The notes beneath the pieces are model-generated. The model was not told where the DNA came from and ran no database searches. It saw only the letters and a program-made list of their open reading frames with translations. A stretch of DNA of 64,000 nucleotides. Source: Hahella sp. HN01 (GTDB lineage: Bacteria > Pseudomonadota > Gammaproteobacteria > Pseudomonadales > Oleiphilaceae). The DNA lies in the NCBI RefSeq assembly GCF_018986435.1, contig NZ_JAHMIN010000004.1, positions 190,503-254,502 on the forward strand, read 5' to 3'. A program made the position numbers and the translations under genes. This document shows, in pieces, positions 1 through 64,000 of the stretch; position 1 is the stretch's first letter; each line of letters starts with the position of its first letter.

Positions 1-303
1 TACGCCGGCGAATTTTTTCACATCGCCGACGACCAGCCGGTCACTCAGCGCGAATTCGTCACCTCCATCGCCAGAGCGCTGGGTAAGACGCGGGTGATGA
101 CCATGCCGAGATGGCTGGTGGCGATCCTGGGCGGCAAGTGCGCGGTGGAGTTCATGACCCTGTCCCAGCGCATCAGCAACGCCAAATTGAAGAGCACCGG
201 CTTCACCCTGAAACACCCGCGTTTTCTCGATGAAGTCGGCGATGTGGTGCGCAGCATGAGACGCGCCCGCGCAGGTCAAAAACTGCAGGCGTCGCCCGCC
301 TGA
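1..303 (+). CDS. Extended SDR (NAD-dependent epimerase/dehydratase family), C-terminal part
   Basis: Open reading frame 1 runs from the window edge to TGA at 301-303, so only about 100 C-terminal residues are visible. The stretch FFHIADDQPVTQREF, followed by a helix and MPRWLVAILGG, is typical of the substrate-binding C-terminal lobe of extended short-chain dehydrogenases (3-beta-HSD/epimerase type). The Rossmann part and catalytic residues lie outside the window. It is followed after 28 bases by the crotonase gene on the same strand, so it probably belongs to the same biosynthetic operon, which ends with a second SDR-like gene. Substrate unknown. Confidence 0.75.
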   Translation, partial: YAGEFFHIADDQPVTQREFVTSIARALGKTRVMTMPRWLVAILGGKCAVEFMTLSQRISNAKLKSTGFTLKHPRFLDEVGDVVRSMRRARAGQKLQASPA

Positions 304-331
304 TTCCCGCAACGCCAGCAAGGAGACAAAC

Positions 332-1732
332 ATGGATTTTCGCTTTATCAACAATCGCCTGGATGAGTCCATCGCCATTCTGGAACTGGACGATCCGTCC
401 GCCAACACACTGACTTACGACCTGCTGCATGAACTGGAATACAAGTTCCTGGCGCTGGAGGCGGACCCGCAGGTGCAGGCGATCGTCATCACTGGCAAGG
501 GCGCGCGCTTTTTCTCCGGTGGAGTGAACATCGGCATGCTGTTGACCGCAGGCAAGAAGTTCAACTCCAACTTCATTCTGTACGCCGCGGAAGTGCTGGA
601 AGCGATCACTCATTCCAAGAAGCTGATCGTCGCCGCCATCAACGGCAACATCACTGGCGGCGGGCTGGAGCTGGCGCTGGTGGCGCACAAGCGGGTGGCG
701 GTGGAAGGCGAGTACAACATCGGTTTCCCGGAAGTGCGCCTGGGCGTTATCCCGGGGATGGGCGGCACGCAACGTCTGACGCGTCTGGTGGGACCGCAGA
801 CTGCGCTGGAAATGATCACCCAGGGGCAGTTCATCAGTGCGGAGCGTGCGAAAGAGATCGGTCTGGTGGACGAGATTTATCCCCAGGAAGGCTTCCTCAA
901 TCGCGCCATCGCGTTCACCCGCGAGCAACTGAACGCGCTGAAACCGGCGCCGACGCTCTCCAGCGAAACCGGCGCGGCGCTGGCGCAGAGCCTGAGCACG
1001 CCGTTCCCCGAAGGATTGGCGACCCTGCGCAAAGAGAACGGGCTGGCGGTGATTACTTTGACCGAAGCCAGCGTCTCGGCGGATGCGTTCTCCACATTGC
1101 GCGCGCTCAACGAACGGCTGCTGGAGGCCCGCATCGACGAAGACGTATACGCCTTGGCGATTGATCTGTCTGCGGGCCTCCTGCGAGCCGACGAGCTGAT
1201 TGATAACGATGACTTTGTGGTCGAGTACGGTCGCAGGGTGTTCTCCCGCATCGACGGCTTCGCCCGCCTGTGCGTGCTCTACTGCAACCGCGCCATGTCG
1301 GAGCTGGAAATGGAACTGGCGTTGGCCTGCGACTTCCGCTTCTGCGACCAGGCCGGATTGACGGCGGAGGTGGCGCTGCCCACGGGCGAGCTGGCGATTC
1401 TGCAACGCTATCCCAGCCAGCTTCCCGCAGCGCTCGCCGGCAAACAAGTGACGTTGGCGCGACTGGTGGAAACAGGTCTGTTCCGTTGCATCGACGAGGA
1501 AGATCCTCTGGCCTGGGTGGCGCGTTACATGACCCGGTTTCTGCCGCCCAACGGCGCCAGCACCGCCATCGGCTACGCCAAGCTGGCCATCAGTAAAGGT
1601 TATGCGGAGAGCATTCCCTCAGCGCTGCTGCTGGAGCGCCACCTGCAGGAGCAACTATTCATCGGCGCGGACAGTCAGGAAGGCATGAGCGCGTACATCG
1701 AAAAACGCACACCAAACTTTAAAGGGGCATAG
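332..1732 (+). CDS. Two-domain crotonase-fold enzyme (enoyl-CoA hydratase / BoxC-like)
   Basis: A protein of 466 aa, much longer than a single enoyl-CoA hydratase (about 260 aa). Residues 1-200 form a full crotonase domain: oxyanion-hole segments near 62-66 (SGGVN) and 105-111 (GNITGGG), and both catalytic-type glutamates, E113 in GGGLELAL and E134 in GFPEVRLG. Residues about 225-390 look like a second, degenerate crotonase fold (SELEMELALACDF without the GGG loop). Tandem crotonase halves are known in BoxC, the benzoyl-CoA-dihydrodiol/epoxide lyase. The next gene is BoxB-like, which supports a role on an aryl-CoA or epoxy-aryl-CoA thioester; simple hydratase or isomerase chemistry is the alternative. 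Start ATG 332 is preceded by AAGGAG. Only 4 bases separate it from the next gene. Confidence 0.75.
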   Translation: MDFRFINNRLDESIAILELDDPSANTLTYDLLHELEYKFLALEADPQVQAIVITGKGARFFSGGVNIGMLLTAGKKFNSNFILYAAEVLEAITHSKKLIVAAINGNITGGGLELALVAHKRVAVEGEYNIGFPEVRLGVIPGMGGTQRLTRLVGPQTALEMITQGQFISAERAKEIGLVDEIYPQEGFLNRAIAFTREQLNALKPAPTLSSETGAALAQSLSTPFPEGLATLRKENGLAVITLTEASVSADAFSTLRALNERLLEARIDEDVYALAIDLSAGLLRADELIDNDDFVVEYGRRVFSRIDGFARLCVLYCNRAMSELEMELALACDFRFCDQAGLTAEVALPTGELAILQRYPSQLPAALAGKQVTLARLVETGLFRCIDEEDPLAWVARYMTRFLPPNGASTAIGYAKLAISKGYAESIPSALLLERHLQEQLFIGADSQEGMSAYIEKRTPNFKGA

Positions 1733-1736
1733 GAAA

Positions 1737-2924
1737 ATGGCCGCCATTAACGAATACACCATTGATAAGAAGTATCACGACGCGTTGATCGAATGGCAGC
1801 GCAAGAACTTCCCGGACATCGGTCTGCTGGAGAAGTATTGGGATGTCTACTTCCCGAATGATCCGGCCTGGCGTTTGACCGCCAAGCTCTCCGAAGTGAA
1901 AGCGGACCTCATCAATCAGGGCAAGTATCAGGGCGTGAAGAAGTACGCCACCGCCCGCGAGATGAAAGGCTCCATGCTGTATCAGGCGCTGCGCATCATC
2001 AAGGCCCAGTGCAGCACCGAGCTGGGTTCCATCCAGCAGCATATGGACACCGTGAACACCTGCTACACGGATAAGGCGAAGTTCAGCGTGCTGCGCATCA
2101 TGGCGGAAGAGTTTCGTCACGCTTACCAGATGTTCTGGGTGTTGTCTCACGACCCCAGCTGGTCCACCACCGGGTCCAGCCGCATCGCGGAAAACACCCT
2201 GGACGAGCTGTTGTCCATGAACACCGGCTCCCATGTGCTGGACGCGTTCAACATTCCTTTTACGGACTCGCTGGATAACGTCACTTTCGCCTGCTTCATC
2301 GACCGGGTGGGGCGCTTCCAGCTCACCATGCAGGAAGAGTTCGCCTACGCGCCCATGGCCGCCAGCATGCGTCCCATGCTGAAAGAAGAAGCCTTCCACC
2401 TGAAAACCGGTTGGGAAGTGCTGAAGGAAATCTGCGAAATGGCGGCGGTAGGCGAAGGCCCTTGGACCCTGGCGGACATCCAGAAAAAGATCAATCTCTG
2501 GTATCCCCGCGCGCTGGAAATGTTCGGCAGCGAGGAGGGCGGCGAGTCCAACCTGGAATTCAGTTTCAAAACCATGTCCAACAAAGAGGCGATTGGCGGT
2601 TACATCAAAGAGATCGAGTGGCTGCTCAACTCTCTTAACGCGGCCATCTTGCAGCGTCGACATCCTGAACTGAGCAAGGAGCAGGTGCGTCTGATGGCGA
2701 AAGAAACCGCGATTCTGCGGCTGCCTTCGACTCGCTTCCTGCGCTTCCGCAGCGGCGAGGGGATACATGAGTCCACTTTCGATGTGGATGGCAATCGCAT
2801 CAGCCCCTTTGAATACATCAATTACCTGACCCGTGTGCTGCCGGAGAAACTGTGTAGCACGGAGTACTTCAGAAGCTACACGGACAGGATTCGTCAGGCG
2901 CTGCCGACCATGACGGCGGCGTAG
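1737..2924 (+). CDS. BoxB-like diiron oxygenase (aryl-CoA epoxidase family)
   Basis: A 395-aa helical, ferritin-like protein. It shows two ExxH motifs, E125-FR-H128 (in EEFRHAY) and E218-AF-H221 (in KEEAFH), plus E95 and D189, giving six possible iron ligands. The spacing (30 residues E95-E125, 29 residues D189-E218) matches my memory of the benzoyl-CoA epoxidase BoxB ligand set. BoxB inserts oxygen into the 2,3 bond of benzoyl-CoA. This protein is shorter than BoxB (about 470 aa). The BoxA reductase that feeds BoxB is not visible here, so electrons must come from elsewhere. Its neighbours, a crotonase and a benzoate-CoA-ligase-like domain, fit an aryl-CoA substrate. Other members of the wider diiron family (PaaA, AurF types) are less likely alternatives. 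Confidence 0.7.
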   Translation: MAAINEYTIDKKYHDALIEWQRKNFPDIGLLEKYWDVYFPNDPAWRLTAKLSEVKADLINQGKYQGVKKYATAREMKGSMLYQALRIIKAQCSTELGSIQQHMDTVNTCYTDKAKFSVLRIMAEEFRHAYQMFWVLSHDPSWSTTGSSRIAENTLDELLSMNTGSHVLDAFNIPFTDSLDNVTFACFIDRVGRFQLTMQEEFAYAPMAASMRPMLKEEAFHLKTGWEVLKEICEMAAVGEGPWTLADIQKKINLWYPRALEMFGSEEGGESNLEFSFKTMSNKEAIGGYIKEIEWLLNSLNAAILQRRHPELSKEQVRLMAKETAILRLPSTRFLRFRSGEGIHESTFDVDGNRISPFEYINYLTRVLPEKLCSTEYFRSYTDRIRQALPTMTAA

Positions 2925-2960
2925 ACGGGGACCTTGGACAGACACGGCACATTAATACGG

Positions 2961-4493
2961 ATGGATAAAGTTATGTACGACGTTGCAATCATCGGATCAG
3001 GATTCGGAGGCGCCGCAAGCGCCATCATGCTGGCGAAACTGGGCCACACTGTGGCGCTGATTGAGAAGGGCAAGCACCCGCGCTTCGCGCTGGGCGAATC
3101 GACTACGCCCATCATGAGTAAGACGATTCGGCATCTGGGTCAGAAATACGACATTCCCGAGTTCGTCAATCTGGCCAGTTACGACACCATCATGAACGCG
3201 CACATGCCGATCACCTGCGGACCCAAGGAGCTGTTCCACTACTTCTGGCATGAACCTGGATTGTCCTCCGCCAAACTGAGCAATGGCGCCGTGCCGGAAA
3301 TCATCGTGCAGACGCCGGAAGTGGACACGCAGTTGTACCGTGCGGAGAGCGACAAATATCTGGTGGACGTGGCGATCAGCTACGGCGCGGATTATTTCGA
3401 GGAAACCACCGTTGAAGACATTGAATTCAATGACGACGGCGCGGTGATCAAGTGCTCCCGTCCAGACGGAAGCGCCAGCGAAATCAAGACCAGGTTCATC
3501 ATCGACGGCACCGGCCATCGTTCGCTGATTTCCCAGCGTTACGACCTGATTGTGCCGCAGGAAGAACTGGATACGCCGCTGAAAAGCCGCAGCATTTTCA
3601 CTCACTTCAAGGATATCGGCGACTTCGAAAGCAGTCTGGAATGCGATGACGCCTTTATCGGACGCACCCCGGTTCCGCGTATTCGCGGCACCCAGCACCA
3701 CTGCTTCGACGGCGGCTGGATCTGGTTCATCCCGTTCGACAACGGCGTCACCAGTGTGGGGCTGAACCTGGATATCGACACCTATCCAATCAATGACAAA
3801 ACCGGGGAAGAAGAATTCTGGGAGATCATCGGACGTTATCCGATTGTCGAAAAGATGTTGAAGGGACGCGAAACCTTGATGCCGTTTATCAAGACCAAAC
3901 GCATTCAGTTTCGCACAAAACAAGCGGTCGGCGATCGTTGGGCCATGTTGCCGGGTTCGGCGGTAGGAGGTGATGGTTGGTTTAGCACCGGACTCGGCTT
4001 TACCTTACTTTGCGCACATCGCATCGTAGACATGCTGCATACCAAGATGCTCAAGGACGACGACTTTTCCCGTCAATATCTGGAGAACTACGAAACCGCG
4101 CTGTTCAAGGAGTGGAAGTACGTCTGCCGCATGGTGGACGGCATCTACAAGAGCATGCGCCACTTCGAAGTGTTCAAGTACTACTGCTTCTTCTGCTTCA
4201 TGGGCGCGGAGAGCTTCGTGCACCGTGGCGGCATCAAACGTCCGCACGATCTCAAGTTCCTGCTGCTCAACGTCGGCGACGACAACTTCGTCGCCAAGTT
4301 CGAAGAGTTCTACACCATGGTGAAGGACCTGCATGAACGCGATGAGGTGACCCAGGAGCAGCTCGATTATCTGCGCGATTTCGTGCGCTTCGAAATGAAA
4401 GACTACAACTACCGGGATTACGGCAACCCCATTTACGGCGGCGTGCACCGTCGGTTGGACAAGTCATCCCGATACTTCGCGGAATTGGCCTGA
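2961..4493 (+). CDS. Flavin-dependent halogenase-like monooxygenase
   Basis: A 510-aa FAD protein. The N-terminus has a GxGxxG-type dinucleotide site (GSGFGG, residues 12-17) and GEST at 45-48. W253-I-W255-F-I257-P258 matches the WxWxIP signature of flavin-dependent halogenases, and GDGWFSTGLGFT near 337-348 resembles their second flavin/halide segment. By hand alignment K89 falls where the halogenase lysine is expected, but the surrounding residues (GPKELFHYFW) are unusual, so chlorination or bromination is not assured; hydroxylation or another flavin oxidation is possible. A flavin reductase partner is not encoded nearby. ATG 2961 was chosen over an upstream TTG at 2934, since translation from it starts shortly before the Rossmann strand; ATG 2973 is also possible. 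Part of the same plus-strand operon. Confidence 0.7.
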   Translation: MDKVMYDVAIIGSGFGGAASAIMLAKLGHTVALIEKGKHPRFALGESTTPIMSKTIRHLGQKYDIPEFVNLASYDTIMNAHMPITCGPKELFHYFWHEPGLSSAKLSNGAVPEIIVQTPEVDTQLYRAESDKYLVDVAISYGADYFEETTVEDIEFNDDGAVIKCSRPDGSASEIKTRFIIDGTGHRSLISQRYDLIVPQEELDTPLKSRSIFTHFKDIGDFESSLECDDAFIGRTPVPRIRGTQHHCFDGGWIWFIPFDNGVTSVGLNLDIDTYPINDKTGEEEFWEIIGRYPIVEKMLKGRETLMPFIKTKRIQFRTKQAVGDRWAMLPGSAVGGDGWFSTGLGFTLLCAHRIVDMLHTKMLKDDDFSRQYLENYETALFKEWKYVCRMVDGIYKSMRHFEVFKYYCFFCFMGAESFVHRGGIKRPHDLKFLLLNVGDDNFVAKFEEFYTMVKDLHERDEVTQEQLDYLRDFVRFEMKDYNYRDYGNPIYGGVHRRLDKSSRYFAELA

Positions 4494-4524
4494 TCAACTG
4501 AGAAATGACCACGGAGAGGACAAC

Positions 4525-7500
4525 ATGGTTGCGAGTAATCTTGATCCTATAAGCGTTGATGTCGTCGTAGTGGGCGGAGGCATCGCGGGGTGCTGGACGG
4601 CGCTGAAGCTGTTGCGCAAGGGTATCCCCACCGCCATCGCCTTTTACAGCGATAGCGATCGGGGCGGCAAGCTGGGCGCTTCCGCCTTGTCGGTGGGCGC
4701 CATCAACACCTCTCCGTTGACGCGCGGGGATTATCTGGAATGGTTGACCGACCTGGGGCGCGGACAAGAGCACTCCGACGTCGGCGCCATCACCAGAAAT
4801 CACCTGGCGTCGGAACTGGATGCGCTGCTGGAGTTCGACGCGCTCAAGAACATCCAACTGGGTGTGGCGCTTAAATCCGGTTCCGGTCGACATCTGTTGG
4901 CGCGGTTGCTGCAGGAAATCCGTTATCTGGGCGGCGTCGTTTTAGACAACGCCTGGGTGACCCGCATCGTCGCCGACGCCAAGCGTTGCCATGGCGTGCA
5001 GTATCAAAGCGGCGATCAAATCGGAGCGGTGTACGCCGGCGCGGTGGTGCTGGCTTCCGGCGGCTATTCCGGCCTGTTCCATGGTTCGGTGAAAACCGGC
5101 ACCTACGGTTCCGTGCACGGTCGTCATCTCGCCGCCGGCGGCTGGTTGAGCAATCTGGAGTTCGTATTCAAACACGGCTACGGACAACCGGACCTTGGCA
5201 CCCTGACGCCGACGGAAGAACTGCCTGGCGCGGAAATCTATGACGAGAACGGCGAACATGTGGACTGGCTGGAGCAGGAACTGTTCTACGGACGCGGCAC
5301 CAGCAACCACTTCCAGGCGTTCATGACCTGGCGTAAGGGCGGCGATCTCAAATACTACGTGGACTTCCGCTATCGCGAACTGCACCGCAGCATCAAACGC
5401 ATCGCCGTAGTCGGCTCCGACGACATCGAAGATATCTGTGCGGACAAAGAAGCGCTCATCGCCGGTCTGGTGGAGCGCTGCCCGGAAGCCAGTCAAGACG
5501 CTCTGCGGGAGATTCTGGAAGCGGTGAACCGGCATGAACGGGAATACAACTTTGAGACGTTCAGCGAGATCAAGGCGCTGGTCGCGGACGCTTATCCGGT
5601 GGATCGCAGCCGCATTCGTCAGATCTCCTATTTCTCCATGGGCGGCGTGGCCCACCACAAATTCAAAACCAACCTGAAGAACGTGTTCGTGTGCGGCGAA
5701 GCCATGCACGACTACGGCGCTCATCGGGTCGGAGGGTTGCCGTGGGCGTTGTATCTCTGCGCCGCCAAAGTGATTTCAGAAAAGATCGACTTGCTCAAGC
5801 GGCAGGGACATTTGCTGTCTACGCCGTTCGAGCTGGATGACAAAGCGTCCGCCTATGACAAGAAGTTGGTGGCGGAGTTGCAGCAGGGATTGCAGCGCTA
5901 TCAGGAAAGCGGCGTGGATGTGGAAGGCGCGGCAGCCTTCGCCGACTGGATTCGGGATCAACGACGCACGCTGACGGCGCAACACCGGGAACTGGATGAC
6001 GTGGTGGCCTATCTGCTGGTGGGCGAGGCCATTATGCGCTCCTCCCTGGCCCGGCAGGAAAGCCGCGGCTGTTTCTTCCGGGACGATTTCGGGGATGAAA
6101 ATCCCGCCCTGAGCTCACAACGGACGCTGACCCGCTATGACTCAGAATCCGATGAAGTACACGCGGAGCTGATCAGCGCCGAACAACTCTCCGCAATGAT
6201 AGACAGAGGGCGATTAGCGATGGACGACAAATCTTTGATAAGCAGCGCGGCCACAAAAAACGCGGCTTACTTTCTGTTGAAAAAGCATGTTGAAACCGGA
6301 CTTGGCGGCAAAGCGGCGGTGGAGACGCTTGACGTTTCATACACTTACGACGAACTGTGGAGCCTGACCAGTCGATACGCCGGTTTCCTGAAAGCCAGCC
6401 GCATCGACGAGGGCGACCGTGTGGCGTTGCTGCTGAACGACCGTCCCGAATATCTGGCGATGTTCCTGGCGACGCAGCAAATCGGCGCCATCGCGATCCC
6501 GCTCAACACCTTCTCGAAAGAGCAGGAATTGACCCATTATCTGGAGGATTCCGGGGCCAAGCTGCTGATCACCGAGGCGGAACTGGTGGCTCGTTACTCC
6601 GTAGAGCAGATCAACGAGCAGACCCATGTGGAAGTGGTCAGCTACGAGGACATCGCCACCTCCCGCATGGAGCCGGTGGAGGATATTCTTCCGGTCAGCG
6701 ATGAAACCATCGGCTTCATTCTCTACACCTCCGGCAGCACTGGCAAACCCAAAGGCGCGATTCATCGCCAGGTGAGCATGGGCTTCAGCGCGGAGAATTT
6801 TGCGCGCAAAACCCTGAAGATCAACGACCGCGACCGTATTTTCTCTTCCTCCAAGTTGTTCTTCGCTTATGGACTGGGCAATTCGCTGTACTTCCCATTG
6901 TACTTCGGCGCCACCGCGCTGTTGTGCAGCACCAAGGCGGCGCCGGAAGTGATTCGCGATATTTTGGGGCAACTCAAGCCGACGGTTTTCTTTGCGGTGC
7001 CGGCGGTGTATCGCGGCATCCTTGAAGGCGGCGGCGCAACGGAAGACAACTTCCGCTCCGTACGCTTGTGCGTCAGCGCCGGCGAAGCGCTGCCGATCAA
7101 GCTGGCACAACAGTGGTGCGCCGCCACCGGCGTGGAAGTGCTGGATGGCATCGGCAGCACTGAGGCGTTGCATATCTTCTGCGTCTCCAACCATTCCTCC
7201 GCCAAGGAAAGCTATTACGGCCGCGCTGTGCCTGGCTATGAGCTTTGCGTGTGCGATGAGAACGGCAAAGTCCTGACGGAAAACGCCATCGGCGAGCTGC
7301 GGGTGAAAGGGCCTACCCTGGCGCAGGGTTATTGGAACAATCCCGCCAAGACGGCGGAAACCTTCTACGACGGATCGCTGTTGACCGGCGACCGCTACTT
7401 CGCCAACGACAAAGGCGAGTATGTCTTTGTCGGCAGACATGGCGACACCTACAAATCCTCCGGCCTGTGGGTTTCCACTCTGGAGATCGAAGCGGTGCTG

Positions 7501-7824
7501 GGTGAGCTGGCGGCGGTGGCGGAGTCCTCCGTGGTGGTATTCCAGGGCAACGACGGGCTATTGAAATCCAAAGCCTATGTGGTGGCCCGGGAAGCGGAAA
7601 GCTTCGAGGACAAACAGCGGGTGGAGACGGATACGCACCGCTTCCTGCGGGAGCGTCTGCCTAAATACAAAACCCCTCATTGCGTGGAGGCGCTGGACGA
7701 ACTGCCCCGCACCGCCACCGGCAAAATCGCCAAGGCGATCCTGCGGGATATGGCTCAGGAAGTCATCTGGGCCAGACCGGTGAGAGAAAGCGCTCCAGAA
7801 CGGGAGCTGAACATGGCGCAGTAG
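4525..7824 (+). CDS. Fusion protein: NadB/FrdA-like flavoprotein + benzoate-CoA-ligase-like domain
   Basis: One uninterrupted 1099-aa frame joins two enzymes. Residues 1-565 resemble L-aspartate oxidase / fumarate reductase flavoproteins: FAD site GGGIAG at 17-22 and a C-terminal FAD segment (MGGVAHHK, FVCGEAMHDYGAHRVGG) around 372-402 with a candidate catalytic Arg in HRVGG. Residues 566-1099 are a complete acyl-adenylate-forming ligase of the benzoate-CoA ligase family: P-loop YTSGSTGKPKG at 734-744 and the A10 lysine K1067 in PRTATGK. The ligase half has the full length of a stand-alone benzoate-CoA ligase, and M566 (base 6220) could serve as an internal start with AGAGGG about 11 bases upstream. 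The likely job is activation of an aromatic acid to its CoA thioester coupled to a flavin redox step on the acid or a related intermediate. Strong GGAGAGG precedes ATG 4525. Confidence 0.8.
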   Translation: MVASNLDPISVDVVVVGGGIAGCWTALKLLRKGIPTAIAFYSDSDRGGKLGASALSVGAINTSPLTRGDYLEWLTDLGRGQEHSDVGAITRNHLASELDALLEFDALKNIQLGVALKSGSGRHLLARLLQEIRYLGGVVLDNAWVTRIVADAKRCHGVQYQSGDQIGAVYAGAVVLASGGYSGLFHGSVKTGTYGSVHGRHLAAGGWLSNLEFVFKHGYGQPDLGTLTPTEELPGAEIYDENGEHVDWLEQELFYGRGTSNHFQAFMTWRKGGDLKYYVDFRYRELHRSIKRIAVVGSDDIEDICADKEALIAGLVERCPEASQDALREILEAVNRHEREYNFETFSEIKALVADAYPVDRSRIRQISYFSMGGVAHHKFKTNLKNVFVCGEAMHDYGAHRVGGLPWALYLCAAKVISEKIDLLKRQGHLLSTPFELDDKASAYDKKLVAELQQGLQRYQESGVDVEGAAAFADWIRDQRRTLTAQHRELDDVVAYLLVGEAIMRSSLARQESRGCFFRDDFGDENPALSSQRTLTRYDSESDEVHAELISAEQLSAMIDRGRLAMDDKSLISSAATKNAAYFLLKKHVETGLGGKAAVETLDVSYTYDELWSLTSRYAGFLKASRIDEGDRVALLLNDRPEYLAMFLATQQIGAIAIPLNTFSKEQELTHYLEDSGAKLLITEAELVARYSVEQINEQTHVEVVSYEDIATSRMEPVEDILPVSDETIGFILYTSGSTGKPKGAIHRQVSMGFSAENFARKTLKINDRDRIFSSSKLFFAYGLGNSLYFPLYFGATALLCSTKAAPEVIRDILGQLKPTVFFAVPAVYRGILEGGGATEDNFRSVRLCVSAGEALPIKLAQQWCAATGVEVLDGIGSTEALHIFCVSNHSSAKESYYGRAVPGYELCVCDENGKVLTENAIGELRVKGPTLAQGYWNNPAKTAETFYDGSLLTGDRYFANDKGEYVFVGRHGDTYKSSGLWVSTLEIEAVLGELAAVAESSVVVFQGNDGLLKSKAYVVAREAESFEDKQRVETDTHRFLRERLPKYKTPHCVEALDELPRTATGKIAKAILRDMAQEVIWARPVRESAPERELNMAQ

Positions 7825-7885
7825 CGCCGCACTCTAAACGCCGACGTTGGGATGGGCCCGGCGCGGCGGACTAATAAAAAAACTT

Positions 7886-7930
7886 CCCCCAAAGAAACTG
7901 ATTCCGCCTACGGGCGGAGGAGGTGGGGGG
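7886..7930 (+). other. Hairpin in the intra-operon spacer before the methyltransferase gene
   Basis: Inverted repeat: ccgcc (7904-7908) pairs with ggcgg (7913-7917) across a 4-base loop, and an outer run ccccc (7886-7890) can pair with gggggg (7925-7930). It lies in the only long spacer (138 bases) of the cluster. No T-run follows, so it is more likely an RNA-processing, stabilising or attenuating structure than a simple terminator. It may set lower expression for the downstream genes. Confidence 0.4.
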
Positions 7931-7962
7931 CTCTAAACAATACTCTTACGGAGAGAAGTAGA

Positions 7963-8730
7963 ATGAGCTTCAGTAACCCAAAGTACTATTCAAACACGGC
8001 CACACTTTACAGCGCGGCTTTGGATGAGGGTGACTACCACGATTGGAAAGACTCCATCATTACAGGCCTGATGGGATTCATCACCCCGTTCCCGGAGAAG
8101 ATGCGCATCAACCGCGCGTTTGTCCGGCAGATGTACGAGGGCTACCAGCAGGAAGGCTTCAACAATATTCTGGATATCGGCGCCGGCCCCATTCCCCGAG
8201 GTCATGAGTGGGCGACCGAAGCCAATATCATGTACGTCGATCACAACCCGGACATCGTTGAGCATGCGCGCAGAAAACTGCCCGCCGGCGCCAGCGCAAG
8301 ATACGAAACCTCCAGCGTCGGCGCGTTGCCAGGGCTGCTGGAAAAAGGTCTGGTGGACGGCTTCTTCGATGATTCCAGAAAAGTGGCTTTCGGTTCCAAC
8401 GCGGTGTTGATGTTCGTGGACGACGCGGAAATCAAGAGCACCTTCCAATACCTGTACGACTGGTGCGCGCCGGGCTCCGTGCTGAAAATCAGCACCACCG
8501 GCATCACCGGATCGGAGAGCGACCTGCGCGCCAAGTTCATTCGCACCTTCTTCAAGAAGGTCAATGCGCCCATGCACATTCGTAACGTGGACAAGTTCTG
8601 CGAACTGTTTGCCCCCTGGAAAGTCACGCGTCGCCCCATGCCGTTGTGGGAGTGGGTGAACTGGCCGCCTTCCAAAATGACGGCGGGCATCGGTTTCGAT
8701 ATCTACGGTATTGAACTGCGTAAAGAGTGA
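7963..8730 (+). CDS. SAM-dependent methyltransferase
   Basis: A 255-aa class I methyltransferase. Motif I is LDIGAG at residues 70-75, followed by an acidic strand end (YVDHNPDIVEHAR) for the ribose of SAM. The layout, with NRAFVRQ before motif I and VDHNPDIVEHAR after it, resembles the S-adenosyl methyltransferase family first seen in actinobacterial secondary metabolism (PF04672-like). The frame is open upstream to 7852, but ATG 7963 with GGAGAGAAG in front is the credible start. It sits in the putative aryl-CoA cluster and probably O-, N- or C-methylates the product. Acceptor unknown. Confidence 0.75.
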   Translation: MSFSNPKYYSNTATLYSAALDEGDYHDWKDSIITGLMGFITPFPEKMRINRAFVRQMYEGYQQEGFNNILDIGAGPIPRGHEWATEANIMYVDHNPDIVEHARRKLPAGASARYETSSVGALPGLLEKGLVDGFFDDSRKVAFGSNAVLMFVDDAEIKSTFQYLYDWCAPGSVLKISTTGITGSESDLRAKFIRTFFKKVNAPMHIRNVDKFCELFAPWKVTRRPMPLWEWVNWPPSKMTAGIGFDIYGIELRKE

Positions 8731-8801
8731 TTCGCGTCAGGCATGCCGAGCGGTTCGCCCGCTCTTCCCATGGATCGCGGTTAACGCACGAGGAATAAGA
8801 T

Positions 8802-9848
8802 ATGGATAACATACACAAGGACATCCCTTTCGGGAGTCCGGTTCAGGTGGGGCAGGGCGTATTCCTGCTGAAAATGCCGCTGCCGTTTCGCCTGGATCAT
8901 ATCAACCTGTATCTGATCGATGATCAGGACGGGTGGATTCTGGTCGACACCGGCCTGAATCATCGCGCTGTGCGTGAGACATGGGAAGCGTTGGCGGATA
9001 CGGTCTTCCAGCAAAAGCCGATCAAGAAGATCCTGATCACCCATCTGCATCCGGATCATATTGGTCAGGCGGCCTGGCTGCAGCGCCGCTTCAAGGCGGA
9101 CGCCTATATTTCCGAAGGGGACTGGCTGATGGCGCAGCGGCTGTGGTTTTCCCCTGCGGAAAGCGCGATTCCCCGCTACGCGGCGCACTACCGGGCGTTT
9201 GGCGTGGACGGGGAGCGCTTCGAGCAACTGATCGAAAACCGCGGCAACTATCAGCGTCTGGTGAAGGAACTGCCTTTACAGGTCAAGTTCCTGCGCACTG
9301 GCGATATCATCAGCGCGGCCAGCGGCGACTGGCGGGTGGTCAGCGGCAGCGGTCATTCTCCAGAGCATCTGTGTCTGTGGAATGAGGCCAGCCGTGAGAT
9401 GATCACCGGCGACCACGTGTTGCCGAAAATCACCCCGAATATCGGCATTATTGTGGGCGGTCTGTCTAACCCACTTGAAAACTACCTGTTGTCCCTGGAG
9501 GATTTTCTGGCGATTGATTGCGCCAGATATTTCCCTGCCCATGGACTGCCTTCAGAGAACTACCATGAGCGCATCGCTGAGATCAAAATGCATCATCATC
9601 GGCAGTTGCAGAAACTTTTGAGCGGTTGCGGCGAACCGACCACTGTGTTCGAAGCGGTGGGCATGCTGTTCAATACGGAACTGCCGCCTCACCAGTATAT
9701 GTTTGCGCTGGGAGAGACCGCCGCGCACCTGCGTTATCTTGAAAGCATCGGGTTGATGCATCGCGAGGGCGAGAAAACCTGGTCTTTCAAATCCGTCTCC
9801 CAAGCCGACCAGCAGAGGGAGGAAACCGCCTGCGCGTCTTCGGTGTAA
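8802..9848 (+). CDS. Metallo-beta-lactamase-fold hydrolase
   Basis: A 348-aa protein with the metal motif H81-L-H83-P-D85-H86 (HxHxDH), then GSGHSPEH and MITGDHVLP, which supply the further His and Asp ligands. Residues about 255-348 form an extra C-terminal region of the winged-helix kind found in LACTB2-like MBL proteins. Members hydrolyse thioesters, esters, lactones or phosphoesters. In this cluster a thioesterase or lactonase role releasing a CoA-bound product would make sense, but this is inference. GAGGAATAAGAT precedes ATG 8802; the next gene starts 4 bases after its stop, so the two are co-translated. Confidence 0.8.
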   Translation: MDNIHKDIPFGSPVQVGQGVFLLKMPLPFRLDHINLYLIDDQDGWILVDTGLNHRAVRETWEALADTVFQQKPIKKILITHLHPDHIGQAAWLQRRFKADAYISEGDWLMAQRLWFSPAESAIPRYAAHYRAFGVDGERFEQLIENRGNYQRLVKELPLQVKFLRTGDIISAASGDWRVVSGSGHSPEHLCLWNEASREMITGDHVLPKITPNIGIIVGGLSNPLENYLLSLEDFLAIDCARYFPAHGLPSENYHERIAEIKMHHHRQLQKLLSGCGEPTTVFEAVGMLFNTELPPHQYMFALGETAAHLRYLESIGLMHREGEKTWSFKSVSQADQQREETACASSV

Positions 9849-9852
9849 GGTC

Positions 9853-10890
9853 ATGACGGAGAGGAGCAGCGGGGTGTTCAAGGTCAGGAAAGTTCTGGTG
9901 ACCGGCGCGACGGGGTTCGCCGGGAGCCATATTCTGGAAGCGCTGAGTCGAGTCCCAGGAATCCGGCCTATCGCCGCCTGCCGTCATCCCGGCGCACTGC
10001 CGGCGGAAGTCTGTTGCGAAGTGCGCGAAGGCGATTTGCGTGACGCCAATTACATCAAGGATGTGTGCCGGGGCGTGGATGTGGTGATTCACGCAGCGGC
10101 CTGGACGTCTCTGTATGGTCATCGCGAAAGTTCGCAACGCCTGTATTTCCAGCCGACCCTCGGATTGATCGAGGCGGCGCGGCAGGCGGGCGTGAAGGTT
10201 TTCATCAACACCAGCACTGCTTCCGCCGCCGCGCCGGAGCGTTCCTCGGACCCCTATAGTCCAGGCGTCGAGCCTCCTTATTGGCCGCACCTGTGTAATC
10301 TGGTGCGCATCGAAAATATCCTGCGCGGATACGCTCGCGACTGGTTTAAGGTGATTAACCTGCGCATGGGGATTTATGTCGGGCGACGTTATCGCGTCGG
10401 TTTTCTGCCGATATTGCTGCCACGCCTGAAAACACGGCTGATTCCCTGGATTCGCGGCGGCAAAACCAGCTTGCCCCTGATCGATGGTCGCGATATCGGT
10501 CAGGCGTTTTCTCTGGCGGCGCAATGGACGCCGGGAGAAAACTTCGCCGCCTTCAATATTGTCGGTTCCGGCCCGCCCAGCGTGCGTGAAGTGATCGAAT
10601 ACATCGCCGACCGGCATCAGATTCCCAAACCCTGTTACAGCGTGCCGTTTCCCGTCGCCTATGGCGTGGGCGAACTGATGGAGCTGATTGATCCCTTGAT
10701 GCCCTTTGACCCATTGGTTACCCGCAGCCTGATTCACTTGCTGGAGGAAACCGGGGCTGACAACAGCCGCGCGACCGCTGTGCTGGGCTATCAGCCGCAG
10801 ATCGACTGGCGACGCTCCATTGACGAACAAATTGAAGAAATATGCCGCCAGAAAACCCTGGCGCCTATGCATAATTTGTTGGAGACCTGA
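9853..10890 (+). CDS. Extended SDR-like NAD(P)-binding protein without canonical Tyr-Lys pair
   Basis: A 345-aa extended SDR: NAD(P) motif TGATGFAG at residues 17-24, acidic strand end (EGDLRD, 59-64), IHAAAW (79-84) and NTSTAS (119-124, candidate active-site Ser). The usual YxxxK dyad is not found where expected: residues 143-154 read YWPHLCNLVRIE, aligning with typical YGxSKxxxE so that His/Leu replace Tyr/Lys. The protein may bind nucleotide without normal hydride transfer, or use a different acid. It closes the plus-strand cluster and mirrors the SDR at the window's left edge. The start ATG 9853 lies 4 bases after the MBL stop. Confidence 0.75.
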   Translation: MTERSSGVFKVRKVLVTGATGFAGSHILEALSRVPGIRPIAACRHPGALPAEVCCEVREGDLRDANYIKDVCRGVDVVIHAAAWTSLYGHRESSQRLYFQPTLGLIEAARQAGVKVFINTSTASAAAPERSSDPYSPGVEPPYWPHLCNLVRIENILRGYARDWFKVINLRMGIYVGRRYRVGFLPILLPRLKTRLIPWIRGGKTSLPLIDGRDIGQAFSLAAQWTPGENFAAFNIVGSGPPSVREVIEYIADRHQIPKPCYSVPFPVAYGVGELMELIDPLMPFDPLVTRSLIHLLEETGADNSRATAVLGYQPQIDWRRSIDEQIEEICRQKTLAPMHNLLET

Positions 10891-10970
10891 GAGTCTGTTT
10901 AAATTACGGACCTATCGGTAAGTTGTGCGCAGCCTGCGCCGCGCCGTGGATATGGGAAATGGATCGCATA

Positions 10971-11309
10971 ATGGAATCTCTTTTGTCCTTCATCAACAAT
11001 TCTGTCTTATGGCTGGTCTATATTGTTCTGGACCTGCCCGGCGAAATCAGCGCTCGCAATGCCGCAGAGCGCCATCAGCGCAACTTGAGCGCGCTGGAAG
11101 CGACGCTGAAGGAAGGTGGCCAAGCCAGCTCGACCATCATTTCCGATGGCGAGCGCATGCAGGCGGTTCTTTACTATGATGGGGAATTCAGGGCGACCCT
11201 TAAGGGGGAAGAAAAGGAGTCGACAACGATGGGTTTTCAAACCATCGACGCGCTGGATGAATACTTAACAAACTCAACGCCTTTCAGGGCGCGTGACTTT
11301 ATTGCGTAA
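10971..11309 (+). CDS. Hypothetical protein
   Basis: A 112-aa protein I do not recognise. The N-terminus MESLLSFINNSVLWLVYIVLDL is hydrophobic and could be a membrane anchor, followed by a charged soluble part. ATG 10971 is chosen because GGGAAATGG lies about 8 bases upstream; ATG 10959 or a TTG at 10923 would lengthen it. It lies 80 bases after the SDR gene and just before another small unknown gene; whether it belongs to the preceding biosynthetic operon is unclear. Confidence 0.55.
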   Translation: MESLLSFINNSVLWLVYIVLDLPGEISARNAAERHQRNLSALEATLKEGGQASSTIISDGERMQAVLYYDGEFRATLKGEEKESTTMGFQTIDALDEYLTNSTPFRARDFIA

Positions 11310-11347
11310 CACCATGCTTAAAATAAAAAAGACGGAAAGGATTCATT

Positions 11348-11701
11348 ATGAATAAAGACATCTGGTTGATTTATCACAAGTCCTCACTCAGCCCCCGTTC
11401 GTCCATCAATATGGACGGCTCCGATTACATGGTCGGCGTCAGCGCCGTTCCCGCCAGAGAGATGATGGAAGCCATTGAGCTATTCAAAGAGCATCTGCGG
11501 GAAGACTACATGGCCCCCATGGAGTTGTGGAAGTGCGTGAAATGGGGCTCGGGCGATTATGGTCTGGAAAGTGAAATCGGCGCGGATATCGAAGAATCCG
11601 TCACCCTTGCTCAGGCCAGCAACACCACCATCACCACCGGTATTTCCTCCGAATTTCTGGCTGACCTGGAGGAAGAGCTTGTTGTGGTGAAGTCTGAGTG
11701 A
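11348..11701 (+). CDS. Hypothetical protein
   Basis: A 117-aa acidic protein (MNKDIWLIYHKSSL...), no signal peptide or membrane segment seen. GGAAAGGATTC precedes the ATG, a good ribosome site. It follows the previous small gene by 38 bases and is probably co-transcribed with it. No family recognised. Confidence 0.65.
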   Translation: MNKDIWLIYHKSSLSPRSSINMDGSDYMVGVSAVPAREMMEAIELFKEHLREDYMAPMELWKCVKWGSGDYGLESEIGADIEESVTLAQASNTTITTGISSEFLADLEEELVVVKSE

Positions 11702-11804
11702 TGCAAAAGTAAGACGGCAAGACGCGTTGTTCAAAATCCGTCTTCAACAGCGACCAGACGCACAAGCCCTTACTGAGTAACGCAAGTAAATGTAAGGGGC
11801 GACG

Positions 11805-11837
11805 AAACGGGCGCATTTGTTCAAGTGCGCTCGTTTT
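11805..11837 (+). terminator. Probable rho-independent terminator
   Basis: aaacgggcgca (11805-11815) pairs with tgcgctcgttt (11826-11836), one G-U pair, and the 3' side ends in TTTT. It lies about 100 bases after the 117-aa gene and before yegD. Confidence 0.5.
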
Positions 11838-11966
11838 GCTGTGCGTGTTTACCCGTTAATCAGGCAGGCGACGTTGTCTCGTCGTCCGAATCTATCTCTA
11901 TTTAAACTAGAACACCCCGACCCGCATCGTTATAATCGCCGGCTTTTTTCCAAAAAGGGGCCAGTT

Positions 11967-13346
11967 ATGTTCGCCGGTTTTGATTATGGGACCTCCAATT
12001 GCGCGCTGGGCGTGATTCGTCGCGGAGAAGAGGCGTCATCGGAGGTGAAGTTGCTGGGCCTGGATCGGGACTCGGTGTTGCTGCCTTCCAATCTTTATGC
12101 TCTGGATCGCAGTCTGGTATGTGAATATGTCGCCGGGCGCATTGCTGATCCGGACGCCCGTGAATCCTATCTCACCTCCCGCCCTAACGCTGCCGGACAG
12201 GCGCAACGCGCCCGCCGCGAGCTGAGCATCGGTTCTGACGAACAAGTGCTGTGCGTCGGCCGGCAGGCGGTGGATCTGCACATCGAAGCGCCGGATGAAG
12301 GCTTTTATATCAAGTCTCCCAAATCTTTCCTGGGTTCTGGCGGTCTGAGTCGGCCGCAACTCGACTTCATTGAAGACGTAGTCACCGCCATGATGATATG
12401 GGCGAAGTCCCAGGCGGAGGCGAACGCGGGAGCGGAGCTGTCGCAAGCGGTGATCGGTCGTCCGGTGAATTATCAAGGAGCGGATAGCGACGCGGCGAAC
12501 CGGCAGGCCATGGAAATCATGACCTCCGCGGCGCAGCGGGCGGGATTCAAAGACTTTGAATTCATGTATGAGCCTCTTGCTGCGGGCGTTAACTTCGAAA
12601 GTCGCATGCAGCAGGATCAAGTGCTGCTAGTCGTCGATATCGGCGGCGGCACCACCGACTGCTCCATGGTGAGAATGGGGCCGTCGCACCGCAATAACGA
12701 CAATCGCAGCGATGATTTCCTGGCGCACTGCGGCCAGCGCACCGGCGGAAATGATCTGGATATCTACCTGACATACAAAGGCCTGATGCCGTTGTTTGGT
12801 CTGGGAACCGATAAAAAATCCGGTCTCACCATGCCCACGCAGCCGTTCTGGAGCGCCATCGAAATCAACAATGTGCGCACTCAGGCGGAATTCAGCGCCT
12901 GGCAGACCCGCGATGACATCGCGCAGCTATGCCGCGACGCCAAACGCCCGGAGTTATTGAACCGTCTGTTGCTGCTGCAGGAAGGCCGCAAGAGCTATCA
13001 GTTGGTGCGCAGCGGAGAGCAGGCCAAGATCGAGCTGTCAGACGCAGACGCCCATGAGGTGAATCTCGACTACATCGAAAAAGGCCTCAGCCAGCCTTTG
13101 GATCGCGCGATGCTGGGCGAAGCGATTCAAAATCCGCTCAACCGGATTATCGACATCGTGCGCGAGGCGCTGAAACTGGCGCAGTGTCGCCCGGACCTGG
13201 TATACCTCACCGGCGGCAGCGGCAAATCCCCGGTTATCCGCGCCGCGCTTGAGCAGGAACTCGGCGAAATTCCCGTCGTGGACGGCGACTTTTTCGGCAG
13301 CGTCGCGGCGGGGTTGACCCAATGGGCCGCTAAAATCTACCGATAA
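11967..13346 (+). CDS. yegD: Hsp70-family protein YegD-like
   Basis: A 459-aa actin-fold ATPase with only the Hsp70 nucleotide-binding half: phosphate-1 loop FDYGTSN at residues 5-11, phosphate-2 loop VDIGGGTTD at 223-231 and an adenosine-type segment YLTGGSGKSP near the C-terminus. The peptide-binding domain of DnaK is absent, as in E. coli YegD (about 450 aa). The frame extends upstream to 11817, but ATG 11967 has AAAAAGGGGCC in front and begins directly at the ATPase fold. Cytosolic; substrate unknown. Confidence 0.85.
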   Translation: MFAGFDYGTSNCALGVIRRGEEASSEVKLLGLDRDSVLLPSNLYALDRSLVCEYVAGRIADPDARESYLTSRPNAAGQAQRARRELSIGSDEQVLCVGRQAVDLHIEAPDEGFYIKSPKSFLGSGGLSRPQLDFIEDVVTAMMIWAKSQAEANAGAELSQAVIGRPVNYQGADSDAANRQAMEIMTSAAQRAGFKDFEFMYEPLAAGVNFESRMQQDQVLLVVDIGGGTTDCSMVRMGPSHRNNDNRSDDFLAHCGQRTGGNDLDIYLTYKGLMPLFGLGTDKKSGLTMPTQPFWSAIEINNVRTQAEFSAWQTRDDIAQLCRDAKRPELLNRLLLLQEGRKSYQLVRSGEQAKIELSDADAHEVNLDYIEKGLSQPLDRAMLGEAIQNPLNRIIDIVREALKLAQCRPDLVYLTGGSGKSPVIRAALEQELGEIPVVDGDFFGSVAAGLTQWAAKIYR

Positions 13347-13395
13347 CAGGCTGCCGATAAAGGCGTTAACAAAGGTCGCAAAGTAAGGAAACAAA

Positions 13396-13473
13396 ATGGA
13401 GCGAGTGATCAAGAAACTAACGTTAGGATTGTTTGGGTTTTGGTTGCTCGCTTTGCTAAAGAATAACAGGTAA
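13396..13473 (+). CDS. Very small hydrophobic peptide (25 aa)
   Basis: A 25-residue frame starting at ATG 13396 with the ribosome site TAAGGAAACAAA immediately upstream. It encodes a basic start (MERVIKK), a hydrophobic stretch (LTLGLFGFWLLALL) and a basic tail (KNNR), as in single-span small membrane proteins. It follows yegD by 49 bases. Real translation is unproven; the strong ribosome site and charge pattern are the evidence. Confidence 0.4.
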   Translation: MERVIKKLTLGLFGFWLLALLKNNR

Positions 13474-13524
13474 ATGGCGATTGGTTATCGGCATATAAAA
13501 GTCAGAAGTAGCATCCTATCTATG

Positions 13525-13755
13525 TTAATCATAATAAGGCGGCAATTTTCCAGCGAGTAACTTTATTAACTCGCGTTTTTTAAACCCTAAGTAATCATGA
13601 TGACCACTTCCTGTTTTATTGTCTGCAAAAATTTCGGCCTCATCAGGGTTGGACTGCTTATGCCGGCTTATTAGAAACTCTTCATATTCCCTTTTGATTT
13701 GAGCAACTTTCATATTTTCCCAATATGAATCATCTGAACTCTTTTTCTTCTTCAT
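13525..13755 (-). CDS. Hypothetical small protein
   Basis: A 76-aa highly charged protein beginning MKKKKSSDDSYWENMKV and ending LAGKLPPYYD. GGGGGCC lies upstream of the start. No family recognised. It lies in an AT-richer stretch than its neighbours and points away from yegD. Confidence 0.5.
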   Translation of the reverse strand: MKKKKSSDDSYWENMKVAQIKREYEEFLISRHKQSNPDEAEIFADNKTGSGHHDYLGFKKRELIKLLAGKLPPYYD

Positions 13756-14096
13756 TGCTGGCCCCCGACATAAGCGTGATGATTTAGCTTGGTTATAGCT
13801 CTATGTCTCGAGTCAGACAAGGCGGTGCAGTGCTATAACTTTAAAGGGCGTCTCGATTATGTCCAAGTTAGCCTGATGGCTCAGGGGGAGGGCAACTGTA
13901 ACTTGATCAGTTCAGGAAGGGGTTGTCGTGCAGTTTCGAATAGGATAAGTAGGTTATTTCAACAATGTTCAATTTACGGGGGAGAAATTTCCAAACACCC
14001 GCTTTTTACTTAGAGTCGCGCTGCTAAGACTGGCGGGCGCTTGGCTCATTTTGGGCTATCTTCCTGTGATAGTTCGTCATCCTTGCATTCCCTTTT
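13756..14096. other. Intergenic stretch without a supported gene
   Basis: About 340 bases. A 74-codon plus-strand frame (13789-14013) starts with TTG, lacks a ribosome site and resembles nothing known, so I do not call it. No clear promoter, repeat or RNA gene is seen. Confidence 0.5.
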
Positions 14097-14291
14097 TTAT
14101 TCCGCTTCTACCTGCATGTAGTCGATATAAGCGTTGAGTCCGTCTTCCGCTTCTTGCTGCGAAGCGTAGGGGCCGATGGGAATTTGTTCGCGGGTCAGGT
14201 AGAACCACTCGCCGTTTTCGATATAAAAACGATCTGAGCGATCGTAGCTGGGACGCTGAAGCGCGTCGTCGGTGCGTGTCATTTGGTTCAT
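14097..14291 (-). CDS. DUF6316-like small protein
   Basis: A 64-aa protein whose core, SDRFYIENGEWFYLTREQ, then PIGPYASQQEAEDGLNAY, matches the pattern of a small family common in Pseudomonas-Marinobacter-Hahella genomes (DUF6316 as I recall): an aromatic-rich strand, a Gly-Pro-[FY] turn and a C-terminal helix. Function unknown. A longer frame (to 14346) exists but in another register. Confidence 0.65.
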   Translation of the reverse strand: MNQMTRTDDALQRPSYDRSDRFYIENGEWFYLTREQIPIGPYASQQEAEDGLNAYIDYMQVEAE

Positions 14292-14461
14292 GTCTACTCA
14301 ATAAGAAACTGCTGTTAGAACCGGAAAGGCGAAAAATTATACACATTTACACTTTGTTACAAAAGAGTGAAATGCCTCGCCCTTCTAAGACTTTCAGCGA
14401 ATACCCCTCATTTTGACTAGGGTATTCCCTAGGGACGGAGTCATTTTGGGGCTCAGATAGG

Positions 14462-14516
14462 GCGCCGGTCGATTAACTAGAGTGACTTCTTTGAACTCCC
14501 AGTCTCCGACCGGCGC
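14462..14516. repeat. 10-bp inverted repeat
   Basis: gcgccggtcg (14462-14471) and its perfect reverse complement (14507-14516), separated by 35 bases. It sits just past the stop of the binding-protein gene on the minus strand. It could be a long-loop terminator or a protein-binding dyad; no T-run follows directly. Confidence 0.4.
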
Positions 14517-14551
14517 ATCGTTCGTCGTAATACCTTGTGTTCCTGGCGATA

Positions 14552-16327
14552 TCAGCGTACGCGGCCGTTCTTCCAGGCTTTCAACAGCTCGTCGTAAGAT
14601 GCCGTAACGCCCTTGGGTTTTTCATTGGATAGTTTGGGCTTGGGCGCGCCGGGTTGGCGCAGCCAGTAGTCTGCGCCCTTGACCTCACTGGCGTCCGCGA
14701 TTTTGGGCGCGCAGGACTGCAGCTCCATGTTTCTCTGAATAACCGCCATCGCCCGATCCTGCCTTTCCGCCAAAGTGTCCAGCGCCTGCTGCGGGGTTTT
14801 CTTGCCGGTGATGGCGTCCGCCAGCGTCGGCCACCAGTAGCGCGATAGCTTGGGGTAGTCCGGGACGTTGACGCCGGTGGGCGTCCAGGCTTTGCGGGCG
14901 GGACTCAAGTAGAACTCCACCAGTCCGCCCAGTTTGGGAGCGGCTTTTTGCATGGCGGCGGATCTCAAGTCGGATTCGCGAATCGGCGTCAGGCCCACCA
15001 GAGTTTTCTTCAGGGATACGGTTTTGGCCACGGTGAACTGCGCATACAGCCAGACCGCTTTTTGTCGGGTTGGGCTCATGTTTTTAGGGATGGTCCAGGA
15101 ACCGGCGTCCTGATAACCCAGCTTCATCCCTTCCTGCCAATAGGCTCCGTGAGGCGAGGGCGCCATACGCCATTTTGGCGTGCCGTCGCTGTTCACCACT
15201 GGCAGCCCGGGTTTGGTCATGTCCGAAGTGAAGGCGGTGTACCAGAAAATCTGCTGGGCGATGTGGCCCTGCGCGGGAACGGAGCCAGCTTCACTGAAGT
15301 CCATTTTGATAGCTTCCGGCGGCGCATATTTCTTCAACCAGTCGATATATTTCTCCAGGGAGTACACGGCGGCGGGGCTGTTGGTGGCGCCGCCGCGATC
15401 CATACTGGAGCCCACCGGGTGGCAACCTTCGATGCGGATGCCCCATTCATCTACGGGCTTGCCGTTGGGCAGCCCCGGGTCTCCCGCGCCGGCCATGGAA
15501 AACCAAGCGTCGGTGAAGCGCCAGCCCAAAGACGGATCGCGCTTGCCGTAATCCATGTGTCCGTAAACCCGTTCGCCATCGATGTGTTTGACCTTGTTGG
15601 TGAAGAAGTCGGCGATGTCCTCATAGGCGGACCAGTTGATCGGCACCCCGAGTTCGTAACCGTAAATCTCTTTGAACTTCTTCTTCAGATCCGGGCGTTG
15701 GAACCAGTCGTAGCGAAACCAGTAAAGGTTGGCGAACTGTTGATCGGGAAGCTGATAGATCTTGCCGTCGAGCCCGGTCACGAAGCTGACGCCGATAAAG
15801 TCGTTGATGTCCAGAGTGGGCAAGGTGACGTCTTTGCCTTCCCCTTGCATGAAATCGCTCAAAGCGAGAATACGCCCGGAGCGGGAGTGATTGCCGATCA
15901 GGTCGGAGTCGCTGATGAAGGCGTCATAACGGTGTTGGTCGCCAATGAACTGCACCCAAAGGCGGTCAATGACTGTGCCTTCCGGCTGCAATTCATGGTT
16001 GATCTTAATCCCGGTCAGTTCGTTGAACGCCTTCGCCAACACTTGGGATTCATATTCGTGGGTTTTAATGGTTTCCGACAGTACGTTCAGTTCGAGTCCC
16101 TGATAAGGCGCGGCGGTGTGGATAAACCAGGCCAGCTCTTCGATTTGCTGATCCCGGTTGATGGAGGAGTCCTTGAACTCGCTGTCCACCCATTTTTCCA
16201 CCTGCGCGCGTTTTTGCGGCGTCAGCCTGTCGGCATAGGGGCCGGCGGCTGCGTCGGCGGTATGCAGCGCCGCAGCAAGAGTGAGAGAAAGCATAGAGAC
16301 GCTGAAAGTGTTTTTTATTGTGATCAT
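14552..16327 (-). CDS. ABC transporter substrate-binding protein (glycerol/sugar type)
   Basis: A 591-aa periplasmic solute-binding protein of the family 1 kind with a Sec signal peptide (MITIKNTFSVSMLSLTLAAA, cleavage about residue 26). Its large size and segments such as LPDQQFANLYWFRYDWF, WGIRIEGCHPVGSSMDRGGA and LVGLTPIRESDL resemble the glycerol-type binding protein GlpV of rhizobia. The permease and ATPase genes normally found next to it are absent on both sides, so it is an orphan component or works with a transporter elsewhere. Divergent from the sulP gene. Confidence 0.75.
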   Translation of the reverse strand: MITIKNTFSVSMLSLTLAAALHTADAAAGPYADRLTPQKRAQVEKWVDSEFKDSSINRDQQIEELAWFIHTAAPYQGLELNVLSETIKTHEYESQVLAKAFNELTGIKINHELQPEGTVIDRLWVQFIGDQHRYDAFISDSDLIGNHSRSGRILALSDFMQGEGKDVTLPTLDINDFIGVSFVTGLDGKIYQLPDQQFANLYWFRYDWFQRPDLKKKFKEIYGYELGVPINWSAYEDIADFFTNKVKHIDGERVYGHMDYGKRDPSLGWRFTDAWFSMAGAGDPGLPNGKPVDEWGIRIEGCHPVGSSMDRGGATNSPAAVYSLEKYIDWLKKYAPPEAIKMDFSEAGSVPAQGHIAQQIFWYTAFTSDMTKPGLPVVNSDGTPKWRMAPSPHGAYWQEGMKLGYQDAGSWTIPKNMSPTRQKAVWLYAQFTVAKTVSLKKTLVGLTPIRESDLRSAAMQKAAPKLGGLVEFYLSPARKAWTPTGVNVPDYPKLSRYWWPTLADAITGKKTPQQALDTLAERQDRAMAVIQRNMELQSCAPKIADASEVKGADYWLRQPGAPKPKLSNEKPKGVTASYDELLKAWKNGRVR

Positions 16328-16645
16328 AACTACTCAACCTGTCTTCGTATTTGTTCGTTTTTATTTGAGAAAGGAAAGCGATACAGCCGGCATTCGAAAT
16401 ATGACGCCAATTGCAATGGATAAAATTTATACACAAAATGCCGTAATTTAAATGGCTGGCGCTGAATTATTTGTAATTATTCGTATGTGAATAAGCTAAG
16501 TGGGTGCGATGAATGGATTTTCTAAAACGAAAAATTTGGAAAAATGGCGTTTTTGTGCGCAATGTGTATAATCCAACGCCCTTTTTTTATCGGTCTCGCC
16601 TTTCTGGTGAAGGCCGCTCCGCTTCTGATCGTTCGTGGAACAAAT
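16328..16645. other. Divergent intergenic region with a possible sulP promoter
   Basis: A 318-base AT-rich spacer between two divergent genes. A perfect TATAAT lies at 16567-16572 about 74 bases before sulP, without a good -35 box at 17 bases. No other structure recognised. Confidence 0.35.
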
Positions 16646-18139
16646 ATGTTGTTACTTTCAAAAAAACATGACTGGCTGGGAAATGTGCGCGCCGATCTGC
16701 TGGCCGGACTGGTGGTTGCGCTGGCGCTGATTCCTGAAGCGATTGCGTTTTCCATTATCGCTGGCGTTGACCCCAAAGTAGGGCTGTACGCGTCTTTCTG
16801 TATCGCCATGACTATCGCTATCGTCGGCGGCAGACCCGGTATGATCTCCGCCGCCACCGGCGCCATGGCGTTGCTGATGGTGGATCTGGTGAAAGTTCAT
16901 GGCCTGCAGTACCTGCTTGCAGCCACCTTGCTGACCGGCGTATTGCAGATACTGGCCGGGTATCTGAAACTAGGCCAGTTGATGAGCTTTGTCTCACGCT
17001 CGGTGGTGACGGGCTTCGTCAATGCGCTGGCGATTCTTATTTTTGTATCGCAATTGCCGGAGCTGACCAACGTCACCTGGCACGTATACGCCATGACCGG
17101 GGCGGGACTGGCTATCATTTATCTGTTCCCCCATGTGCCGGTGATTGGTAAGACCCTGCCGTCGCCATTGGTCTGCATTCTGTCCATGACCGCGGTGGCG
17201 GTGCTATTTGATCTGGACATCCGTACGGTAGGCGATATGGGCAAACTGCCGGATACGCTGCCAATCTTTCTGTTCCCCGACGTACCCTTGAACTTTGAAA
17301 CGCTGGCGATCATTTTCCCGTTTTCCGCACCCATGGCGGTGGTGGGATTGTTGGAATCTTTGATGACGGCGACTATCGTTGACGACCTGACCGACACAAA
17401 GAGCGAAAGAAACCGTGAATGTAAGGGGCAGGGCATCGCCAATATCGTCGCAGGGCTGTTTGGCGGCATGGCTGGGTGCGCCATGATCGGTCAGTCGGTG
17501 ATAAACGTTAAATCCGGCGGTCGCGGCAGGCTATCCACTTTCGTAGCGGGCTTTTTTCTGCTGGTGATGATCGCTTTCCTGGGGCCTTGGTTGTCGCGTA
17601 TACCCATGGCGGCCTTGGTGGCGGTCATGATCATGGTGTCTATCGGTACTTTCAGCTGGGACTCCATCATTAATCTGAAGAAGCATCCGCTCTCCACCAA
17701 CATCGTGATGATTTCTACCGTTGCCATGGTCATCGCGACTCATAACCTCGCTTACGGCGTTTTTCTCGGTGTGTTGCTGGCGGCGTTGTTCTTCGCCAAT
17801 AAAGTCAGCCACTTCATGTATGTCGAATCCGCCCTGAGTGAAGATGGCGCCCAACGCACCTATCGGGTGGTGGGGCAGGTGTTCTTCAATTCATCCGACA
17901 AATTTGTCGCCAACTTTGATTTCAAGGAAGTCGTGGACAAAGTGGTCATCGACCTGCATCGCGCGCACTTCTGGGATATCTCCGCCGTTTCTGCGTTGGA
18001 TAAAGTAGTGATAAAGTTCCGCCGGGAAGGGGCGGATGTCGAGTTGATCGGCCTGAACGAGGCCAGCGAGACAATTGTTGACCGCTTCGGCGTGCACGAT
18101 AAGCCCGAAGAGATCGAGAAAATCATGGGAGGTCATTAA
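16646..18139 (+). CDS. SulP-family anion transporter with STAS domain
   Basis: A 497-aa inner-membrane transporter. It has the SulP N-terminal core ([21 protein letters not shown] then [12 protein letters not shown]), about ten hydrophobic segments up to residue 395 and a cytoplasmic STAS domain at the C-terminus ([20 protein letters not shown]). SulP members move sulfate, bicarbonate or other anions; substrate not evident. ATG 16646 was chosen over an upstream frame start at 16544. The stop codon overlaps the start of the universal stress protein gene (TAATG), so the pair is translationally coupled, an arrangement known for marine SulP/bicarbonate-type transporters. Confidence 0.85.
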
Positions 18140-19002
18140 TGGATAACAATAACAAGACGGTGTTGGCCTGTATCGACGGCTCCAACTTCAGTCGCGCCGT
18201 TTGCGATTACGCCGCCTGGATTGCGCAGCGTGTCGGCGCGTCCTTGAAGCTGTTGCACAACATCGAACATCGCGAAGCGCCCGCCGTGTCGGATCTGACT
18301 GGCAGCATTGGTCTGGGCAGCAGAGAGAAACTCCTGGCGGAGCTGACCGACCTGGAGCAGCGTCGCAGCAAGATTTTGTTGCAGGAAGGCAAACTGATGC
18401 TGGAGGCGGCGAAAGAAAGAGTGATCGCCGCTGGCGTCAGCGATCCCATCGTCAACCAGCGTCACGGCGGTCTCACCGAGGCGCTGATTGAGCTGGAGGA
18501 CGATATCGGGGTGCTGGTGATGGGCATTCGCGGCGAAGAGCATGAGAGTCAGGCGGGCCGCGTTGGCGCGCATCTGGAAACCATTATTCGCTCCCTGCAT
18601 CGTCCGGTCCTGGTGGTGAATGGCGAATTCAGCGCGCCTCAGCGCATTATGCTGGCCTATGACGGCAGCGAAGCCGCTGGCAAGGCCCTGAATATGGTGG
18701 CGGAAAGCCCGTTATACAAAGACCTGCGTTGCCATGTCGTGCATGTCAGTCGCGACGGCAAGGCCAATGAGCAGGTGCTGGAGCAGGCGGCGCAACGTTT
18801 GCGGAACGCTGGCGTTGATGTCGTCACGGCCAAACTGACTGGCGCGGTGGAGCAGGAATTATGCGACTACCAGCGTCAGCACGATATCGATTTGACTGTC
18901 ATGGGCGCTTACAGCCATACCCGTCTGCGTGAACTGCTGCTCGGCAGCTTCACCGCCAAGATGCTGACAATGACGCAAAAGCCATTGTTATTGCTGCGCT
19001 AG
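18139..19002 (+). CDS. Universal stress protein, tandem UspA domains
   Basis: A 287-aa cytosolic protein with two UspA folds (about 1-150 and 165-287). Each begins with the usual strand (VLACIDGSNFSRAV; IMLAYDGSEAAGKAL) and ends in a glycine-rich nucleotide loop (LVMGIRGEE; VMGAYSHTRLRELLLGS). Overlaps the SulP stop by one base, suggesting that it senses energy or stress for the transporter; this is inferred from position. Confidence 0.85.
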   Translation: MDNNNKTVLACIDGSNFSRAVCDYAAWIAQRVGASLKLLHNIEHREAPAVSDLTGSIGLGSREKLLAELTDLEQRRSKILLQEGKLMLEAAKERVIAAGVSDPIVNQRHGGLTEALIELEDDIGVLVMGIRGEEHESQAGRVGAHLETIIRSLHRPVLVVNGEFSAPQRIMLAYDGSEAAGKALNMVAESPLYKDLRCHVVHVSRDGKANEQVLEQAAQRLRNAGVDVVTAKLTGAVEQELCDYQRQHDIDLTVMGAYSHTRLRELLLGSFTAKMLTMTQKPLLLLR

Positions 19003-19057
19003 GATTTCCTGGAGAAACAGGGATAGTTTGAACAGGATGATTTAAGAAAGAGGGAAG

Positions 19058-19080
19058 GCGTCCGCCTGTGCGGCGGACGC
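19058..19080 (-). terminator. Probable terminator of the DAHP synthase gene
   Basis: gcgtccgcc (19058-19066) and ggcggacgc (19072-19080) form a perfect 9-bp stem. On the minus strand it is followed by a pyrimidine-rich CTTCCCTCTTTCTT. It may also slow plus-strand transcripts from the stress protein gene. Confidence 0.55.
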
Positions 19081-19099
19081 GAACTTTCTGACCCGCCGT

Positions 19100-20170
19100 C
19101 TAGATACGCTTTGGTAAAACGTCTTTCAGCTTGTCGTGCATATCGCGCAAGGCCTTTTCTGTGGTGGCCCAGTCGATACAGGCGTCGGTGATGGAGACGC
19201 CATATTGCAGATCCGCCAGATCGGCGGGGATTGGCTGATTGCCGAAATGGATATTGCTTTCCACCATCACGCCCACGATAGACTTGTTGCCTTCCATGAT
19301 CTGATGAGTGATGTCCTGCATGACCAGCGGCTGCAGTGACGCGTCCTTGTTGGAGTTGGCGTGGCTGCAATCCACCATGATGGCTTCGCGCAGTTTGGCT
19401 TTCTGCAGTTCCTTCTCGCACAGTGCGACGCTGACGGAGTCGTAGTTCGGCTTACCGCCGCCGCCGCGCAGCACCACGTGACCATAAGCGTTGCCTTTGG
19501 TGCGGATGATGGCGACTTGTCCTTCCCGGTTGATGCCCAGGAAGGAATGCGGATGCGAGACGGAGCTCATGGCGTTAACCGCCACAGTGAGGCTGCCGTC
19601 GGTGCCGTTCTTGAAGCCGATAGGCATGGACAGGCCGCTGCTCATCTCACGGTGAGTCTGAGACTCAGTGGTTCTGGCGCCGATGGCGGACCAGGAGATG
19701 GTGTCCTGCAGGTATTGCGGAGAAATCGGGTCCAACGCTTCCGTCGCGGTAGGCAGGCCCATTTCCGCCAGCTCCACCAGCAGTTGCCGTCCCAGGTGCA
19801 GGCCTTTCTCAATTTCGAAGGAATCATCCAGGTTGGGGTCGTTGATCAATCCTTTCCAACCGATGGTGGTGCGCGGTTTTTCGAAATACACGCGCATAAC
19901 CAGATAGAGAGTGTCCTTTAATTCGTCCGATAACGTTTTAAGTTTCTGCGCATACTCTTTGGCGGCCGCCACGTCGTGAATCGAGCAGGGCCCGACCACT
20001 ACGAACAGACGGTGATCCTTGCGATCAAGAATATTGCGGATGGTTTCGCGACCCTCGATTACGGTTTGACCCGCTTGTTCGGACAGAGGGATGTCGCTCT
20101 TAAGCTGGTCAGGAGTAATGAGAATCTCCTGACTGTTTACATTTACGTTTTCAATCTGATTTAAGGACAT
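19100..20170 (-). CDS. aroG: 3-deoxy-7-phosphoheptulonate (DAHP) synthase, class I
   Basis: A 356-aa enzyme condensing phosphoenolpyruvate and erythrose-4-phosphate, the first step of the shikimate pathway. Conserved blocks: VVGPCSIHD (metal-binding Cys62), RVYFEKPRTTIGWKG, ARTTESQTHRE and DCSHANSNKD. Length matches E. coli AroF/G/H (about 350 aa). Which amino acid inhibits it cannot be told from the sequence, so the aroG label is a family label; aroF or aroH is equally possible. No TyrR box or leader peptide was recognised upstream. Confidence 0.9.
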   Translation of the reverse strand: MSLNQIENVNVNSQEILITPDQLKSDIPLSEQAGQTVIEGRETIRNILDRKDHRLFVVVGPCSIHDVAAAKEYAQKLKTLSDELKDTLYLVMRVYFEKPRTTIGWKGLINDPNLDDSFEIEKGLHLGRQLLVELAEMGLPTATEALDPISPQYLQDTISWSAIGARTTESQTHREMSSGLSMPIGFKNGTDGSLTVAVNAMSSVSHPHSFLGINREGQVAIIRTKGNAYGHVVLRGGGGKPNYDSVSVALCEKELQKAKLREAIMVDCSHANSNKDASLQPLVMQDITHQIMEGNKSIVGVMVESNIHFGNQPIPADLADLQYGVSITDACIDWATTEKALRDMHDKLKDVLPKRI

Positions 20171-20418
20171 GCTTGATCCCTACTTGATTTCCCGTGTCAG
20201 CACTCCAGGCGTCAGGCGAACTTCGCTTATGGGAAAAAGAGTTCGTCAGGTCCCCGATGGCGCTGGTTTGATTTGATCCCGCCGGCGAACCCCGCGGCGC
20301 GGCCGGGCCCGGGCAGGACAAGAAGAATAGCAAGCTTGCCGGCGTTAGCCTATAGATGAATCGAGGAAATTCAGCGCGCAGAGGGAGTTTGCGGGCGGTT
20401 TAGCCGCGGAATGGGAAC

Positions 20419-20444
20419 CCGGAGACGGAATTTTCCGTCTCCGG
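20419..20444. other. Perfect 12-bp hairpin
   Basis: ccggagacggaa (20419-20430) pairs with ttccgtctccgg (20433-20444) around a 2-base loop. It lies 20 bases beyond the stop of the small Arg-rich gene on the minus strand. A T-run is missing on either side, so terminator function is plausible but unproven. Confidence 0.5.
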
Positions 20445-20463
20445 TAGGGTCGGCGTTAGCCGA

Positions 20464-20622
20464 CTATAGGCAACACTGGGGCAAATAGGGGAATTCGTCC
20501 AATGGACGTCTGTCCCTGCGCCGGTCAGTGCTGCGACGCTCAAGGTTTTTGATCCTGGGCGCGTTCGATCCCGGTTGGTTGCGACGCTCTCTGCGGCGGC
20601 GATCTTCGCAAAGGTTATACAT
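20464..20622 (-). CDS. Small arginine-rich protein (52 aa)
   Basis: Starts ATG at 20622 with a near-perfect ribosome site AAGGAGGACTCG and ends TAG at 20464. The 52-aa product has two Arg-rich clusters (EDRRRRERRN, ERRSTDRRRDRRP) and ends YLPQCCL, with Cys-Cys near the end. Very basic with no membrane segment; nucleic-acid or acidic-lipid binding is a guess. A hairpin follows it. No family recognised. Confidence 0.65.
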   Translation of the reverse strand: MYNLCEDRRRRERRNQPGSNAPRIKNLERRSTDRRRDRRPLDEFPYLPQCCL

Positions 20623-20926
20623 CGAGTCCTCCTTGTTATTCACTGCTGTTCGGTCTTGCGGACTCTGCTTTAAAGCATAACAGTATTACGTTTGTGAGGT
20701 CATATTGATTGGTCATAAGAGGGGTCTGTACAGAATTGGCGGTTATAGGCGACGCGCATGAAATATCTGTCAGGCGCGACCCGTCCGCGACAAATCCGAC
20801 TATACTTTTAGAGTCGTCCGGACATTTTTAACCTCGCGTTTTTATTCCCCTCTAACACCGGACCGCTTCGGCCCGGATCTCGCTGATGCGGCTGTCTTGA
20901 AAAGATGGGTTGCGTGCAAAAGGTAC
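20623..20926. other. Divergent intergenic region
   Basis: About 300 bases between the Arg-rich small gene and the DUF1631 gene. It should hold promoters for both; I see no convincing -35/-10 pair, repeat or RNA gene. Confidence 0.4.
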
Positions 20927-22732
20927 ATGATGGAGCAAGCTGAAGTTACAGTAGAAGCCCTTTCCGCGGCCTTGGTCAGACTGGAGCTTCCAGAGACGAA
21001 AGAAATCTTTTCTTTTCTTGGCGACACCGCCGCGCCGCCGCAAATCGACAGAGAGCGCCATGAGGTGGCGGACAAGCTGGCCAGCGTCAGCCGGGAGAAG
21101 CAGGAAAACCTCAAAGGCGTGGTGCTGGCGCTCAATAAAGAACTTGGCGGATTGGACAGAACGCTGGTCAACTGCCTTACTTTCATCGACCGCGCGGCGG
21201 AGCGCTGGGAAAACGCCAGCCCCCTGGACCCATTCGTAAAGAAGACGCTGCTGCGTCGTAAATACATATTCGCCGCCTTGCTGCTGGATCAGCCGGAATT
21301 CGTCATCAACGAAGAGCACCCGGTGGCGCGCCTGCTGGCGTTGGTGGAAAAGCTGTTCATGGGATGGGAAGAGGGCGGAGGCCAACCGCCGCCCTTTGTA
21401 ATGAAGTCCCTTTCAGCGCTGACGCATCTGCTGGATGACGACAACTGCCTCAGCTCCGACGAGCAGCGTCGCGCGTACGACGCCTTGATGGCGGAGTGGC
21501 AGCGGGAAAGTCAGCGCCGTCATCAATTGGAAAAGCGCCTGATTGAAACTGAATTGGGGCTCGATAATGCCTGGTATATCCACCAGAAGGCCGCGATGGC
21601 GGTGAATCAATCAGCAGAGGGGGTAGAGCTGCCGGAAGTGGTGGTGCAGTTCATGAAAGGGCCCTGGCTCGACTCCATGCGTCTTGTGCTGTTGCAGGAA
21701 GGCGAAAGCAGCAAACACTATTCGATCATGCGTAAGCTGTGCGATCGCATTGTGTTCACATTTCGCGGCGATCACACGGCCGCCAGCCAGCAGAAGTTAT
21801 ACACCTTCGCAGGATTGATCGTAGAGGAGCTGGAGAAACATCTGGTGAGCCTGAGCCACAATCCCAACGATGCGGAGCAGACCCTGGCCTGGCTGGAGGA
21901 TATCCTGATGAGCATCGTCAAAGGTCAGGATGTGGAGCGGGTGATGTTCACGCCGGCTCCCACGGAGCTGGATGAGGTCAGAGATCAGTTGCAGATTGAC
22001 GAACTGGCGCTCACGGAATTGCGCGGGGGCTGGTTCAACCGGTTCGACAAAGTATGCAAGTTTCTGGTCTATCTGCCGGGGCAGAAAGTGGTGGTTTGGG
22101 GCGACTATAACGGCAGAAAAACGTCGATGGAGCCCATAGAGGATTTGATCAAAGACAAGAATGAAGGACGCCTGCAGGCGTTCGATGGCTCGACGCGCAT
22201 TCAGCAAGTGTTTTATGAGCTGGCCAGGGAGTATATTGTCTGGGATCGGGCGCAGCGTTTGCGTCAGCAAAGTTTGCTGGCGAAGGAAAAGGCGCTGCGT
22301 AAGGCGGCGCAGGAAAAAGCGGAAGCTGAAGCCAAGGCGATCATCGCTGCGCGGGAAGAAGCCGCCAGAAAGCTGGAGCAGGAACGCCTGGAGGCGGAGC
22401 AGGAGTTGCTCCGGCGGGAGTTGGAAGAGCAGGAAAGAAAAGCCCTGGAGAGACGTCAGCAGGCGCGTAATGCGATAGACGGCCTCAAAGTGGGGGGCTG
22501 GGTGCAGTTGCAGAAGGGAGGCGAACCTGTGCGCTGTAAGCTGGGCGTACGTTTGAACGCCACGGACAAGCTGATATTTGTAGATGATTTCGGGATGAAA
22601 ATAACAGAAATGAAACGTGATGAGGTTGTGGACCACATTCTCGACGGGCTTTTTGAAGTGTTGGGAGCGGGTGTGGAAATGGAAGAAAGGTTGTCCCGCG
22701 CCTTGGGCAGAATAGGCATTGCGAAGAGGTGA
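20927..22732 (+). CDS. DUF1631 family protein
   Basis: A 601-aa cytosolic, mainly helical protein of the DUF1631 family found in Pseudomonas and relatives. Residues about 415-505 form a long charged coiled coil (repeated KAAQEKAEAEAK / EEQERKALERRQQ), followed by a small beta-rich C-terminal domain (GGWVQLQKGGEPVRCKLGVRL, then FVDDFGMK), PilZ-like in pattern. It is followed after 3 bases by a PilZ gene, so a link to cyclic-di-GMP signalling is inferred. Start at ATG 20927 or the adjacent 20930; the frame upstream to TTG 20897 lacks a better signal. Confidence 0.7.
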   Translation: MMEQAEVTVEALSAALVRLELPETKEIFSFLGDTAAPPQIDRERHEVADKLASVSREKQENLKGVVLALNKELGGLDRTLVNCLTFIDRAAERWENASPLDPFVKKTLLRRKYIFAALLLDQPEFVINEEHPVARLLALVEKLFMGWEEGGGQPPPFVMKSLSALTHLLDDDNCLSSDEQRRAYDALMAEWQRESQRRHQLEKRLIETELGLDNAWYIHQKAAMAVNQSAEGVELPEVVVQFMKGPWLDSMRLVLLQEGESSKHYSIMRKLCDRIVFTFRGDHTAASQQKLYTFAGLIVEELEKHLVSLSHNPNDAEQTLAWLEDILMSIVKGQDVERVMFTPAPTELDEVRDQLQIDELALTELRGGWFNRFDKVCKFLVYLPGQKVVVWGDYNGRKTSMEPIEDLIKDKNEGRLQAFDGSTRIQQVFYELAREYIVWDRAQRLRQQSLLAKEKALRKAAQEKAEAEAKAIIAAREEAARKLEQERLEAEQELLRRELEEQERKALERRQQARNAIDGLKVGGWVQLQKGGEPVRCKLGVRLNATDKLIFVDDFGMKITEMKRDEVVDHILDGLFEVLGAGVEMEERLSRALGRIGIAKR

Positions 22733-22735
22733 CGT

Positions 22736-23155
22736 ATGTCGGTGAAAGAAAACCCCCTGGACGATAACCAGCGCACGGAGCCGCGTCTGCCGCACAATGA
22801 AGTGATTTATGTGGAGATCATGACCCCTGGCGCGGTGGAAAGCGACGATCTCAATCCGGCGGTGCGGGCGACCGAGACGGTGGATATCTCCGCCAACGGG
22901 CTGCAAGTGCGTATTCCAGAGGCGCTGCGAGTCGGGGCCATCTTGCAGATATGCATCCTGCGGGAGAAAACCGGCGACAAGTTTCATCTTACCGCCGAAG
23001 TGAAGTGGCGCAAACGCCTGCCAGGAACTTATGGATATATGACCGGATTGGCGTTGTTTGAGTCCGAAGAGACCTCCATCGTCGAGTGGAAATTGGCGGT
23101 GTCAGCCATGTTTTCCGATGAGGACGCCGACCACGCGGATCACGTCACCCACTGA
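22736..23155 (+). CDS. PilZ-domain protein
   Basis: A 139-aa protein with a PilZ-like pattern: RTEPRLP near residue 13 (RxxxR-type cyclic-di-GMP element), DISANGLQV (D/NxSxxG element) around 49-57, then beta strands and KWRKRLPGTYGYMTGLALF. Both binding elements are present, so cyclic-di-GMP binding is likely. Co-transcribed with the DUF1631 gene. Confidence 0.8.
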   Translation: MSVKENPLDDNQRTEPRLPHNEVIYVEIMTPGAVESDDLNPAVRATETVDISANGLQVRIPEALRVGAILQICILREKTGDKFHLTAEVKWRKRLPGTYGYMTGLALFESEETSIVEWKLAVSAMFSDEDADHADHVTH

Positions 23156-23178
23156 GGATTTGTAATCCTCGGGGTGAC
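23144..23178. terminator. Nested hairpin at the end of the PilZ gene
   Basis: gtcaccc (23144-23150) with gggtgac (23172-23178) outside and gaggatt (23154-23160) with aatcctc (23164-23170) inside. The structure begins within the last codons of the PilZ gene. There is no T-run, so efficiency is uncertain. Confidence 0.45.
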
Positions 23179-23226
23179 GGAATGATTATGGCGTGGTCGC
23201 CGGGAGAGGGCGATGCGCAGAAGGCG

Positions 23227-24297
23227 TCAGATGCCCTCCATCGGCTCGAAGCCGCCGTCGCCCTGCAGAATGGATTCCAGCTCCTCAATGGAAGGCTCGC
23301 TGCGTGTCGGCGCCTGCTGCAGGTCTGACAGGAATACGATAGCGTCCTGCACAGTCTGGTAGGCGATCTCCTCCATGGGCACGTGTCCTACCCCGGGATA
23401 GCTGATGAACTTGATGTTTCTGACGTCCCCGCGCCAGCGCTCCGCCAGTTTTATGGGAACCCAACGATCCGCTTCTCCCCACATCAATAGCGTCGGCGAG
23501 CGAATGTCCGCGAAGGGAAGGTTGCGTTGCTCCGCCGCGGCTTCTTTCATGATGCGCATGGTGCGCACGTAAATCTTCCTGGCGCCGGGGCGCTGGGACA
23601 TGTGTACGTATCGATAGAGATTGTCCTGGCTGATGCGCTTGGGATCGCCATAAACCTGCTCCACATTGCGCGTCACTAATATGGGCGGTTGCACATAGTT
23701 GGCCAGTGTTCCCACCACCGGCATGGTGGCCAGATCGAATACTCCTGGCGTGTGTTCCTGCGGGTAGCCTACCGGGTCAATCAGAATGAGCTTTTCCACC
23801 TGTTCTGGATGCTCCGCGGCATAGCGGGCGGAAAGATAGCCGCCAAAGGAGTTGCCCGCCAGACTAAATCGGGTTAGCTCCAGTTGTCTGATGAACTTGC
23901 TGAAACGGATGTAAACGTAATCTTCATCGAAGTCGTCGGCGTCTTCCGGCCCTCCGGTCAGGCCATAACCGGGAAGATCCAGAGCGATGACGCGGTAGTT
24001 CTTGCGCAACTCCTCAATCCATCCTTCCCAAGTATGTAACGACGACATGATGCCGTGCAGCAACACAATAGTCGGACCTTCGCCGACGTCGCGATAGTGG
24101 ATCTGCAGGTCGTCCACTTCCATGAAGCGGGAGTCTTTATCCGCGTATTGCTTCTTTAACTCTTTCAGGGGAATGTCTGCGACGCCCAGGGCGTTGGCGA
24201 GAGTGGGACTGGCTTTGAGAGACGGCTTGAGGCCAGCGCAGCCACTGAGCCCGACGACGAATAGAAGGCAGAACGACAGTAAGAGCTTCCTGTTCAT
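23227..24297 (-). CDS. Alpha/beta hydrolase, lipoprotein
   Basis: A 356-aa protein with a lipoprotein signal (MNRKLLLSFCLLFVVGLSGC, lipobox LSGC, Cys20). Alpha/beta-hydrolase hallmarks: HG oxyanion at 81-82, nucleophile S150 in GNSFGG, acid D277 in WGEADRW and H305 in GVGHVP. Likely a membrane-anchored esterase or lipase of the periplasm; substrate unknown. Single gene between the PilZ and fabI units. Confidence 0.85.
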   Translation of the reverse strand: MNRKLLLSFCLLFVVGLSGCAGLKPSLKASPTLANALGVADIPLKELKKQYADKDSRFMEVDDLQIHYRDVGEGPTIVLLHGIMSSLHTWEGWIEELRKNYRVIALDLPGYGLTGGPEDADDFDEDYVYIRFSKFIRQLELTRFSLAGNSFGGYLSARYAAEHPEQVEKLILIDPVGYPQEHTPGVFDLATMPVVGTLANYVQPPILVTRNVEQVYGDPKRISQDNLYRYVHMSQRPGARKIYVRTMRIMKEAAAEQRNLPFADIRSPTLLMWGEADRWVPIKLAERWRGDVRNIKFISYPGVGHVPMEEIAYQTVQDAIVFLSDLQQAPTRSEPSIEELESILQGDGGFEPMEGI

Positions 24298-24506
24298 ATG
24301 CGGCTGAAATACTCCTGGTGTGGATTTTGTTTTTATATGCGTTGCGCGGTGGGAGCGTCATGTCCCGAGATAACAAAAGGTTACATTAACCCTAATGTCG
24401 GACTCATACAGTGACGTGGTGCTGAAAACCAATACGCGCCTGTGGGATAAGGGCCTTGGAGAAAGCTGACGAAGAGAGGTTAAGAAAAGGGGAGACGTTT
24501 AAATAA

Positions 24507-24528
24507 GGAGCCGGCATGATCCGGCTCC
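24507..24528 (-). terminator. Terminator downstream of fabI
   Basis: ggagccgg (24507-24514) and ccggctcc (24521-24528) form a perfect stem. On the minus strand the stem is followed by TTATTTAAA. Confidence 0.65.
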
Positions 24529-24554
24529 CCGGTATTGCAGTCAGCAGCGATAGC

Positions 24555-25337
24555 TTATTCGCCGCCTCTGGCGGTAATGTTGAAGCCGCCGTCCACGTAC
24601 ATGATTTCACCGGTCACGCCGCTGGCCAGATCAGAGCACAGGAACAGCGCGGCGTTGCCCACTTCTTCAATGGTCACGTTGCGACGCAGCGGGGTCTGCT
24701 TCTCGTTTTCCTGCAGCATCTTACGGAAGTCCTTGATGCCGGACGCCGCCAGAGTGCGGATGGGACCTGCGGAAATCGCGTTGACGCGAGTGCCTTCCGG
24801 CCCCAGGCTGCACGCCATGTAACGGGTGTTGGCTTCCAGGCTGGCTTTGGCCAGACCCATTACGTTGTAGTTGGGGATAACGCGCTCTGCGCCCAGATAG
24901 GTCAGAGTGAGCAGGCTGCCGTTGCGGCCTTTCATCATTTCGCGGGCGCCTTTCGCCAACGCGACGAAGCTGTAGGAGCTGATGTCGTGGGCGATGCGGA
25001 AGCCTTCGCGAGTGGTGGCGTCCACGTAGTTGCCGTCAAGCTCGTGGCCTGGCGCGTAACCGACGGAGTGCACCAGAATGTCGACGCCGTCCCAATGCTG
25101 GCCGAGGTCTTTGAACAGTTGTTCGATTTCAGCGTCGCTGCTTACGTCGCAGGGAAATGTCAGCTTGGAGTCGTATTCCGCGGCGAAACCTTCCACCCGG
25201 CCCTTGAGCTTATCGTTCTGGTAGGTCAGGGCGATTTCAGCGCCTTCCCGATGGAAAGCGTCAGCAATACCTTTGGCGATGGATAATTTACTTGCAACAC
25301 CGACGATCAGTGCTTTTTTTCCGCTTAGTAATCCCAT
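24555..25337 (-). CDS. fabI: Enoyl-[acyl-carrier-protein] reductase (NADH) FabI
   Basis: A 260-aa SDR enzyme, the last reduction of type II fatty acid elongation. It carries the FabI start [20 protein letters not shown], catalytic Y147 and Y157 in [19 protein letters not shown] and K164. The family length is about 262 aa. Single gene with its own terminator. Triclosan and similar inhibitors act on this family. Confidence 0.95.
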
Positions 25338-25507
25338 TTTTCTATCCTGTAGTTATCTTCAGAGAGACCTTCAAGCTGTTTATGAATAAACGGCCGATGA
25401 TTGTATTTACTTAAGCTAACATCCAAAACTTATTGTCGGCTGAAACATTAAATATTTTCTTACTAATCACGGCGACGCTTCTATGAGTCTTTAGTATGAC
25501 AGAAAAA

Positions 25508-25570
25508 GGCGCGCCGTGGCCCGTCCCGCAACGCCCCGGGAGAATTTAACGGGACGAGGGAGGGCGCGCT
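25508..25570 (-). terminator. Terminator of the yej operon
   Basis: Nested stem: ggcgcgcc (25508-25515) with ggcgcgc (25563-25569) and gtcccg (25523-25528) with cgggac (25550-25555). Read on the minus strand it ends in TTTTTCT. Confidence 0.6.
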
Positions 25571-25594
25571 GGTATGAGATGTAGCCGCTTTGTA

Positions 25595-27184
25595 TTAATA
25601 AAAAGCAGTTTCCAATAATTTGCGTGTGTAGGGCTGCGTCGGATTGGCGTAAATGGCGTCGCAGTCGCCGGCTTCCACCAACTCACCGCCCTGCATGACC
25701 ACGATACGGTGGCAAAGGGCTTTCACGACTCGCAGATCATGACTGATGAACAAGTAACTGAGATGATGCTCTTTCTGCAGTCGCTGCAACAGCTCGATGA
25801 CCTGCTGCTGGATGGTGCGGTCCAGAGAAGAGGTGGGTTCGTCGAGAATCAGCAGCTTGGGTTTCAGCACCAGCGCGCGGGCGATGGCGATACGTTGCCG
25901 CTGTCCACCGGAAAATTCATTGGGATAGCGATAGCGCCATTCCGGATCAAGCTCCACTTCCCGCATCGCCTCAATCACGCTTTGCTCGCGGCTGGCGGCG
26001 TCGCCGATTTTATGGATTTCCAATCCCTCGCTGATAATCTCCTCGATAGTCAACCTAGGGCTGAGAGAGCCGAAAGGGTCCTGGAAAATAACCTGGATCT
26101 CCCGACGGAGCGGCTTCAGGGATTTGCTGTCCAGCAGGTCTATACGCTGACCGTTGTAATTGATGACGCCTTCGCTGTTTTCCAGGCGCAAGATACTGCG
26201 CCCCAGCGTGGACTTGCCCGAGCCGCTTTCGCCTACCAGTCCGACGGATTCTCCGGGCAATATGCTCAGGCTGATATTGTTCACGGCTTTGATGTGGTCC
26301 ACCGTGCGCTGGAAGACGCCTTTTTTAATCGGGAACCAGCATTTCAGTTCTTTTACTTCCAAGATGGGTGTCTTATCTTTTGCGATTTGGGGGGGCGTTC
26401 CATGAGGCTCCGCCTCAATCAGCTTTTTCGTATAAGGGTGAGAAGGATTGGAGAATAGCGCCTGAGTTTCTCCCTGTTCGACAACATTGCCTTTTTCCAT
26501 GACAACAACATAGTCAGAAAGCTTCCTCACAATGTGCAGGTCGTGAGTAATAAACAGGACGGACATATTCATCTCTGCCTGCAGCTCACGGATCAAATCC
26601 AGAATTTGCGCCTGTATGGTAACGTCCAGCGCCGTAGTTGGTTCATCGGCGATCAATAATTTGGGCTTGTTGACCAGCGCCATGGCGATCATTACGCGCT
26701 GTCTTTCCCCGCCAGAAAGCTGATGCGGATACGCATTGAGTTTTTGTTCCGGATTGCGGATGCCGACTTTATTGAGCCAATCCAGCGCGAGCTCCATGCA
26801 CTGCTTTTTGGTCAATCCCTGGTGTCTTTCAATGGTTTCCGAAATCTGCCGATGAATCTTATGCAGTGGGTTGAGAGAGGTCAGCGGCTCTTGAAAGATC
26901 ACGCTTATCTCATGGCCGCGCACTTGTCGCATTCGAGACTCCGGCGCGCTGATCAGGTCTTCTCCTTGCCAGAGAATCTTGCCGCTTTTGAATTTGAGAG
27001 GAGGGGAGTTCAGGAGCTTGAGTATCGACAATGAGCTAACGGACTTGCCGGAACCGCTTTCGCCTACTAGCGCCACAGTCTGTCCCGCTTTGATATCAAA
27101 GCTGACGCCATGGACCACCTGATTTTCTTTGCCTCCCTGGGCAAAGCTAAGAGTCAGGTCTTGCATGCTTAAAATTTTATCCAT
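25595..27184 (-). CDS. yejF: Microcin C / peptide ABC transporter, double ATPase YejF
   Basis: A 529-aa cytosolic protein with two complete ABC ATPase domains. The first has Walker A GESGSGKS, signature LSGGERQ and Walker B LLIADEPTTALD; the second has Walker A GESGSGKST, signature FSGGQRQR and Walker B LLILDEPTSSLD. Same length as E. coli YejF (529 aa). It energises the YejB-YejE permease. Last gene of the minus-strand yejABEF operon, 13 bases after yejE. Confidence 0.93.
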   Translation of the reverse strand: MDKILSMQDLTLSFAQGGKENQVVHGVSFDIKAGQTVALVGESGSGKSVSSLSILKLLNSPPLKFKSGKILWQGEDLISAPESRMRQVRGHEISVIFQEPLTSLNPLHKIHRQISETIERHQGLTKKQCMELALDWLNKVGIRNPEQKLNAYPHQLSGGERQRVMIAMALVNKPKLLIADEPTTALDVTIQAQILDLIRELQAEMNMSVLFITHDLHIVRKLSDYVVVMEKGNVVEQGETQALFSNPSHPYTKKLIEAEPHGTPPQIAKDKTPILEVKELKCWFPIKKGVFQRTVDHIKAVNNISLSILPGESVGLVGESGSGKSTLGRSILRLENSEGVINYNGQRIDLLDSKSLKPLRREIQVIFQDPFGSLSPRLTIEEIISEGLEIHKIGDAASREQSVIEAMREVELDPEWRYRYPNEFSGGQRQRIAIARALVLKPKLLILDEPTSSLDRTIQQQVIELLQRLQKEHHLSYLFISHDLRVVKALCHRIVVMQGGELVEAGDCDAIYANPTQPYTRKLLETAFY

Positions 27185-27197
27185 GAGACTCTCTCAG

Positions 27198-28229
27198 TTA
27201 GTAGCTGGTGCGTGGGTCAAGGGCGTCTCTGACAGCCTCTCCAATAAAGACCAATAAGCCCATAAGTAGCGCGAGAACAACGAAGGCCGTGATGCCCAGC
27301 CAGGGGGCCTGTAAATTAGCTTTGCCCTGAGCCAATAACTCGCCTAAAGAGGGGGAGCCGGCTGGAAGGCCGAAACCCAGGAAGTCGAGCGTAGTGAGCG
27401 TTTCCACCGAGCCTGATAGTATGAACGGCATAAATGTCAGCGTGGCCACCATTGCGTTAGGTAAGATATGTTTGAACATGATTCTCCTGTCGCCCATGCC
27501 CATTGCTCTTGCTGCGGTGACGTACTCAAAGTTCCTGCCACGTAAAAATTCTGCTCGTACCGCGCCAACGAACCCCATCCATGTGAAGAGAAGAATGAAA
27601 CCGAGCAATACCCAGAAAGTAGGCTCAATGATGCTGGCCAGAATAATCAGGAGAAACAGCGTTGGCATACTCGCCCAGATTTCGATAAAGCGTTGGAAAA
27701 ACAAGTCTATCTTGCCGCCGTAATATCCTTGCATCGCCCCCGCGATTACTCCAATGATGGCGGAGATAATGGTTAGGCTAAAACCAAATAAGACAGATAT
27801 TCTGAATCCATAAATCACCCGGGCTAATACATCTCGCCCCTGATCATCGGTTCCTAACAAGTTTTTTGTGCTTGGAGCGCTTGGAGCGGGAGAATCCAGA
27901 TCATAGATGATTGTTTTATAGCTGTATGGAACCAGCGGCCAAATCATCCACCCTTTATCGTCAATCAGCTTGGCGACATATGGGTCTTTATAGTCCGCTT
28001 CGAACTCGAATTCTCCACCGAACTCTGTTTCCAGATAGGTGTTCCAAATTGGGAGGTAATAACTGTCGTCATACTTCACGAGAATAGGTTTGTCATTCGC
28101 GACAAGTTCTGCGAATAGACAGAATAGGAATATGAACAGAAAGAGCCAAAGTGAGTAAAAGCCCATTCGATGAGATTTGAATGCTTGCCAGCGCCGCGCA
28201 CTTTTATTGCTGAGCTTGAATGACGCCAT
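27198..28229 (-). CDS. yejE: Peptide ABC transporter permease YejE
   Basis: A 343-aa inner-membrane permease. N-terminal TM (LWLFLFIFLFCLFAELVAND), a large periplasmic loop of about 90 residues, then five TMs with the EAA-type loop RAMGMGDRRIMFKHILPNA. Length close to E. coli YejE (341 aa). It pairs with YejB and lies 3 bases after it. Confidence 0.92.
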   Translation of the reverse strand: MASFKLSNKSARRWQAFKSHRMGFYSLWLFLFIFLFCLFAELVANDKPILVKYDDSYYLPIWNTYLETEFGGEFEFEADYKDPYVAKLIDDKGWMIWPLVPYSYKTIIYDLDSPAPSAPSTKNLLGTDDQGRDVLARVIYGFRISVLFGFSLTIISAIIGVIAGAMQGYYGGKIDLFFQRFIEIWASMPTLFLLIILASIIEPTFWVLLGFILLFTWMGFVGAVRAEFLRGRNFEYVTAARAMGMGDRRIMFKHILPNAMVATLTFMPFILSGSVETLTTLDFLGFGLPAGSPSLGELLAQGKANLQAPWLGITAFVVLALLMGLLVFIGEAVRDALDPRTSY

Positions 28230-28232
28230 TAG

Positions 28233-29318
28233 CTAGCCCCTTTTCTCGAAGTCAATTCTGGGGTCAACCCAGGTATAAGTAAGGTCGGATATCAGTGATA
28301 TTAGAAGCCCCATTAAAGTGAAGATATAGAGAGTGCTGAATACAATGGGGTAATCGCGTTGGGTAATTGCTTCAAAGCCCAAGAGTCCGATTCCTTCAAG
28401 AGAGAAGATCACTTCAATAATGATTGAGCCGGTGAAAAAAATTCTGATAAATGCGCCGGGAAACCCCGAGATAATGATTAGCATGGCGTTGCGGAATATG
28501 TGTTTATAAAGCACTTCCCGCTGAGTGAGCCCCTTTGCCTTGGCGGTCATGACATACTGCTTGTTGATCTCATCCAAAAATGAGTTTTTGGTTAAAAGGG
28601 TTAGTGTTGCGAAGCCGCTGATAACCATCGCCAAGACAGGCAGAGTTATATGCCAGAAGTAATCCAGAATCTTATTGGGCCAGGATAAACTGTCCCAGTT
28701 TTCGGAAACCAGGCCACGCAGTGGAAACCAGTCAAAGTAGGTGCCGCCAGCAAATAGAATTACCAGCAAGATAGCAAACAGGAAGCCTGGAATTGCGTAG
28801 GCGATGGACAGTACGCTGCTGGTCCATCTATCAAATTGATGCCCATTTCTCAGGGCTTTTGAGATGCCAAGGGGAATGGAAATCATGTAAATAAGTAGAG
28901 TTGTCCAAAGTCCAAGTGAGATGGTGACTGGCATTCGCTCTATTATAAGGCCAACAACGCTACCGCTTTTGAACAGGCTATCGCCAAAGTCGAACATCAC
29001 ATAGCTTTTCAGCATATTCCAGTAACGTTCGTGGATTGGCTTATCAAACCCGAAGCGCTTCTCTATCTCTGCTATAACCTCAGGGTCTAAACCTCTCGCT
29101 CCGCGGTATTGAGAGCTTTCACTGGCTGCTGATCCTACATCCTGTTGGTTAGCGCCAGATATTTTATCCAGTCTGCCTCCTTCAAGTGACATGGCTTGGG
29201 CCATGGCTTGATCTACCGGGCCTCCGGGGGCTATCTGGATAATGAAAAAGTTAATGGTGATGATCGCCCAAAGGGTGGGGATCATCAGTAGGAGTCGTCT
29301 TATTATGTAAGCGGCCAT
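28233..29318 (-). CDS. yejB: Peptide ABC transporter permease YejB
   Basis: A 361-aa permease of the DppB/OppB kind: N-terminal [21 protein letters not shown], a periplasmic loop and a C-terminal core with the EAA-type loop [19 protein letters not shown]. coli YejB is about 364 aa. Gene order yejA-B-E-F is complete with spacings of 3-13 bases. The coding sequence looks more AT-rich than the surrounding genes. Confidence 0.92.
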
Positions 29319-29321
29319 AGA

Positions 29322-31124
29322 TTAACGCCCAAGTTGCGCTGCTTTGTCTTTGTCAAACCACCAGGTGTCCTGCCCTAAATCGTATTTGGGGCGGGTTTCA
29401 GGACGGCTGAATTTGTCCCAATAGGCGATGCGGAAGGCGCTGAGGTGCCATTGTGGAATCATGAGGTACTTCCATAGCAGTACGCGATCCAGCGCATGTC
29501 CGTAGACCATCAGTTTGTCTGGGTCTTCCTGGCTTTTTTCTATCCCTTCAACAATCGCATCCACCGCTGGATCTCTAAGGTTGGCGGAGTTCCAGGTGGA
29601 ATCGACAAAGCTGGAGTGGAACAGGATTTTGAGATCGCTGGAAGGATAGGAGAGGGCGGGATAACGGAACGACACCATGTCGAAGTCATGGGTGCGCACG
29701 CGGTTGATGTACTGGCTTGGGTCCACTTGGCGCAGATTCATGATGATGCCGATTTTCTCCAGGTTTCTCCTCAGCGGCGCTGCTGAGCGCTCTGTAGTGG
29801 GGCTGTAGCTGAGAAGTTCAAATTCCATTTGTTGGCCGGTTTTGGCGTTGACGGTCTTTCCATCTCTCAGCTCCCAGCCAGCTTCCTTCAATAATTGGAG
29901 CGCGATGCGGATATTGTCGCGAATGTAGCCGTCGCCGTTGGTGACGGGCAGCTTGAATGGCTTCTCGAATACTTCCGGCGGAAGCTGGTCTTTTAGCGGA
30001 TTTAATATTTCCAGCTCTGCTTCGCTGGGAAGCCCTGAGGTGGAGTAAGGCGTATTGGTGAAGTAGCTGGTGGTGCGAACATATTGGCCATAAAAAAGCG
30101 CTTTATTCATCCACTCGAAATCGAGCAGATAGCTCAGCGCTTTACGAACGCGACGGTCTTTGAAGATAGGGCGTTCCGTGTTGTAGACGAAGCCGGTTGT
30201 GCTCTGAGGGATACTGTGGGCCAACTCTTCTTTTTTGACGAGCTTGTTCTTGATCGCCGGAAAATTGTAGGCTGTCGCCCAGTTTTTGGCTTCACCTTCC
30301 TGCCAAAAATCGAATTCGCCGGACTTAAACGCCTCGAATGCAACAGTGGCGTCCCGGTAGTAATCGTAGCGGGTGTAGGTGATGTTGTTGCGGCCCTTGT
30401 TGACGGGCAGGTCTTTGCCCCAGTAATCATCCAGCGTTTTCACTACAACATATTGGCCGTAACTGTAATCGCTGATGGTGACGCCGCTGCTGCCCAGGGG
30501 AACATCTTTGATAGGGTCGCCGAAATTACGGGAAGCCCAGTAGTGCTCTGGCAGGATTTTGAGACTGAACAAGGAGAACATCTGCTCCCTGTTGGCGTCC
30601 TTCATAGAGAACTTGACCTGATGCTCATCCAGAACTTCGATTGAGGTGATGAATGAATAATATTTCTTGAATTGAGGCACGCCCTCATTGGCGAACTTCT
30701 CAAAGGAGAATTTGACGTCCTGGGCGGTGATCGGCTTGTGATCCTGGAAGGTCGCCTTGGGATTGATATGGAAAATGATCCAGGAATAATCAGACGCGAA
30801 CTCAATCTTCTCCGCTATCAACGGATAGTAAACTTCAATTTCGTCCTGTGACGCGATCAGCAGGCTATCGTATAGCTCGTCTGCGCCTGCTCCGGAAGTG
30901 CCCCTTTGCGCATAACGGTTAAAGTTGTCGTAGGTGCCGATGGAGTGAAGTCGGATCGTGCCGCCTTTGGGCGCGTCGGGGTTAACGTAATCGAAGTGGG
31001 TAAAATCGTCCGGGTACTTGGGTTCGCCCCTGAGCGCGATGCCTTTTGCTGTGATGACCTCCGGCTCTCCATAACATACCAAACTAACGGCGCATAAGAG
31101 CAGCAGAACGAAGGATCGAATCAT
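29322..31124 (-). CDS. yejA: Peptide / microcin C binding protein YejA
   Basis: A 600-aa periplasmic SBP of the family 5 (oligopeptide/dipeptide) type. Signal peptide MIRSFVLLLLCAVSLVCYG with cleavage about residue 19. Conserved blocks: PDDFTHFDYVNPDAPKGG near the start, FSFEKF, and YDYYRDATVAFEAFKSGEFDF. E. coli YejA is about 604 aa. It supplies imported peptides, microcin C-type compounds or murein peptides to YejBEF. First gene of the operon. Confidence 0.92.
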   Translation of the reverse strand: MIRSFVLLLLCAVSLVCYGEPEVITAKGIALRGEPKYPDDFTHFDYVNPDAPKGGTIRLHSIGTYDNFNRYAQRGTSGAGADELYDSLLIASQDEIEVYYPLIAEKIEFASDYSWIIFHINPKATFQDHKPITAQDVKFSFEKFANEGVPQFKKYYSFITSIEVLDEHQVKFSMKDANREQMFSLFSLKILPEHYWASRNFGDPIKDVPLGSSGVTISDYSYGQYVVVKTLDDYWGKDLPVNKGRNNITYTRYDYYRDATVAFEAFKSGEFDFWQEGEAKNWATAYNFPAIKNKLVKKEELAHSIPQSTTGFVYNTERPIFKDRRVRKALSYLLDFEWMNKALFYGQYVRTTSYFTNTPYSTSGLPSEAELEILNPLKDQLPPEVFEKPFKLPVTNGDGYIRDNIRIALQLLKEAGWELRDGKTVNAKTGQQMEFELLSYSPTTERSAAPLRRNLEKIGIIMNLRQVDPSQYINRVRTHDFDMVSFRYPALSYPSSDLKILFHSSFVDSTWNSANLRDPAVDAIVEGIEKSQEDPDKLMVYGHALDRVLLWKYLMIPQWHLSAFRIAYWDKFSRPETRPKYDLGQDTWWFDKDKAAQLGR

Positions 31125-31505
31125 TTCATAGCCTTGTTAAAGGTTAATTTATTGAAAACAAGCAGTTATTGATATTAGCAGTTTAATGCGGGCGTACAAG
31201 ATGATTGACGGACCGCCGCCGTAAACTGTGATCCACGCGTCCTTGCCGACAAAATCCCTGCGCCCGGTGGGTGGGCGTTCCTGTTTGCATGTTGCTTTGT
31301 CCGGCGCGAGGCTTCAAGCGCTTTATATTACGATCCGTTTAGGCTGAGCCGCTCTCTTATCGCTGTCGCGCAACTTGTTGGACGCGCCGCGAGACCCCAT
31401 AAACGGCTGACTTCCCGTAAAGCGACTACACTTATTCAACGCATGACTTTTACGCATCCTGCGGCGACTTCTACTATTTAATTAAGAGAACCCAGTAGAG
31501 CGATC
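31125..31505. other. Divergent intergenic region yejA / HDOD gene
   Basis: About 380 bases that must hold promoters for both directions. I see no clear boxes, repeats or RNA gene. Confidence 0.4.
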
Positions 31506-32948
31506 ATGGTTTTGGCAAAGACAAAGGCGCCTTTTGGCCTGGACGAATGGCTTGAAGAGTTGGCGCACATGGACGCTGTGGTGATGGGGGCGATCATCAG
31601 GCAACTGAACCAGTTGACGGCCTCGGAGGAGTCCTCCGTGGCGCAACTCTCGGATGTGGTGCTGAAGACCCCCGCGCTGACCTCAAAAATAATCAAGCTG
31701 GCGAACAGTGCGGTGTATAACCCCAGCAGGGCTCCCATACCCACTGTCAGCCGGGCGATCATGCATATCGGCTTCAATGCGGTAAGGGCGATTTGCGTGT
31801 CCTCCATTTTGATGGAGGCGTTGTTGAAGCAGCATCCTCGCGATAGCCTGGTCATGCAAATGGCGCGGTCCTTTCACGCCGCCGTACAGGCTCGCAATCT
31901 ATGTGATAAAGCGCGAGCGGATGTAAAAGAGGAAGTGTTCGTCGCAACGCTGTTGCTGCACCTGGGAGAAATGCTGATCTGGGGCTACCCTCATCCCGCT
32001 GTGGACAAGGCCTATCGCATGTACCAGCAAGGCGTCTCCACGCCGGAACTGGAATCCTTGTTAGGTGTGACCTTCGACCGGCTGACCCGGGAAATGGCCA
32101 ATGAGTGGGGGCTGGGAGACACGCTGAGCGAAGCTTTGTCGCCCCCGGATGAACCCAGCAGAAAGGCGCAGGCGGTGCGCTTGGGCGAAGACATCTCCAT
32201 CGCCGTGGAGAAGGGCTGGGACTCTCCAGAAATGCAGGCGGTGTTGAAGCGAGTGTCGGTGTTCAGCAACACGCCCGTCAATACCATCAAGGCCAAGCTG
32301 CAAGCCAGTATGGAGGAAGCGGCTGAGTTGTCCAGGGAGTACTCTGATCCGCAGATTTCCAGAATTCTGGAGCAGACCAGCCGGGAGGCGAAGTCCGCTG
32401 AACTGGCGTCGGATGAACCTCTGCTACAGCCGGACCCACAGTTTCAGCTGGAAACCTTGCAGCGCATCATGCAAATGATGGCGGGGAAAATCGATACCGG
32501 AGTCTTGTTCCAGACGGTGTTGGAAGGTCTCCATCGAGGGGTGGGGTTGGAGAGAGTCGTATTGGCGATTTTCAATCAGCCGCGAACGCAGGTTGGTGCG
32601 AAATTCCTGGTGGGGCAAAAAATGATCAACTGGCGCGAGCGGTTCAGATTCGCCTATGACAAGTCGCAGGATAACTTTTTCCACGCTGTCATGAGTTCGC
32701 ATCAGTCCGCCTGGATTGGCAGCGGCAGCTATGCTTCCCTTAGCAAACTACGCACTCGCAACTTCATCGATATCGTTGGGATGGGGGATTTTTTTATCGG
32801 GCCCGTTATCGCCAACGGTAGAGAGGTCGGCTTTCTCTATGCGGATTTAAGAGTCAGCGGGCGACCCATGAGCGAAACTTACTACACGGGGTTCAAGCAT
32901 TTTGTGCAGCAAACCTGTTTATGTCTGTCGCTGCTGGCGAAGAAATAA
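31506..32948 (+). CDS. HDOD-domain signalling protein
   Basis: A 480-aa cytosolic protein. Residues about 15-215 form an HDOD domain (LSDVVLKTPALTSKIIKLAN, then AIMHIGFNAVRAI and LLLHLGEMLIW), the catalytically silent relative of HD phosphohydrolases. Residues about 310-470 look GAF-like (LQRIMQMMAGKIDTGVLFQ ... FFIGPVIANGREVGFLYADL). Such proteins act in cyclic-di-GMP, motility or stress signalling. Single gene with a strong terminator. Confidence 0.8.
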   Translation: MVLAKTKAPFGLDEWLEELAHMDAVVMGAIIRQLNQLTASEESSVAQLSDVVLKTPALTSKIIKLANSAVYNPSRAPIPTVSRAIMHIGFNAVRAICVSSILMEALLKQHPRDSLVMQMARSFHAAVQARNLCDKARADVKEEVFVATLLLHLGEMLIWGYPHPAVDKAYRMYQQGVSTPELESLLGVTFDRLTREMANEWGLGDTLSEALSPPDEPSRKAQAVRLGEDISIAVEKGWDSPEMQAVLKRVSVFSNTPVNTIKAKLQASMEEAAELSREYSDPQISRILEQTSREAKSAELASDEPLLQPDPQFQLETLQRIMQMMAGKIDTGVLFQTVLEGLHRGVGLERVVLAIFNQPRTQVGAKFLVGQKMINWRERFRFAYDKSQDNFFHAVMSSHQSAWIGSGSYASLSKLRTRNFIDIVGMGDFFIGPVIANGREVGFLYADLRVSGRPMSETYYTGFKHFVQQTCLCLSLLAKK

Positions 32949-33001
32949 GCTCGTAGCGGGCGCTGTTGATTAGACAACTTCTCTTATTTCAGCAATAAAA
33001 A

Positions 33002-33026
33002 AGCCAGCGTTGTCGCTGGCTTTTTA
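33002..33026. terminator. Bidirectional terminator between the HDOD gene and mltD
   Basis: agccagcg (33002-33009) with cgctggct (33014-33021), preceded by an A-run and followed by TTTTT, so it serves both convergent genes. Confidence 0.85.
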
Positions 33027-33071
33027 GTCGCTTCGTTTACGTGACCGTTCAGTCCGTAAGCCGCGATATCA

Positions 33072-34817
33072 TCAGTTAATTTGCGTGACGTCCACGTAGA
33101 TGCTCAGGCGCTGGCCTGGGCGCAGCACGCTTCCCTTGTTGATAGAGTTCCAACGCAGCAGATCGTTGACGCTGACGTTAAAGCGGCTGGCGATGCGGTA
33201 CAGCGAATCGCCGCTACGAATTTTGTAGCCGATCTTACGAATAACCTGACGATTCTTGATGGAGGGGGAGGACGCCTTGGCGGTTTGCTGCACGCCGGAC
33301 TTGGTCCAGATAACCAGTGTTTTGCCGGGAGAGAGCACATCGCCGGGCGCCATGCCGTTCCAGCGCGCCAGTTTGCGGACATTGACTTTGTAGTCCTGGG
33401 CGATATCCCACAGAGTGTCGCCGGCTTTCACAACGTGCTCCACCTTCGCGGTGCCGTTGCCGCCAACCTGCTTTGACTGTTTGGCTTCCAGACGGTTGTC
33501 TGCGCTCAGGCTGTAGAAATCTTCGCCTTCATAAGAGCTGGGAATCAGCAGCTGTTGGCCAACTCTGATCAACGCGCCTTTCAGACGGTTAACTTCCTGC
33601 ACTACTTCTGGAGTGGTCTTGTGGTGTTTGGCGATAGTGATCAAGGTGTCGCCTTGTCTGACCTTGTAGCGAGTCCAGTTCACCAACTGCTTTTTCGGCG
33701 TGTTGGCGTAGGCGTCTTCAAAGACTTTCAGCTGCGGCAAAGGCAGCGCCAGACGGTGCGGGCCCAGCGGCGCAGTCGCCCACTGGTTGTAACCAGGGTT
33801 GAGAACGTAAAGGTCGTCAACGTCAATTTGCGCCAGTTTGGCTGCTTGAGCGAGGTCAATTTGCGAATCCAGCTCTACAACCCCGAAGTAAGGCTCATCT
33901 GCGATATCCACCAGCGTGACGCCGTTATTGTCCGGGTCCGCCACCACTTTGGCGATGGCCAATAGACGCGGCACGTACATGCTGGTTTCACGGGGCAGAC
34001 TCAATGACCAGTAATCGGTCGGCAGGCCTTTCGCCTGATTCTTTTTGATCGCCCGCATAACGGTGCCTGCGCCGGAGTTATAAGCCGCCAGCGCCAGCAG
34101 CCAGTCGCCGTCGAACATGTCCGACAGTTTCTGCAGATAGGTCAGCGCGGCATCGGTAGATGCGACGATATCGCGACGGCCGTCATACCACCAGTTTTGC
34201 TGCAGTCCAAAATGTTTGCCGGTGCTGGGAATGAACTGCCAGATGCCGGATGCGCGTCCGTGAGAATAGGCGAAAGGATCGAAGGCGCTTTCCACCACTG
34301 GCAATAACGCCAGCTCGAGCGGCATCTTGCGCTTTTCCGCCTCGTTCACAATGTGATGCAGATACAGGGCGCTACGACCGAAAGTGCGATCAAGATAAGA
34401 CTGATGACTCGCGTACCACTTCTGTTCTGAGTCGATACGGGGGTTAGTCTGATTAACGAGATCCAGTGCGAAACCAGCGCGGATGCGGTTCCAGATATTG
34501 GCGGGCGTTGCGTCCACGCCGCCTTCAATGTCTCCGTCCTCACCCCGGGCGCCTTGTGCGGCCCAAGTCAACTGCTCTTCGGGAGAGAGGTCGTTGAGGT
34601 CGAGATATTCGTAATCCGATTGCAGAGAGGGATTCCAAGGGTCCTGTTTGCCTCCCGCCGGCCCTTCGCCGTTTTTACGGGTAGAGGCGTCCGCTTGTTG
34701 AGCGGCGCTTTCGTCAGCCAGGGGCTCTCCGCCTTCCTTTGATAGTCCTCTTAATTGCGTACAGGAGACGCAGACTAGTAATGACAACGTGATCGCGAGG
34801 CGCGAGATCCAAACCAT
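33072..34817 (-). CDS. mltD: Membrane-bound lytic murein transglycosylase D
   Basis: A 581-aa family 1 lytic transglycosylase with LysM repeats. N-terminal hydrophobic signal with a Cys at its end (LSLLVCVSC) suggests a lipoprotein. Catalytic Glu in LALLPVVESAFDP, then ASGIWQFIPSTG, DGDWLLALAAYNSGAG. Three LysM modules follow at about 385-430, 460-505 and 530-577 (YKVRQGDTL, HVVKAGDTL, YKIRSGDSL). It cleaves peptidoglycan glycan strands. Next to gloB as in E. coli. Confidence 0.93.
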   Translation of the reverse strand: MVWISRLAITLSLLVCVSCTQLRGLSKEGGEPLADESAAQQADASTRKNGEGPAGGKQDPWNPSLQSDYEYLDLNDLSPEEQLTWAAQGARGEDGDIEGGVDATPANIWNRIRAGFALDLVNQTNPRIDSEQKWYASHQSYLDRTFGRSALYLHHIVNEAEKRKMPLELALLPVVESAFDPFAYSHGRASGIWQFIPSTGKHFGLQQNWWYDGRRDIVASTDAALTYLQKLSDMFDGDWLLALAAYNSGAGTVMRAIKKNQAKGLPTDYWSLSLPRETSMYVPRLLAIAKVVADPDNNGVTLVDIADEPYFGVVELDSQIDLAQAAKLAQIDVDDLYVLNPGYNQWATAPLGPHRLALPLPQLKVFEDAYANTPKKQLVNWTRYKVRQGDTLITIAKHHKTTPEVVQEVNRLKGALIRVGQQLLIPSSYEGEDFYSLSADNRLEAKQSKQVGGNGTAKVEHVVKAGDTLWDIAQDYKVNVRKLARWNGMAPGDVLSPGKTLVIWTKSGVQQTAKASSPSIKNRQVIRKIGYKIRSGDSLYRIASRFNVSVNDLLRWNSINKGSVLRPGQRLSIYVDVTQIN

Positions 34818-34901
34818 AACTTCACAACTTTACTTTTGAGCCTGAAAAATGCCAGGGTCGGATTTTAGGTACACATTTTATAGACAGCAAGTTAAAAAAT
34901 T

Positions 34902-35675
34902 TTAGAACCGATCCTTCCAGGCGCGAATCGCCGCAAAAGTGTCGGTTGCAGTAGCGCAGGGAGAACCGGATACTTCCTGCGCCATCCGCCGTACTGCGGG
35001 GTGTTCCGCCATTAAGAACGGATTGTAGGCGACCTCTTCGCCCAACACGGCAGGCAATGTTGGAACGCCTCGGGCCCGCAAAGACTCACATTGAAGTTTT
35101 CTTTTGTTTACCTCGTCCGATTCTGGCATTACGGCCTGAGCGAAACGGAGGTTAGATAACGTATATTCATGAGCGCAATATATATAGGTATTCGCTGGCA
35201 GACGTTTCAGTTTGTCCAGGGACTGGCGCATCATCGCCGGGTCGCCTTCGAACAAACGCCCGCAACCGGCGGAAAACAGGGTGTCGCCGCAAAACAGACG
35301 CGGCGCGCCAGCGATCTCGCCAAAGTAGGCGATATGGTCCAGGGTATGCCCGGGCGTCTCCAGCACTGCCAGAGAAAAGTCGCCTAACTCCACGCGGTCG
35401 CCTTCCTGTAACGGTATGGTGATGGCCTTGATGGCGGAGCGCATGAAGCCGTAAACCGGAACAGCGTAGTTCGCCAGTAGCTCGTTCACGCCGCCGATGT
35501 GGTCGTGATGATGATGCGTAATCAGAATGCCTCTCAACGTGAGGCTGTTTTCCGCCAGGTGACGCAAGACGGGCTGCGCGTCGCCGGGGTCCACCACCCA
35601 GGCGTCGCCCTGATCGTTTTGAATCGACCAAATGTAGTTATCGTTGAAGGCGGGAATGGGGAGTATTTCGGTCAT
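34902..35675 (-). CDS. gloB: Hydroxyacylglutathione hydrolase (glyoxalase II)
   Basis: A 257-aa metallo-beta-lactamase-fold enzyme that hydrolyses S-lactoylglutathione in methylglyoxal detoxification. Metal motif THHHHDHIGG near residues 53-62, GHTLDHIAY, CGDTLFSAGCGRLFEG and CAHEYTLSNLRFA are all glyoxalase II signatures. E. coli GloB is 251 aa. Divergent from the yafS-like gene, with mltD downstream. Confidence 0.94.
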   Translation of the reverse strand: MTEILPIPAFNDNYIWSIQNDQGDAWVVDPGDAQPVLRHLAENSLTLRGILITHHHHDHIGGVNELLANYAVPVYGFMRSAIKAITIPLQEGDRVELGDFSLAVLETPGHTLDHIAYFGEIAGAPRLFCGDTLFSAGCGRLFEGDPAMMRQSLDKLKRLPANTYIYCAHEYTLSNLRFAQAVMPESDEVNKRKLQCESLRARGVPTLPAVLGEEVAYNPFLMAEHPAVRRMAQEVSGSPCATATDTFAAIRAWKDRF

Positions 35676-35869
35676 TCTGAATTACTGACTGCTATGCGTT
35701 GATGAAATATTAGAAAACTTGCCGTAGGGCGCTTATCATATTTTGAACTGCCCTTATCATTAACCTGACAGATTGAAGACCATGTTAATAGCATAGCTGC
35801 TCGCTGTCTGTTGTTAAGTGGTTTTCAAACGAAAGTAAGTTTTCACAGAGAACTGACCAAGGGGGATGC

Positions 35870-36658
35870 GTGCGAGGACTGAAAGTTAAAAGCGACATGG
35901 AAGCGGAGCGTCTACAGAAGGAATTTGAAACCTGGTTTCAGTCGCCTCTGGGGCAGACCATACTGGCCAATCAACGCCAGACGGTAGAACATAGCATCGG
36001 GCGCTTCTTCGGCTATCACCAGCTGGAGTTACTGGTCAGTCATGAGTTGCCGGTAGGGCAGTCCAGCCTGCTTGGACACCGTATCATCTCCGTTCCCCGC
36101 TGGGAGAAAGAGCTGCCCGAGGGCTCTCTGGTGTGTCATTCCCATGAGTTGCCGCTGGAAAGCGACAGCATTGATCTGGTCATTCTGCACCATACGCTTG
36201 ATGTAGCCGCGCGGCCGCACCAGTCCTTGCGCGAGGCGGCGCGCGTACTGCGCTCAGGCGGCCATATGGTGATCATTGGCTTTAACCCGCTTAGCGCATG
36301 GGGATTGCGTCGGGCGATATTCAGAAGTCCGAAAGCGCCCTGGTCCGGACGTTTTCTGACCTCTTCGCGTCTGGAGGACTGGTTGAGTCTGCTGGACTTC
36401 CGCCTTAAAGACGTACACTACCGTTTCTATGCGCCACCGGTCACTAACCTGCAATGGTTGAGTCGCCTTGCGTTTCTTGATAAGTTCGGCGCACGTTTCC
36501 GGCTGCCCCTGGGAGCTTATTACACTATCGTTGCTCAAAAACGAGTGGGATGCGTGATTCCGCTGCGGCCCCAATGGCGTCGCTCGCGTGTCGCGGGGGC
36601 GGCTGTGGTCCACCAATTTACGCCCTACAGGCCGTACAAAAAGAATGAAGACAGTTGA
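35870..36658 (+). CDS. yafS: YafS-like SAM-dependent methyltransferase
   Basis: A 262-aa class I methyltransferase-like protein (methyltransf_11 type): [19 protein letters not shown] and [19 protein letters not shown]. The classical glycine-rich motif I is weak. Start is a GTG at 35870 with AAGGGGG just upstream; ATG 35897 is an alternative. Identity rests mainly on synteny with E. coli gloB / yafS-rnhA-dnaQ. Its end overlaps the start of rnhA by 14 bases. Acceptor unknown. Confidence 0.8.
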
Positions 36659-37091
36659 AATTTATACCGACGGCGCCTGCAAGAAGAACCCCGGGCCCGG
36701 CGGTTGGGGAGCAATCCTGATATACGGAAAGAATAAAAAGGAGATATTCGGGGGAGAGCTCGACACCACCAACAATCGCATGGAGCTGATGGCGGCGATC
36801 AAGGCGCTGCGCGCGTTGAAGCAAGGCTGCAAAGTCGAGCTCTATACGGATTCGCAATATGTGCGCAAAGGCATCACCGAATGGATGCAGAACTGGATCA
36901 AGAAAGGCTGGCGCACCAGCGGCGGCGATCCGGTGAAGAACGTTGATCTGTGGCAGGCGTTGGACAAAGAACGCAACAAGCACGATATCAGTTGGCGCTG
37001 GGTTAAAGGGCACAGCGGACATCCATTAAACGAGCGCGCGGACGAGCTGGCCAATCTTGGCGTTAAAGAAGCGTTAGGCGAGACAGGCTGA
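36645..37091 (+). CDS. rnhA: Ribonuclease HI
   Basis: A 148-aa enzyme cutting the RNA strand of RNA-DNA hybrids. Active-site residues D9 ([11 protein letters not shown]), E47 (NNRMELMA), D69 (YTDSQYV), H123 and D133 ([13 protein letters not shown]) all match. ATG 36645 gives the family length (E. coli 155 aa); the open frame further upstream lies inside yafS. Followed by dnaQ after 10 bases. Confidence 0.96.
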
Positions 37092-37101
37092 GAATCTTTA
37101 T

Positions 37102-37824
37102 ATGCGTCAAATAGTACTGGATACTGAAACCACTGGTCTGGAAACCTCCCAAGGCCACCGGATCATTGAAATCGGTTGCGTTGAAGTGGTCGATCGCTCT
37201 CTGACCGGCAATCACTATCACGTTTACATCAATCCCGAGCGGGAAGTGGACGCCGGAGCCTTTGAAGTTCACGGCATTTCCAATGAATTCCTGGCGGATA
37301 AGCCCAAATTCAAACAAGTCGCCCAGGATTTCCTGGACTTTATCAACGGCGCGGAGCTGGTCATCCATAACGCGGCGTTTGACGTGGGCTTCATCGACTA
37401 CGAATTCTCCATGCTGGGAGCCCCTTTCGGCAAAGTCAGCGATTATTGCTCCGTCGTCGATACCTTGATGATGGCGCGCAAGAAGCACCCGGGTCAGAAG
37501 AACAACCTGGACGCCCTCTGTAAACGCTACGGCATCGATAACAGCCACCGTGACCTCCACGGCGCTTTGCTCGACTCGGAGATTCTGGCGGATGTCTATC
37601 TCGCCATGACCGGTGGACAGACCAGTCTTTCGCTGCACTCCGAAGATGGTGGGGCGGAAGAAGAGGCCTCCGAAGTGCGCAGAATCAATAGGCAAAGACC
37701 GTCGTTGCGAGTGATTCGCGCCTCTGAAGCGGAATTGGCGGAGCACGCCAGGCAACTGGACGCGGTGGAAAAAGCCGCTGGCTTCAGCCTGTGGCGCAAG
37801 AAGCCGGATGAAGGGCTGAACTGA
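37102..37824 (+). CDS. dnaQ: DNA polymerase III epsilon subunit (3'-5' proofreading exonuclease)
   Basis: A 240-aa exonuclease with DEDDh motifs: ExoI D7-x-E9 (LDTETTGLE), ExoII (IHNAAFDVGFIDYE) and ExoIII (SHRDLHGALLDSEIL). The C-terminal tail (about 180-240) carries the alpha-subunit binding region, ending WRKKPDEGLN. Same neighbour order as E. coli rnhA-dnaQ, though there they are divergent and here they are co-directional. Confidence 0.94.
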   Translation: MRQIVLDTETTGLETSQGHRIIEIGCVEVVDRSLTGNHYHVYINPEREVDAGAFEVHGISNEFLADKPKFKQVAQDFLDFINGAELVIHNAAFDVGFIDYEFSMLGAPFGKVSDYCSVVDTLMMARKKHPGQKNNLDALCKRYGIDNSHRDLHGALLDSEILADVYLAMTGGQTSLSLHSEDGGAEEEASEVRRINRQRPSLRVIRASEAELAEHARQLDAVEKAAGFSLWRKKPDEGLN

Positions 37825-37867
37825 GCGGGGCTGCTTTAGTCCGACAATCTGTTCCCGCTTTAAACTA

Positions 37868-37897
37868 AAAAAGCCGCCTGTTTGAGGCGGCTTTTTT
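37868..37897. terminator. Bidirectional terminator dnaQ / nhaB
   Basis: gccgcc (37873-37878) with ggcggc (37886-37891), flanked by an A-run on the left and TTTTTT on the right; serves both convergent genes. Confidence 0.88.
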
Positions 37898-37932
37898 GTT
37901 TCTGACTTTTCTTAAGTGCGACTGGCGTGGCT

Positions 37933-39432
37933 TTAGAGAGTAACGACAATCATCACGTAACCAAGCGCGCCCATCACGATGGTGTAGGGCAGCGCCATCC
38001 AGACCATCTTGCCGTAGGACAATCTGATTAAAGGGGCGATGGCTGACGTCAGCAGGAACAGGAACGCAGCCTGGCCATTTGGCGTCGCGACGCTTGGAAG
38101 GTTGGTGCCGGTATTGATCGCCACGGCTAATGCTTCGTAATGCGCTCTGTCGATCAAACCGTCTTTGAAGGCGTTACGCACTTCATCTATGTAAACCGTC
38201 GCAACGAAGACGTTATCGCTGATCATCGACAGCACGCCGTTGGCGATAAAGAACATGCCGGGCTGAATGCTCTTCTCCAGACCCAGCACATAATTGATGA
38301 TGCCGGTGAACAAGTGTTGTTCATGGATAACCCCAACCACGGCGAAGAACACGACCAGCAGGGAGGTGAAGGGCAGCGCTTCTTCAAAGGCCTTGCCGAT
38401 CTGGTGTTCCTCAATTACGCCGCAAAACGCGGTCGCCAGGATAATGACTGTCAAACCGATCAGGCCCACTTCCGCCAAATGAAACGCCAGCGCCACTACC
38501 AGGATAACGGCGACAGCCGCCTGGGCGATCAGTTTGGACTCATGCAGCAGCGTCATTTTCTTCTTTTCGGCTTCATTGAAATCTTCCAGGATTTTGCGCA
38601 CGGAAGCAGGGATATCGTCGCCGTAACCGAACCAGTGGGTCTTTTCCAGAATGAAACAAGTCACCAGACCGGCCACCAGTACAGGCATGGAGATGGGCGC
38701 CATGCGTACGAAGAACTCGATAAAGTCCCAGCCCATCCGCTGCGCGATCAGCAGGTTCTGGGGCTCGCCCACCTGCGTGCATACGCCGCCTAACGCGGTG
38801 CCCACTGCGGCATGCATCAACAGGCTGCGCAGGAAGCCGCGGAACTGTTCGAGGTCGGAGCGGTGGTCGTGATGGACCGACTCATCGTCGCCATGATCGT
38901 GATCGTGGTGGAAATGTTTGCCTGACGCGACCTTGTGGTAGACCGAGTAAAAGCCGACGGCGACGCTGATGATGACCGCGGTTACCGTCAATGCGTCCAG
39001 GAACGCGGAGAGCACCGCCGCCACCAGGCTGAACAGTAGCGAAAGCACCGCTTTGGAGCGAATGCTGAGCAGTATTTTGGTGAACACGTAGAGCAGCAGC
39101 TCTTTCATGAAATAGATGCCGGCCACCATAAACACCAGCAGCAGGATAACTTCCAGGTTGCCGGAGACTTCTTCATATACTGTATGCGGCGACACCATGC
39201 CGATGAGGACCGCTTCGATAGCGAGCAAGCCGCCAGGTTGCAGCGGATAACATTTCAGCGCCATCGCCAGAGTGAAGATGAATTCCAGAATCAGCACCCA
39301 GCCTGCGATGTAGGGGCTGACCATAAAGATGAAAGGGTTAATCAGTAGAAAGAGGCAAATGGCCTTCTTGTACCAGCTCGGGGCGTTTCCCAGGAAATTA
39401 CTGTAAAACGCCTGCGGCAAAGTGGTCACCAT
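37933..39432 (-). CDS. nhaB: Na+/H+ antiporter NhaB
   Basis: A 499-aa inner-membrane protein with about 11-12 hydrophobic segments. Typical NhaB blocks: [15 protein letters not shown] at the start, [40 protein letters not shown] and [21 protein letters not shown]. coli NhaB is 513 aa. A His/Asp-rich cytoplasmic or periplasmic loop ([16 protein letters not shown]) lies around residues 183-200. It exchanges sodium for protons, fitting a marine lifestyle. Confidence 0.93.
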
Positions 39433-39796
39433 ACTTGGCTCCTGTTAACGAATGCGGCCGCCGAAACGACCAGTTAAAAAATTGTAAGGATCGACCATTC
39501 TAATGAAAAACGGCAATAAATCCATGCATTTAAGCTCGCACTGCCGCTTCAGCGAGAGCATTCGGTTGTGACTCCAATAATAGCCAACTATTCTTGAATT
39601 CGCCTTTTATCGTTTCTCTCTTTAGGCCTAATGCCTGCGGGGCTTTCGCGATTCCGCAAGCAGATAACAAATGAAACAGTTAGTTTCTTGTTTAACTTGA
39701 ATTTTGTGTTATAAGTTAGTAATAACTCGGCGATTTTCCACTTTTTGACAATAAACTCCCCAGTTGCTGATGAACTGAGGATTAAGGACATCGTAT
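39433..39796. other. Divergent intergenic region nhaB / fimL
   Basis: About 360 AT-rich bases. A perfect -35 element TTGACA occurs at 39745-39750 ahead of fimL but a good -10 at 17 bases is missing. Small frames inside it lack ribosome sites. Nothing else recognised. Confidence 0.4.
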
Positions 39797-41494
39797 ATGG
39801 TTGACGCGACGCTAGCCGCGAAAAAGTCTAGTTCCTTCGATCTGGTCGAAAGGGAGATCAATAATACGATTGAGCAAGCGGAGCTTAGTCTCGAACGTTT
39901 TCAGGAAAACCGCGAAAGCGGCGAAGATCTACAGAATTGCATTGATTATCTGAATCAACTGCGCGGTATTTTTGTATTGATTGAACTGCAGGGCGGCACC
40001 GTTCTGTGTCAGGAATCCGTGGCGATCGCCAATGAAGTTCCCGTCGGTGCGGCTGAGGATAAAAACGGATTGCTGTCGTCGTTGAGTCAGGCTTTATTTG
40101 TACTGCGCCGTTATACCGAATACTACCAGCGTCGTCGTGAAGACCATCCCGAATTGCTGTTGGAGATCATCAATCTCCTGCGTCTGTCCCGTCGCGCCAA
40201 GCCGCTGCCGGACAGCTATTTCTTTGATGTAGAGTTCCAGCGTTCTCCGCCCAAGCCCGTGCGCGACGCCAGCGTTACCACAGACGTGTTCGAGCACCGC
40301 AGCCGTCGTCTGCGTCACATGTATCAAGTGGGCTTGCTGAACCTGTTGCGCAGCAAGGAAACCGATATTGGCTATCGCCTGATGAGTCGCGCCGCAGACG
40401 GCATGAGCAAGATATGTGCAGGATCCTCTATCTCTGAATTATGGTCGCTGACGGCATATACCGTGGAGCTGATGCATACTCAGTCCATGGAGCTGACGCC
40501 GACTCGACAGCGCCTGTTGATGAAAATCGAAAAGTACGCGCGGGAAATCGTCAAACTGGGCAAAGTGGCCACGGCCAAGGCTATTTCTGAGACCGTGGCG
40601 AAGGATTTGTTGTATCTGATCGCCATCAGCGGCGATAAAGGCGAGAAGACCCGGGAGCTGTTGGCCGGTTACAGTCTCGCGCCGGCGGATTTTGATCAGG
40701 CCAAGATCATTGCGCATCGTAGTCTGTTGATGGGGCCGGGCAGCGATGTCCTGGCGTCGCTGTCTAAGGCGCTGCACGAAGAAATCAGCCAAATCAAAGA
40801 CAAGTTGGATATTATCGAGCGCGGGATCGACGGCCAGGAAGACGGTCTGTCCCAGATCGCGGAAGGCCTGGGTAAGCTGGCGGATACGCTAACCATGCTG
40901 GACCTCATCAATCTCAGTGCGGTGGCCAGAGGGGTGCACCAGACCATTTCCTCATGGGCGATGGATAAAAAGCATCCGAGCAATACCGACCTGATGCAGG
41001 TGGCGGACTCTGTGTTGAGCATCGAGCAAGCGATTCTGCAGCTGGAGGAAGATGGTCTCACCATCGAGACCGATAAAGTAGTCGGCGCTGACGCGGAAGA
41101 GATGATCAGTCCTTATCTGATGGAAGCGCATATCGTCGTGATTGGCGAGTCCCAGGCGGGTCTTTCTCTCGCCAAGCGGGCGATTACTGCGTACCTGGAG
41201 TCTGGCGGCGACAAACTGCATCTGGCCAACGTGCTGCCTACGCTGGAAGGCGTACTCGGAGCGCTGGTAATGATCGAGCAGTCCCGCGCGGCGAAGGCGT
41301 TGCACGCTACGGCGCGTTGCATTGAAGAGAAACTCATCAAGAATGAAAACAAGCCCGGCGATCATGTTCTGGAAACGCTCGCCGATGCGCTGACGTCTCT
41401 TGAATACTACGTGGACAGCGTTGGTCGCTCCGGCGCTGGCAATCCTGAGTTGTTAAAACTCGCGGAAGAAAGCGTCCACTCTTTGGGCTACTAA
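39797..41494 (+). CDS. fimL: FimL-like type IV pilus / cAMP regulator
   Basis: A 565-aa helical cytosolic protein resembling Pseudomonas FimL, which is itself similar to the N-terminal non-phosphorylatable Hpt-like part of ChpA. Segments such as LDYLNQLRGIFVLIELQGG-type at residues 48-67, RRYTEYYQ and the HPT-like C-terminal helical repeats support this. FimL links FimV and the Pil-Chp system to adenylate cyclase and twitching motility. No chemotaxis genes lie next to it, as for FimL in Pseudomonas. Confidence 0.7.
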   Translation: MVDATLAAKKSSSFDLVEREINNTIEQAELSLERFQENRESGEDLQNCIDYLNQLRGIFVLIELQGGTVLCQESVAIANEVPVGAAEDKNGLLSSLSQALFVLRRYTEYYQRRREDHPELLLEIINLLRLSRRAKPLPDSYFFDVEFQRSPPKPVRDASVTTDVFEHRSRRLRHMYQVGLLNLLRSKETDIGYRLMSRAADGMSKICAGSSISELWSLTAYTVELMHTQSMELTPTRQRLLMKIEKYAREIVKLGKVATAKAISETVAKDLLYLIAISGDKGEKTRELLAGYSLAPADFDQAKIIAHRSLLMGPGSDVLASLSKALHEEISQIKDKLDIIERGIDGQEDGLSQIAEGLGKLADTLTMLDLINLSAVARGVHQTISSWAMDKKHPSNTDLMQVADSVLSIEQAILQLEEDGLTIETDKVVGADAEEMISPYLMEAHIVVIGESQAGLSLAKRAITAYLESGGDKLHLANVLPTLEGVLGALVMIEQSRAAKALHATARCIEEKLIKNENKPGDHVLETLADALTSLEYYVDSVGRSGAGNPELLKLAEESVHSLGY

Positions 41495-41803
41495 TCTCAA
41501 AACCCTTCCTTTTTGAGCCTGGCGGCAGGTCAGGCTCGGTTCAATATCGTCAACTGGTTAACAGAGCTCGCCGCTTTGTCGGGTCAGGCATGTTAGTTGG
41601 CGCGTCCGGCTCCCTCTCGAACTCCTTTATCACTGTTATTCCTGAGAAAATATGAAAACCTGCGGGGACTGTCCTAGAATTCAAAGGGCGATTAGCGCAG
41701 GATGCTTACCTAATTTTTTGAGCGACAGGAGCGAGTGATCTAACAGTGTCAGGTGAAGAAATGCGGTTTCACGGCTGCCGCCGAGGGCGGTCAGGGGAGG
41801 GCT
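41495..41803. other. Intergenic stretch after fimL, with a hairpin
   Basis: About 310 bases. gagcctg (41515-41521) pairs with caggctc (41531-41537) and is a weak terminator candidate for fimL. Otherwise nothing recognised. Confidence 0.4.
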
Positions 41804-42454
41804 ATGTTGTATTCTGGCATTAGTGTCGCATTGGTGGCGATTGCGATACTGACCGTTTTTATTTGCTTGCGCCTTCTGTTCAGGAAGTCCTGGTTTCTGG
41901 TTTGGTTGAAAGGCACGATGACCTTTGTCGCGCTTTTATTTGCGGTGTTTCTCTGTTTTCTGGCTTTGGATATGTACCGTTATAAGGCCTATCAGCAGGA
42001 GACCACCATCGCCACGCTTAGCATGCAGAAGCTGGGAGAGCAGCTGTACCGCGTCAAGGTCGCGGCTCCTCCAGATGGCGAGTACAGCTTTGATGTATCG
42101 GGAGATCTCTGGCAGTTGGACGCCAGGCTGGTGTCCTGGTCCGGGCCGTTCAGCGCGCTGGGTATGCAGCCGGGGTATCGTCTGGAGCGCATCAGTGGGC
42201 GTTATTACTCGCTGGAACAGGAAAACGATGGCGCCCGCACCGTGTTCGCCATCGCGCCTTCCGACATCGGGTTTGATTTCTGGGTCTGGCTGAATAGCCA
42301 CGAAGGAGTGCCCTGGGTGGACGCCAAATACGGTAGCGCCACATACTTGCCCATGCGCGACGGCGCTATCTTTACGGTCTCAATAGGAAATGACGGTTTG
42401 ATCGCCCGGCCAGTCAATACGCCGGCGGTGGAAGCCGTGGAGATGTGGCAGTAA
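41804..42454 (+). CDS. Conserved membrane protein of unknown function
   Basis: A 216-aa protein with two N-terminal TM segments (about 2-24 and 36-58) and a soluble domain of about 155 residues, probably periplasmic or cytoplasmic beta-rich (YSFDVSGDLWQLDARLVSW ... GYRLERISGRYYSLEQE). Similar proteins in Pseudomonas/Marinobacter are loosely labelled as multidrug-efflux-related, without evidence I trust. ATG 41804 with AGGGGAGG in front is preferred to an upstream GTG at 41753. Confidence 0.7.
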   Translation: MLYSGISVALVAIAILTVFICLRLLFRKSWFLVWLKGTMTFVALLFAVFLCFLALDMYRYKAYQQETTIATLSMQKLGEQLYRVKVAAPPDGEYSFDVSGDLWQLDARLVSWSGPFSALGMQPGYRLERISGRYYSLEQENDGARTVFAIAPSDIGFDFWVWLNSHEGVPWVDAKYGSATYLPMRDGAIFTVSIGNDGLIARPVNTPAVEAVEMWQ

Positions 42455-42537
42455 CTGGCTAGCGCATTTCAACGCTAAGCATGAAGCGGAAATGTCTCTG
42501 CTATACAGATACAAAAACAGAGCTAAAAAGCAGACAT

Positions 42538-42563
42538 AAAAAAGGCGCCCTAGAGGCGCCTTT
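42538..42563 (-). terminator. Terminator of the SCP2-domain gene
   Basis: aaaggcgcc (42541-42549) with ggcgccttt (42555-42563), 5-base loop; on the minus strand it is followed by a T-run. It may also end the plus-strand transcript of the membrane protein gene. Confidence 0.75.
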
Positions 42564-42578
42564 AGAAAACCACAGTGC

Positions 42579-42893
42579 TTAGCCGATGTTGAACAGTTGG
42601 CCCAGTTTCATCGCCAGCATCATGTCGCCTTCAGCGCGCAGATCACCCGCCATGAACGCTTGCATGCCGTCAGTTTCGCCGCTGACGATGCCTTTCAGCG
42701 TATCGGAATTCATGATCAGAGTAACGGAAGGATCGTCGTGGTCGCCTTGAATCAGCTCGCAGCCGCCGTTTTTAACTACCAGGTGATAGTTGTCGGCGTC
42801 TTCAATGGCAAACTGAAAAACAAGATCAAGGTCGGAAGCGGCGTCGGCGTTAAAGTTGTCTTTCAGTTGTTGAAAAATTTGTGCTACAGGCAT
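42579..42893 (-). CDS. SCP2 sterol-binding-domain protein
   Basis: A 104-aa single-domain SCP2 protein: YHLVVKNGGCELIQGDHDDPSVTLIMNSDTLKGIVSGETDGMQAF with MAGDLRAEGDMMLAMKLGQLF at the end, the hallmark helix of the fold. Bacterial members bind lipids or acyl-CoA in a hydrophobic tunnel. ATG 42893 has AAAGGAAAG upstream and excludes an unneeded ten-residue extension. Single gene with its own terminator. Confidence 0.85.
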   Translation of the reverse strand: MPVAQIFQQLKDNFNADAASDLDLVFQFAIEDADNYHLVVKNGGCELIQGDHDDPSVTLIMNSDTLKGIVSGETDGMQAFMAGDLRAEGDMMLAMKLGQLFNIG

Positions 42894-43227
42894 GGTGCTT
42901 TCCTTTATAAGAGTAATACACAATTATATTGTGGAGACTTTGGCGCATATGTTTTAGCTTAGAATTCAAGGAGTAGCAACTCCCTGAAGGCAAAACGTAA
43001 AGTCTTTCGTAAACAGCAGATATACACCGCTAATGCCTGAATGTAGGGGCTTTGCAGGTGTCTGTCAATAAAAAATCGAACGCTTGTTTGAATTGGCGGC
43101 GCAATTCATTTTTCGCCGTGGGTTGCAATTTACATAGACGCCCTTAATTTAACCGGATTGTATCTATCAATAGAGATTGATAGCTATCACATGCTTTGAA
43201 TAAACATCCATTTTAGGAGTACGACTT
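42894..43227. other. Divergent intergenic region before sohB
   Basis: About 330 AT-rich bases. Promoters for the SCP2 gene and sohB are expected; no clear boxes, repeats or RNA gene recognised. Confidence 0.4.
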
Positions 43228-44265
43228 TTGGACTTTCTAACCGATTACGGCGCTTTCCTGGCCAAAACTGTGACCCTCGCGGCGGCGATATTGTTTGTCG
43301 TGGGGACGATCATTGCTTTAAGCCAGCGCGGCAAAAAACATGCGGACGGTGAGATCGAGGTCGTACATCTCAATGAGCGCCTGAAGAGAATGCGCGAGGC
43401 GCTGGAACATAGCGTTTTCAGCAAGGAGTGGCTGAAAAACGCCGCCAAAGAAAAGAAGAAGAGCGACAAGAAAAGCAAGAAGGACGCTCACAAGGATATG
43501 CTGCAAGAGCAGGACAAGAGCAGGGTGTATGTATTGGATTTTGACGGCGATATCAAAGCCTCTGAAGTGTCCACTCTACGCGAAGCCATTACCGCCGTAC
43601 TCAGCCTGGCGAAACCGGAAGACGAGGTTGTCGTGCGTCTGGAGAGCCCAGGAGGAATGGTGCATGGCTATGGTCTGGCGGCGTCGCAATTGGAGCGTAT
43701 TCGTCAGCGCGGCGTCAATCTGACCGTCTGTGTGGACAAGGTCGCCGCCAGCGGCGGTTATTTGATGGCTTGTCTGGCCAATAAAATCATTGCAGCGCCT
43801 TTCTCTATTATTGGTTCCATTGGTGTGGTGGCGCAGCTGCCGAACTTTAACCGCTTGTTGAAAAAGCATGATATTGATTATGAGGTGCTGACAGCTGGAG
43901 AGTATAAGCGTACGCTGACCGTATTCGGTGAGAACACTGAGAAGGGACGGGAAAAGTTCATGCAGGACCTTGAGGAAACCCATGTCCTGTTCAAAGAATT
44001 CGTCGCCACGCACCGGCCGCAGGTGGATATCGACGAGGTGGCGAAAGGCGAAGTATGGTACGGCGCGCGCGCCAAGGATATCAACCTGGTGGACGCTATC
44101 CAGACCAGTGATGATTATCTGGCGGAGCGTTGTAACGAATGCGAGGTGTACCAGGTGCGATATATCGAGAAAAAGTCCCTGGCGGAAAAGGTGGGGTTAT
44201 CGATGGCGGCGTCACTGGAAAGCCTCGGCCTCAAGCTCGCCAAGTCCTTTAACTTCAAAAGCTAA
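43228..44265 (+). CDS. sohB: Inner-membrane peptidase SohB
   Basis: A 345-aa S49 serine protease. One N-terminal TM (about 12-31), a charged linker rich in Lys (KEKKKSDKKSKKDAHK), then the protease domain with nucleophile S175 in AASGGYLM and general base K227 in GEYKRTL. E. coli SohB is 349 aa. The start is TTG 43228 with AGGAG 8 bases upstream. Periplasmic-side quality control role in the family. Confidence 0.9.
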   Translation: MDFLTDYGAFLAKTVTLAAAILFVVGTIIALSQRGKKHADGEIEVVHLNERLKRMREALEHSVFSKEWLKNAAKEKKKSDKKSKKDAHKDMLQEQDKSRVYVLDFDGDIKASEVSTLREAITAVLSLAKPEDEVVVRLESPGGMVHGYGLAASQLERIRQRGVNLTVCVDKVAASGGYLMACLANKIIAAPFSIIGSIGVVAQLPNFNRLLKKHDIDYEVLTAGEYKRTLTVFGENTEKGREKFMQDLEETHVLFKEFVATHRPQVDIDEVAKGEVWYGARAKDINLVDAIQTSDDYLAERCNECEVYQVRYIEKKSLAEKVGLSMAASLESLGLKLAKSFNFKS

Positions 44266-44374
44266 AGACGCGAGCGAGGCGGGAATGCCGGCGTGGGAAC
44301 CGGGTTGTAGCGGGCGTCGCCTGTTGGGTTCATTCGGCAATGGAAAGAGATAACTGAGTGACGGAGTCTGCTCT

Positions 44375-45376
44375 ATGAGCGATAGTAAATTTCGGGCGCT
44401 ACGCGTGCTGGAAAAAGGGGGATATTTTCACACTGAGATTCAAGAGCAATCTCTGGATGATTTGCCCGATAACGATGTATTGGTGAAAGTGAAGTACTCG
44501 TCCTTGAATTTCAAGGATGCGCTGTCCGCTCACGGCCACAAAGGCGTAACCCGTCGGTTCCCACATACCCCGGGTATCGATGCGGCGGGCGTGGTGGTGG
44601 AAAGCCGCTCGCCGGAATTGAAGCCAGGTCAGGAAGTCATTGTGACGGGCTATGATCTGGGCATGAATACGCCGGGCGGATTTGGTGAATACATTCGCGT
44701 GCCTGTAGAGTGGTGCGTGGTGAAACCTCCCAAACATGACCTGCATTATTTTATGACGCTGGGCACTGCTGGTTTGACCGCAGGGCTTTCTGTGGATCGA
44801 CTGAGCCAGACGGTGGCTCCTGGCGATGGCGAAATACTGGTGACTGGCTCCACGGGTGGCGTGGGTTGTCTGGCGGTGGCGCTGTTGGCCAAGTTGGGCT
44901 ACGACACCGTGGCTTTGACCAGCAAGGTCGACCACAGTGACTTGTTGGCCAAACTGGGCGCACGCAGAGTGCTGGACCGCTCCCATCTTGAAGAAATGCC
45001 TGAGAAGGCGCTGATGAAAGAAACCTGGGCGGGGGTCGTGGATACTGTCGGCGGCGCGCTGTTTTCCAAAATTCTCAAAACGGTGAAGCATAGCGGCGCT
45101 GCTACGACATGCGGCATGGTGGCGGGAACCGAACTTTCCACCTCTATTTTCCCTTTCATTTTGCGTGGCGTGACGCTGTATGGCATTGACTCTGTAGAGA
45201 TCGCCAGAGAGAGGAAGCGCCATATCTGGGAAAAGCTTGATAGTGACTGGGCGCTGCCGGACCTTAATTTTCTGGCGCAAGATGTCGTGCTGGAAGAGTT
45301 GCCCGGCGTCATCGAAAAGATCTATTGCGGCAAAATGTTGGGGCGAGCCGTGCTCCGGCACATCGACCAAGAGTAA
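44375..45376 (+). CDS. acuI: Acrylyl-CoA reductase / quinone oxidoreductase family (YhdH/AcuI)
   Basis: A 333-aa medium-chain dehydrogenase without zinc ligands. YhdH/AcuI blocks: SSLNFKDALSAHGHKGVTRRFPHTPGIDAAG, GYDLGMNTPGGF and the NADPH-binding VTGSTGGVGCLAVALL around residues 153-168. E. coli YhdH/AcuI is 324 aa and reduces acryloyl-CoA, which in marine bacteria links to DMSP breakdown. Substrate in this organism is inferred only. Confidence 0.85.
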   Translation: MSDSKFRALRVLEKGGYFHTEIQEQSLDDLPDNDVLVKVKYSSLNFKDALSAHGHKGVTRRFPHTPGIDAAGVVVESRSPELKPGQEVIVTGYDLGMNTPGGFGEYIRVPVEWCVVKPPKHDLHYFMTLGTAGLTAGLSVDRLSQTVAPGDGEILVTGSTGGVGCLAVALLAKLGYDTVALTSKVDHSDLLAKLGARRVLDRSHLEEMPEKALMKETWAGVVDTVGGALFSKILKTVKHSGAATTCGMVAGTELSTSIFPFILRGVTLYGIDSVEIARERKRHIWEKLDSDWALPDLNFLAQDVVLEELPGVIEKIYCGKMLGRAVLRHIDQE

Positions 45377-45405
45377 TTTATCAAAAGCCATTGCCTGCGG
45401 CGGGT

Positions 45406-46569
45406 TCAGTCCCGCCGCAACTTGTCAGAGATGGCGATCGGGCTGGGGAAGTTCAGCACGACAATGTAAGACGACAACATAAACATGATGATCGCCGTCG
45501 CCTGAATCAACACTGACGCAGACTCTCCAATCATAGACTTGCTGGTCGCCAGAAAGGCGATCAACAACGAGAACTCACTGATTTGTCCCAACCGAAACCC
45601 AATCTCCCAAGAGGTTTTCTTGTCCTCTTTCATGGTGCGTAACAAGCCATAGAAAGTAGCTGGTTTGGCCGCCAATAAGATCAACGACAACAGTATCGCG
45701 GGAATAGCGATATCAGGCAGCAATCCAAGGTTAAGGCTGGCGCCAAGAGAGAAGAAAAACAGCACCAGGAAGAAGTCCCGAAGGGGTTTCAGGCTCTCAG
45801 CGATATATTGAGCGATGGGGCTGGTGGCGATAGTGACGCCCGCAATGAAAGCGCCGATCTCCAAGGACAGCCCCATGGCTTTCGCCAGCTCAGCAATGCC
45901 GAGACACCAGCCGATAGCCAGTAGAAAGACATACTCGTGAAAGCGGTCAAACTTGGAGAATAGCTTCAGTAACACATACTTGACCGCGAGGAAGGTAACG
46001 CCGATGAGAATCGGTAAAGCCAGGAAAGTCTTGCCGAGATTCATGACGGAAATACCTTCGTCGCCGGCGGCCAGTATCAATAGCGCCACAATGGCGATTA
46101 AGTCCTGAACCAGCAGCAGACCAACCACCATCTCGCCGACGTGGCGATGGTGCAGAACTGTCGTCGGCAATAACTTGATGCCGATAATCGTACTGGAGAA
46201 AGTGGCCGCAATCGCGACAATCATCGCCTCGTAAGAGGTGAAGCCAAATACAATGGCGATCCCATAGCCGATGGCGGCGAACACTAGAGAGCTGAGTAGG
46301 GCGACCAGCGTCGCCTTGCGCAATACGTGCAGCAGCGCTTTCGGCTGCATGTCCAGGCCGAGCAGGAACAGCAGGAATATAATCCCGATCTCAGAAATGT
46401 CCGCGAGCAGGCCGGAGTTGTTGATCAGGCTCAGTCCGTAAGGGCCTACCAAAGCGCCAAGAACAATATAAGCGAGGATGAGAGGTTGTCGCGTAAAGAG
46501 GGCGACGGAAGCCAAAACTGCGGCGCCGGAAAAGATCAGAAAGAATGAGTAGACGATATTGATTTCCAT
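45406..46569 (-). CDS. Kef-type cation:proton antiporter
   Basis: A 387-aa CPA2-family membrane protein with about 12 hydrophobic segments: FTRQPLILAYIVLGALVGPYGL near the start, AATFSSTIIGIKLLPTT, and LLLVQDLIAIVALLIL. It lacks the C-terminal TrkA-N domain of KefB/KefC, so it is a membrane-only member. ATG 46569 (CGGAGCA upstream) is chosen over a 21-residue longer frame. Probably K+ or Na+ efflux. Confidence 0.83.
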   Translation of the reverse strand: MEINIVYSFFLIFSGAAVLASVALFTRQPLILAYIVLGALVGPYGLSLINNSGLLADISEIGIIFLLFLLGLDMQPKALLHVLRKATLVALLSSLVFAAIGYGIAIVFGFTSYEAMIVAIAATFSSTIIGIKLLPTTVLHHRHVGEMVVGLLLVQDLIAIVALLILAAGDEGISVMNLGKTFLALPILIGVTFLAVKYVLLKLFSKFDRFHEYVFLLAIGWCLGIAELAKAMGLSLEIGAFIAGVTIATSPIAQYIAESLKPLRDFFLVLFFFSLGASLNLGLLPDIAIPAILLSLILLAAKPATFYGLLRTMKEDKKTSWEIGFRLGQISEFSLLIAFLATSKSMIGESASVLIQATAIIMFMLSSYIVVLNFPSPIAISDKLRRD

Positions 46570-46673
46570 GGATGCTCCGCTATCGGCTTCTACCAAAGAG
46601 TATCGGCAGTCTCCGTCTCTGTCAAAGTACAAGCTGTTGTTCTAAGAAGGAAAAGGCTCATTTGTTCAGACAC

Positions 46674-46699
46674 AAAAAAGGGTGGACGACGCCACCCTT
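46674..46699 (-). terminator. Terminator of the cysI-DUF934 operon
   Basis: gggtgg (46680-46685) with ccaccc (46692-46697), 6-base loop; on the minus strand it is followed by TTTTTT. Confidence 0.85.
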
Positions 46700-46719
46700 A
46701 ATACACGCCTAAGCTGGTG

Positions 46720-47226
46720 CTAGTGCATTCTGCGACGAAACAGGGGTTCCGGTTGGTCCACTGACGCCTGATAGGTGACAGAAAAGTCCGCCAGTCCCGC
46801 CAGCGCTTTTTCTGCATCGCGATCCGCTCTTACGGCGAAGGCGTCAAACCCGCAGCGTTTCATGAAGAAAAGCTGGTCCATGAGTACGTCGCCGATTGCG
46901 CGCAGTTCGCCTGCGTAATGCAGTTGCTCGCGCAAAATGCGTGCGATGGAGTAGCCGCGACCGTCGGCGAACTTCGGAAAGTTCACAGCGATCACGCTAA
47001 AGTGGCTTAAGTCTGCGCCGATAGTGTCAGGCTCTTCATCGCTATCCAGCCAAACGCCGGTTTGCTCGGGGGCTCTCGCCAACAGCTGTTCTCTCTGCGC
47101 CAGCCAGGTGCTCAAAGGAATGATCACTTTGCCTGTCGGCACAACCTGTTCCGCAGGGGCTTCAGCTTTGTCCAGAACAGTCCAATCGTCAGCGACGACC
47201 GCCGCGTTCTTAATTAGGTTTGGCAT
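46720..47226 (-). CDS. DUF934 family protein, sulfite-reductase partner
   Basis: A 168-aa protein of the DUF934 family: VIIPLSTWLAQREQL, VWLDSDEEPDTIGADLSHF, FPKFADGRGYSIARILRE and AIGDVLMDQLFFMKRCGFDAF. This family is nearly always encoded directly after cysI-type sulfite reductase in proteobacteria and is thought to help assimilatory sulfite reduction, possibly in electron delivery. ATG 47226 overlaps the cysI stop by 17 bases, so translation is coupled. Confidence 0.85.
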   Translation of the reverse strand: MPNLIKNAAVVADDWTVLDKAEAPAEQVVPTGKVIIPLSTWLAQREQLLARAPEQTGVWLDSDEEPDTIGADLSHFSVIAVNFPKFADGRGYSIARILREQLHYAGELRAIGDVLMDQLFFMKRCGFDAFAVRADRDAEKALAGLADFSVTYQASVDQPEPLFRRRMH

Positions 47227-48877
47227 AAACGCGCTCCTTGAACGGGGTGATGCCGACGCGGCGGAAAGTGTCGATAAACAGTTCGTCGTCATTACGGCTG
47301 GAGACGTATACATCAAGAATCTTCTCAATGACGTCCGCCATCTGCTCGCGAGCAAACGACGGCCCCAGAATCTGTCCCAGCGACGCATCCTGTCCTGAGG
47401 CTCCGCCTAAGGATATTTGGTACCATTCCTCGCCCTTCTTATCCACGCCCAGTACGCCGATAGCGCCGACATGGTGGTGGCCGCAAGCGTTCATACAACC
47501 GGAGATGTTCAGGTCGATATTGCCTAGGTCGTACAGGTAGTCCAGGTTGTCGAAACGTTCCTGAATCGCCTCCGCCACAGGGATAGACTTGGCGTTCGCG
47601 AGCGAGCAGTAATCGCCGCCAGGACAGCAGATGATATCGGTCAGCGTGCCCAGGTTGGGGGTGGCGAAGCCAAGTGATTTGATGGCTTCCCACAGCTCGA
47701 ACAGTTTGCCTTGTTCTACATCGGCCAGCACCACGTTTTGCTCATGGGTGATGCGCATTTCGCCGAAGCTGTATTGGTCCGCCAGCTCCGCCAGACGGTC
47801 CATCTGTTTGTCTGTAATGTTGCCGGGAGGAACGCCCAGCTTCTTCAGCGTCAGAGTAACAATCGCGTATCCAGGCTTTTTATGCTGGGCGACATTACGG
47901 TGATGCCAGTTGTTGAAAAACTTGTTTTCCGCCAGGCGGTCGGTCAATGCGGCGGGCTGATCTTCCAGCGCCAGATAAGCCGGCTCTGTGAAGAATGATT
48001 TAATGCGCTCGATCTCCGCCAGAGTCAGCTTGGAAGGGCTGTCTTTGATGCGCTCCCATTCCGCTTCGACTTTTTCAGCAAAAGCTTCCGGGGACATGGC
48101 TTTAACCAGAATTTTGATGCGCGCCTTGTACTTGTTGTCGCGACGACCGTAACGGTTGTATACCCGCAGGATGGCTTCCAGGTAAGTCAGCAGGTCCAGC
48201 TCAGGCAGGAACTCGCGAATCACGGAGCCGATCATTGGCGTTCGGCCAAGACCACCGCCCGCCAACACTTTGTAGCCAATCTCGCCAGCGGCGTCTTTGA
48301 CGATCTGAATGCCGATGTCGTGAACCTGAATGGCTGCGCGATCGCTATCCGGGCAGGAATTGACGGCGATTTTAAACTTACGCGGCAGGAAGGCGAATTC
48401 GGGATGGAAAGTGGACCATTGACGAATGATCTCGCAATAGGGGCGAGGGTCCACGATCTCTTCCGGCGTCACGCCTGCGAACTGGTCGGTGGTAGTGTTA
48501 CGAATACAGTTGCCGCTGGTTTGCACTGCGTGCATCTCCACTTCCGCCAGTTCGGCGAGAATCTTTGGAGAATCTTCAATAGACGGCCAGTTCAGCTGCA
48601 GGTTCTGCCGGGTAGTGAAGTGGGCGTAGCCCTTATCGTATTTGCGCGTGACTTCACTGAGCTTGCGTAGCTGAGCGGAAGACAACATGCCATATGGAAT
48701 ACAGATGCGCAGCATCGGCGCCAGCCGCTGCACATATAACCCGTTTTGCAGACGCAGGGGCAGGAACTCTTCGTTGCTGAGCTCACCGGCGAAAAAACGG
48801 TCCGTTTGCCCTTGGAACTGCTTGACTCGTTCCTTGATGATCTGGCGATCGTAATCGTCGTATCTATACATTGACAC
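47210..48877 (-). CDS. cysI: Sulfite reductase hemoprotein (nitrite/sulfite reductase)
   Basis: A 555-aa siroheme/4Fe-4S enzyme reducing sulfite to sulfide for cysteine synthesis. Two half-domains with ferredoxin-like repeats; cluster Cys ligands in CCPGGDYC and CMNACGHHHVG. FTTRQNLQLNW and TSGNCIRNTTTD are the substrate/siroheme arginines region. No CysJ flavoprotein is next to it, so this form likely uses ferredoxin or another donor. First gene of a two-gene operon. Confidence 0.92.
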   Translation of the reverse strand: MSMYRYDDYDRQIIKERVKQFQGQTDRFFAGELSNEEFLPLRLQNGLYVQRLAPMLRICIPYGMLSSAQLRKLSEVTRKYDKGYAHFTTRQNLQLNWPSIEDSPKILAELAEVEMHAVQTSGNCIRNTTTDQFAGVTPEEIVDPRPYCEIIRQWSTFHPEFAFLPRKFKIAVNSCPDSDRAAIQVHDIGIQIVKDAAGEIGYKVLAGGGLGRTPMIGSVIREFLPELDLLTYLEAILRVYNRYGRRDNKYKARIKILVKAMSPEAFAEKVEAEWERIKDSPSKLTLAEIERIKSFFTEPAYLALEDQPAALTDRLAENKFFNNWHHRNVAQHKKPGYAIVTLTLKKLGVPPGNITDKQMDRLAELADQYSFGEMRITHEQNVVLADVEQGKLFELWEAIKSLGFATPNLGTLTDIICCPGGDYCSLANAKSIPVAEAIQERFDNLDYLYDLGNIDLNISGCMNACGHHHVGAIGVLGVDKKGEEWYQISLGGASGQDASLGQILGPSFAREQMADVIEKILDVYVSSRNDDELFIDTFRRVGITPFKERVYAKPN

Positions 48878-49165
48878 TACCTGACAGTTTCAATTACCCA
48901 TTGAATGGGCGCCAATTTAGCAGGATATACTTATAATTAAAATGATTGATTATCTATATGGTAATTCGTTTTCATTATATGAATGTGACGGAACCCTTTC
49001 TTGTTCATGGCGCCTTAATATAAGCGGCGCCGCCGGCCTCTGGCCAGAGGCGTCAGGATTCTGGGCGTTGGCCTTTATAAGCGCTTGCACTTAATAAAAA
49101 TGTGGTTTAAAACAAACCGGTACATACTCTTTGTACAATCCGGACATCAAAAAAGGAGCTGGACT

Positions 49166-49288
49166 GTGTCAGAAAACAATAATCATAACGCGACTTCAAA
49201 TCCCGACAGCAAAGTAGACGCCATAGCAGCGGTGGTGCTGATACTCAGCATTGCCTCCATGATGGTGATCTGGGTGGCGGGGCACTGA
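49166..49288 (+). CDS. Small single-span membrane protein (40 aa)
   Basis: A GTG start at 49166 with the strong ribosome site AAAAGGAG seven bases upstream. The product has a hydrophilic Asn-rich head (SENNNHNATSNPDSKVD) and one TM helix (AIAAVVLILSIASMMVIWVAG). The longer frame from 49085 has no ribosome site. Function unknown. Confidence 0.65.
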   Translation: MSENNNHNATSNPDSKVDAIAAVVLILSIASMMVIWVAGH

Positions 49289-49467
49289 CTGCTGCGGAAC
49301 TTCATCCCGGGCGGATTATCGAGCCGTTTTTCCTGTTTCCCTGATGTGAGATGAATTAATGAAGCAAAGTGGGGACATGCGTTTCATCCTCACTTTGTCT
49401 GGATGCGCCTATAAAAACTTAAGGTGTTAATCCTGAAGGTTGGTCGGAACCTGCCGAGTTATCAGGC

Positions 49468-49695
49468 TTATGCGACCTGACTCAGTACCAGTTTCACGAT
49501 AAGCGCCAGCGTCAATACAAACACCACTCCGAATATGATGCCGCCAATGATATAGGCTTTGGGATTGGCCTGTTTAAAGTCTCTTTCCCGGGTCTTGCTG
49601 CTTTGCACGCCAAACGCTGCTCCCAATACGCTTACCACTAACTGCCATAGGGAGGGTTTTTGCTCTTTTTCCTTGTGCTCGGACAGGTTGTTCAT
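49468..49695 (-). CDS. DUF2970 small membrane protein
   Basis: A 75-aa protein with the DUF2970 pattern: KPSLWQLVVSVLGAAFGVQS, RDFKQANPKAYIIGGIIFGVVFVLTL, one TM helix near the C-terminus. Common in Pseudomonas-like genomes; function unknown. Start ATG 49695 has GGAGA upstream; ATG 49707 is possible but lacks one. Confidence 0.8.
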   Translation of the reverse strand: MNNLSEHKEKEQKPSLWQLVVSVLGAAFGVQSSKTRERDFKQANPKAYIIGGIIFGVVFVLTLALIVKLVLSQVA

Positions 49696-49910
49696 GATGC
49701 TCTCCATACTCGCTTGTCTTATTATTTGACGCCCACACTCAGATTGACCTGGTTTTCCGGCGGGCGCTCCTTCTTATGCTAATCCTCTAGACAAATAGCA
49801 TCCTTCTATTTGTTTCCTTTGGCTTGTCGCCATACAGGTGCGTCCATGCATTTTGTCCTTCATATTAATAACAAAATCCAGAGTACGAAAAGCCAGACTC
49901 TACATGCACT

Positions 49911-49932
49911 GACGCCCCATGAAAGGGGCGTC
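49911..49932 (-). terminator. Hairpin downstream of metH
   Basis: gacgcccc (49911-49918) with ggggcgtc (49925-49932), 15 bases past the metH stop; no T-run on the minus strand, so strength is uncertain. Confidence 0.55.
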
Positions 49933-49946
49933 TTAGTGCGTGTCGA

Positions 49947-52900
49947 TCAGTTTGGGCTGGAGGGATCGTAACCCAGATTGGGCGACAGCCAGCGCTCGGC
50001 TTCCTGTAAGGTCATGCCTTTTCTGGCGGCGTAATCTTCCACCTGATCCCGTTGAATCTTGCCTACGGCGAAATAGCGGGCTTCCGGGTGAGAGAAGTAC
50101 CAGCCGCTGACGGATGCAGCGGGATACATGGCGTAATGCTCGGTGAGTTTGACGCCGGTATGCAGCTCCGCTTCAAGAACGCTGAACAGCTTGGCTTTTT
50201 CTGTATGATCCGGGCAGGCAGGGTAGCCTGGGGCCGGACGAATACCTGCGTACTTCTCTTTGATTAGCGCTTCGTTGTCCAGTTGCTCGCTTGAGGCGTA
50301 TCCCCAGAACTCTTTGCGCACGCGTTCATGCATGCGTTCAGCGAAGGCTTCCGCCAAGCGGTCCGCAAGGGCTTTGACCATGATGCTGGAGTAGTCGTCG
50401 TGCTCGCTTTCGTATTGTTTCGCCAGCTCTTCTGCGCCAATGCCGGCTGTCACCACAAAAGCGCCCACGTAGTCGTCTTTACCTGATTCGGCGGGAGCCA
50501 CGAAATCCGCCAGTGAATAGTTGGGGCGGTTTTGCTCTCTTTGAGTTTGCTGTCTTAAGTGGCTAAGCGTCGCCAGGGGCGCTGACTTGCTCTCGTCCGT
50601 GTACAGGACCGTGTCTTCATCGCTGGTGCGATGGGATGGCCAAATGCCCACGACCGCGCGCGCTTTCAACAGGTTGTTGTCGATAATGTGAGACAGCATT
50701 TTCTGGGCGTCCTGGAACAGTTGGCGGGCGGCCTCGCCCACTTTTTCGTCTTGCAGAATGCGTGGATATTTGCCGGCCAGATCCCAGGATATAAAGAAAG
50801 GAGTCCAGTCGATGTAATCGACCAGTTCCTGCAGCGGGTAGTCGTCAAAGACCTTAACGCCGGTGAAAGTTGGAGTGGGTGGCGTGTAATCGCTCCAGTC
50901 GCCCTGGAATCGGTTGTCCCGCGCCGCAACCAGAGGAATGGGCTTGGCGGATGGCTCCCGATTCTTCCTTCTTTCTCTTACTTCCTCATATTCCGCACGA
51001 ATATCCTGCACATAATCCGTCTTTTGCGTGTCGCTCATCAGACGAGTGGCGACGCTGACGCTACGAGATGCGTCAGTGACGTACACGGTCACGTCGTTTT
51101 TGTATTCCGGCTCAATTTTAACGGCGGTGTGCGCCTTGGAGGTGGTGGCGCCGCCGATCAGCAGAGGAATCTGGAAGTTGAGGCGCTGCATTTCGCGCGC
51201 AACGTGCACCATTTCATCCAGGGATGGCGTGATCAGGCCACTGAGGCCAATGATGTCGACATTTTCCTCTTTGGCCACCTGCAATATTTTCTCGCAGGGA
51301 ACCATGACGCCCAGGTCGATAACCTCATAGTTATTACATTGCAGAACAACGCCCACGATATTCTTGCCGATGTCGTGTACGTCACCCTTGACTGTGGCCA
51401 TCAGGATGCGGCCTTTGGCTTTCTCTTTGGCGTCTTTTTCCTGCTCAATGTATGGAATCAAATGCGCGACCGCCTGCTTCATAACGCGGGCGCTTTTCAC
51501 CACCTGGGGCAGGAACATTTTGCCGGAGCCGAACAGGTCGCCGACGACGTTCATGCCGTCCATCAGCGGCCCTTCGATAACTTCGATAGGGCGCGCAGCC
51601 GCCAGTCGCGCTTCTTCCGTGTCTTCAAGGATATAGGCGTTCACGCCTTTCACCAGAGCGTGTTCAAGGCGTTTGGTGACCGGCCAGGAGCGCCACTCCT
51701 GACTCTCTTCCTGCTTCTTCTCGCCTGTGCTGCGATAACGCTCGGCGGCTTCCAGCAGGCGCTCCGTTGCGTCGGGATGTTTGTTCAGAACGACATCTTC
51801 CACCAGCTCTTTGAGCTCGGCGGGAATCTCATCGTAAATAACCAGCTGTGCGGGGTTGACGATACCCATGTTCATGCCGGCGTTGATGGCGTGGAACAGG
51901 AATACCGAGTGAATTGCCTCGCGCACGGTGTCATTGCCGCGGAAGGAGAAAGAAACGTTGCTGACGCCGCCGGAGATATTGGCGTAGGGCAGGTTCTCGC
52001 GAATCCAGCGGGTGGCCTGAATGAAGTCCACCGCGTAGTTGTTGTGCTCTTCGATTCCGGTGGCGATGGCGAAAATATTCGGGTCGAAAATGATGTCCTG
52101 TGGCGGGAATCCCAGGCCAACCAGAATATCGTAGCTGCGTTTGCAGATTTCCGTTTTGCGTTTGTAGGTGTCAGCCTGCCCCGCTTCGTCGAACGCCATG
52201 ACGACTACTGCAGCGCCATAGCGCATGCAGGATTTCGCTTTGGCGATAAAGTCCTCTTCGCCTTCTTTCAAGCTGATGGAGTTCACCACGGCTTTGCCCT
52301 GAATGCAGCGTAGACCCGCTTCGATCACTTCCCATTTTGATGAGTCCACCATAATGGGGACCTTGGAAATATCCGGCTCTGACGCGATCAGGTTCAGGAA
52401 GACTTTCATGGCGTCCGCCGACTCCAACATGCCTTCATCCATGTTGATGTCGATGACCTGAGCGCCGTTTTCTACTTGGTCGCGGGCGACATCAAGCGCT
52501 TCTTCGTAACTCTCTTCTTTGACCAGACGCAGAAAGCGACGGGAGCCGGTAACGTTGGTGCGTTCGCCTACGTTTACGAAACGGATTTCATCCGTGAGCG
52601 TGAAAGGCTCCAGTCCCGAAAGGCGCAGGCGCGGCTTAATGTCAGGAATAGTTCTTGGCGCGTGCTTATCTACCGCTTTTTTGATGGCGGCGATGTGGTC
52701 CGGCGTGGTGCCGCAGCAACCGCCAATGATGTTGACGAAACCATCTTGGGCGAAGCCTTCCACGATGGCGGCCATTTCTTCCGGCGTTTGATCGTATTCT
52801 CCAAATTCGTTGGGCAAGCCGGCGTTAGGGTGGGCACTGATATAAGTGGTGGCGCGGTTGGACAGCTCTTCCACATACGGACGCAGGGCGTCCGCCCCCA

Positions 52901-53654
52901 GCGCGCAGTTCAAACCAATGCTGATAGGCCTTGAATGCGCCACGGAATTCCAGAATGCCTCGGCCGTTTGTCCGGACAACGTCCGCCCGGAGGCGTCAGT
53001 TATCGTGCCCGAAATCATTATCGGCAGTTCGATATTGTGGTCGATAAAGTACTGCTGTACGGCGTATATACAGGCCTTGGCGTTCAACGTATCGAAAATG
53101 GTTTCGATCAGAATGATGTCGCTGCCGCCATCGACCAAGCCTTTGGTGGCTTCGTAATAGTTGTCGACCAGAGTCTGGAAATCGACATTACGGTAACCGG
53201 GGTTGTTAACGTCCGGCGAAATGGAGGCGGTGCGAGAGGTTGGGCCTAACACACCGGCGACAAAACGGGGAATGTCGGGCGTTTCCGCTGTTTTCTCCGC
53301 CGCCGCTTCACGGGCGACCTTGGCGCTGGCGACATTCAGCTCGTAAACAATGTCTTCCAGTCCGTACTCGGCCTGGGAAACCCAGGTGGCGTTGAAGCTG
53401 TTGGTTTCAATGATGTCGGCGCCAGCGTCCAGGTAGGCTTTGTGAATAGCTTTGATAATATGCGGCTGGGTCAGACACAGAAGGTCGTTGTTGCCTTTGA
53501 TATCGCGGTGGAAGTCCTTGAAGCGCTCGCCTCGGTAATCGGCTTCCTCCAGTTTGTAGCGCTGAATCATGGTTCCCATGGCGCCGTCCAATATCAATAT
53601 CCGTTTTTTCAGGGAGTCGTTAAGGGCTTCTACTCGTTGGATCCGCGTCAGCAT
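49947..53654 (-). CDS. metH: Cobalamin-dependent methionine synthase
   Basis: A 1235-aa four-module enzyme moving methyl groups from methyltetrahydrofolate to homocysteine. Homocysteine domain (zinc Cys pair in GGCCGT, about 310), folate domain ([13 protein letters not shown], about 365-375), cobalamin domain with the base-off His in DVHDIGKN (about 755-762) and the C-terminal reactivation domain binding SAM ([15 protein letters not shown]). E. coli MetH is 1227 aa. I see no cobalamin or SAM riboswitch in the 235-base upstream region. Confidence 0.97.
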
Positions 53655-53889
53655 GTGAAAAACCTAGCCGTAGTCATTATGATTCTAAAGGAGGAAAATA
53701 TTAGCAGATTAAGCCATAAGATGCCCTGTTTGCCTAGGGCTAAGAAGCCTTTTGCAGTATTGCGGAGGCCGATGTGGGAGTATAGGAAAAGCGCGTTTCA
53801 GCTAAATCCTACTAAATTGCTAAGGCTTTAACCAACGAGGCTTTTGCTCTACAATTCACAGCATCAATCACCTTTGGGGCTATTTAGGA

Positions 53890-54468
53890 ATGGTAACAGT
53901 CACAGAATCGGCTCGCGACTACCTCGCGCAATTACTGGAAAAGCAAAAAACCGAGGGCATGGGCGTGCGCATGTTCGTGACGCAGCCGGGCACCAAGTAT
54001 GCGGAAACTTGTCTGGCGTACTGTAAGCCAGAAGAAATCATAAAGGATGATGAAAAAGTCGAGTTTGACGCCTTTACTCTGTACTTGGATAAAAACAGCC
54101 TGCCATACCTTGAAGAAGCTTTCGTTGACTTCAACACCGAACGCATGGGCGGTCAGCTCACCATTAAAGCGCCCAACGCCAAAATGCCCAAGGTGGACGA
54201 AAGCTCTCCATTGCCTGATCGTATCAATTACATCCTGTTTACCGAGATTAATCCGGGGTTGGCCTCCCATGGCGGCGAAGTGTCTTTGGTGGAAGTGGTT
54301 GACGACATCGCCGTGCTTAAATTTGGCGGTGGTTGTCAGGGATGTTCGGCGGTGGACTTTACTCTGAAGCAAGGCGTCGAGAAAACGCTGTTGTCGAAAA
54401 TTCCAGAGTTGAAGGGCGTTCGCGACTCCACGGATCATACGGTCACGGATAACGCCTATTACTCCTAA
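53890..54468 (+). CDS. nfuA: Fe-S biogenesis protein NfuA
   Basis: A 192-aa protein with an N-terminal degenerate A-type (IscA-like) domain (1-100) and a C-terminal Nfu domain with the CxxC ligands C149 and C152 ([11 protein letters not shown]). It carries 4Fe-4S clusters to client proteins under stress. Same length and Cys positions as E. coli NfuA (191 aa). Confidence 0.95.
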
Positions 54469-54520
54469 ACATTCCACTATGGGCGCTGGCCTGTATTGGT
54501 CATAGAGCGCAGATGAAATA

Positions 54521-54549
54521 AGGGCGAACATGGTTCGCCCTTTCTATTT
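54521..54549. terminator. Terminator between nfuA and trpD2
   Basis: gggcgaa (54522-54528) with ttcgccc (54534-54540), followed by TTTCTATTTC on the plus strand; ends nfuA. Confidence 0.75.
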
Positions 54550-54557
54550 CTGTCTCC

Positions 54558-55565
54558 TCAGAATCGTTGTTTATCCCGCTTGCGCCACCATTCTGTGGCT
54601 GTTTCCAGCGCTCCCTGTTGTGACGGGTCGTTTCCAATATATTTCAGCGCTAATGCCAGCGTGCTGATCGCCGCGGCTTCCGCGTATTCATCTTCATCAA
54701 CTCCTCGCCACACATTAAGCATGTGCTCAATGGAGAGCTCTTCCGCTTTGAGATGGCGTTGCGCAAATAAAGGCGGCCAGGTTTCTTCGAAGGTTTCGCC
54801 CTGATGGCTGATGTGCGCTACACATTGAGCATCCGGGTTGCGTTCGACTTCGCCGCCTTCGCCCTTGATAACGACGGCGGTGGGGTATTGCAACAGGTTG
54901 GCGCTGAGCTGGTGGATGGGATTGTAGGGAGGGTGGAAAATGCCTTGCATAACGAGAGGCGCATGAAGGGGGTTCAGCAGGCGCGCCATGGAGTGCACGG
55001 GGGAGCGCAGGCCTAAAATTGAACGCATCTGAATAATGTCGTGCAAACGCGGAGAAAAGCTTTGCAGCGGCATATACACGAAATTACTGGCGTCAAGGGC
55101 GCGTGCGGCGTCACTCCAGTTGGCGGCGACAGGCAGGCCCAAAGTCTCCACCACTGAACGGGTGTAAAGGCGACCCTGCGTGTGGCCCTCTGAACCGTGC
55201 ATGAAAATGCGATAGCCGTTCTGGCTGAGCAATAGGGCGGAAAACAGAAACCAGGGTTGATGGCGCTTTTTGCCGGCGTAGGAACTCCAGTCAATATCCA
55301 CCTTGAGTTCGGGAGCGTTGAATCTGGCCTGGGCCGCCTCCACAAATCCAGCCAGTTCTTCCGGCGTTTCTTCTTTCACCCGCAACAACATAAGAAAGGC
55401 GCCAAGCTGCAGATCCAGCGTATCGCCGTCCAGAATCATGCCCATCGCGGCGCGCGCTTCTTCACGGGTCAGTGAGCGAGAGCCCTTTTTGCCTTTACCT
55501 AACGCCCTGATAAAAGGAGCGAAAGCATGTTCATTGCTTTCTTTGGGAAACTTTTCGTTCATCAT
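54558..55565 (-). CDS. ybiB: TrpD2/YbiB-like glycosyltransferase-family protein
   Basis: A 335-aa protein with the anthranilate phosphoribosyltransferase fold: LTREEARAAMGMILDG, LGAFLMLLRVKEETPEELAGF, a glycine-poor pyrophosphate region and LGLRSPVHSMARLLNP. YbiB/TrpD2 proteins lack anthranilate activity and bind nucleic acids. ATG 55565 with AAGGAACTCCC upstream; the 20-residue longer frame overlaps tusE. It follows tusE by 13 bases in the same minus-strand operon. Confidence 0.85.
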   Translation of the reverse strand: MMNEKFPKESNEHAFAPFIRALGKGKKGSRSLTREEARAAMGMILDGDTLDLQLGAFLMLLRVKEETPEELAGFVEAAQARFNAPELKVDIDWSSYAGKKRHQPWFLFSALLLSQNGYRIFMHGSEGHTQGRLYTRSVVETLGLPVAANWSDAARALDASNFVYMPLQSFSPRLHDIIQMRSILGLRSPVHSMARLLNPLHAPLVMQGIFHPPYNPIHQLSANLLQYPTAVVIKGEGGEVERNPDAQCVAHISHQGETFEETWPPLFAQRHLKAEELSIEHMLNVWRGVDEDEYAEAAAISTLALALKYIGNDPSQQGALETATEWWRKRDKQRF

Positions 55566-55578
55566 GGGAGTTCCTTGT

Positions 55579-55899
55579 TTACAGGCAGTTATTCGGCTTG
55601 GGGAGGCCGGCGATTTTGCACGCAATTTTGGCTGGGCCGCCAGGAAACAACTGCATCAGATAAATGCTGTTGCCTTTATTCTGACCCAGTTTGGCTCCGG
55701 TGGTTTTCACCAGAACGCGGTTAACCGGGGACAGGCCAAACTCATCATAAAACTCCCGCACCAGATCTATGATTTCCCAATGCTCGGGAGTCAGCGCGAT
55801 ATTCTCGTGCGCGGCGATTTCTTCCGCGATAGTGGGGCTCCAGTCATTCAGGTTGACCAGAAAGCCGTCTTTATCCAGGGGGAGGTCCTGTAACGTCAT
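55579..55899 (-). CDS. tusE: Sulfur relay protein TusE (DsrC family)
   Basis: A 106-aa DsrC-like protein: LDKDGFLVNLNDWSPTIAEEIA, LTPEHWEIIDLVREFY and the C-terminal arm ending KPNNCL with the penultimate Cys that accepts sulfur. It passes sulfur from TusBCD to MnmA for 2-thiouridine in tRNA. ATG 55899 gives the family length. Confidence 0.93.
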   Translation of the reverse strand: MTLQDLPLDKDGFLVNLNDWSPTIAEEIAAHENIALTPEHWEIIDLVREFYDEFGLSPVNRVLVKTTGAKLGQNKGNSIYLMQLFPGGPAKIACKIAGLPKPNNCL

Positions 55900-55933
55900 G
55901 GGATAGCTTCCGCTTTTTGTCTGCGATATGGCT

Positions 55934-56230
55934 TTAGAACCAGGAAACACTGCGAGGGTGGCGCTCGGTCAGCTCGACGAACTGTGCGTAGTCTGCTGTC
56001 GCAATGGCGTCTGCGGCGGTGATGCCTCGCGCTGTCAGGTCTTCCTGTAGTGCATGCACCTGGACGCCTGCATCGAGTAGCCCTTGTATCAGTGCGTTTT
56101 CCTTATGTTCCTTGGCCCATATTACGCCGTCCTCAATTAAAAGCAGACTGTCGTCGGGACCAATCAATTCGGCGCAGGTTTTAAGCAGTTCGCGATGGCG
56201 AATGCCTTTATTGAATATATGTAACACCAT
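55934..56230 (-). CDS. tusB: Sulfur relay protein TusB (DsrH family)
   Basis: A 98-aa protein starting MVLHIFNKG, with LIEDGVIWA and LQEDLTARGI, typical of TusB/DsrH. Third subunit of the TusBCD complex; lies between tusC and tusE. Confidence 0.9.
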   Translation of the reverse strand: MVLHIFNKGIRHRELLKTCAELIGPDDSLLLIEDGVIWAKEHKENALIQGLLDAGVQVHALQEDLTARGITAADAIATADYAQFVELTERHPRSVSWF

Positions 56231-56272
56231 GGCGTGTGAGTATTGCTGAAATAATGAGTTAAAGAAGTCGAT

Positions 56273-56644
56273 TCAAAAGCTGAAAATATGATCCGCCGTC
56301 GCCATTTTTTCCTTAATGGCGTCGATCTCCAGAGCCTCAACCGGCATGCTCAGATCGTCCGTGCTGAGGGCGAACTTATCTAATGCCTCCATGGAGACAA
56401 AGATCTTTTCTACGCCGTAAATCGGCAAAGCTTTGAATCCTTTTGCATGATTTTTCATGGCGATAGGAGCGGGATCGATATTTTTCGACAGTTGGAAAAC
56501 GCCTTCCTCCAGAAAGATGACTTCCACATCCTGATCGAAAACCGCCGCCGCCAGCACTGCATCCAGGCCTTCCGCCCCGTATGCGTCGCCGAATGGTGGG
56601 CGGGTGATCAGGTATAACAAACGCTTTTTGCCTGTTTCGCTCAC
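56273..56644 (-). CDS. tusC: Sulfur relay protein TusC (DsrF family)
   Basis: A 123-aa DsrE/F-fold protein: LYLITRPPFGDAYGAEGLDAVLAAAVFDQ and VIFLEEGVFQL. The start is a GTG at 56644 directly after the tusD stop (TAACGTG), with GGAGCAGG inside tusD as ribosome site, so the two are translationally coupled. Confidence 0.9.
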   Translation of the reverse strand: MSETGKKRLLYLITRPPFGDAYGAEGLDAVLAAAVFDQDVEVIFLEEGVFQLSKNIDPAPIAMKNHAKGFKALPIYGVEKIFVSMEALDKFALSTDDLSMPVEALEIDAIKEKMATADHIFSF

Positions 56645-56645
56645 G

Positions 56646-57041
56646 TTAGCCTGCTCCAAATGTGATGACGCGGTCAGAATACAGGGCGGCGTCCACAAGC
56701 TGTCCGAGCCCGGACAGCTCAAACTCGCTTTGTAGTGAGTCGCCGCTGCGCTGATAACGTTCAGCTTCCGATGGGGTGATGACGCCGCGCTTGACGCTAG
56801 CTCCAATACAGGCGACCAGATCGAGATTATGCTCTCGTTTGAGCGTCGCCCACTCGGCGGGAAGATAGGCGTCGTCCTGTGGCGCAATGCTGAGGGAGGA
56901 AGCGTTCAGTACGCCGTCATGGTAAAAAAAGATGCGGTAAATACTATGGCCCCTGGCCAGAACGGCTTTGGCGAACTGGCAGGCGGAGTAGGGCGCCTGT
57001 GACGAAAAAGGGGCGCCGTAAACGACAATGGTATATTTCAT
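56646..57041 (-). CDS. tusD: Sulfurtransferase TusD (DsrE family)
   Basis: A 131-aa DsrE-fold protein. Catalytic Cys in VACIGASVKRGV near residue 78 and start MKYTIVVYGAPFSSQ typify TusD. It takes persulfide from TusA. First gene of the tusDCBE-trpD2 operon. Confidence 0.93.
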   Translation of the reverse strand: MKYTIVVYGAPFSSQAPYSACQFAKAVLARGHSIYRIFFYHDGVLNASSLSIAPQDDAYLPAEWATLKREHNLDLVACIGASVKRGVITPSEAERYQRSGDSLQSEFELSGLGQLVDAALYSDRVITFGAG

Positions 57042-57053
57042 GACAAATAAAAA

Positions 57054-57072
57054 AGCCCGGTTAGACCGGGCT
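57054..57072. terminator. Hairpin between tusD and the BI-1 gene
   Basis: agcccggt (57054-57061) with accgggct (57065-57072); on the minus strand the A-run before it becomes TTTTTT, ending the BI-1 family gene just upstream of tusD. Confidence 0.75.
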
Positions 57073-57092
57073 TATGTTAAACCTATTTAGGA

Positions 57093-57788
57093 TCAATCGT
57101 CACCGCCGAACGCCAGGATTAGGTTCAGCAGGCTGATAAACAGGTTATATATGGACGCGTACAGAGATACCGCCGCCAGGATATAGTTGGTCTCACCGCC
57201 ATGAACGATGGCGCTGGTTTGATACAGGATACCTGCGGACGCGAACAGTACGATAGCGCCTGAGATCGCCAGAGAGAACGCGCTGCTCTGGATGAAGAAG
57301 CTCATGATGATGCAGCCAACGATGACCCAGAAGCCTGCAACCAGGAAACCGGCCAGGAAGCTGAAGTCTTTCTTGCTGATCAGGGCGTAAGCGGACAGGC
57401 CAAAGAATACGAATGCGGTCAGACCCAGCGCGCTGGTTACCGCCTGTGCGGCGCCGCCTGCGATCAACTGTCCAACGATCGGACCAATTGTCAGACCCAA
57501 CAGGCCGGTGAATGCGAACGCCAGCACCAAGCCCCATACGCTGTTAGCGACTCTTTGAATCACAAAGCTGATCGCCAGGGCGCCGAAGAACGCGCCGTAA
57601 TGCACGATTGCGTTGAACGGCATGCTTGATGACAAGAATGCAGTGAAAGCGGAAAAGGCCAGGGTCATGCCCAGTAGCCAGTAAGTGTTTTTCAGAACGT
57701 TGGCGGCGGTGGACGAATCTACTGCCGTTCCGTAGCCTTGCCTAAAGTCGGCGACGGCTGAGTCATTGTTAAAGCGTCTGTTATCCAT
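57093..57788 (-). CDS. yccA: Bax inhibitor-1 family membrane protein (YccA-like)
   Basis: A 231-aa protein with seven hydrophobic segments and the BI-1 ending (LYASIYNLFISLLNLILAFGGDD). E. coli YccA, an FtsH modulator, is 219 aa and also lies near tusE. Own terminator separates it from the tus operon. Confidence 0.88.
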   Translation of the reverse strand: MDNRRFNNDSAVADFRQGYGTAVDSSTAANVLKNTYWLLGMTLAFSAFTAFLSSSMPFNAIVHYGAFFGALAISFVIQRVANSVWGLVLAFAFTGLLGLTIGPIVGQLIAGGAAQAVTSALGLTAFVFFGLSAYALISKKDFSFLAGFLVAGFWVIVGCIIMSFFIQSSAFSLAISGAIVLFASAGILYQTSAIVHGGETNYILAAVSLYASIYNLFISLLNLILAFGGDD

Positions 57789-58078
57789 GAACGTCTCCAG
57801 TTAAAAAGCTATTTGGTTCTATATTAGTGACGGAAAGGGAAATTTCAATCTTTGTCGTAGCCAAAGAAGATAAATTATTCGTTACAGAAAGCCTTGTGTG
57901 TCGGGGTTTTCAGGTAAAAGTTCAGTATACGTGTTGATACGAAAGAATTTGTCCGACGGATTAAGTGAAAGGTTAGACTCTGAGTAAAACGAAGAAGAAG
58001 CTAGGAGATATAGGAGATAAGAGTGGGGATTCGGCGAATACTTGCTTTAGATCCTCTCCGCAAGGGCGGAGAAAGAAG

Positions 58079-58169
58079 TGGCGGTGAGCCAGGGATTCGA
58101 ACCCCGGGTAGGCTATTAACCTACGGCGGTTTTCAAGACCGCTGCTTTCAACCACTCAGCCAGCTCACC
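58079..58169 (-). tRNA. tRNA-Ser (UGA anticodon)
   Basis: 91 bases including the encoded CCA. Acceptor GGTGAGC pairs with GCTCACC, discriminator G; anticodon loop CTTGAAA gives UGA; long variable arm of the serine type; T-arm GGTTCGAATCC. A small hairpin at 58055-58072 follows on the minus strand. Confidence 0.95.
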
Positions 58170-58755
58170 GTTAAGAGTGTCTGTGTGACACGAGCCGTGC
58201 ATAATACTCAAAATTTTTTGGGTGTCAACAGGTTTGAAGATTGCGCCCTAACAAAGTTCTTCAGTGACTAACATTTAAGCATAAATAAGGCCCAGCCTGT
58301 TTAGTTGTGGCTAAAGAATACGCTGGGCGATGATTTCAATCCTCGCCCGGGTCGTACAGCTTGAAGTGATATTTAACCAATGAGCGGTTAAGAGTTCTTA
58401 GTCCGCACTGCCGCCCAAACGTACAGCGCCTGTCATTTTTGGCCCGCCGTAGACCTCGGGCGAACCTGGGTCGGCTGTTTTTCAGTTGAGTGCGTTGGAT
58501 AAGAAAGCCGTCATAACGATTGTTGCGGTAAAACCAGCGCCAATGGAAGCCTCGCCTAAGATCGCTGCGAAAAGCGCTGACCCATGGCTGGCGTCTACCG
58601 AAAAAGACTTTCTCTTTAGGGTGCTTTCTAGGCTTGCGGATACTGTCTGCTCCTTTATTTACTTTTTACAGTTATTGCGGTCCCGCATACTGTCTTCAAG
58701 TCTGTAATCTGATATCTTTCCAGCCCTTGTTTTATTCCGCGAAAGTACAGAGTCC
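58170..58755. other. Long intergenic region between tRNA-Ser and trpS
   Basis: About 586 bases with no gene I can support. gcccagc (58290-58296) and gctgggc (58322-58328) form an outer stem around an inner tttag/ctaaa stem; on the minus strand this is followed by TTATTTAT, so it could end a minus-strand transcript. A 73-codon frame at 58486-58707 has a TTG start and no ribosome site. Confidence 0.45.
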
Positions 58756-59766
58756 ATGAGCAAGCAGATTGTATTAACGGGTATCACCACTACCGGCATT
58801 CCTCACCTGGGTAACTATGCGGGCGCTATTCGTCCTGCCATTGAAGCCAGTAAGCAGGACGGGGTGCAGTCTTATTTCTTCCTGGCGGATTATCACGCCT
58901 TGATCAAGTGCCACGAGCCTGAGCGCGTCAGGGAATCCACCAAAGCCATCGCGGCGACTTGGCTTGCTTGCGGTCTGGACCCGGAAAAAGTGACGTTCTA
59001 CCGTCAATCTGATATTCCGGAAATTCTTGAACTGAACTGGTTGCTGACCAGCGTGACGGCGAAAGGTCTGATGAACCGCGCTCACGCTTATAAAGCCGCA
59101 GTGCAGGAGAACATTGAGAAAGGCGACGCCGATCCTGATAAAGGCGTGACCATGGGCCTGTTCAGCTATCCAGTGCTGATGTCGGCGGACATTCTGATGT
59201 TTAATGCGCACAAGGTGCCTGTCGGTAAGGATCAGGTGCAGCATCTGGAAATGTGTCGTGATATTGCGGCTCGCTTTAACCATATCTTCGGCGAAACCTT
59301 CGTGTTGCCGGAAGTGGTGGTCAGTGAGGAGTCTATGGTGTTGCCTGGCCTGGACGGGCGCAAAATGAGCAAGAGCTACAACAACACCATTCCTTTGTTC
59401 GAGCCGGAAAAGAAATTCAGAAAGCTGATCAACAAAATCGTCACCAACTCGTTGGAGCCTGGTGAACCGAAAGAGACCGACGGCTGCAGCCTGTTTGCGA
59501 TTTATTCCGCATTCGCCAAACCAGAAGAAGTGGCGAACATGCGTAAGCAATACGCGGAAGGCATCGGTTGGGGCGAAACCAAGAAGCAGTTGTTCGAATA
59601 CTTGAACGAGATCCTGGCCGACAAGCGTGAACGCTACAACGAACTGATGCAGGACCCCGCCTATATTGAAGCTACGCTGCAGCAAGGCGCGGAAAAGGCC
59701 AGAGAAAAGGCGGCGGTATTGCTGGCCAAGGCCAAGCAAGCGGTAGGCATCGGGCCTATTCGCTAA
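58756..59766 (+). CDS. trpS: Tryptophanyl-tRNA synthetase
   Basis: A 336-aa class Ic synthetase charging tRNA-Trp. HIGH-type motif PHLGNYAGA (15-23), [19 protein letters not shown] and the KMSKS loop ([10 protein letters not shown], about 203-212). E. coli TrpS is 334 aa. ATG 58756 starts the protein directly; the long upstream spacer carries no attenuator I can recognise. Confidence 0.96.
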
Positions 59767-59798
59767 TCGATTGACTCGACAGGCGGACGGAAAGGGGC

Positions 59799-60791
59799 AT
59801 GCGCACATTCAACTGGGGTATCATTGCGCCAGGGCGCATCGCCCAACGTTTCGCCGCCTGCTTTGAGACTATTGAAAACGCCAGAGTGCTGGCGGTCGCC
59901 AGCTCCAATCGCGAGCGCGGCGACGCTTTCGCCCAACGCTTTGGCTGCGGACGGGTTTACGGGGATTACACTGAACTCGCCCGTGACCCGGACATTGACG
60001 CCATCTATATCGCCAATCCCCATCGTTATCATTTAGAAACTGCGCTGCTGTGCATCGAAGCCGGCAAGCCTGTGCTATGTGAAAAACCGTTGACCGTTTC
60101 CGCTGCGCAGGCGCGCGCATTGATGGACGCCGCCTCTCACCATCAGGTTTTCCTGATGGAGGCGCTCTGGACGCGTTTCATACCTGTCTGGCGTCAGGTC
60201 AAACAATGGCTGGACGCCGGCGCGATAGGCGATGTGGTCCTGATGGACTCCCGTTTTGGCTTCAAAGCGGAAAGGGTGCAGGGAGACCGTCTGTTCGAAT
60301 TGAGCCTTGCCGGCGGTTCACTGCTTGATATCGGTATCTATAACCTTTCCATGTCCCAGTTTGTCATGGGGCGTGATCCAGTCTCCTTTATATGCGATGG
60401 CGTGGTGGGCGAAACCGGCGTGGACGAGCGGGTTTCCGCCATTCTCAACTATGGCGGCCCGGCCAGTCAGTTCACCTGCAATCTGCTGTCCAACACGGAC
60501 AATCGTTTTCTTATCTACGGCACCAAAGGACGCATCGAAGTTCCCGCTGATTTTTGGGAAGCCTCGACCGTGACGCTGACTACAGATGACGGCGTCTCCG
60601 AGACGTTTGAGGGGCCGCTGTTGGCGAACGGGTTCGAGTATCAGGTCATGCACGCGATGGAGCGTATTCGCGCTGGCGAACTGCAGAGCGATGTGATTCC
60701 CTGGCGCGATACCCTCGCCACCCAGACTTTAATGGACGCCATACTTGCCCGCCTGGGCGTGGTCTATCCCTTCCTCTCCGAGCGGCAATAA
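59799..60791 (+). CDS. Gfo/Idh/MocA family oxidoreductase
   Basis: A 330-aa NAD(P)-dependent oxidoreductase: nucleotide motif GIIAPGRIAQRF (8-19), DAIYIANPHRYHLE, then the family's CEKPLTVSAAQA with the catalytic Lys. Substrates are usually sugars or dihydrodiols; unknown here. 32 bases after trpS, probably co-transcribed. Confidence 0.88.
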   Translation: MRTFNWGIIAPGRIAQRFAACFETIENARVLAVASSNRERGDAFAQRFGCGRVYGDYTELARDPDIDAIYIANPHRYHLETALLCIEAGKPVLCEKPLTVSAAQARALMDAASHHQVFLMEALWTRFIPVWRQVKQWLDAGAIGDVVLMDSRFGFKAERVQGDRLFELSLAGGSLLDIGIYNLSMSQFVMGRDPVSFICDGVVGETGVDERVSAILNYGGPASQFTCNLLSNTDNRFLIYGTKGRIEVPADFWEASTVTLTTDDGVSETFEGPLLANGFEYQVMHAMERIRAGELQSDVIPWRDTLATQTLMDAILARLGVVYPFLSERQ

Positions 60792-60974
60792 GCGCCAGCG
60801 GCTAAACTTTCCTGCAATACCACATACTGATCAAATAGTTTGCGTCTGTTGAGACCGCTGGATTATTGGTAATTGGAATGATAGAAAGTCCATTTTCGAC
60901 AGCCTGCAATCATGGTGAACAGATTATGTTCTGGCTGCCGCTGTCGGCGTTTATGAATGCTAAGGAATAAATGC

Positions 60975-62531
60975 GTGCTGAAGGATATTAACGCTCATTT
61001 CAAACTGAAGGACTTCTGGCTGGCGACTTTGATTATGCTGGGCGCCATGCTGGCGTCACTGGTGATCACTCAAGTGCTGGCGCACCCCAACGTATTGCTG
61101 GTGCTGTTTCTTGGGGTGCTCGTCGCCGGCCTTAAAACCAGTGTCTGGCCTGCCTTATGGAGCTCGCTGCTGGGCTTTTTCGCTTACAACTACTTCTTTA
61201 CCCATCCTCATTACACCCTGAAGGTCACTCATTTAGAGGACCTGTTAACGATTATCTTCTTCCTGCTCTTATCTACCATCAGCGGTAATCTTGCTGTGCG
61301 TCTGAAAGAGCAGGTTTCTGCGATTCGCGAGAGCAAGCGGGAGGTAGAGGATCTGCTGTCCCTGAGCAGCAAGCTGAGTCTGGCCCCGGATCGGGCCTCC
61401 ATCATGCAGGTGGCGCTCAAAGAAATGGCCAAGCTTGTCGGCGCGCCAGTGCTGGCGTTTGAAAAGGGACAAGGTGAGCCTGGCGGCGCGGCGGATGCGC
61501 GTGGAGAACCATTTTCTTTGCCCCCGCCTGAGTTGGAACTCGCCAGACGCATATGGGAGCAGTCAGGTCCGGATTCCACGGGCGCGCTGACTTCTCCTGA
61601 GCAGCCATCCCAATACAAGTGGCTGCCGGTGCGTTCGGAAATGGGAGTGCTTTGTCTGCTGGGTGTCCCAGATGGGGCATACAAAGCTTTGGACTGGGAA
61701 ACCCACAGCCGCATCAGCAATCTGACGCAGCAACTGAAGCTGTCCCTGCTCAGGACCAAACTCAACGAGGAACTGGAGGAAGTGCGCTTTCAGGCTGAGA
61801 CTGAGCGTCTGCGGGCGGCGTTGCTTTCATCTGTTTCCCATGACTTGAAAACGCCCTTGGCGGCGATGATCGGCGCGGCCGGCAGTCTGTTGCAATATCA
61901 CGACCGCCTGTCCGACGAGGACCGCAGAGAGCTGATGGAAACCACGTTGCAGGAAGCGGAGCGTCTGGACCGCTATATCCAGAATCTGCTGGATATGACC
62001 CGTCTGGGATACGGCGCTTTGAAGCTGCACCGGGACTGGACTTCTCTGCACGATATAGTCGGCGCCGCGGTGAAAAGACTGGTGAATGAACTTAAGCCTT
62101 TAAAGGTCAATATTGAGCTGGCTGCGGACATTCCACTGCTGTATGTGCATGCCGCCCTGTTGGAGCAGGCGCTGATCAATATTCTGGAGAACGCCGCCAA
62201 GTTTTCGCCGGAAGGCGGCCGCATCGACATTCTGGCCAGAGTGGAGGATACGAGCCTGATCATTGATGTGGTCGATCAGGGGCCGGGGATTCCGGCGGAA
62301 GAGCGGGAGCAGGTGTTCAATATGTTCTATTCCGTCACCAAAGGCGACCGCAAGCCCAGTACCGGACTGGGGCTGGCCATTTGTCACGGCATGATCGGCG
62401 CCCATGGCGGCTCGGTGGAGGCGTTGGATGGTAAAGAAGGGCGTGGCGCGGATATCCGCATTGTCTTGCCGGTAGACCCACTGCCTGATTCGGATCTTGA
62501 TGGCGATTCGGAGGAGGGTGAAGCGGAGTAG
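60975..62531 (+). CDS. KdpD-like sensor histidine kinase (C-terminal half type)
   Basis: A 518-aa kinase lacking the N-terminal KdpD and USP domains of full KdpD (about 900 aa). Residues about 10-105 hold four TM segments (DUF4118 type: LWSSLLGFFAYNYFFTHPHYTL), then a GAF-like stretch, HisKA with the phosphorylated H289 (SSVSHDLKTPLAAMIGAAG) and HATPase (NILENAAKFSPEGGR, GPGIPAEERE, GLGLAICHGM). Start: GTG 60975 with AAGGA eight bases upstream is preferred; ATG 60957 is possible. No response regulator or kdp genes lie in the window; a trkH gene is convergent next to it. Confidence 0.85.
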   Translation: MLKDINAHFKLKDFWLATLIMLGAMLASLVITQVLAHPNVLLVLFLGVLVAGLKTSVWPALWSSLLGFFAYNYFFTHPHYTLKVTHLEDLLTIIFFLLLSTISGNLAVRLKEQVSAIRESKREVEDLLSLSSKLSLAPDRASIMQVALKEMAKLVGAPVLAFEKGQGEPGGAADARGEPFSLPPPELELARRIWEQSGPDSTGALTSPEQPSQYKWLPVRSEMGVLCLLGVPDGAYKALDWETHSRISNLTQQLKLSLLRTKLNEELEEVRFQAETERLRAALLSSVSHDLKTPLAAMIGAAGSLLQYHDRLSDEDRRELMETTLQEAERLDRYIQNLLDMTRLGYGALKLHRDWTSLHDIVGAAVKRLVNELKPLKVNIELAADIPLLYVHAALLEQALINILENAAKFSPEGGRIDILARVEDTSLIIDVVDQGPGIPAEEREQVFNMFYSVTKGDRKPSTGLGLAICHGMIGAHGGSVEALDGKEGRGADIRIVLPVDPLPDSDLDGDSEEGEAE

Positions 62532-62540
62532 GCTTTTTTA

Positions 62541-62638
62541 CGCTATCCGCTATCCGCTATCCGCTATCCGCTATCCGCTATCCGCTATCCGCTATCCGCT
62601 ATCCGCTATCCGCTATCCGCTATCCGCTATCCGCTATC
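62541..62638. repeat. Heptanucleotide tandem repeat, 14 perfect copies
   Basis: The unit cgctatc is repeated exactly 14 times without a mismatch. The array starts 10 bases after the sensor-kinase stop and its last copy contains the trkH stop codon (cta, 62634-62636). It lies outside both coding regions except for that stop. Confidence 0.97.
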
Positions 62639-64000
62639 TGCGCCAGAAGTGGGGCAGGAATATGGCCAGAAGCGTGAAGTATTCCAGACGCCCCAGGATC
62701 ATGCCGAAGGACAGCACCCAGGTGCCTGTGTCGCTGACCGGGGCGAAGTTGCTGCCCAATTCCGCAAACGCTGGACCCAGCACGTTGAGGCAGGCCGCTA
62801 CGGCGGTGAAAGAAGACCAGAACTCCAGTCCTGTCGCCATCAGCGCCAAAGTCAGTATCAGTGTGCTGCCGGCGGCGAAGCTCATGAAGGCGGCCGTCGC
62901 GCTGGTGACGTCAGAGCCGACGGAGCGCCCCTGATATTTCATGACGAATACGCCGCGAGGATGCACGATCCGCTTGAACTCAAGACTGATGGACTTGATG
63001 GAAATGATATTGCGAATGATCTTGTTGCCGCCAGCGGTGGAGCCTGCGCAGCCTCCCAGATAGCCGGCGAAGACCAGCAGCATGGCGGTGGCTTCCGGCC
63101 AGTCTGTGAAGCTGGCGGCGCCAAATCCGGTGCTGGTGATAAAGGAAACCAGATGGAAAGCGGAGTCGCTGAGCGCGGTGAAAGGGTCGTGGTACTTCTG
63201 CGCTTTCAACAGCATGATGCATAAAAGCAATGACAGGCCCGCCACAATCAGCAGGAACGTGCGGGTTTCTTCGTCTTTGAGGTATACAAAGGGATTGCGG
63301 GCGCGGAACACCTTGAAGTGCAAGGCGAAGCTGATGGCGCCAAGCAGCATGAACACATCAGAAACCGCCAGGATTAGATGGCTTTGGAAGTAACCCATGC
63401 TGGCGTCATGAGTGGAGAATCCGCCTGTGGAAACGGTAGTGAAGCTGTGCGCGACCGCGTCGTAAAAGCTCATGCCGGCGACGAAATAGGCGAGGGCGCA
63501 CAGCACGGTAATGGCGATATAAACAATCCAGAGATAGTGCGCCGTATTGGCGACACGTGGCGATAGCTTATCGTCTTTGACCGGTCCGGGCGTTTCCGCC
63601 TTCAACAGTTTCATACCGCCCACGTTCAACATGGGCAATACCGCCACCACGAATATCACCACACCTAAGCCTCCCAGCCATTGCAGGAACTGTCGATACA
63701 GTAGGAAGGTTTTGGGTAATTCGTCCAGTCCGCTCAGAACGGTGGCGCCGGTTGTGGTCAGGGCGCTGATGGATTCAAACACGCCATCGGTGAAGCTGAC
63801 GTCTGTAACCAGAATAATGGGGATCGCTCCCAAGACGCCGCTGCACATCCAGGTGAGACTGGCGAACAACAATGAATCGCGGTAGCCAATTTTGGTGAGA
63901 TCGGATCTGCGATAGCGAGACCAGAATAAGTAAGACGCCGCCAGCATCGCTAAGGCGGGAGCCATAAAGGCCTGCTGCACGTTGTCGCGAAACAACGCCA
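62634..64000 (-). CDS. trkH: Potassium uptake protein TrkH (N-terminus cut by window edge)
   Basis: About 455 residues of a protein usually about 483 aa; the frame is open to the window edge. It has the K+ filter-like segments of the Trk family: ESISALTTTGATVL, HSFTTVSTGGFSTHD, LVSFITSTGFGAASF and GSTAGGNKIIRN, CLNVLGPAFAELGSN. Channel-like membrane subunit that works with TrkA. Its stop codon lies in the last copy of the 7-bp tandem repeat. Confidence 0.93.
   Translation of the reverse strand, partial: ALFRDNVQQAFMAPALAMLAASYLFWSRYRRSDLTKIGYRDSLLFASLTWMCSGVLGAIPIILVTDVSFTDGVFESISALTTTGATVLSGLDELPKTFLLYRQFLQWLGGLGVVIFVVAVLPMLNVGGMKLLKAETPGPVKDDKLSPRVANTAHYLWIVYIAITVLCALAYFVAGMSFYDAVAHSFTTVSTGGFSTHDASMGYFQSHLILAVSDVFMLLGAISFALHFKVFRARNPFVYLKDEETRTFLLIVAGLSLLLCIMLLKAQKYHDPFTALSDSAFHLVSFITSTGFGAASFTDWPEATAMLLVFAGYLGGCAGSTAGGNKIIRNIISIKSISLEFKRIVHPRGVFVMKYQGRSVGSDVTSATAAFMSFAAGSTLILTLALMATGLEFWSSFTAVAACLNVLGPAFAELGSNFAPVSDTGTWVLSFGMILGRLEYFTLLAIFLPHFWRR

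Follow-up and report, generated by a model that had tools for sequence, protein, structure and literature searches.

The forward-strand gene at 1737-2924 of the window (the whole 64,000-nucleotide stretch of Hahella sp. HN01 DNA that was analysed, G000:C58:190503-254502, from an assembly of 7.13 Mb in 134 contigs) encodes a BoxB-like diiron oxygenase, P0001. On balance it is probable that this protein is an aroyl-CoA ring oxygenase, of a clade apart from BoxB, which is used for the biosynthesis of a halogenated aromatic compound. The assignment draws on the open reading frame, family scans, a fold model, a tree and an alignment. The reading frame is intact, comprises 395 residues without an internal stop, and starts after a spacer of four bases behind the stop codon of a crotonase gene. 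Within the genus, three further genomes carry the gene at 99% identity and three lack it, so that it is present in four of the seven genomes when that of strain HN01 is counted.

The protein belongs to the PaaA_PaaC superfamily (PF05138; 31.2 bits, gathering cut-off 28.5), with its relatives L005 and L003 scoring 40.2 and 26.5 bits, the latter slightly below the cut-off. Phmmer matched it to BoxB (3per) at 5.1e-10, and its best sequence match in the PDB is SSO1313 of Sulfolobus (4mud, 1.3e-11). On the NCBIfam BoxB model (TIGR03225) it reaches 53.8 bits versus a curated cut-off of 499.1, while the BoxB controls L018 and L067 score 735.4 and 733.3 bits; an identity as PaaA (TIGR02156) was rejected at 30.0 bits versus a cut-off of 280. 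A fold model built from ten sequences has a mean pLDDT of 85.2 and a pTM of 0.86; six of the ten input rows are BoxB proteins, which may bias it towards BoxB. An earlier four-row model lacking BoxB rows was poor (pLDDT 66) and still ranked BoxB first, at lower confidence. Foldseek placed BoxB chains at ranks 1 to 11 in the PDB (best 1.2e-12). The superposition on BoxB proposed in the earlier note came out clearly: with VIA-align 2, the predicted model matches BoxB residues 9-434 at Z 32.2 over 345 residues (2.8 A), far above PaaA (23.0), as well as SSO1313 (23.4) and the azoxy synthase VlmB (16.1), and PaaC-type and MMO-type chains also gave lower scores. The predicted resemblance to BoxB is beyond chance, as the Pfam scan, phmmer and the superposition of the model agree on it.

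The iron ligands of BoxB are E120, E150, H153, D211, E240 and H243, according to an excerpt of PMC5489048. They align one to one with E95 (codon 2019-2021, corresponding to the Fe1 ligand E120), E125 and H128 (2109-2120), D189 (2301-2303), and E218 and H221 (2388-2399) of the window protein, all on the forward strand, which substantiates the BoxB-type ligand set read earlier from the letters alone. The spacings are 30/3/61/29/3 in the window protein versus 30/3/58/29/3 in BoxB. In a 53-row alignment none of the 50 BoxB-type rows departs from the six ligands, and neither do two of the three rows classed as PaaA-like by size and a weak score rather than by a family scan; in the third, short one (L009), a glutamate replaces the aspartate. 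The earlier note had put the protein about 75 residues below BoxB, and it is indeed about 78 residues shorter than L018 (473) and L067 (475); as an argument against BoxB this length is weak, because proteins of 437-449 residues from viral contigs pass the BoxB cut-off. Seven BoxB loci on viral contigs were found in IMG/VR, and all six of those tested pass the cut-off and carry all six ligands (L094 4698-6011, L095 4500-5849, L096 4668-6083, L098 3024-4337, L099 2177-3490 and L100 4698-5501). In L094, L095, L096 and L098, phage-type genes stand nearby, among them ones for a DnaB-like helicase, an SbcC-like protein, a peptide deformylase and an endolysin-like protein, and the L098 protein has no match among 50,697 phage records; a phage auxiliary gene is a possible reading of these viral-contig BoxB genes.

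The substrate pocket is conserved in part. An excerpt of PMC5489048 describes Q116 of BoxB as making two hydrogen bonds to benzoyl-CoA, and credits T119, S123, F193, F203, F206 and T210 with positioning the benzoyl group. Every one of the 50 BoxB-type rows retains the equivalents of Q116, T119, S123 and F193, and the F206 position holds F or Y. The F203 position is N in all 14 rows of the clade of the window protein and F in the 36 others; T210 is I in 14/14, with T there in the BoxB group (19 of 19) and V or I in the short acidobacterial proteins (17 rows); R188 (a number read off the pairwise alignment to BoxB) is H in 14/14 and R in the 36 others; and the F204 position is V or I in the clade. 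In the window protein the positions of F203, F204 and T210 are taken by N181, V182 and I188. We infer from this alignment that the thioester side of the pocket is kept and its ring side changed.

A 52-row tree recovers BoxB as one group (19 rows, support 100/100) with the window protein outside it, which bears out the suggestion that this is not a true BoxB. Plain membership in BoxB was rejected on this exclusion and on the score of 53.8 versus 499.1 bits. The window protein groups with its L003 and L004 homologues (100/100), then with eight acidobacterial proteins (99/97) and with three more (100/99), giving a clade of 14 of the 52 rows, 11 of them acidobacterial, which is separate from BoxB. 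A tree forcing BoxB together with the three cluster rows was rejected (p-AU 2e-53), a constraint that also splits those rows from their acidobacterial kin. Forcing BoxB together with the whole 14-row clade was not rejected (p-AU 0.34); the choice between this clade and the short acidobacterial proteins as nearest to BoxB carries the same p-AU of 0.34, and long branches meet there.

The lineage is a rare one. The gene cluster occurs in two other assemblies (L003 and L004), and the clade is also found as lone genes in some Acidobacteriota. In that phylum, to which L005 belongs, 77 of 297 genomes match at 1e-10 or better: eight at 5e-169 or better (one being the L005 genome), three near 1e-110, 17 at 3e-46 to 2e-32, and the remaining 49 at 1.8e-24 and weaker, two of which (L066 and L067) were placed in the tree and group with BoxB. 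Among 369 genomes of the class, 390 of the order and 398 of the phylum of strain HN01, its own genome gave the sole clade-level match; 16 others of the 369 have weak matches (3e-19 or worse) in the BoxB range, and nine of 58 relatives gave weak matches alone (8e-8 to 4e-4). Plasmid records yielded 12 distant matches, seven of them annotated boxB. A Nonomuraea plasmid protein qualifies as BoxB on its similarity of 59-62% to three rows of that group and has a crotonase-like frame nearby. Phage records gave no match, and viral contigs queried with two further alignments gave no relatives. The 11 acidobacterial clade members (L005 10001-11260 and genes of L039-L048) lie in fetched stretches from which the cluster genes are absent: no halogenase, ligase, methyltransferase or close crotonase match was obtained in any of the 11, and three have weak, distant crotonase matches. 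Since these lone genes make up 11 of the 14 members, the cluster is not a requirement for having the enzyme, which speaks against the biosynthetic reading. The G+C content of positions 1-10890 is 0.581 versus 0.536 in the rest of the window, and together with the tree this hints at a transfer from Acidobacteriota.

The operon genes between positions 1 and 10890 lie on the forward strand. The window opens with the 3' end (1-303) of an NAD-epimerase-type gene (L002 17323-18303) whose start lies upstream, as seen from scans and the flanking sequence; past it come genes for a nitroreductase and a Dabb-domain protein, as well as divergent LolA-like, porin-like and MMPL genes. The crotonase (332-1732, 466 residues), recognised by family scans and comparisons, has two related halves, of which the N-terminal one resembles short-chain enoyl-CoA hydratases and the crotonases found beside short acidobacterial BoxB-like genes. 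Behind the diiron gene, 2934-4493 (likely start near 2961, where the frame starts in two sister genomes) encodes an FAD enzyme related to CtcP (1.3e-61) and PltM (1.5e-47), its best solved relatives being a tetracycline 7-halogenase (7xgb) and PltM. Aligned with CtcP and PltM, it keeps the lysine of a GxK stretch and a WxWxIP stretch, which we take to mark flavin-dependent halogenases; by relatives and motifs it is a putative flavin-dependent halogenase. The next gene (4525-7824) is a fusion of a fumarate-reductase-like flavoprotein domain (4525-6219, boundary approximate; from a scan and structural relatives, those solved being weak ones only) with a benzoate-CoA-ligase-family domain (6259-7752; TIGR02262, 397.5 bits versus a cut-off of 375.25). 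The ligase half is 35-38% identical to ligases in four of five fetched BoxB loci; the fusion is also present in L003, and among 350 genomes of the class it was found in that of strain HN01 only. Scans further identified a SAM methyltransferase (Methyltransf_19; 7852-8730, start possibly at 7963 as in the L003 homologue), a metallo-beta-lactamase-fold hydrolase (8802-9848), which we would guess to be a thioesterase, and an NAD-dependent epimerase/3-beta-HSD-type dehydrogenase (9853-10890) that has no match at 1e-5 in L003. Two small genes follow at 10923-11701 (128 and 117 residues, 91-99% conserved in two genomes of the genus); they gave no Pfam or NCBIfam match and none in L003.

L003, a Marinagarivorans metagenome-assembled genome, holds eight genes from nitroreductase to metallo-hydrolase in the same order at 42-74% identity: nitroreductase 42%, dehydrogenase 74%, crotonase 50%, diiron protein 67%, halogenase homologue 65%, fusion 51%, methyltransferase 67% and hydrolase 48%. 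It also shares the divergent LolA-like (63%), porin-like (41%) and MMPL (57%) genes and the Dabb-domain gene (36%). L004, which stops within the diiron gene, shows this gene and the crotonase together with a LysR gene and a Dabb gene.

Links with box clusters, which the earlier note had missed along with the phenol-halogenase homologue, are visible in the crotonase and the CoA ligase. A crotonase of 555-593 residues adjoins BoxB in all five fetched loci, with a related ligase in four of the five stretches, and six of ten fetched loci of short acidobacterial BoxB-like genes have a smaller one no more than about 2 kb away. The diiron gene of the window likewise has a crotonase-type partner next door, 34-43% identical to those of the short loci; with BoxC-like proteins this partner shares 27-33% identity along part of its sequence. 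Judged by homology, the operon keeps a box-like core of crotonase, diiron protein and benzoate-CoA-ligase-like domain, to which the CtcP/PltM-like halogenase homologue, the methyltransferase, the metallo-beta-lactamase-fold hydrolase and the export genes are added. The short BoxB-like genes themselves (about 370-400 residues; Acidobacteriota, e.g. L084 4115-11691, L085 1181-10241, L078 81-3915 and L083 373-2949) have, in the ten fetched loci, a NuoE-like [2Fe-2S] gene clearly nearby in four, a NuoF-like NADH flavoprotein gene in three and an aldehyde dehydrogenase gene in four; they possibly represent a ring-opening pathway of the box kind that is supplied by a complex-I-type diaphorase. Within the literature library searched, no account was found that treats BoxB and NuoF together.

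The absence of BoxA, claimed earlier for the window, extends to the whole genome, where no protein passes the BoxA cut-off (TIGR03224). The genome encodes six NAD_binding_1 proteins, none on the contig of the window and none above the BoxA or PaaE cut-off; they resemble NqrF, a flavohaemoprotein, a PPOX-reductase fusion, and Fpr-like, BenC/flavin-reductase-like and GbcB/Hcr-like proteins. Over 24 genomes, which include metagenome-assembled genomes of unstated completeness, BoxA passes the cut-off in one: in none of 17 of the window clade, none of three with short acidobacterial proteins, and one of four with true BoxB as assigned by the tree. The other three (G118, G370 and G388) are BoxB by the tree and have no BoxA above the TIGR03224 cut-off, and true BoxB may often be served by other reductases. 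The missing BoxA therefore says little, and the step taken from it to a different reaction is weak; the changed pocket residues are a better argument for another substrate.

In the role that we favour, the ligase half of the fusion would make the aroyl-CoA, and the diiron enzyme, reduced by a donor other than BoxA or PaaE, would activate O2 and epoxidise the ring beside the thioester-bearing carbon, giving a 2,3-epoxide/oxepin. The crotonase would open or hydrate the epoxide (it could alternatively cleave the ring, as BoxC does), and the dehydrogenases, nitroreductase and flavoprotein domain would re-oxidise the product to a phenol. This phenol would be halogenated by the CtcP/PltM-like enzyme and capped by the methyltransferase, after which the metallo-hydrolase would release the product from CoA and the MMPL/porin/LolA-like set would export it. 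The box-like core, joined to a halogenase homologue, a methyltransferase and export-type genes with no aldehyde dehydrogenase among the operon proteins scanned, points to biosynthesis.

A catabolic box-like route would agree with the grouping of ligase, crotonase and diiron genes as in box clusters. Here an aroyl-CoA epoxidised by the diiron protein would have its ring cleaved by the crotonase, so that the cell could grow on the acid, and the halogenase homologue would be a plain monooxygenase. We consider this route improbable, since neither aldehyde dehydrogenase nor thiolase turned up when the operon proteins were scanned for families, the crotonase is just 27-33% identical to BoxC-like proteins over partial length, methyltransferase and export-type genes are present, and among solved structures the FAD enzyme is nearest to halogenases. 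Less probable still, indeed very unlikely, is a diverged BoxB that performs plain benzoyl-CoA epoxidation with another reductase: the three true-BoxB genomes lacking BoxA and the p-AU of 0.34 for uniting BoxB with the 14-row clade are consistent with it, but the BoxB group excludes the window protein at 100/100, the score of 53.8 bits lies below the cut-off of 499.1, and the pocket residues are changed.

A further rival concerns the oxidation itself. Two residues that orient the benzoyl group in BoxB, F203 and T210, have become N and I in 14/14 clade rows, so the reaction may not be epoxidation; F204 is likewise V/I and R188 is H, and diiron proteins of related fold do perform other oxidations, such as the azoxy synthase VlmB (a weaker match, Z 16.1). 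Direct hydroxylation, amine oxidation or another oxidation on aroyl-CoA is nevertheless rather unlikely, given that the six ligands and Q116, T119, S123 and F193 are the same as in BoxB.

Returning to the biosynthetic role, a bolder reading, more doubtful than the role itself and less likely than not, is that BoxB and the PaaA-containing enzyme are joined here by another class of aroyl-CoA oxygenase that epoxidises the ring. Its ring pocket would be remodelled, and its reductase would be different from both BoxA and PaaE. Some marine gammaproteobacteria would use it exclusively in a dearomatising pathway whose exported product is a halogenated aromatic or an oxepin-derived compound. To our knowledge, the use of CoA-linked ring epoxidation in biosynthesis is tied to phenylacetate enzymes, for tropone compounds (PMC7497051). 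If the proposal is true, the benzoyl-type equivalent found with a halogenase homologue would add a second way from aromatic acids to dearomatised natural products. The invariant pocket changes of the clade make substrate choice in BoxB-like enzymes testable through a few residue exchanges, and the lone acidobacterial genes form an unexplained set of related oxygenases. Within the literature library and the terms used, no published account of this gene cluster was found, and a word search of PMC9030710 gave no wording on halogens, chlorine, bromine, benzoyl, aryl or resorcinol.

Compared with known systems, the window protein is closest to BoxB, the benzoyl-CoA 2,3-epoxidase (3per, 3pm5; TIGR03225), with which it shares the fold, the six ligands, Q116/T119/S123/F193 and an adjoining crotonase gene; it differs in its 22% identity in the structure alignment, in leaving BoxB past residue 434 unmatched, in the replacements of F203 by N, T210 by I and R188 by H, in the lack of a BoxA above the cut-off, and in an operon with a halogenase homologue. 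PaaA of the phenylacetyl-CoA epoxidase (3pvr) has the ferritin-like diiron fold and the ligand set in common with it, but at a lower fold score (Z about 23), and two PaaA-like rows have H/S/G where the window protein has Q91/T94/S98. PaaA normally works with PaaC, and no PaaC was found in the operon scans. SSO1313 (4mud), the best PDB sequence match (Z 23.4), differs in size (235 residues). The short acidobacterial BoxB-like proteins (17 rows) share the short length and have a crotonase near in six of ten loci; unlike the window clade they keep F203 and R188 of BoxB, and some lie beside NuoE/NuoF-like genes. The phenol halogenases CtcP and PltM resemble the product of 2934-4493 in sequence, whereas the window gene has as its neighbours a BoxB-like oxygenase and a CoA ligase in fused form.
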